The position numbers and the translations under genes are program-made. A stretch of DNA of 49,074 nt from SAR324 cluster bacterium (GTDB lineage Bacteria; SAR324; XYD2-FULL-50-16): the NCBI GenBank assembly GCA_028280735.1, contig JANQLH010000059.1:1-49074 (forward strand), given 5' to 3'. The notes below the pieces were generated by a model. That model was given only the letters and a program-made list of their open reading frames with translations. It was not told the origin of the DNA and made no database searches. Below, in pieces: positions 1 to 49,074 of the stretch; position 1 is the first letter of the stretch; each line of letters begins with the position of its first letter.

Positions 1-109
1 CAAAAAAGCAACCTTTGCTTAAACCGGAAAAACAGTTTTTGCTCTCATGTAATCAGGAAATATCAGGCATTCTGGAGTTGAATAGTGGGGGGATTAACAA
101 GAGGAAGAT

Positions 110-445
110 ATGAAATATAGATTTTTAATGATTTGTTTTATAATGTTTTTAATTAGTGCCTGTAGTGAACCCTTACCTGAGGATAAATTATCATACGTAG
201 GTGAATGGCAGAGCAAAGAAATGGGACTAATCATTTTACAAGACGGTACTGTTGCTTATAAGAGGCTAAAGGGAGGTGGTTCAACTTCAGTTAATGGACC
301 AATAAAAGAATTCAATGGTAATGACTTTAAAGTTGGCATTTTGTTTTTGACAACTACATTTAAGGTTTCCGAACCACCTCATGAAATCAATGGTTTATGG
401 CAAATGGTTGTAGACGGGGTTCGTTTAACCAAAGTTCGTGATTAG
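110..445 (+). CDS. Small putative lipoprotein, unknown function; possible integron cassette gene
   Basis: 111 aa; signal peptide with lipobox-like ISAC; followed within 10 nt by an attC-like site. Confidence 0.6.
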   Translation: MKYRFLMICFIMFLISACSEPLPEDKLSYVGEWQSKEMGLIILQDGTVAYKRLKGGGSTSVNGPIKEFNGNDFKVGILFLTTTFKVSEPPHEINGLWQMVVDGVRLTKVRD

Positions 446-454
446 AATAAAAAA

Positions 455-518
455 TTCTAACGAATAAGGATAGATTGTGTGAGCGCAGCGAGCCACAATC
501 TGAAGCCCGGCGTTGGGC
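455..518 (+). other. attC-like integron recombination site 1
   Basis: TTCTAAC (455-461) ... GTTGGGC (512-518); internal inverted repeat AGATTGTG (472-479)/CACAATCT (494-501); strongly similar to the site at 1231-1293. Confidence 0.65.
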
Positions 519-534
519 TGATATCGGTCTAAAT

Positions 535-771
535 TTACAGCTCATCACCTGGAATCGGAGGGCGATTTGGAACCTTATGAAGTATTCTCTTAAACTCCTT
601 TTTGTCAGCTTTTTTAGCTCTTTGCATCAAATATTCTTCGGTCATTATAGCGGAGATTTTTTCAGACACTGCTGAGGATATAAATTGATTGATTGATACA
701 CCCTCTTGCTGTGCAATCTCTTTTATATGCCGATGAAGGGAGTTTGGGAGTCTCAAACTTAAAGCACTCAT
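535..771 (-). CDS. Antitoxin, RHH/HicB-like fold (toxin-antitoxin partner of downstream PIN protein)
   Basis: 78 aa, 'LSLRLPNSLHRHIKEIAQQEGVSINQFISSAVSEKI' RHH-type motif; 4-nt overlap with the PIN-domain ORF. Confidence 0.8.
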   Translation of the reverse strand: MSALSLRLPNSLHRHIKEIAQQEGVSINQFISSAVSEKISAIMTEEYLMQRAKKADKKEFKRILHKVPNRPPIPGDEL

Positions 772-1187
772 TTTAGATTCTCCAACAAAGATTTTGGTGT
801 GATTGCTTTTATTCCAAATTGTTCGATACGACGAAAATCTTTCAGATTGTGAGTCACAATCGTTTTAACCTGCGAAGCTACTGCAAGTTCTAGAACATGG
901 TCATTTTTTGGATCTTTCAGATACGGACGCCAAAGAAAATATACTTTTTGAAATTCACTGAAATAGCATAAATTATCCAAGATCGTTTCAATTTCTTGAT
1001 TTGATAAAGCTAAGTCTGCCTGTTTCCGTTTTAGTATGTCTTCGTATTCAAAAAGCAAGGTTGTTGAAAGTATGGGTAAAAAAGTCTTATTATCAATTCC
1101 TTGAAGTACTCGATACGAGGCCCCTACGGAAGAGTGAAGACCTGCATATAGTACATTTGTGTCAAGAACAATCTTTTGTGATTTCAT
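768..1187 (-). CDS. Putative toxin, PIN family (COG1569-like)
   Basis: 139 aa, 'KIVLDTNVLYAGL...LPILSTTLLFEYEDIL...DHVLELAVASQVKTIVTHNLKDF' PIN acidic motifs. Confidence 0.85.
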   Translation of the reverse strand: MKSQKIVLDTNVLYAGLHSSVGASYRVLQGIDNKTFLPILSTTLLFEYEDILKRKQADLALSNQEIETILDNLCYFSEFQKVYFLWRPYLKDPKNDHVLELAVASQVKTIVTHNLKDFRRIEQFGIKAITPKSLLENLK

Positions 1188-1230
1188 GGTCCACAGATAC
1201 CAAATACGGTATCATTGCGTCAAATAAGAA

Positions 1231-1293
1231 GCCCAACGAATAAGGTTAGATTGTTTGAGCGGAGCGAACCAGAATCTGAAGCGTTTGTTGGAC
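1231..1293 (+). other. attC-like integron recombination site 2
   Basis: GCCCAAC (1231-1237) ... GTTGGAC (1287-1293); imperfect internal hairpin with bulge; shares CGAATAAGGnTAGATTGTnTGAGCGnAGCGAnCCAnAATCTGAAGC with site 1. Confidence 0.65.
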
Positions 1294-1364
1294 AAGCCCG
1301 TCCCGCGTTATCGACGCTGGCCTATTCCTATTAGAAAATATCGATTTGGAGAGTGTTGGGGAAT

Positions 1365-1397
1365 CAGCCAATGATTGCTAAATTCATTGGCTGTTTT
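1365..1397 (+). terminator. Terminator-like hairpin
   Basis: CAGCCAATGA-(9 nt)-TCATTGGCTG followed by TTTT. Confidence 0.45.
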
Positions 1398-1564
1398 GAT
1401 GAGGAGTTCTTCAGGGTCCACTTTTTATAGTCATTTCCGGTTTTTTGGGAATGGTAGAATCCTCTTTTGGGCTCACGACTCCCTTCCTGCTCAAGTCAGG
1501 TTTTTTTTAACCCGGAAGGTCAATGAACCTGTGACAGGGGGATTCCTTTCTATGCTGAATTCAG

Positions 1565-1906
1565 CTTTTTAAGGAAACTCACCGGATCTATCTTGAGGAT
1601 AATCTGCAGAAGCCTGATCAATTGTTTGCTTGAGCCATGTATTAACAGTCTGCCGTTGGTTACGGCCGGGGCGAAACCCATAGCTGTGGTCGGAAAAGCT
1701 TGAGGCAAGAATAGGTTCCAGGAGAATTTTTCGATTTCCCAAACCACAAGCCCCCCTTTGCAGGATTCGATCAGTGATTTTAAACGTTCCGGCGTTGCCT
1801 TAATGTTTTTATGAATGATAACCTTGCCCAGCTGATCAAGCACACAGACATACATTTTTTTGGCGCGCAAATCGATTCCACAATAGTAACGGTGTTGGTT
1901 CGCCGC
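1565..1906 (-). pseudogene. Composite mobile-element relic: IS110-family transposase N-terminus joined to an out-of-frame group II intron reverse-transcriptase fragment
   Basis: Minus strand frame A: 'HRYYCGIDLRAKKMYVCVLDQLGKVIIHKNIKATPERLKSLIESCKGGLVVWEIEKF' (IS110 DEDD N-term). Frame B: 'EPILASSFSDHSYGFRPGRNQRQTVNTWLKQTIDQASADYPQDRSGEFP*' (group II RT 'YGFRPGR' motif). Confidence 0.7.
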
Positions 1907-2019
1907 TCATATAAAATGTCATGGCCTACTCCTTTAATGAAATATGAAAATTTTGCCAAAATTGAATCATAATGAGTTCCAGGAGAAGGCTCAAACAGTA
2001 TCAAGGATTTAAGGAATAA

Positions 2020-2646
2020 ATGGACTTAGAACTTTGGCTTACTTACACAATTACCTCGACAATACTTGTGGCCATTCCCGGCCCTACAAACTTAATGGTA
2101 ATGGCCTATGGGCTTCGTCATGGAACAAAGTCAGCACTTTTAACAGTTTTTGGAGTCGCTCCCGGAGCCATCGCTGCAATGGCTTTATCATTTCTGGGAT
2201 TAGGTGCTGTTTTGACTGCATCCTCGCAGCTATTTATGGTAATGAAATGGGCAGGTGCTATCTATCTAATATATCTTGGCATTACATTGTGGCGAAGTGA
2301 TCAAGACTTGGATGAGGTCTCAATAAAGGATAATAATGCTTCATCAAATCGAATTGTGGTACAAGCGTTTGCTATCTCCTTATTAAATCCGAAAGGCATA
2401 GTATTTTACATGGCTTTCATGCCACAGTTTATCTCCCCTGATGCACCTGTACTGCCACAAATGCTAATCCTCGGCTTCACTTTTTTTGTTATTGTACTTC
2501 CTATCAACACAACGTATGCCCTAATGTCCGGAAAATTCAGAGAAATTTTTGGTAATCAAAGAGTAATAAGAGTAATGAATCGAACCAGTGGTTCTTTATT
2601 AATTGGTGCCGGAGTTTTAACTGCATCACTTAGACGCAGCCCATAA
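2020..2646 (+). CDS. LysE/RhtB family translocator (amino-acid exporter)
   Basis: 208 aa; 'IPGPTNLMVMAYGLRHG' and 'LLNPKGIVFYMAFMPQFI' family motifs. Confidence 0.88.
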   Translation: MDLELWLTYTITSTILVAIPGPTNLMVMAYGLRHGTKSALLTVFGVAPGAIAAMALSFLGLGAVLTASSQLFMVMKWAGAIYLIYLGITLWRSDQDLDEVSIKDNNASSNRIVVQAFAISLLNPKGIVFYMAFMPQFISPDAPVLPQMLILGFTFFVIVLPINTTYALMSGKFREIFGNQRVIRVMNRTSGSLLIGAGVLTASLRRSP

Positions 2647-2902
2647 AGCAGTGATCAAAAATCTGACATAACAAAAAAAACCGGAGCTGACGTCATACCA
2701 TCCTCAATGGACTCAATATTGTTTTTATGACAAGCACATCTGTTATACAAAATACGGCGCAGCATCAGCTCAGTTAAGTACTATGCCCGTCCTAAACGTG
2801 TGAATGATTTTCCAAATAAGCAGCAACAGTATTTAGCGAGTCAACATCAGAACAATTTGGATTCATTGAGGAGGTCAGAAAGGAATTCGATGTGCACAGG
2901 AC

Positions 2903-4279
2903 TTGGCGTTACCGAAGGTGAACATGAAAATTGATAACCCATTGGTAAAGAAATTTACCAATAAGAAGTGGCAAATCGTTTTTGGCGTCACAGGTGTGCT
3001 TGCTCTCATGTGGCTAATAGGAACGGCGATATTTCTTTTCGATGTCCAGGACACTCGTTTCGTTGCACAGGCGGATGGTTTCGGTATCACTCACAACTCC
3101 CTTTCTGGTTACGCAGTAGCAGCACAACTGGCCGCCAATAAGACTGACAATCTCTACGTACCTTACCATTACTCCAACGTGGAATCCTCGTTGTCGGTCC
3201 CAGTGCCAATCCGCGAGTCAATACCCGGTCTTTTCAAGGTCGATCAGTTTCATTATCCCCCACCTTTTCTGATTCTACCCTACGGGCTACTAGCGATATT
3301 CGAAGATTTCTTGCAATTGCGCACTGCTTGGTTCCTATTGATTGTCGTATCCTTTATCGGTGCTGTTACCTGCGTGGCGTGTTGGTGTGGCGCATTCCGA
3401 TCTCAGAACCGGCTCCTAGTCTTTCCAATCCTTTTATGTGCTCCGACCGTCCACATGGCCCTCCAGACCGGCAATGTCCACCTTCTCATCATCGCCATCA
3501 GCATACTCGCTATGATTGCCTTTGAAGAGGATCACCACATTGCCGGTGGGGCACTCATGAGTTTTGCGATAGTCTCGAAAATCTGGCCTGCTATTCTTGT
3601 TGCCCATCTCGCCATACAGAGACGCTGGAAGCCCATATTTTGGTGTGCAGTCACGGGGATAATCTATGTGCTTGCAGGAATGTTTTTCTTCGGTCTTGAG
3701 CCATACTGGGATTATATCACTTACGAACTCCCACGCATCTTCAGCGGGAAGTCATTCTATTTTATGAGTTGGTTTCAGAAGGCGATCATACGCAACATGT
3801 CGATCTTCGGGATTTCTCATAAACTACATGCACTCGGTCTACTATCATCCAAGCCGACGCTCATCTCTCCAGTCTTGGCTTGGACCTTCACAATGTTTAT
3901 CGGCCTGATCGTCATTGTAACCAGTCTCCGTCGCGGAATTGGTACCCATGGGGATGACAGCAGCCGTTTAGCAAGAGTTCAATTGTGGCTTGCGCTACTG
4001 ACACTTGCCCAACTACGCAGTCCTTTCCTTCCTTGGTTTTACGGAGTTGTTTCGACGCTCTGGCTTCTGGTACTTCTGGCGGGTTCCGTGAAAGGGTGGA
4101 AGCTCTTTGCGGTCTTTGTGGCTTGGCTTGGTCTGGCGGTCAATATTCCAGTTACGTTTGTGTCGGAGAGGGATAGCTTCAATCTTGGTTATACCCTGCT
4201 TACCTCACTTTTCATTTATGGAGCAATAATTGCCGGGATCAAAGAATTCTGGAACCGCTCCCACGGACTACAACAGTAG
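2903..4279 (+). CDS. Polytopic membrane protein, glycosyltransferase 87/DUF2029-like
   Basis: 458 aa; 'FHYPPPFLILPYGLLAIF', 'GNVHLLIIAISILA', 'SKIWPAIL' typical of GT87. Confidence 0.75.
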   Translation: MALPKVNMKIDNPLVKKFTNKKWQIVFGVTGVLALMWLIGTAIFLFDVQDTRFVAQADGFGITHNSLSGYAVAAQLAANKTDNLYVPYHYSNVESSLSVPVPIRESIPGLFKVDQFHYPPPFLILPYGLLAIFEDFLQLRTAWFLLIVVSFIGAVTCVACWCGAFRSQNRLLVFPILLCAPTVHMALQTGNVHLLIIAISILAMIAFEEDHHIAGGALMSFAIVSKIWPAILVAHLAIQRRWKPIFWCAVTGIIYVLAGMFFFGLEPYWDYITYELPRIFSGKSFYFMSWFQKAIIRNMSIFGISHKLHALGLLSSKPTLISPVLAWTFTMFIGLIVIVTSLRRGIGTHGDDSSRLARVQLWLALLTLAQLRSPFLPWFYGVVSTLWLLVLLAGSVKGWKLFAVFVAWLGLAVNIPVTFVSERDSFNLGYTLLTSLFIYGAIIAGIKEFWNRSHGLQQ

Positions 4280-4290
4280 GGGACGAAATA

Positions 4291-4321
4291 GGGGACGTAG
4301 TTGAAATGTTGACATTTGAGT
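4291..4321 (+). repeat. 31-bp terminal inverted repeat, left
   Basis: GGGGACGTAGTTGAAATGTTGACATTTGAGT; exact reverse complement at 4745-4775. Confidence 0.95.
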
Positions 4322-4416
4322 ATTGAGATAATTTTATCCCCTGTGTTTTTGGATACATACGAATTGCGCATTAAAGCCCTAGAACCTGTAAATCCTGCCT
4401 TCATGTTCCGGTTAGC

Positions 4417-4740
4417 CTACTCCATGTGATGGCAAAAGGTATCCAGCCACAACCTAACCGGAGGGATTCTTTTAAGGAAAGCAGGAGCATGCCTCAGCAA
4501 AAAACACCTAATACCTTGGATCAATTCACGATTGGCCTCTAGAACTATGTTTAATCTATCACCAACCGATGTAAAAAGCTCCGGTACGCAACGCTTCCTC
4601 AAACGAGCCATATCCATACTCTGACGCTGAAAGGGAATGCTGTAGTCCGCTATCTTACTATCAGTAAATCTCCCGCCAGCAGGCTGGTAACAGACTTCTA
4701 ACTTGACGACATCTACACAGCTTTCAAAAAAACATGACAT
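4417..4740 (-). CDS. Hypothetical 107-aa protein inside the TIR element
   Basis: ORF begins just inside the right TIR; no recognised domain. Confidence 0.3.
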   Translation of the reverse strand: MSCFFESCVDVVKLEVCYQPAGGRFTDSKIADYSIPFQRQSMDMARLRKRCVPELFTSVGDRLNIVLEANRELIQGIRCFLLRHAPAFLKRIPPVRLWLDTFCHHME

Positions 4741-4744
4741 CGAA

Positions 4745-4775
4745 ACTCAAATGTCAACATTTCAACTACGTCCCC
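4745..4775 (-). repeat. 31-bp terminal inverted repeat, right
   Basis: ACTCAAATGTCAACATTTCAACTACGTCCCC, exact reverse complement of 4291-4321. Confidence 0.95.
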
Positions 4776-5028
4776 CAATCTCCGGATTATTTCAGATCTA
4801 AATTCATAATCTTGATCTAGGTTAAGGATTCATTTTTAAAGCCTTTTAGTATGTTAGTTAGAGTTTAAGGTTCCATCGCAGCTATACAGACAAAAGTGCA
4901 CGATTTGAGAAGGATCAGATCGTGATTTGTTATCATTTTCAAGCATGAAGAAGGGAAAAGAATAGCTGACATATCGCATGGTGCCTTTCTAAGTCATTAT
5001 TCCATATACCGAAACAGGAGGCTTTTGA

Positions 5029-5895
5029 ATGTATAAATATAAAAAAACTGCCCGATTCACCTATTCGATTGTCGTCGGATTGGTTGTGATGTTTCTTTTG
5101 ACAGGCTGCAGCCAAGTCAGGCTTGGTTATAAGTTTGCGGATTGGATCATCATTTATGAGATTGATGAATTGTTCGATTTAACTGCCATTCAGGAGGAGC
5201 AACTGGAAGATGTTCTGGATAGATTTCATGCCTGGCACAAAACAGAAGAACTTCCCCGGTTAATGAAGCTATTGGAGCAGGCAGAGAAGAAACTTACGGA
5301 TGGTGTTTCGAAGCAGGAAATTGAATGGATTCACGGTGAGTTCGATAATATGAAAGCCAGGATTGTTGAAGAGGTAAAAGTCGATGTCTCAATGCTGCTT
5401 GCAAATTTGTCGAACGAACAGATTGATCGTCTGGAAAAACAGCTGCAAAAGCATGATGAAGAGCATTTGCAAGAATACCAACTGCCTGATGATGAATGGG
5501 AACAAAGTCAGTTAGAGAAATTTACGGATCAGGTAGAAAAGTGGCTTGGAGAGCCAGACCCACAGCAGATTAACAAATTGATTGCGCTTTATGGATTTGA
5601 TCGTGAAGAACAGATCAGACACCACAAACAGGCTGTCTTTCACAGCAAGGCATTTATCGAATTGCTGAGACAGGATCTTGTCGCCGATGAAATAGCTTCG
5701 ACGCTCAGCAGTTGGATTTTGAATCCGGAATCATTGCTTTCTCCGGATACCAGGGAATTCGAAAAACAGCAGCACCGGAAGCGAATGCATTTCTATTTGG
5801 GAGTTGATCGATTGATTACACAAATCCAAAGGGAGCACTTGATCAATAAGCTCAGGTTTTACAGAAATGAATTTGAAATTATTCACAACAGTTAA
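5029..5895 (+). CDS. DUF6279-like lipoprotein
   Basis: 288 aa; lipobox LTGC then 'SQVRLGYKFADWIIIYEIDELFDLT' typical of this family. Confidence 0.75.
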   Translation: MYKYKKTARFTYSIVVGLVVMFLLTGCSQVRLGYKFADWIIIYEIDELFDLTAIQEEQLEDVLDRFHAWHKTEELPRLMKLLEQAEKKLTDGVSKQEIEWIHGEFDNMKARIVEEVKVDVSMLLANLSNEQIDRLEKQLQKHDEEHLQEYQLPDDEWEQSQLEKFTDQVEKWLGEPDPQQINKLIALYGFDREEQIRHHKQAVFHSKAFIELLRQDLVADEIASTLSSWILNPESLLSPDTREFEKQQHRKRMHFYLGVDRLITQIQREHLINKLRFYRNEFEIIHNS

Positions 5896-5913
5896 AATAT
5901 TGAAGGAGGTCTC

Positions 5914-7068
5914 ATGAACTCTCAGAATGGAAGCGATAAAGCTATTAGAAAATCTTTTTGGATTGTTTTTGGGTTTTATTTTATTATTTGCTTTGAGTTT
6001 TTTTATATGGTCAGCCCGTTCGCACTCTATTTTTATTCAGTGTACGAACCCGGCCTGGTTTTCATCAGCCATGTTCCGTTTTTATCTTTTCTAAGTACCG
6101 TTTTCCTCCCGCACATCGTCAGCCAGACAGCTTCTCCTTTACTGAATGTGCTGCATGGTATCGGGATATTTCTGATTTTTGCCGGACTACTGGTATTCGT
6201 CATTGGAGCCGGACAGGTGTACTATTACAAGTTAAGGCGAAAAGAAGTGGTCACGAAAGGCGTCTATCGCTTTATCCGCCATCCGCAATATGCAGCTTTG
6301 ACGATTTGTGGTTTCGGGCTGTTGATTCTCTGGCCCCGCTACCTGGCACTGCTATCTTATATATCCATGCTGTTTTTCTACTATTTCCTGGCAAAAGTTG
6401 AGGAAAAGGAGTGCATTCGAAAGTTTGGCGACAGTTATACCAATTATCTCAATCAAACTTCCGGTATATTGCCATTTCGGATACCGGTTGTTAAAAACAG
6501 ATCGATATTGCCGAGTAATCGCATTCTAAAAGTCATTTTCATTATTGGAATCTATGTATCTAGCTGCTTTGTCGGAATCTTCATCGCGGATAAATTAAGA
6601 GACTGGTCACTGGATCAGTTATATGCGTTGTACGAAAAAGATTCGGTTACCATTTCAATCACCCGCTTGGAAAAGGATGAACTGGAATCGATACTCTCCT
6701 CGGTGAGAAACCACCCGGAGGCGGCGAACCGTTTATCAAATCAAAAGCAACCTTTAAAAACCATCAATTATATCATGCCGGTGGATTGGTCTGCTTCTGA
6801 AATCCCGATGAACCCTGTCCCAGGAACTGTTTACCACCACAACTATCCTGACGATAAACCGATAGATCGTTTTAGAATTGTATTGACCGAAGCCATACCG
6901 GTAAACGAAAATCAGACGGGATTCGGGGGTAAAGATATTTTATTCAACACAGCCGCCAGAATTCCGATATTCGAAGTGGTCATGGATAGAAACAACCGGA
7001 AGGTAATAAAAATTATAGAACCGGCTACCAACTATCAATTGAAAGGGATTCCGCTTCCGCTTTACTAA
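5914..7068 (+). CDS. Isoprenylcysteine methyltransferase/PEMT-like membrane protein with a long C-terminal extension
   Basis: 384 aa; 'VTKGVYRFIRHPQYAALTICGFGLLI...EEKECIRKFGDSYTNYL' ICMT/PEMT signature. Confidence 0.75.
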   Translation: MNSQNGSDKAIRKSFWIVFGFYFIICFEFFYMVSPFALYFYSVYEPGLVFISHVPFLSFLSTVFLPHIVSQTASPLLNVLHGIGIFLIFAGLLVFVIGAGQVYYYKLRRKEVVTKGVYRFIRHPQYAALTICGFGLLILWPRYLALLSYISMLFFYYFLAKVEEKECIRKFGDSYTNYLNQTSGILPFRIPVVKNRSILPSNRILKVIFIIGIYVSSCFVGIFIADKLRDWSLDQLYALYEKDSVTISITRLEKDELESILSSVRNHPEAANRLSNQKQPLKTINYIMPVDWSASEIPMNPVPGTVYHHNYPDDKPIDRFRIVLTEAIPVNENQTGFGGKDILFNTAARIPIFEVVMDRNNRKVIKIIEPATNYQLKGIPLPLY

Positions 7069-7138
7069 TCCGCCTGCAATAAGCTTCAAAAGGCGAATCG
7101 TGTGAAAAGACCGGAACCTGCTATTTTATGGATCAACA

Positions 7139-7732
7139 ATGGACAAAGAGACTGCTCGACAACTTCTTCACCAGTCCATGAAATCCCTGGTGGATATTCC
7201 GGACAAGCTGATTGATCAGCTATTCGATATTTGCCACCTGGTAAAGGTTAAGAAACGGTCTGTGTTCGTCCAGGCCGGAGACATCCCGGAAATCATGGGT
7301 TTCAACTTGAACGGTGTGTTCCGGCTGTTTTATGTTGATGAAGACGGCAACGACCTGACTAAAGGATTTTCCATACCCGGCAGATTCGTTGTCTCATACA
7401 GTGCCATGGCACAGAACCGGCCATCGTATTTTACCATAGAGGCTCTGGTCGATACGCATATTCTCCAGTTCAGATATCATTTATGGGTGAAATTGATGGA
7501 GAAGGATACTCGTTGGTATATTTTCTTATATAAACTGGTTGAAACCGTTTATATCATGAAGGAACTGCGAGAGAAATCATTCCTGCTGGATAATGCTACC
7601 ACTCGTTACTTACAGTTTAAAAAAGAGTATTCCCAATGGGAAAACCAAATAAAGCTCTATCAAATCGCCTCATATATCGGTATCACACCGGAAGCCCTAA
7701 GCCGCATCAGAAAAAAGCTAAACCTGACTTAG
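7139..7732 (+). CDS. Crp/Fnr-family cyclic-nucleotide-binding-like transcriptional regulator
   Basis: 197 aa; cNMP-binding fold and C-terminal 'QIASYIGITPEALSRIRKKL' HTH. Confidence 0.85.
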   Translation: MDKETARQLLHQSMKSLVDIPDKLIDQLFDICHLVKVKKRSVFVQAGDIPEIMGFNLNGVFRLFYVDEDGNDLTKGFSIPGRFVVSYSAMAQNRPSYFTIEALVDTHILQFRYHLWVKLMEKDTRWYIFLYKLVETVYIMKELREKSFLLDNATTRYLQFKKEYSQWENQIKLYQIASYIGITPEALSRIRKKLNLT

Positions 7733-7735
7733 CAG

Positions 7736-7760
7736 TAGGGGAGGTAGTTGACATTTGACA
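7736..7760 (+). repeat. Degenerate copy of the 31-bp TIR
   Basis: TAGGGGAGGTAGTTGACATTTGACA: same ends as the 4291-4321 repeat with about 8 nt missing in the middle and substitutions. Confidence 0.5.
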
Positions 7761-8059
7761 TATTCATCAGCTGAGGCCAACAACAAAGGACTGGGGTTTT
7801 TATTTTAACGTATTCAGTCAAATCCCGGGCAGCTTTTAAAAAAGGTGCCTATGCAGCTCGCAACTCAAAATTTCCAAACGAAAAGCTCTCCTTACCCTCA
7901 CCCAAGTGATCAATCTCCCAACATGCTTTATTTGAACTTCCAAAACCACAGCAGTCATCTTGCAGGATAAAACAATCCCATGCTATCTATACGCCAAGCG
8001 TTTCAAGATCAGTATTTAGTTCTCGTCTACCGGTAAGTTACAACATTAAGTGATATTTT

Positions 8060-8287
8060 ATGTTAGATAAATTGGAGATCAAGCATCTAAGGGTACTCGA
8101 TGCTTTATATAAGCACAAAAGCATCACTATATCAGCAGAGTACCTAAATGTATCGCAGCAGGCAATCAGCCTTCAGCTAAATAAGATTCGGAAAATCTTA
8201 AATGATCGCCTCTTTATAAGGAGTGGGCATGGTGTGATACCTGTCTTTTCCGTCACAAGCAAGGAGATGAGAAGATTTGAAAATTGA
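8060..8287 (+). pseudogene. Truncated LysR-family regulator (HTH domain only)
   Basis: 'LEIKHLRVLDALYKHKSITISAEYLNVSQQAISLQLNKIRKILNDRLFIRSGHGVIP' LysR HTH, then no effector domain; stop at 8287. Confidence 0.7.
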
Positions 8288-8651
8288 TTCCCAAATTGTT
8301 TTTCTGGCAACGACTAATTTGCCGGGTACTTCCGAGTTTTATGAGAAGACATTGCAGCTTCCTCTAGCGCTTGATCAGGGCAAATGCAGGATTTATAGGG
8401 TTGCCGATAATGGCTACATCGGTTTCTGCGAGAAGAAAGAACCGCATTCGGTCGATGGTGTAATCATCACAATAGTAACCAAGGAAGTGGACGAATATTG
8501 TGATCTGCTACGAAAAAGGGGCGTGGTATTTGAGAAAGAACCCGCCTTTAATGCAGAATACAACATATATCACTGCTTTTTGAGAGATCCAAACGGTTAC
8601 CAAGTCGAGATTCAAAGATTTGAGGATCCAAGATGGGAAAGCAGCACCTAG
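8277..8651 (+). CDS. VOC (glyoxalase/bleomycin-resistance) family protein
   Basis: 124 aa, TTG start with AAGGAG upstream; 'FYEKTLQLPLALDQG...FLRDPNGYQVEIQRF'. Confidence 0.85.
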   Translation: MKIDSQIVFLATTNLPGTSEFYEKTLQLPLALDQGKCRIYRVADNGYIGFCEKKEPHSVDGVIITIVTKEVDEYCDLLRKRGVVFEKEPAFNAEYNIYHCFLRDPNGYQVEIQRFEDPRWESST

Positions 8652-8770
8652 TCTTGAAGAATCGGCAAAGAGGCCTATTTCTATGGCTTGGTGAAGAACC
8701 TCAAAACAGATGTGTTGCCCGGGTCAAGGAACGAGCTTCGGGGAATGTCAGTCTGAAACAGCCGTTAGGT

Positions 8771-9412
8771 TTATTTGATTCGAGATTTAATCGGCTTAAA
8801 TGCCAAAACTTTTAGTCTGAATGAAGCCAAAATTAACCATGACATGATAATAATAACATAGATTCTTTGGCTTATGCCCAAAAGATCGGGTGCATTGTTA
8901 ACGATTATAAACAGACCTGCAAAAGCAACAGGAGCTAGAAAAGCAAGCATTACCAAAGACATAAAAATACTTTGAGGAACTCCCACTTTTTTTAAATTAA
9001 GAGAAAAAATGGTCATTACAGGAAAAATTGCGAGTGTTCCTATGAACGCTCCAATATTGTGGATGTGACCAGAAAATGTAATTGCTTTGCCATGGATGTC
9101 AGTTGGAAAAAAATTTGTCAGCACAGACAACGTGGCGATGATTAAACAAAAAAGGCAGATCCGGGATTTTTGGATTTTATGAAATATATAGTAAAAACCT
9201 AAGGTAAAGGCGAAACAGCCGATCAAATTTCCAATTATGGCGACATTTAGCAACCAGCCATATTTACCTAAAACGAGTTCACTGACAAATCTTCTTGATG
9301 GGTCATAATCAGGTTGAATAAAGTGTAAAGCAATTGTAACGACCAAAAACACACTAAACCCAATTATCGCGATTACAGGTAATAGTTGGAATGCCCCTCT
9401 CTTTGCTCTCAT
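8771..9412 (-). CDS. DUF998-family membrane protein
   Basis: 213 aa; 'YDPSRRFVSELVLGKYGWLLN' and multi-TM pattern. Confidence 0.75.
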   Translation of the reverse strand: MRAKRGAFQLLPVIAIIGFSVFLVVTIALHFIQPDYDPSRRFVSELVLGKYGWLLNVAIIGNLIGCFAFTLGFYYIFHKIQKSRICLFCLIIATLSVLTNFFPTDIHGKAITFSGHIHNIGAFIGTLAIFPVMTIFSLNLKKVGVPQSIFMSLVMLAFLAPVAFAGLFIIVNNAPDLLGISQRIYVIIIMSWLILASFRLKVLAFKPIKSRIK

Positions 9413-9492
9413 ATAAACTCAACCCTCATCCGTAAATTGCCATTGAATGCTGGATTAATATATACAATTTGAAATCCTCTTTGCCTACACCC

Positions 9493-9542
9493 TTTTAACC
9501 TGCGGCTTTCGGAGTGCTGCAGAGGAAGCCGTCAGGTTGAAA
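9493..9542. other. Strong imperfect hairpin, possibly attC-like or terminator, overlapping the higA 3' end
   Basis: TTTTAACCTG-CGGCTTTC ... GGAAGCCG-T-CAGGTTGAAA complementary arms; GTTGGAT at 9548-9554. Confidence 0.4.
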
Positions 9543-9861
9543 CATTTGTTGGATTTTCAGTCTGTTGCAATGGAGTAATTGTTTTAAGGATTTCTTTTTC
9601 TGTGCTTGAAGCTTTGTATAAATCCCATCGTTGTTGTAGATTCATCCAGAAATCTTCAGAATTGCCAAAAAACCTAGCGAGTCTCAATGCCGTGCTAGGA
9701 GTTATACCGCGTTTTTGGCTGATTATTTCATTTATCCTTTGGAAAGGCACATGAATAGCCTTTGCCAAATCTCTTTGGGTTAGATCCAAAGGTACCAGGA
9801 ATTCTTCTAAAAGCATTTCTCCTGGATGAGTCGGTAGTCTGTGTGTTGGAATTCGCAACAT
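9532..9861 (-). CDS. higA: HigA/VapI-family addiction-module antitoxin
   Basis: 109 aa; 'THPGEMLLEEFLVPLDLTQRDLAKAIHVPFQRINEIISQKRGITPSTALRLARFFGNSEDFWMNLQ' HTH-XRE signature. Confidence 0.9.
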   Translation of the reverse strand: MLRIPTHRLPTHPGEMLLEEFLVPLDLTQRDLAKAIHVPFQRINEIISQKRGITPSTALRLARFFGNSEDFWMNLQQRWDLYKASSTEKEILKTITPLQQTENPTNVST

Positions 9862-10048
9862 ATGAAAAGGAAGCGTTTCATTGCGAAAGAGGATTAGTTT
9901 TTTTGTTAATTACTCCTAAAACCTTACCAATCAGTCGATTCCAAACCAGTAGCGGCAGATAACTTGCATTTTCAGGACAAAATTTTATCTTCCTTTCACC
10001 TAAAGCCTTCAATTATGCCTGTTTTAAGCATCGCGAAAGGTTGGAAAC

Positions 10049-11818
10049 ATGGAAAAAGAAAATTCACAAAAACCGGCTAAAACCCTGAATACCGGTGAAA
10101 TTGCAAAAGAATTGGAAACTCTTTCCCGGAAATATGAAGATCTAAGGCGCCGCTACGAAGAACAATCACGCCATTTAAACCTGATAAAGGCCGTTGAGTT
10201 CATCAATAGCAAGCACTTTGAACTACAGGTCTTTCTCGATCAGTTAATTGAACGGGTGATGTCGTCTACCAACACTGAATCGGCAGCCCTGCTTCTGCTG
10301 GATGAAGAGGAAGAAAACCTTGAGTTCGTAATTGCCAAGGGTCCCAGTTCGGAAAAATTAAAGGGCTTAACCATATCACAGGGTGAAGGCATTGCAGGTA
10401 AAACGCTGGCCACCAACCAGCCTTATATTGCCCAGAACGTCAAAGACGATTCAACCTGGAATTCCAGAATTGCTGAGTCTATCCAATACCAAACCTTCAA
10501 TCTTCTGGCTGTCCCGTTACAAATTAAAGGTCAGGCAAAGGGAGTAATTGAGATTATCAATAAAAAGGATGGTGACTTGTTTTTTGATGAAGACGTAGTT
10601 CTTTTGCAAAGCCTTGGCTCCGAGGTGGCCGTAGCCCTGGAAAATGCAAGGTTACTGGATTCGGCCAGATTCCGGGCTCAGAATTTTGAAAAACTGACAA
10701 CTCTTTCCGCCATTCTTAACTCCAGCCTGGATCAAAAACTGGTGCGTAGAAGGGCATTGGAATCCGTTGTTGAATTATTGGAATGTGAAACCGGTTCTCT
10801 TTACCTGATCGACAAAGAGAGCAACGAGCTTTATTTTGAAGTAGCTTTGGGTGAAAAGGGAAAAGCTGTCAAAGAGGTTCGTTTGAAAATGGGTGAGGGA
10901 GTAGCCGGTTGGGTGGCGGAAAAAGGGAAGAGTGATTTGGTTCCTGATACCAGTGAAGATCCGCGGTGGGCGAAACATGTGGATGAAAAATCGGATTTCA
11001 TCACAAGAAACATGATCACTGTTCCGGTCAAAATAAAGGATAAGGTAATTGGTGTCTTACAAGCCCTGAATAAGCAAAAAGGTAAAAAACCGGATATTGC
11101 GGATTTGAAATTAATGGAAAGCCTGTCTGACCAGGTAGCGATAGCGTTGGAAAACGCCCGATTGTACGAAGAGCAGAAGGATATGTTTTTCGAAACAGCC
11201 GAAGCGTTGGCGGCAGCCATCGAAAAAAGAGATCCATACACCGGAGGGCATACCAAAAGAGTTAGGGACTTCAGTCTGGCCATAGCTAAGCAGCTTGAAC
11301 TCGATGATGATACCATGGAATTGCTGGAAATTACGGCAATATTGCATGACATAGGCAAGATTGGAGTAGACGACGCCATACTTCGTAAACCCGGAAAACT
11401 CACCGATGAAGAATTCGCAAAAATGAAAAAGCACACCATTTACGGTTACGATATTCTTGAGAATGTGAAACAGTTAACTCCCGCAATTCCGGGAATGAAA
11501 CATCATCACGAACGAGTAGACGGCAAAGGATACCCGGAGGGTCTGAAAGGAGAGGAGATCCCGCTGTTGGCCCGAATTATTTGTGTAGCAGATACCTGGG
11601 ATGCCATGACATCCAACCGGCCCTACCGTAAGGGTTTATCGGACAAAATTGCTTATGAAGAATTGAAAAAAAATAAAAACAAACAATTCGACGTGAAAAT
11701 CCTGAATGCTTTTATTCGGGCTTATAACAACGGCGATATTTTTTCCCAGCAAAGGGAAGAAAGCTTAAAAGGTTTGCATCACCGCACTTCCGAAGTACCT
11801 GCTCAAACCATCACCTAA
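10049..11818 (+). CDS. GAF-GAF-HD-GYP protein, probable cyclic-di-GMP phosphodiesterase
   Basis: 589 aa; two GAF domains; 'HDIGKIG' and 'HHHERVDGKGYPEGL' HD-GYP motif. Confidence 0.92.
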   Translation: MEKENSQKPAKTLNTGEIAKELETLSRKYEDLRRRYEEQSRHLNLIKAVEFINSKHFELQVFLDQLIERVMSSTNTESAALLLLDEEEENLEFVIAKGPSSEKLKGLTISQGEGIAGKTLATNQPYIAQNVKDDSTWNSRIAESIQYQTFNLLAVPLQIKGQAKGVIEIINKKDGDLFFDEDVVLLQSLGSEVAVALENARLLDSARFRAQNFEKLTTLSAILNSSLDQKLVRRRALESVVELLECETGSLYLIDKESNELYFEVALGEKGKAVKEVRLKMGEGVAGWVAEKGKSDLVPDTSEDPRWAKHVDEKSDFITRNMITVPVKIKDKVIGVLQALNKQKGKKPDIADLKLMESLSDQVAIALENARLYEEQKDMFFETAEALAAAIEKRDPYTGGHTKRVRDFSLAIAKQLELDDDTMELLEITAILHDIGKIGVDDAILRKPGKLTDEEFAKMKKHTIYGYDILENVKQLTPAIPGMKHHHERVDGKGYPEGLKGEEIPLLARIICVADTWDAMTSNRPYRKGLSDKIAYEELKKNKNKQFDVKILNAFIRAYNNGDIFSQQREESLKGLHHRTSEVPAQTIT

Positions 11819-13563
11819 ACCCTAACAAGACACATGGCCTTGTTCTTTGGTTGATCGTCGGGTGATATAATTCTTAATCCCTTGCCCTCATCAACGATTT
11901 CTATTAACGGAATCGCTTTGTTCTTTGCAATATCCTCATGTTCAAGGATTTTTATACAAGCCTTATTTGATTTGATTGCCTCTTCGGCATCGACAATTGA
12001 GAATGCTCCATCAAAGGCAAAATTATGGGATGATCCGACAACCATGCGAATTGTTTCTTCGTCTGAATTGGAGGGAACCTGGAACACATTCCTGGAATCC
12101 AGATATACGGACGCCTTACTGGCAATCAGCTCATTCAAGGCATCATTCCTGGTAGTAGCCAACAATCGTGCGTAACCGTCTTCAAGAGCTTCTTCATATA
12201 ACTCCGCATCGAGTAAATCCGTGCAAATAGTTTCCAGACCCAGATGGTCGGCTAGCAGACACTTGGTTCGATCCGTTTCAAGAAAAGACACCGGAACAAA
12301 CTTGCTTGCCTGTTCCGCCAATGCCGAACTGAAAGGATTAATGCCAACTATTAACAGTCCGGTTCTGGATGCGGGGATACGCACATCCAGCGCACTGGCC
12401 AGCGGCCTGCAGGCTACGGTTGCCAGTACCCCGGAAAAGAAAATAATCGCGAAAGTCAGATTTAAGACAACCGACATTTCATATTCATACCCTGACACTA
12501 CAAGGGTAGCATAGGAAGCGGTGGCTACCGCCACAATTCCCCGGGGACCGATTATTCCAATAAACAGCTGTTCACGAAAAGTAACATTGGTTTTTACAAA
12601 CGCAATCAAGATTGAAAGTGGTCTAACCAAGGCACCCAACACCACGGCTACGAACGCCATGGCCCACCACTTGTCCATTAAAGGCAGGGGGTTTACATAG
12701 GCAGATAACAGGACAAAGGTACTGCTGATAAAGAGGCTGGAGACCTGTTCCTTAAAATGACGTACTTCCGGCAAAAACGTCTTACGGGTATTTGAAAGAT
12801 AAAATCCGGCCACTGCCGCCGCTAAGGGCCCCGAAGAATGCAGCACTGCATTGGCAACGGTAAATGTGGCTATGGCTCCGGTAACGCTTGCAATACCAAG
12901 TAAGGTCGAATCCTTCAGCTTTGCCGTCCATTCCAAAACATAAGTGAGCAAAAATCCGCAGGCAATCCCGATAATAATTCCTCCGAAGATTCTCAGTAAA
13001 AATACCAGCGATACATCGACAAACGAATCGGAAAAATTCAAATCAACCATTTCCAGTGCAACAGCACTTAGCAACACTCCTATGACATCACCCCAGATCG
13101 ATTCCCAATTAAGCAATGTCTCCAAACGTCTGTTTAAATAAACGCTTTTCAATATCGAGCCAATAACTGTGGGACCGGTTACCACAATTAGCGCCCCGAA
13201 AAAAATCGCAATATTCCAGGATAACTCCAGTATGTAATGTGCCAGTAATGCGGCGCCAATGCCCGTCAGCGGAAGAGCCACTATCAGTATTCTGCGAATA
13301 GCCGAGGATTCCGCTTTGAAACTATGTGAAGAGAGTGATAGTCCCCCTTCAAACAAGATAATTGCTACTACGATTTCCAGCAGAATATGGAGTCCTCCTC
13401 CTAGCGAATCTGGCTTTATCCATTGTAATCCGATATTTCCGACGACAAGACCGAAAAACAGATAAAACAATATTGCCGGAATCCTGAGTTTTCTGGACAG
13501 AATATAAGAAGATACTCCGATAACCATTGCAATAGTAATTGATTGCAGCGCAATTAGATCCAT
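11815..13563 (-). CDS. Cation:proton antiporter (CPA1/NhaP-like) with C-terminal nucleotide-binding-like region
   Basis: 582 aa; multi-TM Na+/H+ exchanger fold, 'IIGPRGIVAVATASYA', soluble TrkA-N-like tail. Confidence 0.88.
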   Translation of the reverse strand: MDLIALQSITIAMVIGVSSYILSRKLRIPAILFYLFFGLVVGNIGLQWIKPDSLGGGLHILLEIVVAIILFEGGLSLSSHSFKAESSAIRRILIVALPLTGIGAALLAHYILELSWNIAIFFGALIVVTGPTVIGSILKSVYLNRRLETLLNWESIWGDVIGVLLSAVALEMVDLNFSDSFVDVSLVFLLRIFGGIIIGIACGFLLTYVLEWTAKLKDSTLLGIASVTGAIATFTVANAVLHSSGPLAAAVAGFYLSNTRKTFLPEVRHFKEQVSSLFISSTFVLLSAYVNPLPLMDKWWAMAFVAVVLGALVRPLSILIAFVKTNVTFREQLFIGIIGPRGIVAVATASYATLVVSGYEYEMSVVLNLTFAIIFFSGVLATVACRPLASALDVRIPASRTGLLIVGINPFSSALAEQASKFVPVSFLETDRTKCLLADHLGLETICTDLLDAELYEEALEDGYARLLATTRNDALNELIASKASVYLDSRNVFQVPSNSDEETIRMVVGSSHNFAFDGAFSIVDAEEAIKSNKACIKILEHEDIAKNKAIPLIEIVDEGKGLRIISPDDQPKNKAMCLVRV

Positions 13564-14388
13564 AACCTTTTTTTGATTTAACTGTTAAGTTTAATTCTTG
13601 TGATGCACAGGAATCAATTTCTGACTTCCGGGAAAGATGGGGAATGCAGAAATTTTAATGACTTGAAGCCGAATTGTGGCCTGCTGTGTGTTCTATAGCA
13701 ATAATCGGGCAATAATCCTTGAAAACGCTTTTCCTTCATCAGCACCAAAGAAAAAGGATCAAATCAACAGCTGGATTGATTTGCAGACACAGAAACCGAA
13801 TTGAAATAACCTGCATTTGAGGTTGCCAAATCACAAAAGTGCTGTCAAATACCGTTTTTGTGGCTTTTATAGGTTTGGACAGCTATTCTTGAAAATTCTT
13901 CAACAGCAAAAGGCAGGCGTTGCTTGGCTATAGTAAATTATTGAGAAGTATCCAGCGAAAGGCCAAAAGGGGAGTTACCGCAATTCCTGGCCCGGTGCCT
14001 GACTTCCGGGGCAGGAATTAAACGGGAAGGAGTTAATGCTTGTTACTTCAAAATTCACCGCTCGATTCATGTCGGCGGCAGTTGTTCCAACACCGTTGGG
14101 GAAGGGGTCGATGTTGAAACATTAATTTCCATCGATCTTCCTTCTACGTGTTCGAGTGTTAGGTATTCCGACTGATGGAAAATTAAACTGATGTCAAGCT
14201 TGCTGACGGGGTTTTTCTACATATTTCAATTTGTGAGCCAAATATAAATTACTTTCTTATACATCTTTCATATCAGATATTTAATCAAGAAGCCAATATA
14301 ATTTTACAAGCGGATTTCCACGTTGAAAGACAAAATCGAACCCTGGAAATTACAAAATTGTCACGGCCCATAAGACTAAGGTCTGTTT

Positions 14389-14411
14389 TAAAAAGACAGA
14401 CCATTTAGCAG
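14389..14411. other. Hairpin in intergenic region
   Basis: GGTCTGT-TTTAAAAAG-ACAGACC stem-loop. Confidence 0.5.
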
Positions 14412-14504
14412 GAGGCAGGCAAAACGGTTAATCCTCACCTTGTGAAAGGACACGACCGTGAGAGCCTGTGATCGGAACCGGATAGCGTGGTATCGTTCTC
14501 GTAA

Positions 14505-15572
14505 TCAGGTGGTTGCAGCGGCCAGGTTATTCCGATTGCCGACTGATTTTCCGTGATTGTATTTTTCAATCAATGCTTCAATGTTCAGATTACCGGGGTC
14601 CAACTCCTTCGACTCCAGAAACTCCGGGTTATAAAGCTTTGAATATGCTCTCTCCCCGCTATCACAAATCATAGTCAATATTCTTTTTCCAGGTCCACAC
14701 TCAACAGCCGTTTTTAATGCCCCCGCCAGATTTAACGCTGAGCTGCTGCCTACCACAATGTTGTCATTTTTTCTGACGTAGTTGGCAACGGTAACAATAT
14801 CCTGATCAGGCAGGGTAAAGGCATCATCGATTTTTGCCTGTCCAAAATTCTCAACCAGCCTCATGATTCCGATACCTTCGGTTATGGACGACCCTTCATT
14901 TTCAAATTTTCCGGTGTGCACATAGGAGCACGAACCGGAACCTTCAGGATCTGCCAAAAGAATCTTGATCCCGGGAATTTTCTCTTTCAGATAATTTGAT
15001 ACACCCGCTATTGTCCCACCCGTACCTGAGACAGAAACAAAAAAATCCAAAAAACCACCGGTTTGATTATAGATTTCGGGGCCTGTTTTGCTGTAATGGG
15101 CTCTAAAATTACTTAAATTTTCAAATTGATTAGCCCACCAGTATTTATCCGGCTCATTTTCAGCGATTTGTCTTGCGGTGTGATAAAAATGATTTGGGTT
15201 GGAAAACGGGCACGGATCCACCAGTTTCAATTCTGCACCATATAAAGTCACAAGTCTTTCTTTTTCGAAAGCCTGTCCTTTTGGCATGACCACAAGCACC
15301 TCATATCCGAGAGATCTGCCGACAAGGGCAAGGCCAATTCCGGTGTTTCCGGCTGTGCCCTCGACGATCGTCATACCGGGCTTTAGCTTTCCCGAATCTA
15401 CGGCGTCCGTTATCATTTGCAGGGCTGCCCGGTCTTTAACCGATCCTCCCGGATTCATGGTTTCGCATTTTCCCAAGATCTCACATCCTGTAAGCCGGCT
15501 TAGAGAATTGATCCTAACAATTGGTGTATTGCCGATCAGACCTGTCAAATGATTTACTTTTAACGAATCCAT
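14505..15572 (-). CDS. Cysteine synthase/cystathionine beta-synthase-like PLP enzyme
   Basis: 355 aa; 'NPGGSVKDRAA' PLP lysine motif, 'EGTAGNTGIGLA', 'SGTGGTIAG'. Confidence 0.9.
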   Translation of the reverse strand: MDSLKVNHLTGLIGNTPIVRINSLSRLTGCEILGKCETMNPGGSVKDRAALQMITDAVDSGKLKPGMTIVEGTAGNTGIGLALVGRSLGYEVLVVMPKGQAFEKERLVTLYGAELKLVDPCPFSNPNHFYHTARQIAENEPDKYWWANQFENLSNFRAHYSKTGPEIYNQTGGFLDFFVSVSGTGGTIAGVSNYLKEKIPGIKILLADPEGSGSCSYVHTGKFENEGSSITEGIGIMRLVENFGQAKIDDAFTLPDQDIVTVANYVRKNDNIVVGSSSALNLAGALKTAVECGPGKRILTMICDSGERAYSKLYNPEFLESKELDPGNLNIEALIEKYNHGKSVGNRNNLAAATT

Positions 15573-15867
15573 GAATTACTCCTGCGAATTGAAACCGTTT
15601 ATAGATAAAGACCGTATCCATTTTCCTATTGGTCGAACTTAACCTGTCGGCTTGCATATGGCCCGAATCCAGAGCTGAGAAGCTCTTGTTAATTGCCATA
15701 TCCAGCCTTGAAAGCAATAATTTAACGCTATGCTTTCTTCAAAAATCCTGCCTTTTTTGATTCGTAGAGGGAATTTTAAAGAATGATCGTAGATATTAAA
15801 ATGGAAGATCAGTATTGAGGAACAAGGGACAGACTGAACGGCTCGACAACTGTCCCTGTAAATGGGT

Positions 15868-16536
15868 TTATACTGCAGCTGTATAATGTGTACTTAAAGC
15901 AATTAGCAACTGACCCGAGAAGTAAAATGCCAGGCTGATTCTATTCAGCTTAAAAGGAAATCTAAACTTGTTAATAGCCAGTATCACATCCGAGACATAA
16001 AACAACAGCGCACCAACTGCCAAGTAACCTGCCTGTGTCGGGTTAAAAGCATCCGTTGCAAAAGTCAGCAGGGCGCAATTCACCATGAAGGCGATTATCA
16101 GCATGTAGAATAATGTTGGAATTTTCATCGTTCCCAATCCGGGATAAACCAGAATATAGATTCCCAAACTGATCAAGCCGATTACAGACGTTTCCAGCAA
16201 ACCAAATAACACATAGCCTCCAAAATCAAGAATCGCGATAGTATAAGCGACATGCCCAAGTAAGAACAGTACCAGACCTATTAAAAACGCCTTGGCTGAA
16301 TCGAACATTAACGCGATATCCCCACCGAGACTCAGGATCATCCCTAAAAGAATTATTGTTTTGTAAGTATAGTCGAGACTATTTGTAAAAAATGACAAAA
16401 CAATCACGATGATAATCAGTGACGTCGATAGAGGTTTGAAAAAGTAGATCTGTTTCTTTTGCTTAAAAAACTCTGCCTTTAAAAGGAGTGCCACGGAAAG
16501 AATCAAACACCCGACCAAAACAGGAATGACAGTCAT
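15868..16536 (-). CDS. Lysoplasmalogenase (YhhN family)
   Basis: 222 aa; 'KPLSTSLII', 'LGGDIALMFD', 'GALLFYVSDVILAINKF'. Confidence 0.8.
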   Translation of the reverse strand: MTVIPVLVGCLILSVALLLKAEFFKQKKQIYFFKPLSTSLIIIVIVLSFFTNSLDYTYKTIILLGMILSLGGDIALMFDSAKAFLIGLVLFLLGHVAYTIAILDFGGYVLFGLLETSVIGLISLGIYILVYPGLGTMKIPTLFYMLIIAFMVNCALLTFATDAFNPTQAGYLAVGALLFYVSDVILAINKFRFPFKLNRISLAFYFSGQLLIALSTHYTAAV

Positions 16537-16866
16537 AACCCTACCCTTTATTATTTTTTACACCGTTAAATTTTACCTATGATGACCATACCAATCCTCC
16601 TTTTTTGGAATGGTCAAAAATGAAAGACAATCTCTACAAAATCTTTAACCAGGATTTGAATTGCTTTTCCATTAGTAAGAGTGAACTTACTGTTTTGTCA
16701 ATTATTTGAATCTTGCTTGTTCCCTTGACGTAATGGCGGGTGACTCGATAGATTTTATCACTCGTTTATAAGCTTTATCCTTTTGAAACACTCCTGGGAC
16801 AATCTTGTTTCATGTCTTATTATCTTTGACTTCACAGGCTGGATTTCAATCAATTGTGACAGTGAC

Positions 16867-19686
16867 ATGAAAATGCCTCCGAATTTAAAAAAAATATTTC
16901 AAATTATCGTGTTACTGGCACTAACCACCAGTTGCTTCGTTAAGGCCAGTTTTGCGGAGGTAGCTCAGTCACCCGGGTTAAATGCCGACAACATCACATT
17001 GCAACTGAGATGGTATCACCAATTTCAGTTCGCCGGTTATTACGCAGCCAAAGAAAAAGGTTTTTATGAAGAAGCCGGGCTTGAGGTGGACATTAAAGAA
17101 GGAGGTTTAGATATTGATACTGTCGAGGAGGTTGTTGAAAACCGTGCCCAATATGGAGTCACCAACAGCGAAATTTTGCTGCATCGTCTGAATGGAAAAC
17201 CCTTGGTCGTGCTGGCCGCCATTCTCCAACACTCCCCTCTTGTTTTACTCACATCCAGGGTAGGTGAGATCACCAATCCCCAGGACCTTGTCAACCGGAC
17301 AGTGATGATGTCCCTGCAAAGCAGGGACATAGAATTACACGCCATGTTTCGCAGCGAGGGCGTCTCATTAAATCAACTGAATATTGTGGACCAGCCGATC
17401 AAATACCATGATTATTTAGACACCAACTTGGATGCTATCAGTGCTTACATAACAAACGAACCATTTTTTCTGATGCTTGAAAACAAGCCTTATTCCGTCA
17501 TTAAACCAGCCAGTTATGGTATCGATTTTTACGGGGATTGTCTTTTTACATCCGAGAAGGAAAGCGATGATAATCCCGATCGTGTTGAGGCGTTCAAGGC
17601 TGCCAGCATTAAAGGGTGGCATTATGCCCTTCATCATCCTGATGAATTAATCCATATCATCAGAACCAAGTATAATTCCGGCAAAAGTGTCGAACACCTT
17701 CGTTACGAAGCAAAAGCGATCAAAAAACTCATCCTGCCGGATCTTGTTGAAATCGGGCATATGAACAAGGGTCGGTGGGCATCCATTGCCGATGTGTTTA
17801 TGCAGTTCGATATGATTCCTTATGATTATGATATGGAAGGTTTTATTTATCAGCCTGTTGCTTCGAAAGAGTCACGACGGTGGAAATGGCTTTCCAGAAT
17901 CATGTTCCTGATATTGTTGGCAGTCGGATTTGTCGCTGTGACATTGTATGTTTTCAATAAACGATTACAAAGGGAGATAAAGGATAGGAAGCTCTCCGAA
18001 ACCGCTTACAGGGAAAGTGAAGCAAAATTCAGATTGCTGATTGACAACGCGGAACTCCTGGTCACGATTGTTGATCGTGACGGTAACATTTTGTTGGTGA
18101 ACAACAAAATGGCTGAATACCATGGTGACAGCAAAGAAGCTTTGGAAAACAGAAGGTTCCACGATCTGCATATGGAAGATGAAGCCGATGTCTACATGGC
18201 TAGAATTCGGGAGGTGATCGATTCCGAAGAAAGCCGGATTTACGAAGACATCGTCAAATTTGCATTCGGTTCCAAATGGTTGATCACAAACGTACAACCT
18301 TTAAGAAACATTCATGATAAGGTATATGCCGCCCAGCTTATCTCCCAGGATATTACCGAAATAAAACGGGCTGAGGATAATCTTAGGGAGAGCGAAGAAA
18401 GATATAGGGCTGTTTCGGAAATCACTTCAGACTTTGCTTATGCTTATGAAGTATTGGAGGAAGGCGAACTAAAGTTCCAATGGGTGACTGACGCCATATT
18501 TGAAATCACCGGCTACACGCAAAATGAAATCAGCAGTTTAAAAGGCCGTTGGAATTCACTCATTCATCCGGAAGACTTGCAACTCATAGATCAGCAATTG
18601 AATGACTTGATGACAATACACTCGGGAGTCGTTGAGTACAGGATTATTAAAAAGGATGGATCGATCGTCTGGCTGCGGGATCAAGCAAAATTGGCATTTT
18701 ATAGTGATGCAAAAAGAATTTACGGAGCCATCAAAGACATTTCCGAAAGTAAACGGACCAAGGAAGCACTCCAGCTTGCATATTTCGACCTGGAACAAAG
18801 AGTACAACAACGGACTGCCGAATTGAATGACAGCAATAAAATGTTGAGAGAGGAAATCAGAAGCAGGCAGGAAATGGAAGAAAAGCTGATCTTTGCCAAA
18901 AGACATGCCGAACAGGCAAATCGCGCCAAAACGGAGTTTCTGGCCAATGTGTCTCATGAACTCAGGACACCTATGCATCATATTTTAAACTATTCAAAAT
19001 ATGGCATGACCAAGTTTCATAAAACAACCCAGGATAAATTGCTCCACTACTTCACACAGATTCGAAAAACAGGCGATCGGCTAATGTTGCTGCTGAACGA
19101 CCTTTTGGACCTTTCAAAGATGGAAACAGGCAACATCAACTTTGCCATTGATGAGATCGATCTTTATGTCCTGGTCAGCGAGCGTGTCTCAGAACTCCAA
19201 ACCCTGCTCGATAAAAAAGACTTAAAAGTTGATCTCAAAGAATCCAAAGTCAATACCAGGTTGGAATGTGATCCCAATAAAATTGGCCAGGTAATTCAAA
19301 ACCTCATGTCCAATGCTATTAAGTTCACACCGGAGGGAAAGAAAATATCCATTCGCTTTGAGCCCTCGGTACTCTCAATTGCCACATTGCAAAACACATC
19401 CGAGGTGGTTTCCGCTGTATCCATATTTTTCGGCGACCAGGGTATCGGTATTCCGGAGAGAGAACTGGAAACCGTTTTCGACAAGTTTGTTCAAAGCAGT
19501 AAAACCCGGACAGGAGCCGGAGGAACCGGGCTGGGGCTATCAATCAGCAAAGAGATTGTAGAAGCACATGGCGGTGTTATTTACGCTGAGAACAATGCAG
19601 ACGGAGGAGCAACGTTTACCTTTACCCTGCCTTATAAACAAAACAAAATAAGATCCAAGAACCGTCAATCATCAAATCAAAACTGA
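16867..19686 (+). CDS. Sensor histidine kinase with periplasmic NMT1/THI5-like binding domain, TM, PAS domains, HisKA and HATPase
   Basis: 'LRWYHQFQFAGYYAAKEKGFYEEAGLEVDIKEGG' NMT1/THI5 signature; H-box 'NVSHELRTPMHHIL'; 'GTGLGLSISKEIVEAHGG'. Start at 16867 preferred over ORF-track 16783 because a signal peptide begins there. Confidence 0.9.
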   Translation: MKMPPNLKKIFQIIVLLALTTSCFVKASFAEVAQSPGLNADNITLQLRWYHQFQFAGYYAAKEKGFYEEAGLEVDIKEGGLDIDTVEEVVENRAQYGVTNSEILLHRLNGKPLVVLAAILQHSPLVLLTSRVGEITNPQDLVNRTVMMSLQSRDIELHAMFRSEGVSLNQLNIVDQPIKYHDYLDTNLDAISAYITNEPFFLMLENKPYSVIKPASYGIDFYGDCLFTSEKESDDNPDRVEAFKAASIKGWHYALHHPDELIHIIRTKYNSGKSVEHLRYEAKAIKKLILPDLVEIGHMNKGRWASIADVFMQFDMIPYDYDMEGFIYQPVASKESRRWKWLSRIMFLILLAVGFVAVTLYVFNKRLQREIKDRKLSETAYRESEAKFRLLIDNAELLVTIVDRDGNILLVNNKMAEYHGDSKEALENRRFHDLHMEDEADVYMARIREVIDSEESRIYEDIVKFAFGSKWLITNVQPLRNIHDKVYAAQLISQDITEIKRAEDNLRESEERYRAVSEITSDFAYAYEVLEEGELKFQWVTDAIFEITGYTQNEISSLKGRWNSLIHPEDLQLIDQQLNDLMTIHSGVVEYRIIKKDGSIVWLRDQAKLAFYSDAKRIYGAIKDISESKRTKEALQLAYFDLEQRVQQRTAELNDSNKMLREEIRSRQEMEEKLIFAKRHAEQANRAKTEFLANVSHELRTPMHHILNYSKYGMTKFHKTTQDKLLHYFTQIRKTGDRLMLLLNDLLDLSKMETGNINFAIDEIDLYVLVSERVSELQTLLDKKDLKVDLKESKVNTRLECDPNKIGQVIQNLMSNAIKFTPEGKKISIRFEPSVLSIATLQNTSEVVSAVSIFFGDQGIGIPERELETVFDKFVQSSKTRTGAGGTGLGLSISKEIVEAHGGVIYAENNADGGATFTFTLPYKQNKIRSKNRQSSNQN

Positions 19687-19857
19687 ACCTTCATTTGGTT
19701 TCAAAGCTTGAAGTCCAATCTGCAATTCTGTAGAATAGCTTCAATCTGAGCCTCGCAGCAAACTTGGCAAGATCCGTGTTAGCGACTGGTTGGAATAATT
19801 TTTGAAGAATGAAATCCAGGGGAATCACCGCTACAAAGCTTTGTCAGATCTGATTAA

Positions 19858-20244
19858 CAGACTGTGTCATAATAAGAATTTAGGTGATTATGGGCAGATT
19901 TTGATTCTGCGTCATTCCGATCGATGCTGCAAGCTTCGCATCTCATGACTCGGATTCCACTTGCAACTAATTGAAATAATTAATGGACCCCGGATCAACA
20001 GACTGTATCGTAATGAAAAAATCTATGATTTTTCCATGAACCGTAGGATGGGTAACGTAGTTACCCATCGGGTGGGTTGTGATCAAAAGCCATATATATA
20101 AAGAGTTGAAGGGTAACAAGTTACCCATCCTACATTCTGCCCACGATTTCAGAATGTTACACGATAGATTCCGGGTCGAGCCCGAAATGACAGAGCTTTA
20201 AAATCATCGCATGATATGCACATTGTATAGCTGTGACACAGTCT
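19858..20244. repeat. Patch of dispersed hairpin repeats (noncoding)
   Basis: CAGACTGTGTCATA (19858) vs reverse complement of 20231-20244; GTAGGATGGGTAAC (20043-20056)/GTTACCCATCCTAC (20120-20133); hairpin ATTCCGGGTCGAGCCCGAAATGA near 20168. Confidence 0.65.
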
Positions 20245-20361
20245 GAAAGTCTGTTTCACACTGGCAGGTCGAAGAACACTGTCATTGTTATACAAACTAT
20301 CAATTTTTTGGTTTTCATGGCATAATCAATCATTTACTAAATCTATATCCAAAGGCAGATT

Positions 20362-20889
20362 ATGGATCTAAAACAATATTCAAAAAAAGACATCATTCTC
20401 TCTGCACTAAAAAGTGAAATAGATTCGGAAAAAACTTACCTGGAACTGGCAAAGCGGGTAAAAAACATTATGTTGGCTGACCGCCTGAAATTCCTTGCCC
20501 AGGAAGAGAAAAATCACGCTATTTTTTTGAGAGATCTGTTCAAGGCCGAATTTCCCGGGGAACAAGCCAAGGTTCCGGAAAGTGGGGTGATACCTTTGCC
20601 GGAAATTGACATTGACAACGAGTCTATCGCCATGAGTGATCTGCTGGATCAAGCCAAAGACAATGAAAATGTAGCCGCCTCGTTTTATGCTTCGATGATT
20701 TCTATATTTTCCGACAGCGAACAACAATCACCTGAAACCCAACAAAGGCTGGCTAAAGTGCGCGATAGTCTGTTGTACCTGGCAACCATGGAAACCGGTC
20801 ATGCCAGAATTTTAGAGACCGAGGCCGAACACGCCAGGCAAAATGAGCACGATACCATGGAATGGGAAATGATTCATGTAGGCCCATAA
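20362..20889 (+). CDS. Ferritin/rubrerythrin-like domain protein
   Basis: 175 aa; 'SEIDSEKTYLELAKRV...FLAQEEKNHAIFL...METGHARIL' di-iron carboxylate pattern. Confidence 0.8.
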   Translation: MDLKQYSKKDIILSALKSEIDSEKTYLELAKRVKNIMLADRLKFLAQEEKNHAIFLRDLFKAEFPGEQAKVPESGVIPLPEIDIDNESIAMSDLLDQAKDNENVAASFYASMISIFSDSEQQSPETQQRLAKVRDSLLYLATMETGHARILETEAEHARQNEHDTMEWEMIHVGP

Positions 20890-20921
20890 TTCATTAAATT
20901 TCACAATTTTGACTCTTTTTT

Positions 20922-21374
20922 ATGAAATCAAGATCAACATGGTTTATGGCAACTCTTCTGATTACTTTTTTAAGTGCGGGCTGCTCTGTCAATGATGCGT
21001 TGACTGGTATCAAGGATGGACAATTACCGGAATGTCCGTCCTCACCAAATTGCGTTTCCACTCAATCGCAGCAAGCGGACAAAAAGATGTCTTCCCTTCC
21101 GTTTTTTGGGGATAGGGAATCTTCAAAACAGAAAATCCTGGTAATAGTCAATGCAATGAGTAGAAGCAGGATTATATCTGAGACCGCCGACTATGTGCAT
21201 GTGGAATTCCGTTCGGCACTATTTCGTTTTGTGGACGATGTGGAGTTTTTTTTTGATGAGCAGTCGAAGGCAGTTCATTTTCGATCCGCATCCAGAACCG
21301 GCTACTCGGATATGGGAGTTAACCGGAAGCGGATGTCGGAAATATCAAAACGTTATTTGGAAGGATCAAACTAA
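20922..21374 (+). CDS. DUF1499 family lipoprotein
   Basis: 150 aa; lipobox, 'LPECPSSPNCVSTQ', 'DYVHVEFRSALFRFVDDVEFFFDE', 'HFRSASRTGYSDMGVNRKRM'. Confidence 0.88.
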   Translation: MKSRSTWFMATLLITFLSAGCSVNDALTGIKDGQLPECPSSPNCVSTQSQQADKKMSSLPFFGDRESSKQKILVIVNAMSRSRIISETADYVHVEFRSALFRFVDDVEFFFDEQSKAVHFRSASRTGYSDMGVNRKRMSEISKRYLEGSN

Positions 21375-21382
21375 TCGCACAG

Positions 21383-22708
21383 CTATAACAGGTCGCTGGC
21401 TATTTCGGCCAACTCGGAGCGTTCCCCTTTTTCCAGGTTGATGTGGGCATATAGTTTTTGTCCTTTCATCTTTTCAATCAAATAGCTTAATCCGTTGGTA
21501 TGGCTATCCAGATATGGGTGATCGATTTGAAAGACATCACCGGTGAAAACAATTTTTGTCCCTTCACCGGCCCTTGTTATGATGGTTTTAACCTCATGGG
21601 GAGTTAGGTTCTGGGCTTCATCCACAATAAAGAAAACCTTCACCAGCGATCTTCCCCGGATATAGGACAACGCGGAAATCACCAGTTTTTCCTCTTCCAG
21701 CAATTGTGTGATATTTTTTGCTTTGCTTTCCTTTTCTTCCATCATTTGCATCACGCCCAGGTTGTCATAGAGGGGGTTCATGTAAGGGTCAAGTTTTGAT
21801 TGAATATCCCCTGGAAGGAAACCAATATCCTTGTTGCTTAACGGCACCACAGGTCTTGCCATGAAAATCTGTCGATAATGCCGTCTCTCTTGCAAGGCTG
21901 CTGCAAGGGCCAACAACGTTTTTCCCGTACCCGCCTTCCCTGAAACTGTCACAAGCTGGATGTTCTTATTTAAAAGGGCATCCAGGGCAAAAGTCTGTTC
22001 CACATTACGTGGCTTGATTTTATATGCCGTCGGCTTTTCCACTCTTCTGACCTGGTTGCTCTCTCCATCAAACATTCCCAGGGCCGATTGGGTGCCGTTG
22101 CGTAAAATCAAGTATTCATTCGGGTTCAGCTTGGTACCGTTCTTGAGTGCATCCGCATCAAAATAAGCAACACAATTGAAGAGCTGTTCAAATAATCCGC
22201 TATCAATGTTTTCAAAAGTGCGATGGCCGTTGTACAAGGTTGCAATATCGCGAACCTGATCGTTGCGATAGTTTTCTGCCTTTAATCCGACTGATTTGGC
22301 CTTCATTCTTAAATTTACATCTTTTGAGATCAAAATAACGTTTTTTGAGGTGTGCTCCTTGGAAAGGTGATACGCGATGTTTAATATTCTGTGATCGTTT
22401 TTGTTTGGAGAAAAGCTTTGGACCAAATCTTCATGAATTTCCCTATCCAAGGAAATAGTGATTTTTCCAAGCCCCTTACCTATCTTTATTCCACCATTGA
22501 AAATGTTATCTCCACTGAGCGAATCAAGTGAACGGGTAAACTCCCTGGCATGAAAATTAATTGACTCATTTCCCTTTTTAAACTGATCCAGTTCTTCCAA
22601 AACCGGGATCGGCAATGAAATGTCAGATGTCTTGAACTGATGGATACACTTACTATCGTGAAGTATTACATTGGTATCCAATACCATCAGGTTCTTCTTT
22701 CTTGGCAT
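21383..22708 (-). CDS. PhoH family protein with N-terminal PIN domain
   Basis: 441 aa; N-term PIN 'MVLDTNVILHD'; 'VSGKAGTGKTLLALAAAL' Walker A; 'FIVDEAQNLTPHEVKTIITRAGEGTKIVFTGD'. Confidence 0.92.
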   Translation of the reverse strand: MPRKKNLMVLDTNVILHDSKCIHQFKTSDISLPIPVLEELDQFKKGNESINFHAREFTRSLDSLSGDNIFNGGIKIGKGLGKITISLDREIHEDLVQSFSPNKNDHRILNIAYHLSKEHTSKNVILISKDVNLRMKAKSVGLKAENYRNDQVRDIATLYNGHRTFENIDSGLFEQLFNCVAYFDADALKNGTKLNPNEYLILRNGTQSALGMFDGESNQVRRVEKPTAYKIKPRNVEQTFALDALLNKNIQLVTVSGKAGTGKTLLALAAALQERRHYRQIFMARPVVPLSNKDIGFLPGDIQSKLDPYMNPLYDNLGVMQMMEEKESKAKNITQLLEEEKLVISALSYIRGRSLVKVFFIVDEAQNLTPHEVKTIITRAGEGTKIVFTGDVFQIDHPYLDSHTNGLSYLIEKMKGQKLYAHINLEKGERSELAEIASDLL

Positions 22709-23011
22709 AATCGTTCCGTTGAAAAACGTTTATTAAAAAAACACGACCGAAAAAAAAGACTGTGAGAATTCTAAAACAAGATGGAAAAAAACAAGTGGAA
22801 AAAGACAACAAAGGACCGCAAAACCGAGGCGCTGTCTGACACAGGCTGGATGGAATTTGGTGAAGGGTTAAGTAAATCAGCTTAGTGTTCTTCAAAGTAT
22901 TTAGACCTTACTTTGCGCAATTAACAATTCGAACACGTTGATTTCACGGCAAAGCACCGGAACGTTTGATTCAGGTGTCGACTACACCGTACACTATAAT
23001 ATTTAAAAATG

Positions 23012-23770
23012 CTAGATATTCTGCAAACTTTTGATTTTTTTCTCCACTCTGTCTAAAACGTCTGAAAACATTGACTCATTCCTCTGGGACAAGCTTTTAA
23101 ACAACCAGACAACTCGAACTTTATCAGGCACATCGTTAGGGAGCCAGGAAACGGTTTTAAGTGAAAGCAGTTTGCAATAGATGTCTCCTATCAATACCTC
23201 ATCATATTCTGGCGGAAATTTTACAGAAATATACATGCTGTCTAAAAGGTCATTCACTCCGGAAGGCAGGGCAAATTCGCAAAATGCACTACCCATACTC
23301 AGATTGATAACATCTGCATTGATATTTTGAGATTCCGTATGAATGACGGCACGGGTACCCGGAATACTGTATCGCTGTTGTTCCCTCATTTGCCGGGGAT
23401 CAAACACTTCATCGATCTTGTTTCGAAGTTTTACGGATGAAAAAGGCGCCACAAGATAGTGTTGAATTCCGTGTCTTCGTATCTCTGTAATATGCAGGTC
23501 GGAAGAGGTCGAAGTAAAAATGATGAACGGAATATTCTTTCCCTTTTCCGATTCTTTAAACTGTTGAAACAGTTCGTGCCCTTCACAATCCCTTAATATA
23601 TAGGCACTTAAAATGATATCAATCTTTTCCGCTTCAACCAGTTGTATTGCCTGCTTGCCTGATGAAGCTTCCAATGGAGTTATATCGTCTAACTCGGCCA
23701 ACACAAAACCCTTAATTAGGTTTCGAATAACTCTTGAATCATGAATGATAAGTAATTTTCTTGAGTTCAT
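23012..23770 (-). CDS. Response regulator receiver with C-terminal PilZ-like domain
   Basis: 252 aa; REC-like N-term; 'REQQRYSIPGTRAVIHTESQNINADVINLSMGSAFCEF' PilZ pattern. Confidence 0.7.
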   Translation of the reverse strand: MNSRKLLIIHDSRVIRNLIKGFVLAELDDITPLEASSGKQAIQLVEAEKIDIILSAYILRDCEGHELFQQFKESEKGKNIPFIIFTSTSSDLHITEIRRHGIQHYLVAPFSSVKLRNKIDEVFDPRQMREQQRYSIPGTRAVIHTESQNINADVINLSMGSAFCEFALPSGVNDLLDSMYISVKFPPEYDEVLIGDIYCKLLSLKTVSWLPNDVPDKVRVVWLFKSLSQRNESMFSDVLDRVEKKIKSLQNI

Positions 23771-24121
23771 ATTGAGGATAAAGATTAGGATTAGGGATTG
23801 TTCTAAGCAGTTCAGGAAGTCCGGAAATTATTCATACGATTTGATGGCAAATTCTAACAAATGATATAGCGATTATCTATAGTACCATTTACAAATCGTA
23901 TCATATCCTGAATGAATACTCACTAATTACATTATGGCTTCTTGTTCTTTTGACGATCGAAATGGACAAAAAAAACACATCCACGTTAAGAACACAACTA
24001 TCCAATAGGCAATGTGTACCGCTCAATTTCCAACAAATGATACCCTGAATCCCCCGCGAGCAGGTTTTCGATATGGATTGGGCAAGATTGTCCGGCCTTG
24101 ATCTTCAAGACAGGCGTTGCA

Positions 24122-24691
24122 TCAAAGGCTTTCAAAAAGCTGCAGATTTTTCTCCAAAACACTCCCCTGCAACAGATCATTCATTGCTTGTTTGTAATGC
24201 TCGGTTTTGATGCCGGGGATTAGATTATTTTTGCTGATAGTTGCCAGGACGGCGATATTTTGCATTCTCGCATCTGCCAGCTCCCCTGCGGATACCTTGA
24301 ATTCTTTAATACCTCGTGCTGCACAGGTTTCGGAAACCAGCAACTCATCTACTTCCGAAGCCTGGTTCAACCTGGTTTCCAGCGGTTGTTGCACGGTATT
24401 GTAGTAAACCAGCGTCCCGTTATTTTTAAGAGCGTCATTCATACCCCTTAAGGCCTCATGCCGCTCCAGTGCAACCACCAGGTCTGCTTCTCCTTTGGGA
24501 ATTAAAGGGGTTCTGGCTTTTTTACCTATTCTGACACGGGAAATCACAATTCCTCCTCTTTGAGCCAGTCCATGCGTATCCACGCCTTTCACCGGCAACC
24601 CTGCATGATCCGCGGCCCTTAAAACAACTTCACTGATCAACCCGATTCCCTGTCCGCCTACTCCTGTCAGAAAAACATCAAATGATTCCAT
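24122..24691 (-). CDS. iorB: Indolepyruvate oxidoreductase subunit beta
   Basis: 189 aa; 'FLTGVGGQGIGLISEVVLRAA' and 'KGVDTHGLAQRGGIVISRVRIG'. Confidence 0.85.
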   Translation of the reverse strand: MESFDVFLTGVGGQGIGLISEVVLRAADHAGLPVKGVDTHGLAQRGGIVISRVRIGKKARTPLIPKGEADLVVALERHEALRGMNDALKNNGTLVYYNTVQQPLETRLNQASEVDELLVSETCAARGIKEFKVSAGELADARMQNIAVLATISKNNLIPGIKTEHYKQAMNDLLQGSVLEKNLQLFESL

Positions 24692-24737
24692 TCACCACTC
24701 CAACTAAAATTTGTAATAAGATCAGGCTTGACCGGTT

Positions 24738-26594
24738 TTAACGAACAATTGCATTAACCGGACAAGTCTGGATACATGATCCGTCCCCGATACAAAGATC
24801 GGAATTAACTTCGATGACACCATCTTCTTTTCGTGTAAATGTGGGACACGCGAATACCTCAATACATTCATTTGCGCGATCGCAGGTATTTTGATCGATT
24901 GTTACTGATTTTTGTTTATATGACGCTTTTTTCCTTTGTTTACGAACAAACTGCAGCATACATGGATGACGCGCGATAACCACACTGAACTGATCTTCTT
25001 CTGTGGCTTTTTGAATCAAATCGATCAGCTCAGCCTGTTTGTAAGCGCCCACGTCATGGATGTTTTTTACTCCCAGCCCTTCCAACACCTGACGTACGGG
25101 AATTTTGTCCGTGGAACCGTTAAAATTACTTCCGGTTGCTGCATGATCCTGGTGACCCGTCATTGCAGTCGTGCCATTTTCCATCAGCACAAGGGTAAGA
25201 TTGTGATTGTTAAACAAGGCATTGACAATTCCCGGAATACCGGCATGGAAGAATGTAGAGTCACCCAGAAAAGCAACAACTTTTCTTGTCTTGTTAAAAA
25301 GAGTCAATCCCGAAGCAATCGCTGTTGAAGCTCCCATACAGAGTAAGATCTGTCCCATGTAATAGGGCTCTTGAAAACCCAGTGTATGGCAGCCTATGTC
25401 TGCCACCGTAATATCGGTATCTTTCAACGCTTTTTTCACTGCATGAAAAGCACTGCGATGTCCGCAACCAGGACACATTTGTGCAGGTCTTTTGGCAACA
25501 TAAGGTTTATTGTCTTCAGAGAGTGTTTTGGCGGCAATCATTTTTGGCCAGGTTTGATGCAGAATAGCTCTGACCTTATCGGGGGTATATTCTCCAATCC
25601 AATCCTCAACACCGGTTTTACCGATAATAACGGTGTTAATTTTCTCATCAAAAGCCATCATCTTGATTTCTTTTTCCAGCTCGTTGTCCAGCTCTTCCAA
25701 AATTTTTACTTCCTGATGGGATTTCAAAAAACTCCGGATAGCATCCCTGGGTGGCGGATAAATCAACCCCAGTTTTAACACATCAGGTTTGACCGATGCC
25801 GAGTCCAATACCTCCATCAAAGACAAATAGGGTAATCCTGATACGATGATGCCTTGCTCCTTATTTCCATGATCATCGATTTTATTTAACCCTGCCTCAT
25901 CCGACCATTTTTCGTAGAGCGGAAGGTTGGATAAAGCCTTTTGCTTAAGCGGTAAAATTCGGGACACCAAAGGAATATAATCACCGTTGTCCGGGTTGAA
26001 CCTTGGTGTGTCGTCATGTTTTTGCGGTGTCCACCCTTGAAATGACACCTTCTCTTTCATGTGACAAACATGGGTAGTTAAACGAAGGATAACAGGTTTT
26101 TGCATGGTAACTGACATCTCAGCAGCTTTCAGGTAATAACCGTACACTTCGGTGGGATCTGCCGGTTCAAGCATTGGCGTGTAACTGAGGTAAGAAAAAT
26201 GCCGGTTGTCCTGCTCATTTTGTGATGAGTTCGCCCCGGGATCATCTCCAAGGACAATGATCATCCCTCCTATCAAATTGAGCAGATTGAGCTGCACAAA
26301 TGTGTCTGATGCCACATTCAATCCCACGCTTTTGAAGAATACCGTTGAAAGGTGTCCATTAATAGATGCCCCGTAAGCCACCTCCATCGCTACTTTCTCG
26401 TTGGTGGAAAACTCAAAATAAAACGGTCGTTGTTCCCCGGGAATAGACCGGATAGCTGTGGCTATCTCAGGTGTTGGTGAACCCGGATATGCCGAAACCA
26501 CACGTGTTCCTGCCTCAACCATAGCTCTTACCAGGGAAGTGTTTCCCATCACAATTTCAGAAAAAGCCGGCTGTGTTAGTAGCATATCTCCCAT
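24738..26594 (-). CDS. iorA: Indolepyruvate ferredoxin oxidoreductase subunit alpha
   Basis: 'AYPGSPTPEIATAI', TPP-binding 'GDSTFFHAGIPGIVNALFNN', C-terminal 4Fe-4S 'CIGDGSCIQTCPVNAI'; start internal to the ORF-track start (26621). Confidence 0.9.
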   Translation of the reverse strand: MGDMLLTQPAFSEIVMGNTSLVRAMVEAGTRVVSAYPGSPTPEIATAIRSIPGEQRPFYFEFSTNEKVAMEVAYGASINGHLSTVFFKSVGLNVASDTFVQLNLLNLIGGMIIVLGDDPGANSSQNEQDNRHFSYLSYTPMLEPADPTEVYGYYLKAAEMSVTMQKPVILRLTTHVCHMKEKVSFQGWTPQKHDDTPRFNPDNGDYIPLVSRILPLKQKALSNLPLYEKWSDEAGLNKIDDHGNKEQGIIVSGLPYLSLMEVLDSASVKPDVLKLGLIYPPPRDAIRSFLKSHQEVKILEELDNELEKEIKMMAFDEKINTVIIGKTGVEDWIGEYTPDKVRAILHQTWPKMIAAKTLSEDNKPYVAKRPAQMCPGCGHRSAFHAVKKALKDTDITVADIGCHTLGFQEPYYMGQILLCMGASTAIASGLTLFNKTRKVVAFLGDSTFFHAGIPGIVNALFNNHNLTLVLMENGTTAMTGHQDHAATGSNFNGSTDKIPVRQVLEGLGVKNIHDVGAYKQAELIDLIQKATEEDQFSVVIARHPCMLQFVRKQRKKASYKQKSVTIDQNTCDRANECIEVFACPTFTRKEDGVIEVNSDLCIGDGSCIQTCPVNAIVR

Positions 26595-26776
26595 GTGTTT
26601 CACGATACGTCTCCTATACAAGTGCTATTGAAAAACAATCGCAATTAATTGATAATATGAAACAGTTAGCAGTTGAAAAGTTGACCTACTATAACACTCG
26701 ACTTTTTGGTAAGTCAAAATCGATCCGCATATCCCCTAAGCTTTCCATCAACCCAATGAAACGGAGACTATAAATC

Positions 26777-27724
26777 ATGAAGAACAGAATTACCGAATTG
26801 TTTGGTATAGACTATCCCATAGTGCAAGGCGGTATGATTTGGTGTAGCGGCTGGAAGCTTGCTGCGGCTGTCAGTAATGCTGGTGGTCTTGGTCTGATAG
26901 GTGCGGGATCCATGTATCCTGACCTTCTCCGTGAACATATTCAAAAATGCAAATCAGCCACATCAAATCCTTTTGGAGTCAACATACCTTTGCTCTACCC
27001 CGACATTCAAAAATTGATTGATATCATCCTGGATGAACAGGTTCCAATCGTGTTTACTTCAGCCGGGAACCCCAAAACATGGACCAAGACCTTGAAAGAT
27101 CATGGAATAAAAGTTGTTCATGTTGTTTCCAGCGTTAAATTTGCCAGAAAATGCCAGGAAGCCGGCGTTGATGCTGTTGTTGCTGAAGGATTCGAGGCGG
27201 GAGGTCATAACGGCAGGGAAGAAACAACTACGTTTTGCCTGGTTCCAATGGTTCGTGAAGCCGTTTCACTGCCATTGCTGGCTGCAGGAGGAATTGGAAA
27301 CGGAAGAGGATTGCTGGGGGCACTTGCATTAGGCGCTGATGGTGTTCAAATCGGAAGCCGATTTGCCGCAAGTCTCGAAAGCTCTGCTCATCGGGAATTT
27401 AAAGAAAAGATAGTCAACGTTGCCGAAGGAGAGACTGTTTTGACCCTGAAACAACTAACTCCTGTTCGAATTATCAAAAACAGTTTTTATGAAGACGTCC
27501 ACCGCTCAGAAATACGTGGAGCGAGTGCCGATGAACTGAGAGAGCTGCTGGGGCAAAGACGATCCAAAAAAGGCATGTTCGAGGGAGATTTGGAACAGGG
27601 AGAACTGGAAATCGGACAAGTATCCGCCGCTATCACCAGCATCAAGCCGGCAGGAGAGATTGTCAAAGACATCTGGCAAGAGTATCAAACCCATTGTAGT
27701 GAGTTGTGTCTGCCTGAAACTTAG
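26777..27724 (+). CDS. NAD(P)H-dependent flavin oxidoreductase / nitronate monooxygenase-like
   Basis: 315 aa; 'YPIVQGGMIWCSGWKLAAAVSNAGGLGLIG', 'AEGFEAGGHNG', 'AAGGIGNGRGLLGALALGADGVQIGSRF'. Confidence 0.9.
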   Translation: MKNRITELFGIDYPIVQGGMIWCSGWKLAAAVSNAGGLGLIGAGSMYPDLLREHIQKCKSATSNPFGVNIPLLYPDIQKLIDIILDEQVPIVFTSAGNPKTWTKTLKDHGIKVVHVVSSVKFARKCQEAGVDAVVAEGFEAGGHNGREETTTFCLVPMVREAVSLPLLAAGGIGNGRGLLGALALGADGVQIGSRFAASLESSAHREFKEKIVNVAEGETVLTLKQLTPVRIIKNSFYEDVHRSEIRGASADELRELLGQRRSKKGMFEGDLEQGELEIGQVSAAITSIKPAGEIVKDIWQEYQTHCSELCLPET

Positions 27725-27904
27725 CAAAGATCTTCCGTCTCTTTTTCAGTGCGTTGCAACCGATACACGGTAAACACCTTAATATCCTGAGTTGTTTGTT
27801 TTTGATTGCTGCAGTGAGAGGCTGGTACATTATACCGATGAATCGATACGCTTTTTCCTATGTTCCAGCTCTATGGGTCGGTTGGGAGACAGATCCGTTT
27901 CCAG

Positions 27905-30337
27905 CTAAACGGATCGGATGGTCTCATAAAAGGTCTTCAATCTATGTTTTTGATTTTCAACTTCCTTGAGGAGACTTGCAATGGTTTCCGTGTCAACGCC
28001 ACTGCCAGTCTTTTCAAGCTTTAGGGCTGCTTGTGCCAAATCATCGGCGGCCAGACTCATGGCACCACCTTTAATGGAATGGGCCTCCGCACTGACGGTT
28101 TCGAAGTCTTGTTGTTCAATCGCCTGGCGAATAAGAACAAATTGTTCTTCCATGGCTTTGAAGTATTCACCAATTACATAATCAAGAGTTTTGGCATCCC
28201 CTGCAAAAGAAACCAAGGCGCGCTCCTTGTCCATGGGATACTCATTGGTTTGAGCTCTTGTTTCTGCCTTATTTTTGATATAATGTGTCTTCGAACTTGA
28301 GATAGTCATCAAACTGTCATCCAGCCATTTTTCGAGAACTGCGTACAGTTTCTTCTGTTTAATCGGTTTACCAAGAAAATCATCCATTCCGGAACTGACG
28401 CATTTTGCCTGGTCTTCTTCGTAAACATTAGCTGTATAAGCGATAATAGGGACACGAGTGCCTTTTTGTTTTTCTTTTTCACGAATCAAGAGACTTGCAG
28501 CAAAGCCATCCATTACCGGCATATTCAGATCCATCAGAACCAGATCAAACTCCGATTGTTCAAACAAGTCGATCGCTTGTTGTCCGTTTTCAGCCAGTTC
28601 AACGGTACAGCCGGCAATTTCCAGGTTTTTAATTGCCACCATTTGGTTGGTTTTATAGTCTTCAGCCAGTAATACCCTGGCATTCCATTTTTTCGTCAGA
28701 TCCCTGGAGTCTTCCAGCTCCTGTTCTTTGAGGACTTGATTGATGATGGATTTATCCGTTACTTTTTTCAGGGGAACTTTAATCCAAAACGTGCTTCCTT
28801 CCCTTTCCACACTGTCAAAATCGATCTCTCCGTTCATCAGTTCAGTGAGTTCCTTGGATATGGTTGTTCCCAATCCGGTTCCTCCAAACTCCTGGGTCAT
28901 CAAAGGATTCGCCTGGTTAAAGCTTTCAAAAATATAAGGTTGCCTCTCAAGCGCAATACCAATCCCGGAGTCTTCCACGGAAAATTTTACATATGTAGTC
29001 TCATCGGTCTCATCGACAATATCCAACTGAATTTTTATGTAACCGGACTCGGTGAATTTAATGGCATTGTTAAGCAGGTTATGCAGTATCTGCCTAAGTC
29101 GGGCAGGATCACCTTCCACCACCATTGACTCGCTGCAGTTCACTTCGCAGAAAAAGTCCAGGTTTCTTTTGCCTGCCCTGGCTTGCATAATGGCTGACAA
29201 ATCCATCATCAGGTAATGCAGATTAAACGGCCGGATTTCAAGCTGGAATTTGCCGGTAGCAATTTTTGCGTGATCAAGCAGGCTGTTAATCAGCTCCAGC
29301 AAGATTTTCGATTCAACCAGAATATAACTGGTGTAAGGATGATCGGTATTCAACAATTCGGGTGTAAGACTTAACTCACTGAACCCGATGATTGCATTCA
29401 GTGGAGTCCGCATTTCATGGGACATTTTGGCAATAAATTCGGTTTTAGCCTTGTCTGCGGATTCTGCCTCTTCCTTGGCTTTTTCCAGCTTTTGCTCCGC
29501 CTCTTTCTGCTTCGAAATATCAGTGATAAATCCCTCGACCGCCAATAGTTCACCGTTTTCACCATATACTCCCTGCCCTTGCTCCCAGACCCATTTTTGG
29601 CGATCTTTCGGTGTTATAATTCTGTACACTTTGCGACAGGTTGTTTTTGCTGCCAGAGCCTCCTGCCAGCAGGCTTTTACTCCCGGTAAATCATCGGAAT
29701 GAATCAAATTGGTATAGGTAAACCGGGGATCTCCGCTCAACATCTCCTCCGGTTGACAGCCCGTTAACTCATAACATCCTTCACTAACGAATTCCATGCT
29801 CCATTCCGAATCGTTTTGACGTCTATAAACCATTCCGGGCAGGTTGCTCATCAGGTTGACCAGTACCCGACGGTTTTCCTGCAATGCATCATCAACCTGT
29901 TTTCGCGCCCGGACTTCTTCCTGAAGCTCCCTGCGTAAACGAGATTTTTCCAGTGCATTTTGCACGGAAAATAACAGTTGCATGGGGCTTTGCAAAGGTT
30001 TGGTCAGAAAATCGGAAATTCTGTATTCCTTGAGAAGTTTATACGCACCGGTCAGTTCACCGTGACCGGTAAGGATGATAAGGGGCAATTCGTGGTACTG
30101 TTTTCGGACTTCATGAACGAGAGTTTCCCCATCCATGCGAGGCATTTTGAGATCGATAATCATCAGGTCGTAAGCCTGCTCAGAAAGCTTTTCCAGGGCG
30201 TTGATACCATCAAAAGCCGACTCAATGATATGAGGAGAGTTTTTCGACAAAATCTTATTCAGGATTTTGCGGATATTCGGCTCGTCATCAACTATCAACA
30301 AGCGGTGACCTGATTGATAATCCTTATCCGGATCCAT
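27905..30337 (-). CDS. Hybrid histidine kinase: REC-PAS-HisKA-HATPase-REC-HPt
   Basis: 810 aa; two receivers, H-box 'KMSHEMRTPLNAIIGFSEL', C-terminal 'AEAHSIKGGAMSL' HPt. Confidence 0.92.
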   Translation of the reverse strand: MDPDKDYQSGHRLLIVDDEPNIRKILNKILSKNSPHIIESAFDGINALEKLSEQAYDLMIIDLKMPRMDGETLVHEVRKQYHELPLIILTGHGELTGAYKLLKEYRISDFLTKPLQSPMQLLFSVQNALEKSRLRRELQEEVRARKQVDDALQENRRVLVNLMSNLPGMVYRRQNDSEWSMEFVSEGCYELTGCQPEEMLSGDPRFTYTNLIHSDDLPGVKACWQEALAAKTTCRKVYRIITPKDRQKWVWEQGQGVYGENGELLAVEGFITDISKQKEAEQKLEKAKEEAESADKAKTEFIAKMSHEMRTPLNAIIGFSELSLTPELLNTDHPYTSYILVESKILLELINSLLDHAKIATGKFQLEIRPFNLHYLMMDLSAIMQARAGKRNLDFFCEVNCSESMVVEGDPARLRQILHNLLNNAIKFTESGYIKIQLDIVDETDETTYVKFSVEDSGIGIALERQPYIFESFNQANPLMTQEFGGTGLGTTISKELTELMNGEIDFDSVEREGSTFWIKVPLKKVTDKSIINQVLKEQELEDSRDLTKKWNARVLLAEDYKTNQMVAIKNLEIAGCTVELAENGQQAIDLFEQSEFDLVLMDLNMPVMDGFAASLLIREKEKQKGTRVPIIAYTANVYEEDQAKCVSSGMDDFLGKPIKQKKLYAVLEKWLDDSLMTISSSKTHYIKNKAETRAQTNEYPMDKERALVSFAGDAKTLDYVIGEYFKAMEEQFVLIRQAIEQQDFETVSAEAHSIKGGAMSLAADDLAQAALKLEKTGSGVDTETIASLLKEVENQKHRLKTFYETIRSV

Positions 30338-30950
30338 TAAATTTCCCGAGCGTTTTTAATTCAATCTGTTTTGTAAATCTTGATATTGAACTGTTCCAGC
30401 AAACAAAGGGCCATTCAGGTTAATCGTCAGATTTGATCTTTCCTGAAACTCCTTTACTTCAATTTAAGATCTTGGAATAATGTTAGCAACTAATCAAAGT
30501 AATGTAAATAAATCTTTAAAGCCATAGAGCCAATGCTGCTGCTCTTATCGGTATACCTTGCTCTATCGTTTTCACCAGTTATCTTCTTCTTTGAATAGTC
30601 CCTGAAGCGCAATTTCAGAGATTGGAAACGATTGATTTTTACTTGTTATTATTGGTTTTTTCTGGCAATTGTTTTCACTTATACAAAATGAAAGGGTATA
30701 AAACAATAGAAGTATTACTAACCGGCTTAAAGCTTGTCATCAGTGAACTACAAGACTATTGAAGCATTGGATGATTTTGCCCGGCTGATAGAGGTAAGAT
30801 AATAGAGGTATTCTAGAAAATTCCTTATTGTTAAAGTACAATAGCAGTAAGCTGGTATAGAAGTGTATAGGCCACTAAGGAAAACCTCCAGCGGCTCAGA
30901 CAATCGGTTAAATCAGGCACGGAAGCTTCAAAACAAAACGGGAGGATTTG

Positions 30951-33900
30951 ATGGTTTTAACCGCCGGTTATGAAATTGAGATGCTGCTCCTTGAAACTGA
31001 ATTCTACAGTTGCCATCGAGCCATTCGCCTATCCGACGGTGAAAATATTATCCTGAAAACAATCAATCTCCCGTCCCGCCACAACCATCCTCAAAAGATC
31101 CTGCAACATGAGTTTAGCCTTCTCAAAAGAATCGATTCCGAATTTAGTTTAACCCCAGTTTGCCTGGATATATTCGACAACAATATTGCAGCTGTTTATG
31201 AAAGTGCAGAAGGATGCGGGCTCAACTCACTTATTCCAGAGCACGGCATGGAGTCTTCCCTGTTCTTGAAGATTGCCTGTAAAATCGCCTCAATCCTCTT
31301 ATCCTTCCACCGCTTGCAGCTGTTTTGTCTTGATCTCCGAGCGGAGAACATTCTAATCCATTCCGCTTCGGAGCAAATCTTACTGATTGACTTCACATCG
31401 GCCTCTACATCGTCCCAGTGTTTTTTTATCGGTAACAAACCTTTGTATGCCAAAAACCTGGGATTGTTTCAAGCCCCTGAATGCCGGGGACTGCCGGGAC
31501 GCTTGCCTGACTGGAGAATAGATATCTATTCATTGGGATTGACGCTATACAGGATGATTACAGGCATCACACCGTGTAACGATTCTCCGTATTCAAACCG
31601 ATCCTCAATTGATCATTCTTATTTGTCTCCGATAAAATACAATCCCGAAATTCCCGAGGCACTTTCCGATGTCATAATGAAGTGTCTGTCCACTGATCCT
31701 GAAGAAAGGTATCAAAGCGCACAGGCTTTGTTAAACGATCTTGAAGAGGGCCAAAAGAGAATAGTTAATCATGAAAAAATAGAATTCTTTTTTGCCGGTA
31801 GGAACAATACCAGGGAGCAGTTTTACATCCCCAACAAGCTTAGTGGTCGAGAAAGAGAGCTGGATTCCGCTATGACAGTCATACAACGAGTGGCTGATAC
31901 CGGGATAAATGAAGTTGTATTTCTTTCCGGCAACCAGGGAATCGGCAAAACCGCATTCTTAAACACCGTAATGCAATCGTTATCCGGCAAAGGTCCTAAG
32001 ATTATCGATTGTCAATTTGACGAGAACTCACAAAACATTCCTTATTCGAGCCTGATTAAATCACTGAGAAATCTGACTCAAAGGATTCTGGAAAACAATG
32101 ACCGTCAGACCGCCTTTTGGCAGCGTGCGCTGCGCTCCGACTTAGGCTCCAATGGAACTTTGTTATCCGGCTTTATACCGGAATTACAAGATGTACTGGT
32201 AGAACAGGGGCAGGCGCAGCAATTGACAGCGCATGAGTTACGAAACCGGATTAACCTTGTTTTAATCCAGTTCATTCAGACCTTGTCAAACTCAGAGAGT
32301 CCGCTGGTTCTGGTCTTGGATAATCTGCAATGGGCTGACCCCTCTTCTTTAAAACTGATTGAACTGTTGTCAACCAGTCCCAATATTAAATATCTTACAA
32401 TGATCAGTGCTTTACGAGCCGAAGAAGGGGGACAGAATCTCTATCTGGCGAAGTTCATGAAGCATATTCGGGAGTCGGATTTGACCTGCAGCGAAATCCG
32501 GCTGAATGCATTAACACGCAGTGACATTGACAGGATTTGTGCTGACACCTTGTGCTGCTCTCCGGATCATATCAAGGCATTATCTGATACGGTTTTCAAT
32601 CAAAGCAAGGGCAATCCCCACCATCTGCATCATATTCTCGCTTGTTTTCACGATAACGGCATCATTCAGTTTCTCCCGGAAAAATCCCAGTGGACCTGGA
32701 AGTCTCAACGACTGAACGACCAGAACAAGCTTTTGTCGGCCCATAGTCTTATTAACCAAAAAATACTAAACTTGGATTCCGGCTCTCAGAGGCTTGCCTG
32801 GGTTGCCGCCTGCATGGGCAACGAATTTGACATACGATCATTAGTCCAAGCCGGGTACAAACAACCTGAACTGAATTCATTGCTGGATGTATTGATAAAA
32901 AAGGGATTGATAGTTCCTGAATATAACTTCGTCATTTGCAGTCAGTTTCAGCCTACACAGACAAAAACGGATACTGAAGGAGAATGGGGAGACAATTATA
33001 AGTTTGTTTTCAAGGACACAATGGTGCAAAAGATTGCCCGGTCCTATATGGGCAACGGACAACGGGCAATGCTTCATTTGGAGACGGGTCGCACTATTTT
33101 GCATAACATCGAAAACATGGCTATTGAATCTAATGCGTTTATCCTTGCCAATCATTACAATTTAGGCAGGGATTTGGTTTCTGAGTTCGATGAGCGCGTT
33201 AAGACTGCGGAATTAAATTTAAACGCAGGTTTAAAAGCCAAAGCTCTGGCATCCTACGATATATCAGCCCATTACTTCACCCTGGGACTTGATAGTTTAA
33301 TATCCGCTTATCCGCAGGTTAAACGCTATGAAGATTTACCCGAAGAGCTTTGGGATACGCTTTACGATCTTTTATCGGTTTTAGTGAAGGAAAAAGCTGA
33401 AAGTGATTATTTAACCGGTCAGTTGGAAGAGGCTTTAAGGACATTCAATTACCTCCTTGTTCATGTGCGTTCGCCCATTGAGAAAGCGACAACATATTCT
33501 TTTTTAACGGAAGTCCATATGGCTTCAAGCAGGAATAAAGAAGCGATTGGGACCGGACTAAAGGGATTGGAGCTGCTGGGAATCCGTATACCAAAGAAGC
33601 CTTCAAAAATTCGACTATTAGCCGGTCTCCTGCTTGCATTATGGAAGCAACGCGGAAAGAACCCCGACAGGCAGTTTAAGTTTAATCAATCGGAAGTCGC
33701 CAAACACAATACGATTTTTAAACTGATCATGAACCTTCATCCTTCCGCTTATTTCTCAAATAAACGCCTTTTGGTTTTATTGATCTTAAGGTTGTTCGCC
33801 TTGTCGTTGAGATTCGGCAGCAGATCTCACTCAATCTCATTGACTTACCAGGGTGTTGGATTCTTGATCGGTTTTGGACTCGGAAGGTATCGGAAGGGAT

Positions 33901-36308
33901 ACGACCTTGCAAAAACAGGGATTGATATTGCAGAAAAACAAAACCATTCCAAATTGATTGGTTTGAATTTTTTTATTTTTGGCAGCCTGATCAGCAACTG
34001 GACACAGCCGGTGTCCATGGCGAATGGTTACCTGGAGATGGCGTTCAAGAAATTGAATGAATGTGGATCATTGGTTTATGCCGGATACTCCGCCATCTGT
34101 CTGATATTCAATTTATCCCAAACGGAACCACTTCATTCTTTGCGTTCCAAGGTCGATGATTATTTACTCTTCGCAAGAAAAACAGGAGACATCGATGTAG
34201 AGTCGGCCCTTATTGTTTCCAGGCAGTTTACCGAAGCCCTGCAGGGAAAAACTACAAGCCCTGACAATTTAACCAATTCCGAAACTGAAGAAAAAGAGCT
34301 TCAGGAAAGAATCAGTCAAAGCGATCAACCAGTTTCCTTTCTGTGGTACGCCTTAAAAAAAGGCCAGCTTTGTTTCCTGTTTGAGAAGTGTGATTCAGCC
34401 CTGCAAACCATCCAATCAGCTTACAAGTCCATTCCGTATTCCACGGGATTATCTTTCCTGCCGGATTATTATTACCTCTATTTTTTATTGCTAATCTCAC
34501 GGGTTGATCGTGAGAAACAAAAACCGCCCCGAAAGCAGGCCAGGATTATTAGAGATTGCTTGAATAAATTGAAAGCCTGGAGTCAGGCTTGTCCGGAAAA
34601 CTGCCGACATAAATATCTGTTGATGAGAGCCGAATATCTAAGAATCAAAAACAAACCCCAGGCAGCCGGAACTGCTTTTATGGAAGCAATTCAATCGGCA
34701 TTTGATCACGGATTTATGATGCATGCAGGGATTGCCTGCGAACGAATGGCAGAATTTTGCTTAAGCTCAAATCAGCAGACTTTGGCGACATTTTTTATAG
34801 AGAAAGCCCGGAATGCATATTTTAACTGGGGGGCGTCAACAAAAGTGACACTTTTATCTCAGAAACTGTCGGAGCTGGAAAACCGGAATCAAAATACAAA
34901 TCACGATCGGGCATCTTATGTTGGCAATCATGATTTATCAACGATTATTAAAGCTTCCCAGGTAATCGGAAGTGAAATTGTGTTGGATAAACTGTTGGGA
35001 AGGTTAATGCATACAATGATTGAAAATTCCGGGGCCAGAAAAGGAATTTTGGTTCTAAAAAAAGATAGGGATTGGATGGTGGAAGCTGAAGCGAATCTTG
35101 ATAATGAAAGGAAAACCTTTCTCAAGTCTTACCAACTGGATTTTAATAAAGGTAAGGAGCCGACTTTGCCTCTATCTGTCATCCGGTATGTTGAGCAAAC
35201 CCGCCAAAGTCTGGTTATCAAAAATGCGACCGGTGAAAAAACCTTCATGAAGGACTCTTATATCCTTACCCATAAACCCAAATCTGTGCTTTGCTCTCCC
35301 ATTATTCACCAGGGAAAACTTATTGGGATATTTTACCTGGAAAACAATCAACAAGCCGGTGTGTTTACTCCGGAACGACTTGAAATTCTTGAGCTATTTA
35401 CTGCCCAGGCAGCCATATCCCTTGAAAATGCCTGGCTTTATGCGGAACAGAGAACGGCAAACGAACAATTGCAAAAGGAGATCAACGAAAGGCGGGAAAT
35501 TGAGGATGAGCTGCTTTATATTAACGAAGAACTTGAACGTTCCAATCAAGAATTGCTTGAAACACAATCCCAGTTAATTCAATCCGCCAAACTGGCATCA
35601 ATTGGAGAACTGGCCACCGGTATGGCCCACGAACTAAATCAGCCGTTAATGTATATACGCAATAGTGCCCAGCTTTCCTTGATGGAAGGGACCGAGAACC
35701 TGGAAAAGGGCTCTGTCACAGAATTACTACAGGATATTGAGAAAAGCACCAGCAGCATGATGGGTGTTATCAATCATTTACGCGACTTTGCCAGGCATCA
35801 TGAACTTAGCCTGATTCCAATAGACGTACACGATGTCCTGGACGATAGCTTGATATTGATATCCGAACAATTGAGAATTCGCAGCATTGAACTGGAAAAA
35901 CAATATGGAAACGAGATTCCAAACGTTTTGGGAAACTTTCAACAATTGGAACAAGTCTTTATCAATATTCTGACCAATGCCAGAGATGCCATGGAAGAGC
36001 AACCCAATGCCCGGCTGAGGATCAAGACCGGCTTTCTTCAACTCTCGGAATTCAAGGGTGAGGTCACCATCGCTTTTGAAGATAACGGTGCCGGGATTTC
36101 GGAAGAGGATCAACAGAAACTTTTTGATCCTTTTTTCACAACGAAAGAAGCGGGAAAAGGTACCGGGTTAGGTCTTTCAATCAGTTATGGTATTATCAGG
36201 GATCACGGGGGCAGAATAGTCGCTGAAAATAATCGACAGGCAGGGGTGACGTTCCGGGTGATTTTGCCGGTCGACCTAAGAGAAGTTGAGCCCGAAAGAG
36301 GGATTTAG
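30951..36308 (+). CDS. Ser/Thr protein kinase-like / AAA ATPase / GAF / histidine kinase (multidomain, HstK-like architecture)
   Basis: about 1785 aa; 'LDLRAENILI...LIDFTSAS' kinase catalytic loop and DFG-like; 'GNQGIGKT' Walker A; GAF; H-box 'GMAHELNQPLMYIRNSAQ'; 'GTGLGLSISYGIIRDHGG'. Confidence 0.9.
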   Translation: MVLTAGYEIEMLLLETEFYSCHRAIRLSDGENIILKTINLPSRHNHPQKILQHEFSLLKRIDSEFSLTPVCLDIFDNNIAAVYESAEGCGLNSLIPEHGMESSLFLKIACKIASILLSFHRLQLFCLDLRAENILIHSASEQILLIDFTSASTSSQCFFIGNKPLYAKNLGLFQAPECRGLPGRLPDWRIDIYSLGLTLYRMITGITPCNDSPYSNRSSIDHSYLSPIKYNPEIPEALSDVIMKCLSTDPEERYQSAQALLNDLEEGQKRIVNHEKIEFFFAGRNNTREQFYIPNKLSGRERELDSAMTVIQRVADTGINEVVFLSGNQGIGKTAFLNTVMQSLSGKGPKIIDCQFDENSQNIPYSSLIKSLRNLTQRILENNDRQTAFWQRALRSDLGSNGTLLSGFIPELQDVLVEQGQAQQLTAHELRNRINLVLIQFIQTLSNSESPLVLVLDNLQWADPSSLKLIELLSTSPNIKYLTMISALRAEEGGQNLYLAKFMKHIRESDLTCSEIRLNALTRSDIDRICADTLCCSPDHIKALSDTVFNQSKGNPHHLHHILACFHDNGIIQFLPEKSQWTWKSQRLNDQNKLLSAHSLINQKILNLDSGSQRLAWVAACMGNEFDIRSLVQAGYKQPELNSLLDVLIKKGLIVPEYNFVICSQFQPTQTKTDTEGEWGDNYKFVFKDTMVQKIARSYMGNGQRAMLHLETGRTILHNIENMAIESNAFILANHYNLGRDLVSEFDERVKTAELNLNAGLKAKALASYDISAHYFTLGLDSLISAYPQVKRYEDLPEELWDTLYDLLSVLVKEKAESDYLTGQLEEALRTFNYLLVHVRSPIEKATTYSFLTEVHMASSRNKEAIGTGLKGLELLGIRIPKKPSKIRLLAGLLLALWKQRGKNPDRQFKFNQSEVAKHNTIFKLIMNLHPSAYFSNKRLLVLLILRLFALSLRFGSRSHSISLTYQGVGFLIGFGLGRYRKGYDLAKTGIDIAEKQNHSKLIGLNFFIFGSLISNWTQPVSMANGYLEMAFKKLNECGSLVYAGYSAICLIFNLSQTEPLHSLRSKVDDYLLFARKTGDIDVESALIVSRQFTEALQGKTTSPDNLTNSETEEKELQERISQSDQPVSFLWYALKKGQLCFLFEKCDSALQTIQSAYKSIPYSTGLSFLPDYYYLYFLLLISRVDREKQKPPRKQARIIRDCLNKLKAWSQACPENCRHKYLLMRAEYLRIKNKPQAAGTAFMEAIQSAFDHGFMMHAGIACERMAEFCLSSNQQTLATFFIEKARNAYFNWGASTKVTLLSQKLSELENRNQNTNHDRASYVGNHDLSTIIKASQVIGSEIVLDKLLGRLMHTMIENSGARKGILVLKKDRDWMVEAEANLDNERKTFLKSYQLDFNKGKEPTLPLSVIRYVEQTRQSLVIKNATGEKTFMKDSYILTHKPKSVLCSPIIHQGKLIGIFYLENNQQAGVFTPERLEILELFTAQAAISLENAWLYAEQRTANEQLQKEINERREIEDELLYINEELERSNQELLETQSQLIQSAKLASIGELATGMAHELNQPLMYIRNSAQLSLMEGTENLEKGSVTELLQDIEKSTSSMMGVINHLRDFARHHELSLIPIDVHDVLDDSLILISEQLRIRSIELEKQYGNEIPNVLGNFQQLEQVFINILTNARDAMEEQPNARLRIKTGFLQLSEFKGEVTIAFEDNGAGISEEDQQKLFDPFFTTKEAGKGTGLGLSISYGIIRDHGGRIVAENNRQAGVTFRVILPVDLREVEPERGI

Positions 36309-36314
36309 CATGAT

Positions 36315-36722
36315 TTATCGGGCTACGGGAATTGCCATGTTCAGTTCTTTCAGTTTTTTGATCAATACATCCCTGCGAAAAGGTTTAACAATATAACCGT
36401 CACATCCGCTTTTCAAAGCCGCCAGTACAACATCTTTATGGGAGTGGGAAGTTACCATTAATATCCGTGAACGCTTATCAGGTTCTACATTATGCTCATT
36501 CTCAATATCTCGTAAGGCTTTTAATACTTTGATACCATCCATCCCCGGCATGACTATGTCCAGCAAGACAAGATCGAACGGTCTGCTATGAACCAAATGT
36601 AGTTTAAACATCTCAATCGCATCCTGCCCGTTAACAGCACTTTCGTTCACCCCCATATCTTCTATTATTTTTTGTATGCTGGATCGATTAACAATATTGT
36701 CATCTACAATCAGTGTTTTCAT
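36315..36722 (-). CDS. Stand-alone CheY-like response regulator
   Basis: 135 aa; 'TLIVDDNIVNR...DLVLLDIVMPGMDGIKVL...VTSHSHKD...GYIVKPF'. Confidence 0.92.
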   Translation of the reverse strand: MKTLIVDDNIVNRSSIQKIIEDMGVNESAVNGQDAIEMFKLHLVHSRPFDLVLLDIVMPGMDGIKVLKALRDIENEHNVEPDKRSRILMVTSHSHKDVVLAALKSGCDGYIVKPFRRDVLIKKLKELNMAIPVAR

Positions 36723-37096
36723 TTCATAACTCCGGAGTAAAGCAAGTTAGAAAGGCAATTCTTTTATTTTTTATGTGCTTTTCGTTAAGTGTAACAGATT
36801 TCAGTCATGACTTAAAGTATAAACAAATTAGATAAAAGGTGAATGACCTGAATTATCTTTTTTACCATCAATTTTTCATCAGACACCATCTTGAATCCAG
36901 AGATTCCCTAACATCTTGTATAGATGACCGTTAGTTTTTCTTAAAAACCCGAGCCTTCAATCCTTTGTAATAATCTTGAGAGTAACCGGATGAGATGTTA
37001 CAATTAAGGCAAATTATATTGTATTTTCTAGCTTATTAATTTTGAAATGTACAGACGTTAACTATTCTGAACCATTTAGCTTTAAGGGGATTCCCT

Positions 37097-38233
37097 ATGG
37101 CTCCGAGTATTGAAAAACAAATTAAACCGGTAGCAACTGATTCGAGTGGAACTCTGAAGAAATGTTATCAGGAAATATCGAATGACCAATCATTGGCAAA
37201 TGTTTTGGACGCTTTGCCCGAAGCAGTAATAATTGTCAATCAAAACAGGCAGGTTGTATTCATTAATCAGGTCAGCCTCAATACATTTGGTTTTGAAGAG
37301 AGAGAAATGGCTTGTGGTTTAAGACCCGGTGATGTTTTCAGTTGCAATCATGCAACCGAAGCACCCGGTGGATGTGGTACATCGAAACATTGTGATTATT
37401 GCGGTGCAAATATGGCGATTGTTTCCAGCTTACTGGAAAAAACTGATATTAAAGAATGCAGAATCACGCAACGACACACCGGAATCGCAGTGGATCTAAG
37501 GGTCAAAGCCGCCCCTTTCGAAATTAACGGTGAAATGTATACCATTGTTTCCATATTAGATGTCTCGGACGAAAAAAGACGTGAAGTACTCCAGCGTGTC
37601 TTTTTTCATGATATATTGAATACTGTCGGAGGATTGAGCGGATATAGTGAACTGCTGTTGATGACTGAAGATGAAGATGCAGAGGAGTTTAAATCTATCA
37701 TCTACGATCTGTCGCAAAAACTTACCGATGAGATCATCAGCCAGCAACAACTGGTTGCTGCCGAAAACGGCACCTTGAGCATTTCCAGGGTAGAGGTTTC
37801 CAGTGTCGATGCTCTGAATTCAACGCTTCAACTATGTCAACAGATGCAGGTTGCAAAAGGAAAACTAATCAAGCTGGCCCCCGAATCGGATGATGTACAA
37901 TTCAAGACCGACATAAACCTGCTCTCCCGGGTCCTTGGAAATCTAACCAAAAATGCCCTGGAAGCTTCACAAAAAGGTGAAGAAGTCACTATTGGTTGCA
38001 GACAAATCCATCAAACTATCGAGTTTTATGTTCACAACCAATCTGTTATGCCCGATGCTGTAAAATACCAGGTTTTCCAGAGATCATTTTCCACAAAAGG
38101 CAAGGGCCGGGGTTTGGGTACCTATAGTATTAAGTTGTTCACAGAAACCTACCTCAAGGGATCAGTAAGATTTGTTTCTGATGAGCCGACCGGCACTACT
38201 TTTTACACGAGTTATCCTATTGAATACCCCTGA
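37097..38233 (+). CDS. PAS-domain histidine kinase with Cys-rich motif
   Basis: 378 aa; PAS with 'RPGDVFSCNHATEAPGGCGTSKHCDYCGA'; H-box 'FFHDILNTVGGLSGYSELL'; HATPase 'GRGLGTYSIKLF'. Confidence 0.85.
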   Translation: MAPSIEKQIKPVATDSSGTLKKCYQEISNDQSLANVLDALPEAVIIVNQNRQVVFINQVSLNTFGFEEREMACGLRPGDVFSCNHATEAPGGCGTSKHCDYCGANMAIVSSLLEKTDIKECRITQRHTGIAVDLRVKAAPFEINGEMYTIVSILDVSDEKRREVLQRVFFHDILNTVGGLSGYSELLLMTEDEDAEEFKSIIYDLSQKLTDEIISQQQLVAAENGTLSISRVEVSSVDALNSTLQLCQQMQVAKGKLIKLAPESDDVQFKTDINLLSRVLGNLTKNALEASQKGEEVTIGCRQIHQTIEFYVHNQSVMPDAVKYQVFQRSFSTKGKGRGLGTYSIKLFTETYLKGSVRFVSDEPTGTTFYTSYPIEYP

Positions 38234-38475
38234 AAGTTGCTATTGCAAAGCAATACATGGGAAAGTGCCGTCAACAGGCTTGATTCAAAACAAGTTTCCA
38301 AATTTATAAATAATGGACATTTTCAATTACGAATTCTAAATTAATCATTTATCCCTCATCGAATGCCGTTCGGGAGGAAACAATAGGGTTTGCAACCAGG
38401 TAAATTTTGAAATCTATAACCAAGTCTGCTTATTTTTTACCTTATCAATCCAAATGATTGTTGCCGGCACTGCAC

Positions 38476-41400
38476 ATGAAAAAACCCATCTTCGTAATCT
38501 TAATCAGTTCGATTCTACTCTACGGTTTATCCTCCTGCGATTCCAGTTTACCCGGCAAAATGCAACCGAATGCTCAAAATGGTGTGCTTGATTTAAGAGA
38601 CTGGCAGTTTGAGAAAGACGGAACTGTGAAACTGCGAGGTGAATGGAATTTTTTTTTAAACCGGTTGTTTTCCTCAGTCCCCGAAGATTCTAATCCCGAT
38701 TTGCTCATTAATGTCCCCGGGATATGGAATAACTATAACGTCGGAAACAAGAAACTGCCGGGTTTCGGCTATGGAACATATCAATTGAAGGTATTGCTGG
38801 CCGAGAATCAATTAAACAAACCACCGATACTTTCCAAAAACACATCCGCAGTTTTCTCCGACCACATACATACTATTTTAGCTAATAGAAACTGCCAGGC
38901 ACTGGGCTTAAAATTTCGATTTCAACAAACGGCATTCAATCTCTATATCAACGGAAACCTGATTACATCTGCGGGTACGGTCGGATCTTCTAAAAAAACT
39001 TCACGCCCTGAGTATCGCCCCCATGTGGCACAATTCGTATCTTGTCAATCCACCCTGGATATTGTCGTTCAGGTTTCCAATTTTGATCATCGCAAAGGAG
39101 GTCTGGAATCAGCCATTGTGTTGGGTAAAACCCATCAGGTGTTGAACCAGTGGGAAAACAGACGAAATTTTGACCTGTTTCTTCTCGGTGCCATTCTGAT
39201 AATGGCCATCTACCATTTCGGACTTTTTCTACTCAGACGGAAGAACAAGGCCCCGTTATACTTCAGTTTGTTTTGCATTCTGATAGGTATCCGAAGCGCC
39301 ACGGTCGGTCAGTACTTCATCTTCAAGATATTCCCGGGAATTCCCTGGGAGATGCTTCTTAGAATTGAATATCTTTCCTTTTTCATGCCTCTGCCGGTAA
39401 TGGCGTTATTTATCAAATCCGTTTTTCCCGAGGATTTTCCCAATTGGTTATTAAAAACCATAGTCGGTATAACTTTGTTGCTGGCGATTTCAATAATTGG
39501 CCCCGCTTGGTTTTTTACCCGGGTATCAACACCATACCAGGCTTTCCTGCTCATGGCGTCTATTTCCATGGCTATTGTGCTGATCAGGGCTGCCTGGTTT
39601 AAAAGGGAGGGTAGTCTGGCCTTTTTAATCGGGATGTGCGTACTGTTTTTAACCATGTTAAATGATATCCTTTATAATCAAAGGATTATTTACACCTCCA
39701 TGCTGTTTCCTTTCGGTTTGTTCATTTTTATCTTTGCCCAGTCTTTTGTGCTGTCCATATTATTTTCCAGGGCATTTAACGAGGTTGAAATCCTTTCCGA
39801 CCAACTTGATAAGCGCAACCAACGATTACTGGAACTGGACAGGTTAAAAGACGAATTCATTACAAATACCTCCCACGAATTAAGAACTCCCTTGACCGGT
39901 ATTATCGGTATTGCCGAATCTCTCCTGGAAGGAGTCGCAGGAAAGCTTTCCTCCGAAGTAGAGCGAAACCTTTCCCTGATAATTACCAGCGGAAGGCGGC
40001 TGACACACTTGGTCAACGATATTTTGGATTTCTCGAAACTGAAACATTCAGATATCACTTTATCCCAAAAGGACATCAGTCTGAAACCGGTCACCGATAT
40101 GATCATCTCTTTCTCATCGGTTTTAATCGGGGCAAAAGAGGTAACCTTAAAAAACGATATACCGGAAGAGTTACCCCCGGTTTTCGCTGATGAAGACCGA
40201 CTTCAGCAAATACTGATGAACCTGGTGGGTAATGCCGTTAAATTCACTAAAACAGGTGAGATTGTTATCACTGCAAGCAAAGATCTTGATCGAATCACCA
40301 TTTCAATTTCGGATACAGGTATCGGTATTCCCGAAGACAGGCAAGCAGCCATATTTGAATCCTTTGAGCAAGTGGACGGCTCCGTTGCCAGAGAATATGG
40401 TGGATCAGGTTTAGGATTGGCTTTGACAAAAAAGCTCGTAGAGCTTCACGGTGGTAAGATAACTGTTGCCAGTAAAGAGGGTTGCGGTTCCACCTTTTCT
40501 TTTGACCTGCCGATTGCAAAAGAACCGAATGACGGACAAACACCTCCCACCGTCGTATTTGCTGATAAGTTACCGCAAACTATTTCCAGGGTTAGAGAAC
40601 TGGTCAATGAAGACATTCTGGAAAAGTCGATGGATGTTTCCAATCGATCTACTATCCTCGTTGTTGATGATGACCTCGTTAACATACAGGTACTTCATAA
40701 TCAGCTCTCCATGAACAACTATGGTGTCATGTCCGCCATGGACGGCTTTCAGGCTCTCGAAAAACTGGAAAAAGGAAATCCGGATCTCCTTATTGTCGAT
40801 TTGATGATGCCGCGAATGAGCGGCTATGAACTCTGTTTGAAGGTTCGTGAATCATACTCTCCGACGGAGTTGCCAATCATTATCCTCACGGCGAAAAACC
40901 AGGTGGGTGATTTGATTAAAGGATTGAATTGCGGGGCCAATGATTACATTGCCAAACCATTTGCCGGGGAGGAGTTGCTCAGCCGTATAGAAAATCAACT
41001 AAAACTGCAAAAATATGCCCAGGAGCTGATACGCCTGAATCTCAATCTCGAAGTCATGAACCAATCCCTGGAAAAAAGGGTATCAGAGCGAACTCGTGAG
41101 CTTTCAGTCAAGAATGATCAGATGAAACAGTTTTTGCATCTTTTATGTCATGACCTGCTTAATCCTTTTTCCAGTTTGAACAGTATTATGGAAATACTAA
41201 AGACCGATCCTGGCCATTTTAATGACCTGAGTGGTTATATTAATACTTCAATAAAAAACGGGATTGCGATTATCGAGATGGTAAAAAAAATGAGGGACTT
41301 GGAAGAGGATAAGATCAGCAAGGAAATGAAATCCCATTCCTTACAGGAAATGATTAAAGAGTCGGAAGAAATTTTGACACAAAAACTAAATCAAAAACAA

Positions 41401-41805
41401 CTATCACTTCAGGTTTCCGTTGATCCCAACATCAAAGTAGAAGTTGAGGAAACATCTTTTGTAAACTCAGTACTCAACAATATTCTTTCCAATGCCATCA
41501 AGTTTTCTTTCGCAGGATCAAAAATCGACATCCGCTCCAACTATTCCGATACAAAGGTCCTCGTCATGATCAGGGATTATGGGATTGGAATTCCGGACTC
41601 AATCATCGATAACATCTACGATCTGGACAAGGCTACCAGCCGCAAAGGTACCAACGGAGAAAAAGGAACCGGATATGGTATGCCGCTGGTCAAGAGATTT
41701 ATCAGTGCTTACGGAGGTTCCATTTCCATAACATCCAATGTTAATCCTCCATCAGCAGACGAACAGGGCACTGAAATCTGTCTGACATTATCACGCGGCA
41801 GATGA
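38476..41805 (+). CDS. 7TM-DISM sensor hybrid kinase: DISMED2-7TM-HK-REC-second HK
   Basis: N-term lipobox-like 'LLYGLSSC' and 'LRDWQFEKDGTVKLRGEWNFF'; 7 TM; H-box 'NTSHELRTPLTGIIG'; REC 'DLLIVDLMMPRMSGYEL'; second 'LLCHDLLNPFSSLNS' + 'GTGYGMPLVKRFISAYGG'. Confidence 0.88.
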   Translation: MKKPIFVILISSILLYGLSSCDSSLPGKMQPNAQNGVLDLRDWQFEKDGTVKLRGEWNFFLNRLFSSVPEDSNPDLLINVPGIWNNYNVGNKKLPGFGYGTYQLKVLLAENQLNKPPILSKNTSAVFSDHIHTILANRNCQALGLKFRFQQTAFNLYINGNLITSAGTVGSSKKTSRPEYRPHVAQFVSCQSTLDIVVQVSNFDHRKGGLESAIVLGKTHQVLNQWENRRNFDLFLLGAILIMAIYHFGLFLLRRKNKAPLYFSLFCILIGIRSATVGQYFIFKIFPGIPWEMLLRIEYLSFFMPLPVMALFIKSVFPEDFPNWLLKTIVGITLLLAISIIGPAWFFTRVSTPYQAFLLMASISMAIVLIRAAWFKREGSLAFLIGMCVLFLTMLNDILYNQRIIYTSMLFPFGLFIFIFAQSFVLSILFSRAFNEVEILSDQLDKRNQRLLELDRLKDEFITNTSHELRTPLTGIIGIAESLLEGVAGKLSSEVERNLSLIITSGRRLTHLVNDILDFSKLKHSDITLSQKDISLKPVTDMIISFSSVLIGAKEVTLKNDIPEELPPVFADEDRLQQILMNLVGNAVKFTKTGEIVITASKDLDRITISISDTGIGIPEDRQAAIFESFEQVDGSVAREYGGSGLGLALTKKLVELHGGKITVASKEGCGSTFSFDLPIAKEPNDGQTPPTVVFADKLPQTISRVRELVNEDILEKSMDVSNRSTILVVDDDLVNIQVLHNQLSMNNYGVMSAMDGFQALEKLEKGNPDLLIVDLMMPRMSGYELCLKVRESYSPTELPIIILTAKNQVGDLIKGLNCGANDYIAKPFAGEELLSRIENQLKLQKYAQELIRLNLNLEVMNQSLEKRVSERTRELSVKNDQMKQFLHLLCHDLLNPFSSLNSIMEILKTDPGHFNDLSGYINTSIKNGIAIIEMVKKMRDLEEDKISKEMKSHSLQEMIKESEEILTQKLNQKQLSLQVSVDPNIKVEVEETSFVNSVLNNILSNAIKFSFAGSKIDIRSNYSDTKVLVMIRDYGIGIPDSIIDNIYDLDKATSRKGTNGEKGTGYGMPLVKRFISAYGGSISITSNVNPPSADEQGTEICLTLSRGR

Positions 41806-41875
41806 TGGCTTCCCCGAATTTTCATTCAACTCCGCCAGCTTGGATAATGGAGAAGGTGGTTTTGGTCATACTAAG

Positions 41876-42415
41876 CTAATCATTGACCATTTTGTTGAAC
41901 TCTATTAGGGCATTGACAAACAATTTCCGAATTAAGAGTTCGCGCTCCCTGGGAATCAGTGTTTCGAATTCTGAATACTGGGGATGGTCAGGTTTCAGTT
42001 TGGGAGGATTACCAAACATATCCTTAGCCCCGGGTTCCATGGCTTCAATCAAATCCAGAATCGGACAATCCATTTTAGGATAAGACTCTATCCAACCCAG
42101 ACGATACATCATTTCATATCTGAACATGTCTGCCACATGCAGGTGGATATCCATCAGGTCCATTTCCAGCTTTTTGGCTTCTTCTTCCTCCAGCCCCGTT
42201 TTTGGATACTTGATCTGTTCGATCAGCTGATAGACGGCACCTGCGCTTTTTTCACCCGGCGAAGCTACAAATAATAAAACTTTATCCGGTAAATCCTCAA
42301 TTTTTGTTGATTCATCAAACGAATCACGAAACTGGGCATTCCAAAACTTGAAACACTGTTTTGCTTGCTGCTTACGCTTGTATTGATTCAGGTGAATGAC
42401 GTCAGACATAATCAC
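41876..42415 (-). CDS. Conserved-looking hypothetical protein
   Basis: 179 aa, no recognised domain; 15-nt gap to the YbaK gene suggests one operon. Confidence 0.65.
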   Translation of the reverse strand: MIMSDVIHLNQYKRKQQAKQCFKFWNAQFRDSFDESTKIEDLPDKVLLFVASPGEKSAGAVYQLIEQIKYPKTGLEEEEAKKLEMDLMDIHLHVADMFRYEMMYRLGWIESYPKMDCPILDLIEAMEPGAKDMFGNPPKLKPDHPQYSEFETLIPRERELLIRKLFVNALIEFNKMVND

Positions 42416-42430
42416 TATTTGGAATGTCGA

Positions 42431-42907
42431 TTATTTGGTAATAATACTAACCCTGGCATTGGTGAGCTTGATAAGATCACTCGGCGCCAGTTCCATTTGC
42501 ATTCCCCGTTTACCGGCACTGATAAAAACAGTTTCAAAATCCGCAAGGGATGCATCAACAACGGTAAGGAGCTTTTGTTTCTGCCCTAAAGGACTAATAC
42601 CGCCAAGAACGTAGCCGGTTGTTCTTTGTGCATCCTTAGCTTGAGCCATTTCCGCATTTTTTGTACCTGCCGCTTTGGCAAATTGCTTTAAATCCAACAT
42701 CGTTGATACGGGCACCACGGCAATACCAAGTGTTCTCTTATTCCCGTTCAACGCAGTCACCAGGGTCTTAAACACCCTGTTTTTATCCAACCCCAGTGCT
42801 TCGGCCGCTTCCTCTCCATACGATTCAGTAGATGATATCCCCGGTTTATAGCTATGCAGGGTGAAATCGATCTTCTGCTTTTTTACTAGGTTGATTGCCG
42901 GTGTCAT
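42431..42907 (-). CDS. ybaK: Cys-tRNA(Pro) deacylase YbaK/EbsC family
   Basis: 158 aa; 'YGEEAAEALGLDKNRVFKTLV', 'KAAGTKNAEMA', 'RTTGYVLGGISPLGQKQKL'. Confidence 0.92.
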   Translation of the reverse strand: MTPAINLVKKQKIDFTLHSYKPGISSTESYGEEAAEALGLDKNRVFKTLVTALNGNKRTLGIAVVPVSTMLDLKQFAKAAGTKNAEMAQAKDAQRTTGYVLGGISPLGQKQKLLTVVDASLADFETVFISAGKRGMQMELAPSDLIKLTNARVSIITK

Positions 42908-42921
42908 AAGATATCAAGTTA

Positions 42922-44199
42922 TCAAATACCTGTTTTTTTTCGCAAGTATACAAGTGTGTGGGTAGCCATCTCTTTTCTTTGAAATTCCACGTATCCCATG
43001 GATCGGTATAGATTCAAGGCTGGAGTGCTTTTATGACCTGTAAACAATTCAAACCGTTTGGTTTTTGTTGGCATTGACTCAAGCGTTTCCATCAGAACTC
43101 TTCCTACGCCAAGTCCAAAATATTTGGGATCGACAAATAACTTGTTAATAGAACAGGTATCATCCTCAAATTTTGCTCTAACAGAGGCGATAATTTTGTT
43201 CTTGAAGACAACCTTCAAAAACAATTGTTCCTTGAACTCATTTTTAATGCTTTCGAGTGTCTGCAACATTGGCGGCAACCCGGGATCAGCATACCGATCC
43301 GCCTCGAATTGATAAGCGGCTTTCTGAAGGTCAAGAATTGTCGACAGATCTTGTTCTTCGACTTCAACTATTTCCAGATCTTTGTTCAACTCTTTCCTCA
43401 TCTGCTTTTTGGCCGGGCTAAGAAAAGAGCAGGGAACCATCGAAACACATTTTCCACAAACATCTGTCAACCCAAGATGCTTGTATCTATCCATGTTTTC
43501 AATTAACACCCGGTAGCAATCCTGTCGGACAAAATCAGCATCACTGATCGCGTCAACCGGACAGCGCTGACTGCATATCCTGCAGGAGCCATTGTATTTT
43601 TGCAGGCAGTACTCAGTGCTCACAGCCAAGGTGGGTGCCAACGGTGCTTCGGTAATTAAGCTGCCCAATCGTCCGCAGCAGCCCTTTTCGGTTATCAACT
43701 GATGATGATACCCAAAATTACCTAAGCCGGCTATGTAAGCCACATGCTTGTGTGACCAGTCACTCACCAAACTTTTTGTATCAAAATTGTGGGTAGGTGG
43801 AAGAACCTTGGACAAAAACCCGTACTCACCCAACTTCTTTGCCAGATGATTGTTTAACGCGATGATTAGCCCGTTTGTTTCCACATAAGCCACTGCCCAT
43901 TCCTCTGAAGCTGCTTTATCAGTTTTGTTGCTTAAGGGAATTTCCTTAATAAAAGGAAGATAATACACCACGACGGATTTTGCCCCGGGAAGCAATTCTT
44001 TAGGTGTTGCATGGGTTTTGCTGACCAATTGTTTCAAATCCCAGAATAGAGGATCATTTGCCCGGGTATATCCTACTATCGGCTTTTGCCAGATGGATCG
44101 TTCCATTTTTTCTGAGGCATATCGAGCAACAAAATCCTCAATAATGGTCTCAACAATTGCATTTACATTCAGTTTCTTACCTGACAATTCACTCTCCAA
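42922..44199 (-). CDS. Epoxyqueuosine-reductase-like (COG1600) Fe-S protein fused to C-terminal GNAT acetyltransferase
   Basis: 425 aa; 'CRICSQRCPVDAI' and 'CGKCVSMVPC' cysteines; C-term 'SINKLFVDPKYFGLGVGRVLMETLE...ALNLYRSMGYVEFQR' GNAT. Confidence 0.82.
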   Translation of the reverse strand: MESELSGKKLNVNAIVETIIEDFVARYASEKMERSIWQKPIVGYTRANDPLFWDLKQLVSKTHATPKELLPGAKSVVVYYLPFIKEIPLSNKTDKAASEEWAVAYVETNGLIIALNNHLAKKLGEYGFLSKVLPPTHNFDTKSLVSDWSHKHVAYIAGLGNFGYHHQLITEKGCCGRLGSLITEAPLAPTLAVSTEYCLQKYNGSCRICSQRCPVDAISDADFVRQDCYRVLIENMDRYKHLGLTDVCGKCVSMVPCSFLSPAKKQMRKELNKDLEIVEVEEQDLSTILDLQKAAYQFEADRYADPGLPPMLQTLESIKNEFKEQLFLKVVFKNKIIASVRAKFEDDTCSINKLFVDPKYFGLGVGRVLMETLESMPTKTKRFELFTGHKSTPALNLYRSMGYVEFQRKEMATHTLVYLRKKTGI

Positions 44200-44351
44200 G
44201 GGTTAGATTATGGATAAACTCTGGTTCAGCTTATTGATTTCTGCGCAATTGGTCCAGTAGCATGAAAAACAGGGGTACTCCAAAAAAACTTTCGGGGACG
44301 CTTTTTTTACTCAACACTATGTCGGACACTAAAACTTAATCATTTGAATTT

Positions 44352-44401
44352 CCATGTCGTCCCTCTGGTGGCTACTATATACCGCTCCTGCGGAGCTTTG
44401 G
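44352..44401 (-). repeat. Dispersed hairpin repeat, copy 1 (AGCTCCGCAGGAGCG...ATATAGTAGCC)
   Basis: Shared core with 46668-46715. Confidence 0.6.
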
Positions 44402-44513
44402 TAAATGCTCTTTTATGGCAAAATCTCTACTTTATCAATGGTGAACAAACTGCTTCCAAGGTCAACTTGGTCATCATCATCTAGTAGTTTTTAAGTATGG
44501 TTGACTATTCAAT

Positions 44514-44546
44514 TAGACCCCGAAGGGGTGGCATTATAAAGGTATT
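44514..44546 (+). repeat. Related hairpin repeat (ACCCCGAAGGGGTGGCATTATAAAGGTA)
   Basis: Short GC hairpin followed by an ATTATA-type tail, similar layout to the neighbouring copies. Confidence 0.4.
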
Positions 44547-45191
44547 CAAGTCCCGTATGCACGACACAAAAACCTAATTTGAGTTTTTTGGAAGCACTTG
44601 GAAAAACTGCTATTATTTGAACCGGATACTTGTGGAACAATCACCTGATACTTTTCGCTTGATAGCGCCCGATGCAAAATTAGTCGTTGAAAACAAAACC
44701 GGTTTATTCAACACTAATCGTTATTGACAAGATAGAAAAGATAACAGGTGCCTGAACAAAAACCTTTGAAATCCATGCACATTAAGCTTGAGGGATGTAT
44801 ATTTGCTGTGAAATAAACTGTTTTCAATGATTAGACGCTAGTTTTCAGAAGTTCCAATACTTTTAGCTGATCATTGAAGACTGATGGCAGATCAATTATT
44901 AAACAACAATTATTAAAACCAGTTTAAACCATAACTATAAAAGCTTTAAGGGCAGCTTGATGTTTCAAAGTTCAGCGCATTCAGAGATCAGCTCTCAGCC
45001 AGTTTTTGTTTGAAATTTCAATGTTTTATACTCAATACTGACGGCTGATAACACAATAATCTTCAAGCTGAATTTCGGTATTTAGCAGAAGGCTGAACAA
45101 AGGGTTAGCGATTTTTCGTTCAGACACTTACTACGACAAAACCGGACTAAGCTCCAAGGATTGTTCGTTCAAGCACTAACCATAGATTGCA

Positions 45192-46607
45192 ATGATTATT
45201 AACGAGAGAAGAGAGCAACCAAACCAGGCATCCATTTTTCTGGCCTTTTGCATCTGTCTGGCCATAAGCCTTGGATCGGCAGCTACCCACAATCCTACCT
45301 TTGAGGACACCAGTTTTTATATCGGTATGGTAAGATCCATCGTAGCCATGCTGTTAATCGGGCTTCATTTACTCTTCATCTCTTCGGAGCGCCTTACATA
45401 CTTTATTCCCCTGCCCGTGAATTTTACAACTCATCGAATAGCCATCCTCTGCTGTTTTATCTCGTTTCTTGTCTCAGCTACTCTACTAATGCTCAGGTTA
45501 AACAAACTTGAACCGGACCAGGTTAACCTGGATAGCACAACACTCTGGCTGGCCACAATTTTCTTTATTTTCCTTTTTGTAGTACAGATAATGATTCACC
45601 GGCCCGGTTACCCTTCAACCATTCTTATTGTATCCTTAACCGGGTTTCTTGTTCTGAACTATTTTCACATCAATGCCATCTCCCTTGAGTCGGATACAAG
45701 GCAGCCTTTCTCATTATACTACGAAGCAATCGATCGGTTTTTTGTCGGATTGGACCCCTACCAGGTATATGATTCGGCGGGAAGCAGACCGTTTACCGTT
45801 TTGCCGGGACACTGGCTCAGCTATGTTCTTTTCAGGTTTTTAGACCTGGACCCCCGGTGGCTGGGTTGTCTGGCCCAGTTAATTTCTGTTTGTTTAATCT
45901 ACACAGCCATTCCTAAAAAACGAAAGCATTTAACAGCGTATTTGCTGTCACTGTATTTACTTTCTCCTTACCAGATTTCTGTCGAAGCCAGTTATACTGG
46001 AATTTTACCATTGGTTGTCAGTTTGATTTTCTTCCTGTTCTGCAGGGGATACTACTTGTTAGGCGTAGCAGCGTTGGGTTGGAGTGTCAGCCTTTCGTTG
46101 TACTCCTGGCTGCTGGTTCCCTTTGCCCTGGGTTTTTTATTCAAAAAACAACCATTTAAATACTGGGCTGTCTATCTCGCTCTTGGCGTTCTGTTTGGAA
46201 CCATGCAATTACTTCCTTTCGGCATGAGATTTCAAGATACCTTCCTTTACTGCACCGTTAACTATTGGCTGGACACTTTTTTTTGGAATGGATTCAATAT
46301 CTCCTACTGGCTGGTTCCGATTATAGGAGGCTACGGTCTATACTTTCTTCAGACCTTTTTCTTTCTGGTCCTAATTGTTCAATACCTGAAAAGCGACATG
46401 TCTCTTTCAACCAGTTTTGTTTATGCCAGCACCTACTCCTTATTCTTTTTGATCACCAACCGCGTTGTGGAAAACTACCTGTTTCCATTAATCTTCCTGC
46501 AGGCATTGATGGGCTTTACAGTGTTTGACGAAACCAAATCCGCCAAAGCCACGATCAAAATCCACCGCCCGACAGCAGAAGAACATGATCCCAACATTTC
46601 AGAGTAG
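45192..46607 (+). CDS. Polytopic membrane protein, possible GT-C fold/DUF2029-like
   Basis: 471 aa with many TM segments; 'EAIDRFFVGLDPYQVYDSAGSRPFTVLPGHWLSYV'. Confidence 0.6.
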   Translation: MIINERREQPNQASIFLAFCICLAISLGSAATHNPTFEDTSFYIGMVRSIVAMLLIGLHLLFISSERLTYFIPLPVNFTTHRIAILCCFISFLVSATLLMLRLNKLEPDQVNLDSTTLWLATIFFIFLFVVQIMIHRPGYPSTILIVSLTGFLVLNYFHINAISLESDTRQPFSLYYEAIDRFFVGLDPYQVYDSAGSRPFTVLPGHWLSYVLFRFLDLDPRWLGCLAQLISVCLIYTAIPKKRKHLTAYLLSLYLLSPYQISVEASYTGILPLVVSLIFFLFCRGYYLLGVAALGWSVSLSLYSWLLVPFALGFLFKKQPFKYWAVYLALGVLFGTMQLLPFGMRFQDTFLYCTVNYWLDTFFWNGFNISYWLVPIIGGYGLYFLQTFFFLVLIVQYLKSDMSLSTSFVYASTYSLFFLITNRVVENYLFPLIFLQALMGFTVFDETKSAKATIKIHRPTAEEHDPNISE

Positions 46608-46667
46608 CCGGGATGACTTGGAATTAAATGTTTGTAAGTAGGCCTTATATATCTTTCCAACGATTCT

Positions 46668-46715
46668 AGCTCCGTAGGAGCGATATAGTAGTAGCCTGGG
46701 GTTTTTAACCCCAGG
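46668..46715 (+). repeat. Dispersed hairpin repeat, copy 2 with attached CCTGGGGTTTTTAACCCCAGG hairpin
   Basis: AGCTCCGTAGGAGCGATATAGTAGTAGCCTGGGGTTTTTAACCCCAGGT. Confidence 0.6.
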
Positions 46716-46719
46716 TGAT

Positions 46720-46747
46720 TATGAGTCCTTGAATATGAGTCCTTGAA
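46720..46747 (+). repeat. Tandem 14-bp repeat (TATGAGTCCTTGAA x2)
   Basis: Two identical adjacent 14-mers. Confidence 0.9.
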
Positions 46748-46863
46748 ATTGAACTCCATAGGAGCGACACCATATGCTGGTAACTGATAAAATAATTATA
46801 GATTGTATTAAAAAATGCTTCTTGGATTGGTTAGGTTGAATTCGCTTTAGATTCTCAAAATTA

Positions 46864-48168
46864 CTACTCAATCAACTTTTTTACCTTCGATGAATAACAT
46901 ATCTTTCCTTCATTCACATAGGATTCGTGATTTGAGACAATATGTGCCGGGGTGTATTTATAATTGACCATCAATCCAAAGGACTGCTCAATGCCATGAT
47001 CAGAGATATCGGCCTCCCAATTGATATTCTCTATCTCTGCTCCATTGCCTAAATGAAAACGCGTCACCGGATCATAAGGCAGTTGCCCCTTTTTTTCGAG
47101 CACCAGGTAATTGGCGCACACCTTGGTTAACGGTTTCTTTAACTGTTTTCGAGTGTCTTTATCACCAAACCAGTCCGGCTTGCCAAGCAATGCTTTTTCC
47201 TCTTCGGTAAACACTGAATCTTTGCGATTCATGTAATTCTTTTCTAACCACTTTCTGAATTTAGGGATTGGAGAAAGCGTCGAATAGGTCTTGATCTCGG
47301 GCATCTCTTTGGAGATGTGATCCACGACCTGTTTGATAAGAAAGCTGCCAAAACTGATCCCTTTTAAACCTGTTTGAGCATTGGAAATAGAATAGAAAAT
47401 AGCTGTGTCGGCTTGTGAACCGTAAGCTTCAATCTCGGCTTCGTTCAACAGAGGTTGTATTTTTCGGGCAATTCCCTTGGTAAACGCCACCTGTACAAAA
47501 ATCAACGGTTCATGATGTAAGGCAGGATGAAAAAACGCAAAACAGCTGCGATCTTCCGCCAGTCGCCTTCTTAAGGCTCTCCAGTCTTTAATTTCATGAA
47601 CAGCTTCATAAGCGATTATCTTTTCCAAAATGGCAGCCGGTGTATTCCAGTTGATTTGTTGAAATTCCAGAAACCCCCTGTTGAACCAGGATGACAATAG
47701 GTGAAACAGATCCGCTTCCAAAGGTAGAAAGGATTTATCCTTTTTCAGATCTGCCAGCACCAGTTCTCGCATTTTGATGATTGCTGCTATGCCCCCGGGA
47801 GCAAAATTAATCATTCGTATCAAATCAGCCCTGGGAGAATCGAGAGAACTTGCCAAAACCCGCATGGATTCAAAGTCCCGGGTTTTTAAAAACTTGTTGG
47901 CAGCTTCTGATATGGCTTTGGTATCCGGCCCGAAATCCTTGGTAAGAATGTTAAGAAACCCCCACTGTTCTTTTGCCGACATCCGGTTAAACGCGTCTAC
48001 TATTTCTTTGGCCAAAGCGGTTCCCGATGCCTCTCCTTTTCTGCTTAACAGGGTTTGGCAAATCTGCTTGATCGTTTTCAGTGAATGTTTTTTGATCGGC
48101 TTTTCAAGATATGATCTCCCTAATTCAGAGATGGTCTTGATCATATGCTCCATCCATCCGGAAAGCAT
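46864..48168 (-). CDS. Malonyl-CoA decarboxylase
   Basis: 434 aa; 'CFAFFHPALHHEPLIFVQVAFTKGIA', 'DTAIFYSISNAQTGLKGISFGSFLIKQVV', 'TYSTLSPIPKFRKWLE'. Confidence 0.9.
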   Translation of the reverse strand: MLSGWMEHMIKTISELGRSYLEKPIKKHSLKTIKQICQTLLSRKGEASGTALAKEIVDAFNRMSAKEQWGFLNILTKDFGPDTKAISEAANKFLKTRDFESMRVLASSLDSPRADLIRMINFAPGGIAAIIKMRELVLADLKKDKSFLPLEADLFHLLSSWFNRGFLEFQQINWNTPAAILEKIIAYEAVHEIKDWRALRRRLAEDRSCFAFFHPALHHEPLIFVQVAFTKGIARKIQPLLNEAEIEAYGSQADTAIFYSISNAQTGLKGISFGSFLIKQVVDHISKEMPEIKTYSTLSPIPKFRKWLEKNYMNRKDSVFTEEEKALLGKPDWFGDKDTRKQLKKPLTKVCANYLVLEKKGQLPYDPVTRFHLGNGAEIENINWEADISDHGIEQSFGLMVNYKYTPAHIVSNHESYVNEGKICYSSKVKKLIE

Positions 48169-48265
48169 GTCTTTATCTCCTCAATGAAAAAACTCCAAAA
48201 TTTAAAACCAGGTAACGTCAACTCCATTTCAAACCGGTTTAGAAGTAACAAAACAGTAGGCAGAT

Positions 48266-49073
48266 TTATAGGCAGTACAAAACTTCAATAAGCGGCAACT
48301 CCCATTCATCTGTTTTTGCAGTTGCTTGGAAGTCAGGTGCTTCGTCTGATTTCAAGCGTTTAACTACGGCCAAGACTTTGGCTTGCTCTATTTTGGGTAA
48401 TATAGGCTTCCAGGTTGGTACGGCAGTTTTAGATAATTTTGATATTACTTTATTATCACCGTTCAGAATAACAATCCCTTCGCCTTCGGAAGACAATGTA
48501 ACCGAATCACCGGGATTTAGCGCTTCTAAATCACTATGAATTCTTGAGTGCTGATCAAATGTACCGGGGAATCCCAAATAAAGGTTTTTCAATCCCAGTA
48601 TTTGAAACTGCTTTTTTGTATAGTCCCGGCGGCTGGTTTTTGGCGATTGAAATTCTGAAATCAGGCAATTACCGGATTTAAGCAATCCGATGTGCGGGTT
48701 TGCAACCCCGTTCACGGACATAACGGTTAATGTTTCCATGGCCCTGGTCATCGCCACATAAAACAACCTTCGCTCGTCTTCGATACCTGTGGAAGTTGAA
48801 TTTGAATTCCAGCCTCCGTCTGCGATAAACACATGGTTGAATTCCATTCCTTTGGCACCGTGCATGGTGCTAAGAAACACCCCATTTCCAAATATCTGCT
48901 CATTGCGTAGTTCAGCCAGATTGTCATAGAGATAATCAATTACTACCCCTATTGCAATGCTCGCGTCCCCGGACTCAGGGCAAATTTGTTCTACCGTTTA
49001 CTCTGTCCTAGCAAGCCTTGGCTGAGAGTTACTTGTCATTTTCAAGTAGTCAAAAACAGTCCTGATATTACGA
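48266..49073 (-). pseudogene. UvrD/Rep-type superfamily I helicase C-terminal part, interrupted by an in-frame TAA; N-terminus outside the window
   Basis: 'STMHGAKGMEFNHVFIADGGW' and 'DERRLFYVAMTRAMETLTVM' (motifs V/VI); same frame continues upstream as 'RNIRTVFDYLKMTSNSQPRLARTE*TVEQICPESGDASIAIGVVIDYLYDNL' with TAA at 48998-49000. Confidence 0.7.
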
Positions 49074-49074
49074 T

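Follow-up and report, generated by a model that had tools for sequence, protein, structure and literature searches.

Two attC-like sites beside a PIN/RHH cassette in a SAR324 bacterium as probable remains of an attC-targeting IS91-family transposon

Two attC-like sites lie near one end of a contig from a SAR324 cluster bacterium, with a toxin-antitoxin gene pair between them. Are these ordinary attCs of a chromosomal integron, or does their likeness to attCs have another source? The window, meaning the whole stretch of DNA that we analyzed, is the entire 49,074-nt contig C503 of a 511-contig MAG that is 88% complete. Because the window is a complete contig, the left edge of the array is a contig edge. 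We find it very probable that the sites are what is left of an IS91-family (HUH, two-tyrosine) transposon with integron attC sites as its specific insertion target. In the window this assignment rests on a 275-nt end and the hairpin, and the transposase is absent there.

The PIN/RHH cassette and its genomic setting

The initial annotation described two near-identical attC-like sites at the edge of a cassette array or CALIN. Both sites are attC-shaped and lie where it placed them (Table 1), and by folding a bulged stem can form in each, both copies being individually degraded. The sites are identical at 50 of 64 positions in a global alignment and share a local match of 89.6% identity over 48 nt (E ~4e-13), which bears out "near-identical". 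Their R boxes are present (R'' TTCTAAC and GCCCAAC; R' GTTGGGC and GTTGGAC) and partly complementary, and the R'' of site 1 begins with T, deviating from RYYYAAC.

Only the PIN/RHH genes lie between the sites, on the opposite strand, as their ORFs and Pfam domains confirm. Domains and layout point to a putative type II toxin-antitoxin pair, overlapping and with the toxin gene first. The GTTGGGC and GCCCAAC boxes that face each other across the pair are complementary at 7 of 7 positions, which fits both ends of one cassette. Judged by its sequence, the unit does look like an integron cassette whose genes are reversed. The small upstream ORF, which has no Pfam match, was kept as belonging to the preceding cassette.

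Table 1. Features at the left end of the window
Feature	Position	Strand	Remarks
Small putative lipoprotein gene	110..445	+	Last gene of the preceding cassette; 5' boundary beyond the contig start
Site 1	455-518		64 nt, TTCTAAC...GTTGGGC; R'' + transposon-type hairpin + GCCCGGC + R'
oriIS-type hairpin GAATAAGGATAGATTGTG..CACAATCTGAA	462..505	+	Element body lost; aligned with 38 other copies
PIN/RHH cassette start GTTGGGC (G|TTGGGC)	512..518	+	Exact reverse complement of 1231-1237
Cassette body TTGGGC...GCCCAA	513..1236	+	Boundary match; genes reversed inside
RHH putative antitoxin, second gene	535..771	-	HicB/CopG/TacA-type Pfam matches; 4-nt overlap with the PIN gene
PIN_3 putative toxin, first gene	768..1187	-	Pfam E 2e-20
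Site 2	1231-1293		63 nt, GCCCAAC...GTTGGAC
GCCCAAC, R'' of the PIN/RHH cassette and probable insertion target of the element	1231..1237	+	
Truncated IS91-family element, oriIS-proximal non-coding part	1235..1510	+	Transposase and recombinase missing
oriIS end of the IS91-family element: hairpin + GTTTGTTGGAC	1238..1293	+	

The rest of the genome fits an integron setting. A whole-genome search with model R1 was too insensitive for this genome and a regex-plus-fold attC scan too unspecific. Canonical attCs are found on contig C52 (L016, 14569-14628; 44.5 bits) and contig C46 (L020, 3048-3126; 42.3 bits). Both are also detected by R3, an attC model built from array attCs only, none adjoining elements, of whose training set L020 is a member. 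No IntI scores above the cut-off in the 88% complete genome, in line with the earlier remark that no integrase is visible. A candidate IntI on contig C492 was rejected, as it lacks the IntI-specific stretch and lies beside a different IS91 transposase. IntI is present in the close relatives G002, G006 and G009 and broken in G001. The G001 gene (C88:81220-82163) contains an interrupting TAG and is divided between two frames, and G002, of the same genus, has an intact IntI (448.8 bits). The matching cassette boxes, the canonical attCs and the IntI genes of relatives make a cassette array fragment or CALIN a reasonable reading of the context, and this part of the earlier description stands. The identity of both sites as ordinary array attCs is not supported, since the 56-nt core of each site is the terminal hairpin (oriIS) of an IS91-family transposon and lies directly after a cassette R''.

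Several other features of the window were recorded. At 4291-4335 and 4731-4775 a 45-nt inverted repeat (87%) encloses 395 nt and resembles a separate MITE; a GGGACGTAGTTGAAATGTTGACATTTGA-like sequence seems to occur on C46 as well. Frame-shifted fragments at 1550-2004 (minus strand) resemble by eye the N-terminus of an IS110-type transposase; the ORF at 1550-1870 has no Pfam match. We discarded the idea, prompted by an IS110-like fragment apparent behind site 2, that an IS110/IS1111-attC element carried the attC-like site, as the gene found repeatedly downstream of the site is IS91. A weak R3 match at 9482-9554 (minus strand; 20.1 bits, E 0.025 in 241 kb) is probably due to chance.

The hairpin and its IS91-family element

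The initial annotation held that wide occurrence as an ordinary dispersed repeat outside gene boundaries would speak against attC sites. The core is indeed dispersed. It lies at five other clear places in its own genome (twice on C158, once each on C52, C46 and C300), and the pattern AACGAATAAGGNTAGATTGTNTG, scanned across 84,980 species genomes, gave at least 117 loci. These copies are mostly at gene ends, and many of those are real cassette ends. The hosts belong to several phyla and include Methylobacter, Methylomonas, Desulfobacterota, Scalindua, Mariprofundus and Melioribacteraceae, with the qualification that most copies come from MAGs and that odd hosts may be binning errors. The site pattern was absent from viral contigs, and the site had no DNA match in phages and plasmids.

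Sequence to the left of AAC varies between copies, and at least 100 nt to its right is conserved, with the consensus AAC|GAATAAGGTTAGATTGTGTGAG..GAACCACAATCTGAACCGTTTGTTGGACAAGCCCGG N30 ATATAGAAAATATCTTTTTGG. A logo of 122 left flanks reads G/C/(C or A)/T, then AAC. Behind the hairpin, on the other strand, an IS91 transposase is encoded at about 20 of the 66 sites with enough sequence. It matches NF033538 with 365 bits (cut-off 125) and has Y2_Tnp and Zn_Tnp_IS91 domains and HPHVH and YLGRY motifs. The full element of about 2.4 kb is arranged as GAATAAGG-hairpin-GTTTGTTGGACAAGCCC, transposase (minus strand), tyrosine recombinase (minus strand) and AGCGGCTTCGTCCAAC. This far end lies 2408-2453 nt from the hairpin end; the two ends are dissimilar and each is conserved. 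AGCGGCTTCGTCCAAC had more than 60 matches in 23 of 38 genomes, and a reversed control had none.

Homology in the window continues past site 2 to 1510, into the non-coding end of the transposon, a feature beyond the initial annotation. The stretch 1235-1510 is 65% identical to the full copy L137 over 280 nt (E 1.7e-22). There was no Tnp match downstream of this remnant, and the only IS91 transposase in the genome is a distant one (34%).

The hairpin itself follows the R-spacer-L plan of attCs. Across 39 copies the L stem is 97% paired, AAC and GTT are invariant and the spacer columns are unpaired. One pair covaries strongly (U-A/A-U, 25/11), covariation being limited by a search pattern that fixed the left arm. 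A single unpaired base lies on the 3' arm in the direction of the genes. In an attC the extrahelical bases belong by definition to the R''-L'' arm; when they are inverted, recombination shifts to the opposite strand and to R'' (Bouvier 2009, PMC2727003). Read in the gene direction, the present sites are therefore inverted, and taking them for canonical attCs in that direction is rejected on polarity.

Variant and shortened copies occur as well. Three identical 444-nt non-autonomous copies (L146, L153, L155) have both element ends and lie at different non-attC sites. One Methylococcaceae MAG (G099; L201-L220, L236) contains at least 22 right ends, at contig edges or outside attCs, in what appears to be a recent burst. 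Perfectly palindromic hairpins in which the right arm reads CCTTATTCGTT rather than CCGTTTGTTGG occur at L064, L065, L094, L102 and L117 and also at L126, L142, L154, L157 and L162; copies of this type mostly lack the element body. In hairpin-only copies at L090, L104, L125 and the first hairpin of L076, right-arm CTGAAC or CTGAAAAC is joined directly to the remainder of an attC or to another hairpin, as if the transposase had used an AAC within the hairpin.

Insertion at attC R'' boxes

If the element targets attCs, its junctions should reveal the host site. Copies are inserted directly after YAAC, typically as gc(c/a)tAAC|AA, which corresponds to the R'' box and opening bases of an attC. In every case the hairpin end adjoins the gene-side R''. 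The other end, GTCCAAC, supplies a new RYYYAAC, so that the host attC is complete to the right, and on the left the host R'', the hairpin and GTTGGAC make up a second attC-shaped site. When the flanks of full copies are joined, attCs are rebuilt (GCCTAAC|ATTGG..GTTAGGC at L152; also L116 and L076), in at least ten copies overall. Element ends, target, orientation and the rebuilt attC are thus established at the level of sequence comparison.

Three further analyses agree. Scores for an attC remainder exceeded the 95th percentile of 600 random AAC controls in 16 of 67 right flanks, two of these 16 being the element's own hairpin reversed, and eight scored above all controls. In ten copies (L188, L233, L231, L229, L067, L173, L230, L190, L072 and L226) R3 placed the start of an attC exactly at the element's GTCCAAC, with 15 to 69 bits; it found none at the element end in 21 G099 copies, whose burst lies outside integrons. 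The reverse complement of the left-flank 7-mer, modelling the 5' boundary of a cassette, was present 120-2500 nt upstream at 42 of 107 loci. With flanks swapped between loci this count was 13.1 +- 3.2, and none of 2000 permutations reached 42.

At 65 of 113 loci a gene terminates at the site, and TAAC often supplies the stop codon TAA. Contig C21 of G006 has a classical integron with IntI (333 aa) and the hairpin at its far end; the R'' there, GTCTAAC, is complementary to the cassette start GTTAGAC. Right flanks almost never have G directly after AAC. In the R' box of most attCs, AAC is followed by G (PMC2727003), and R'' rather than R' may be targeted because a G after AAC is avoided. Many copies, among them the 444-nt forms and 21 copies in a single MAG, lie outside attCs; the target is therefore a short motif that the attC R'' fits and not the attC itself.

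These observations suggest how the window could have arisen. One element would have entered the R'' of the PIN/RHH cassette, between 1237 and 1238, and decayed to about 275 bp. A second would have entered the R'' of the lipoprotein cassette and shrunk to the hairpin, the R' GTTGGGC being kept; the details of this deletion are conjectural. The PIN/RHH cassette would thereby be preceded by a hybrid site. By analogy with the HUH family, the transposase would nick single-stranded DNA after the AAC at the hairpin foot and again after GTCCAAC at the far end. Pairing of AAC with GTT across the hairpin foot may help to choose the target.

Alternative explanations and relation to integrons

The tyrosine recombinase of the element invites comparison with IntI. 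In trees of 38 and 35 recombinases, IntI and all IS91-linked sequences are split from XerC/XerD and from other recombinases encoded by the same genomes (98/99 and 100/99, respectively). A sequence labelled "other" that was placed among the IntI/IS91-linked group (L268) adjoins an IS91 transposase. The IS91-linked recombinases lack the IntI-specific insertion and are a possible sister of the integron integrase. A more distant element in Vibrio parahaemolyticus pVb677-tet (L244, 1649-4474) consists of int and an IS91 transposase followed by an RYYYAAC-hairpin. This hairpin runs exactly up to G|TTAGAT, where an arr cassette starts; the attC of that cassette begins with ATCTAAC (R3 27.8 bits).

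Could the element then be a true gene cassette with tnp and int that IntI, or an IntI-like recombinase of its own, inserted by a crossover at G|TT? In the reverse reading its order is TTGGAC-int-tnp-GTCCAAC-attC-G|TT, the unpaired base lies on the canonical arm, and its polarity is canonical in the int-tnp direction. A circle would have the junction GTCCAAC..GTTGGAC with R boxes matching at 7 of 7 positions; the grouping of the recombinase with IntI and the pVb677-tet junction at the arr cassette also agree with this proposal. Moreover, AAC is present at both ends, and a tyrosine-recombinase crossover at G|TT and a nick after AAC give the same junction. However, the element inserts at the host R'' and in reverse to the array, whereas IntI joins the bottom-strand R' (Bouvier 2009, PMC2727003). 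More than 100 bases of its end are conserved, targets outside integrons are common and the linked recombinase is without the IntI-specific insertion. We therefore consider a true cassette unlikely.

A less probable proposal, to which we give little credence, is that both sites belong, as ordinary attCs, to a chromosomal integron or CALIN whose attCs are nearly identical, as in Vibrio, and that the IS91 copies merely captured an attC. The plan of R'', spacer, L'', L' and R' would agree with this, as would the boundary match of the PIN/RHH cassette, the canonical attCs in the genome and the IntI of relatives. Model R2 also matches the window sites, with 19.6 and 11.9 bits (11.9 for site 1), on the minus strand only, although R2 was trained partly on attCs beside elements and about half of its training set starts with GTCCAAC, like the hairpins. 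All R2 matches to hairpins are on the reverse strand, opposite to the array attCs of L043, L045 and L016, so that their polarity is contrary to that of the array. With R3 the window sites reached only 8.8 bits (E 0.22) and 4.2 bits, without significance. Moreover, the core also lies outside attCs and, unlike attCs, is nearly invariant across phyla together with more than 100 nt of element sequence. Eight other plasmid IS91 elements had no R2 match, indicating that model-scored attC-likeness is not general to IS91; three of these eight have RYYYAAC-stem-GTT hairpins by eye.

A plain dispersed hairpin repeat (MITE or terminator), like an attC by chance, would also be palindromic, dispersed and present outside arrays, but the rebuilt attCs at right junctions, the permutation test, the conserved R''/R' plan and the autonomous copies with an IS91 transposase make it barely credible.

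How does the proposed attC-targeting transposon compare with known systems? It shares with integron attCs the R''/R' boxes, unpaired spacer, L stem, one extrahelical base and short loop, but its extrahelical base is on the 3' arm, and its core is conserved across phyla and continues into a transposon. IS1111-attC elements of the IS110 family target attC sites, with a DEDD transposase and RNA-guided target choice. They are likewise insertion sequences that target attC, yet their ends differ and the element described here has an IS91 transposase, not a DEDD (IS110) one. Group IIC-attC introns are another class of mobile elements inserting at attC (PMC9229058). These are retroelements with RNA, whereas the window has no Rfam match at gathering thresholds.

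The closest comparison is with IS91 and ISCR elements, including ISCR28 and ISShvi3, which have the same IS91-type HUH/Y2 transposase with zinc domain and an oriIS hairpin at an AAC-type target; other IS91 elements, too, commonly have a linked tyrosine recombinase. The family described here differs in that its hairpin end has attC architecture and that it inserts at the attC R'', as the rebuilt attCs indicate. ISShvi3 has been found beside an attC (PMC9229058), and sul4 modules have attCs at the ends of ISCR28 (PMC12772301). In the Shewanella study, no IS was reported to interrupt an attC. We found no description in the open-access literature of IS91 elements that target or mimic attC. We propose a new attC-targeting IS91 family with an attC-shaped end, decayed in the window; the findings on ISCR28 and ISShvi3 may have been earlier glimpses of it.

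These results have a practical side. When attCs and CALINs are predicted, IS91 ends may be mistaken for attCs of the wrong polarity. The attCs of ISCR28-sul4 modules and the IS91-type element at the arr boundary of a Vibrio plasmid suggest relevance to resistance cassettes. Integron biology has no account of how genes acquire an attC or of where IntI came from, and the family offers a concrete, testable link. It inserts at the attC R'', leaves an attC-shaped hairpin behind genes, keeps the host attC intact and has the recombinase nearest to IntI in our trees. A shared origin is a speculative and rather doubtful extension, in which the ancestor of IntI and the first attCs would have come from an IS91-type transposon that had an AAC-hairpin-GTT end and a linked tyrosine recombinase; the copies of today would go on adding attC-shaped hairpins to the ends of genes and would thereby contribute to the making of new cassettes. 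Because its recombinase is a close relative of IntI, the family may bear on gene capture by integrons and on their origin.
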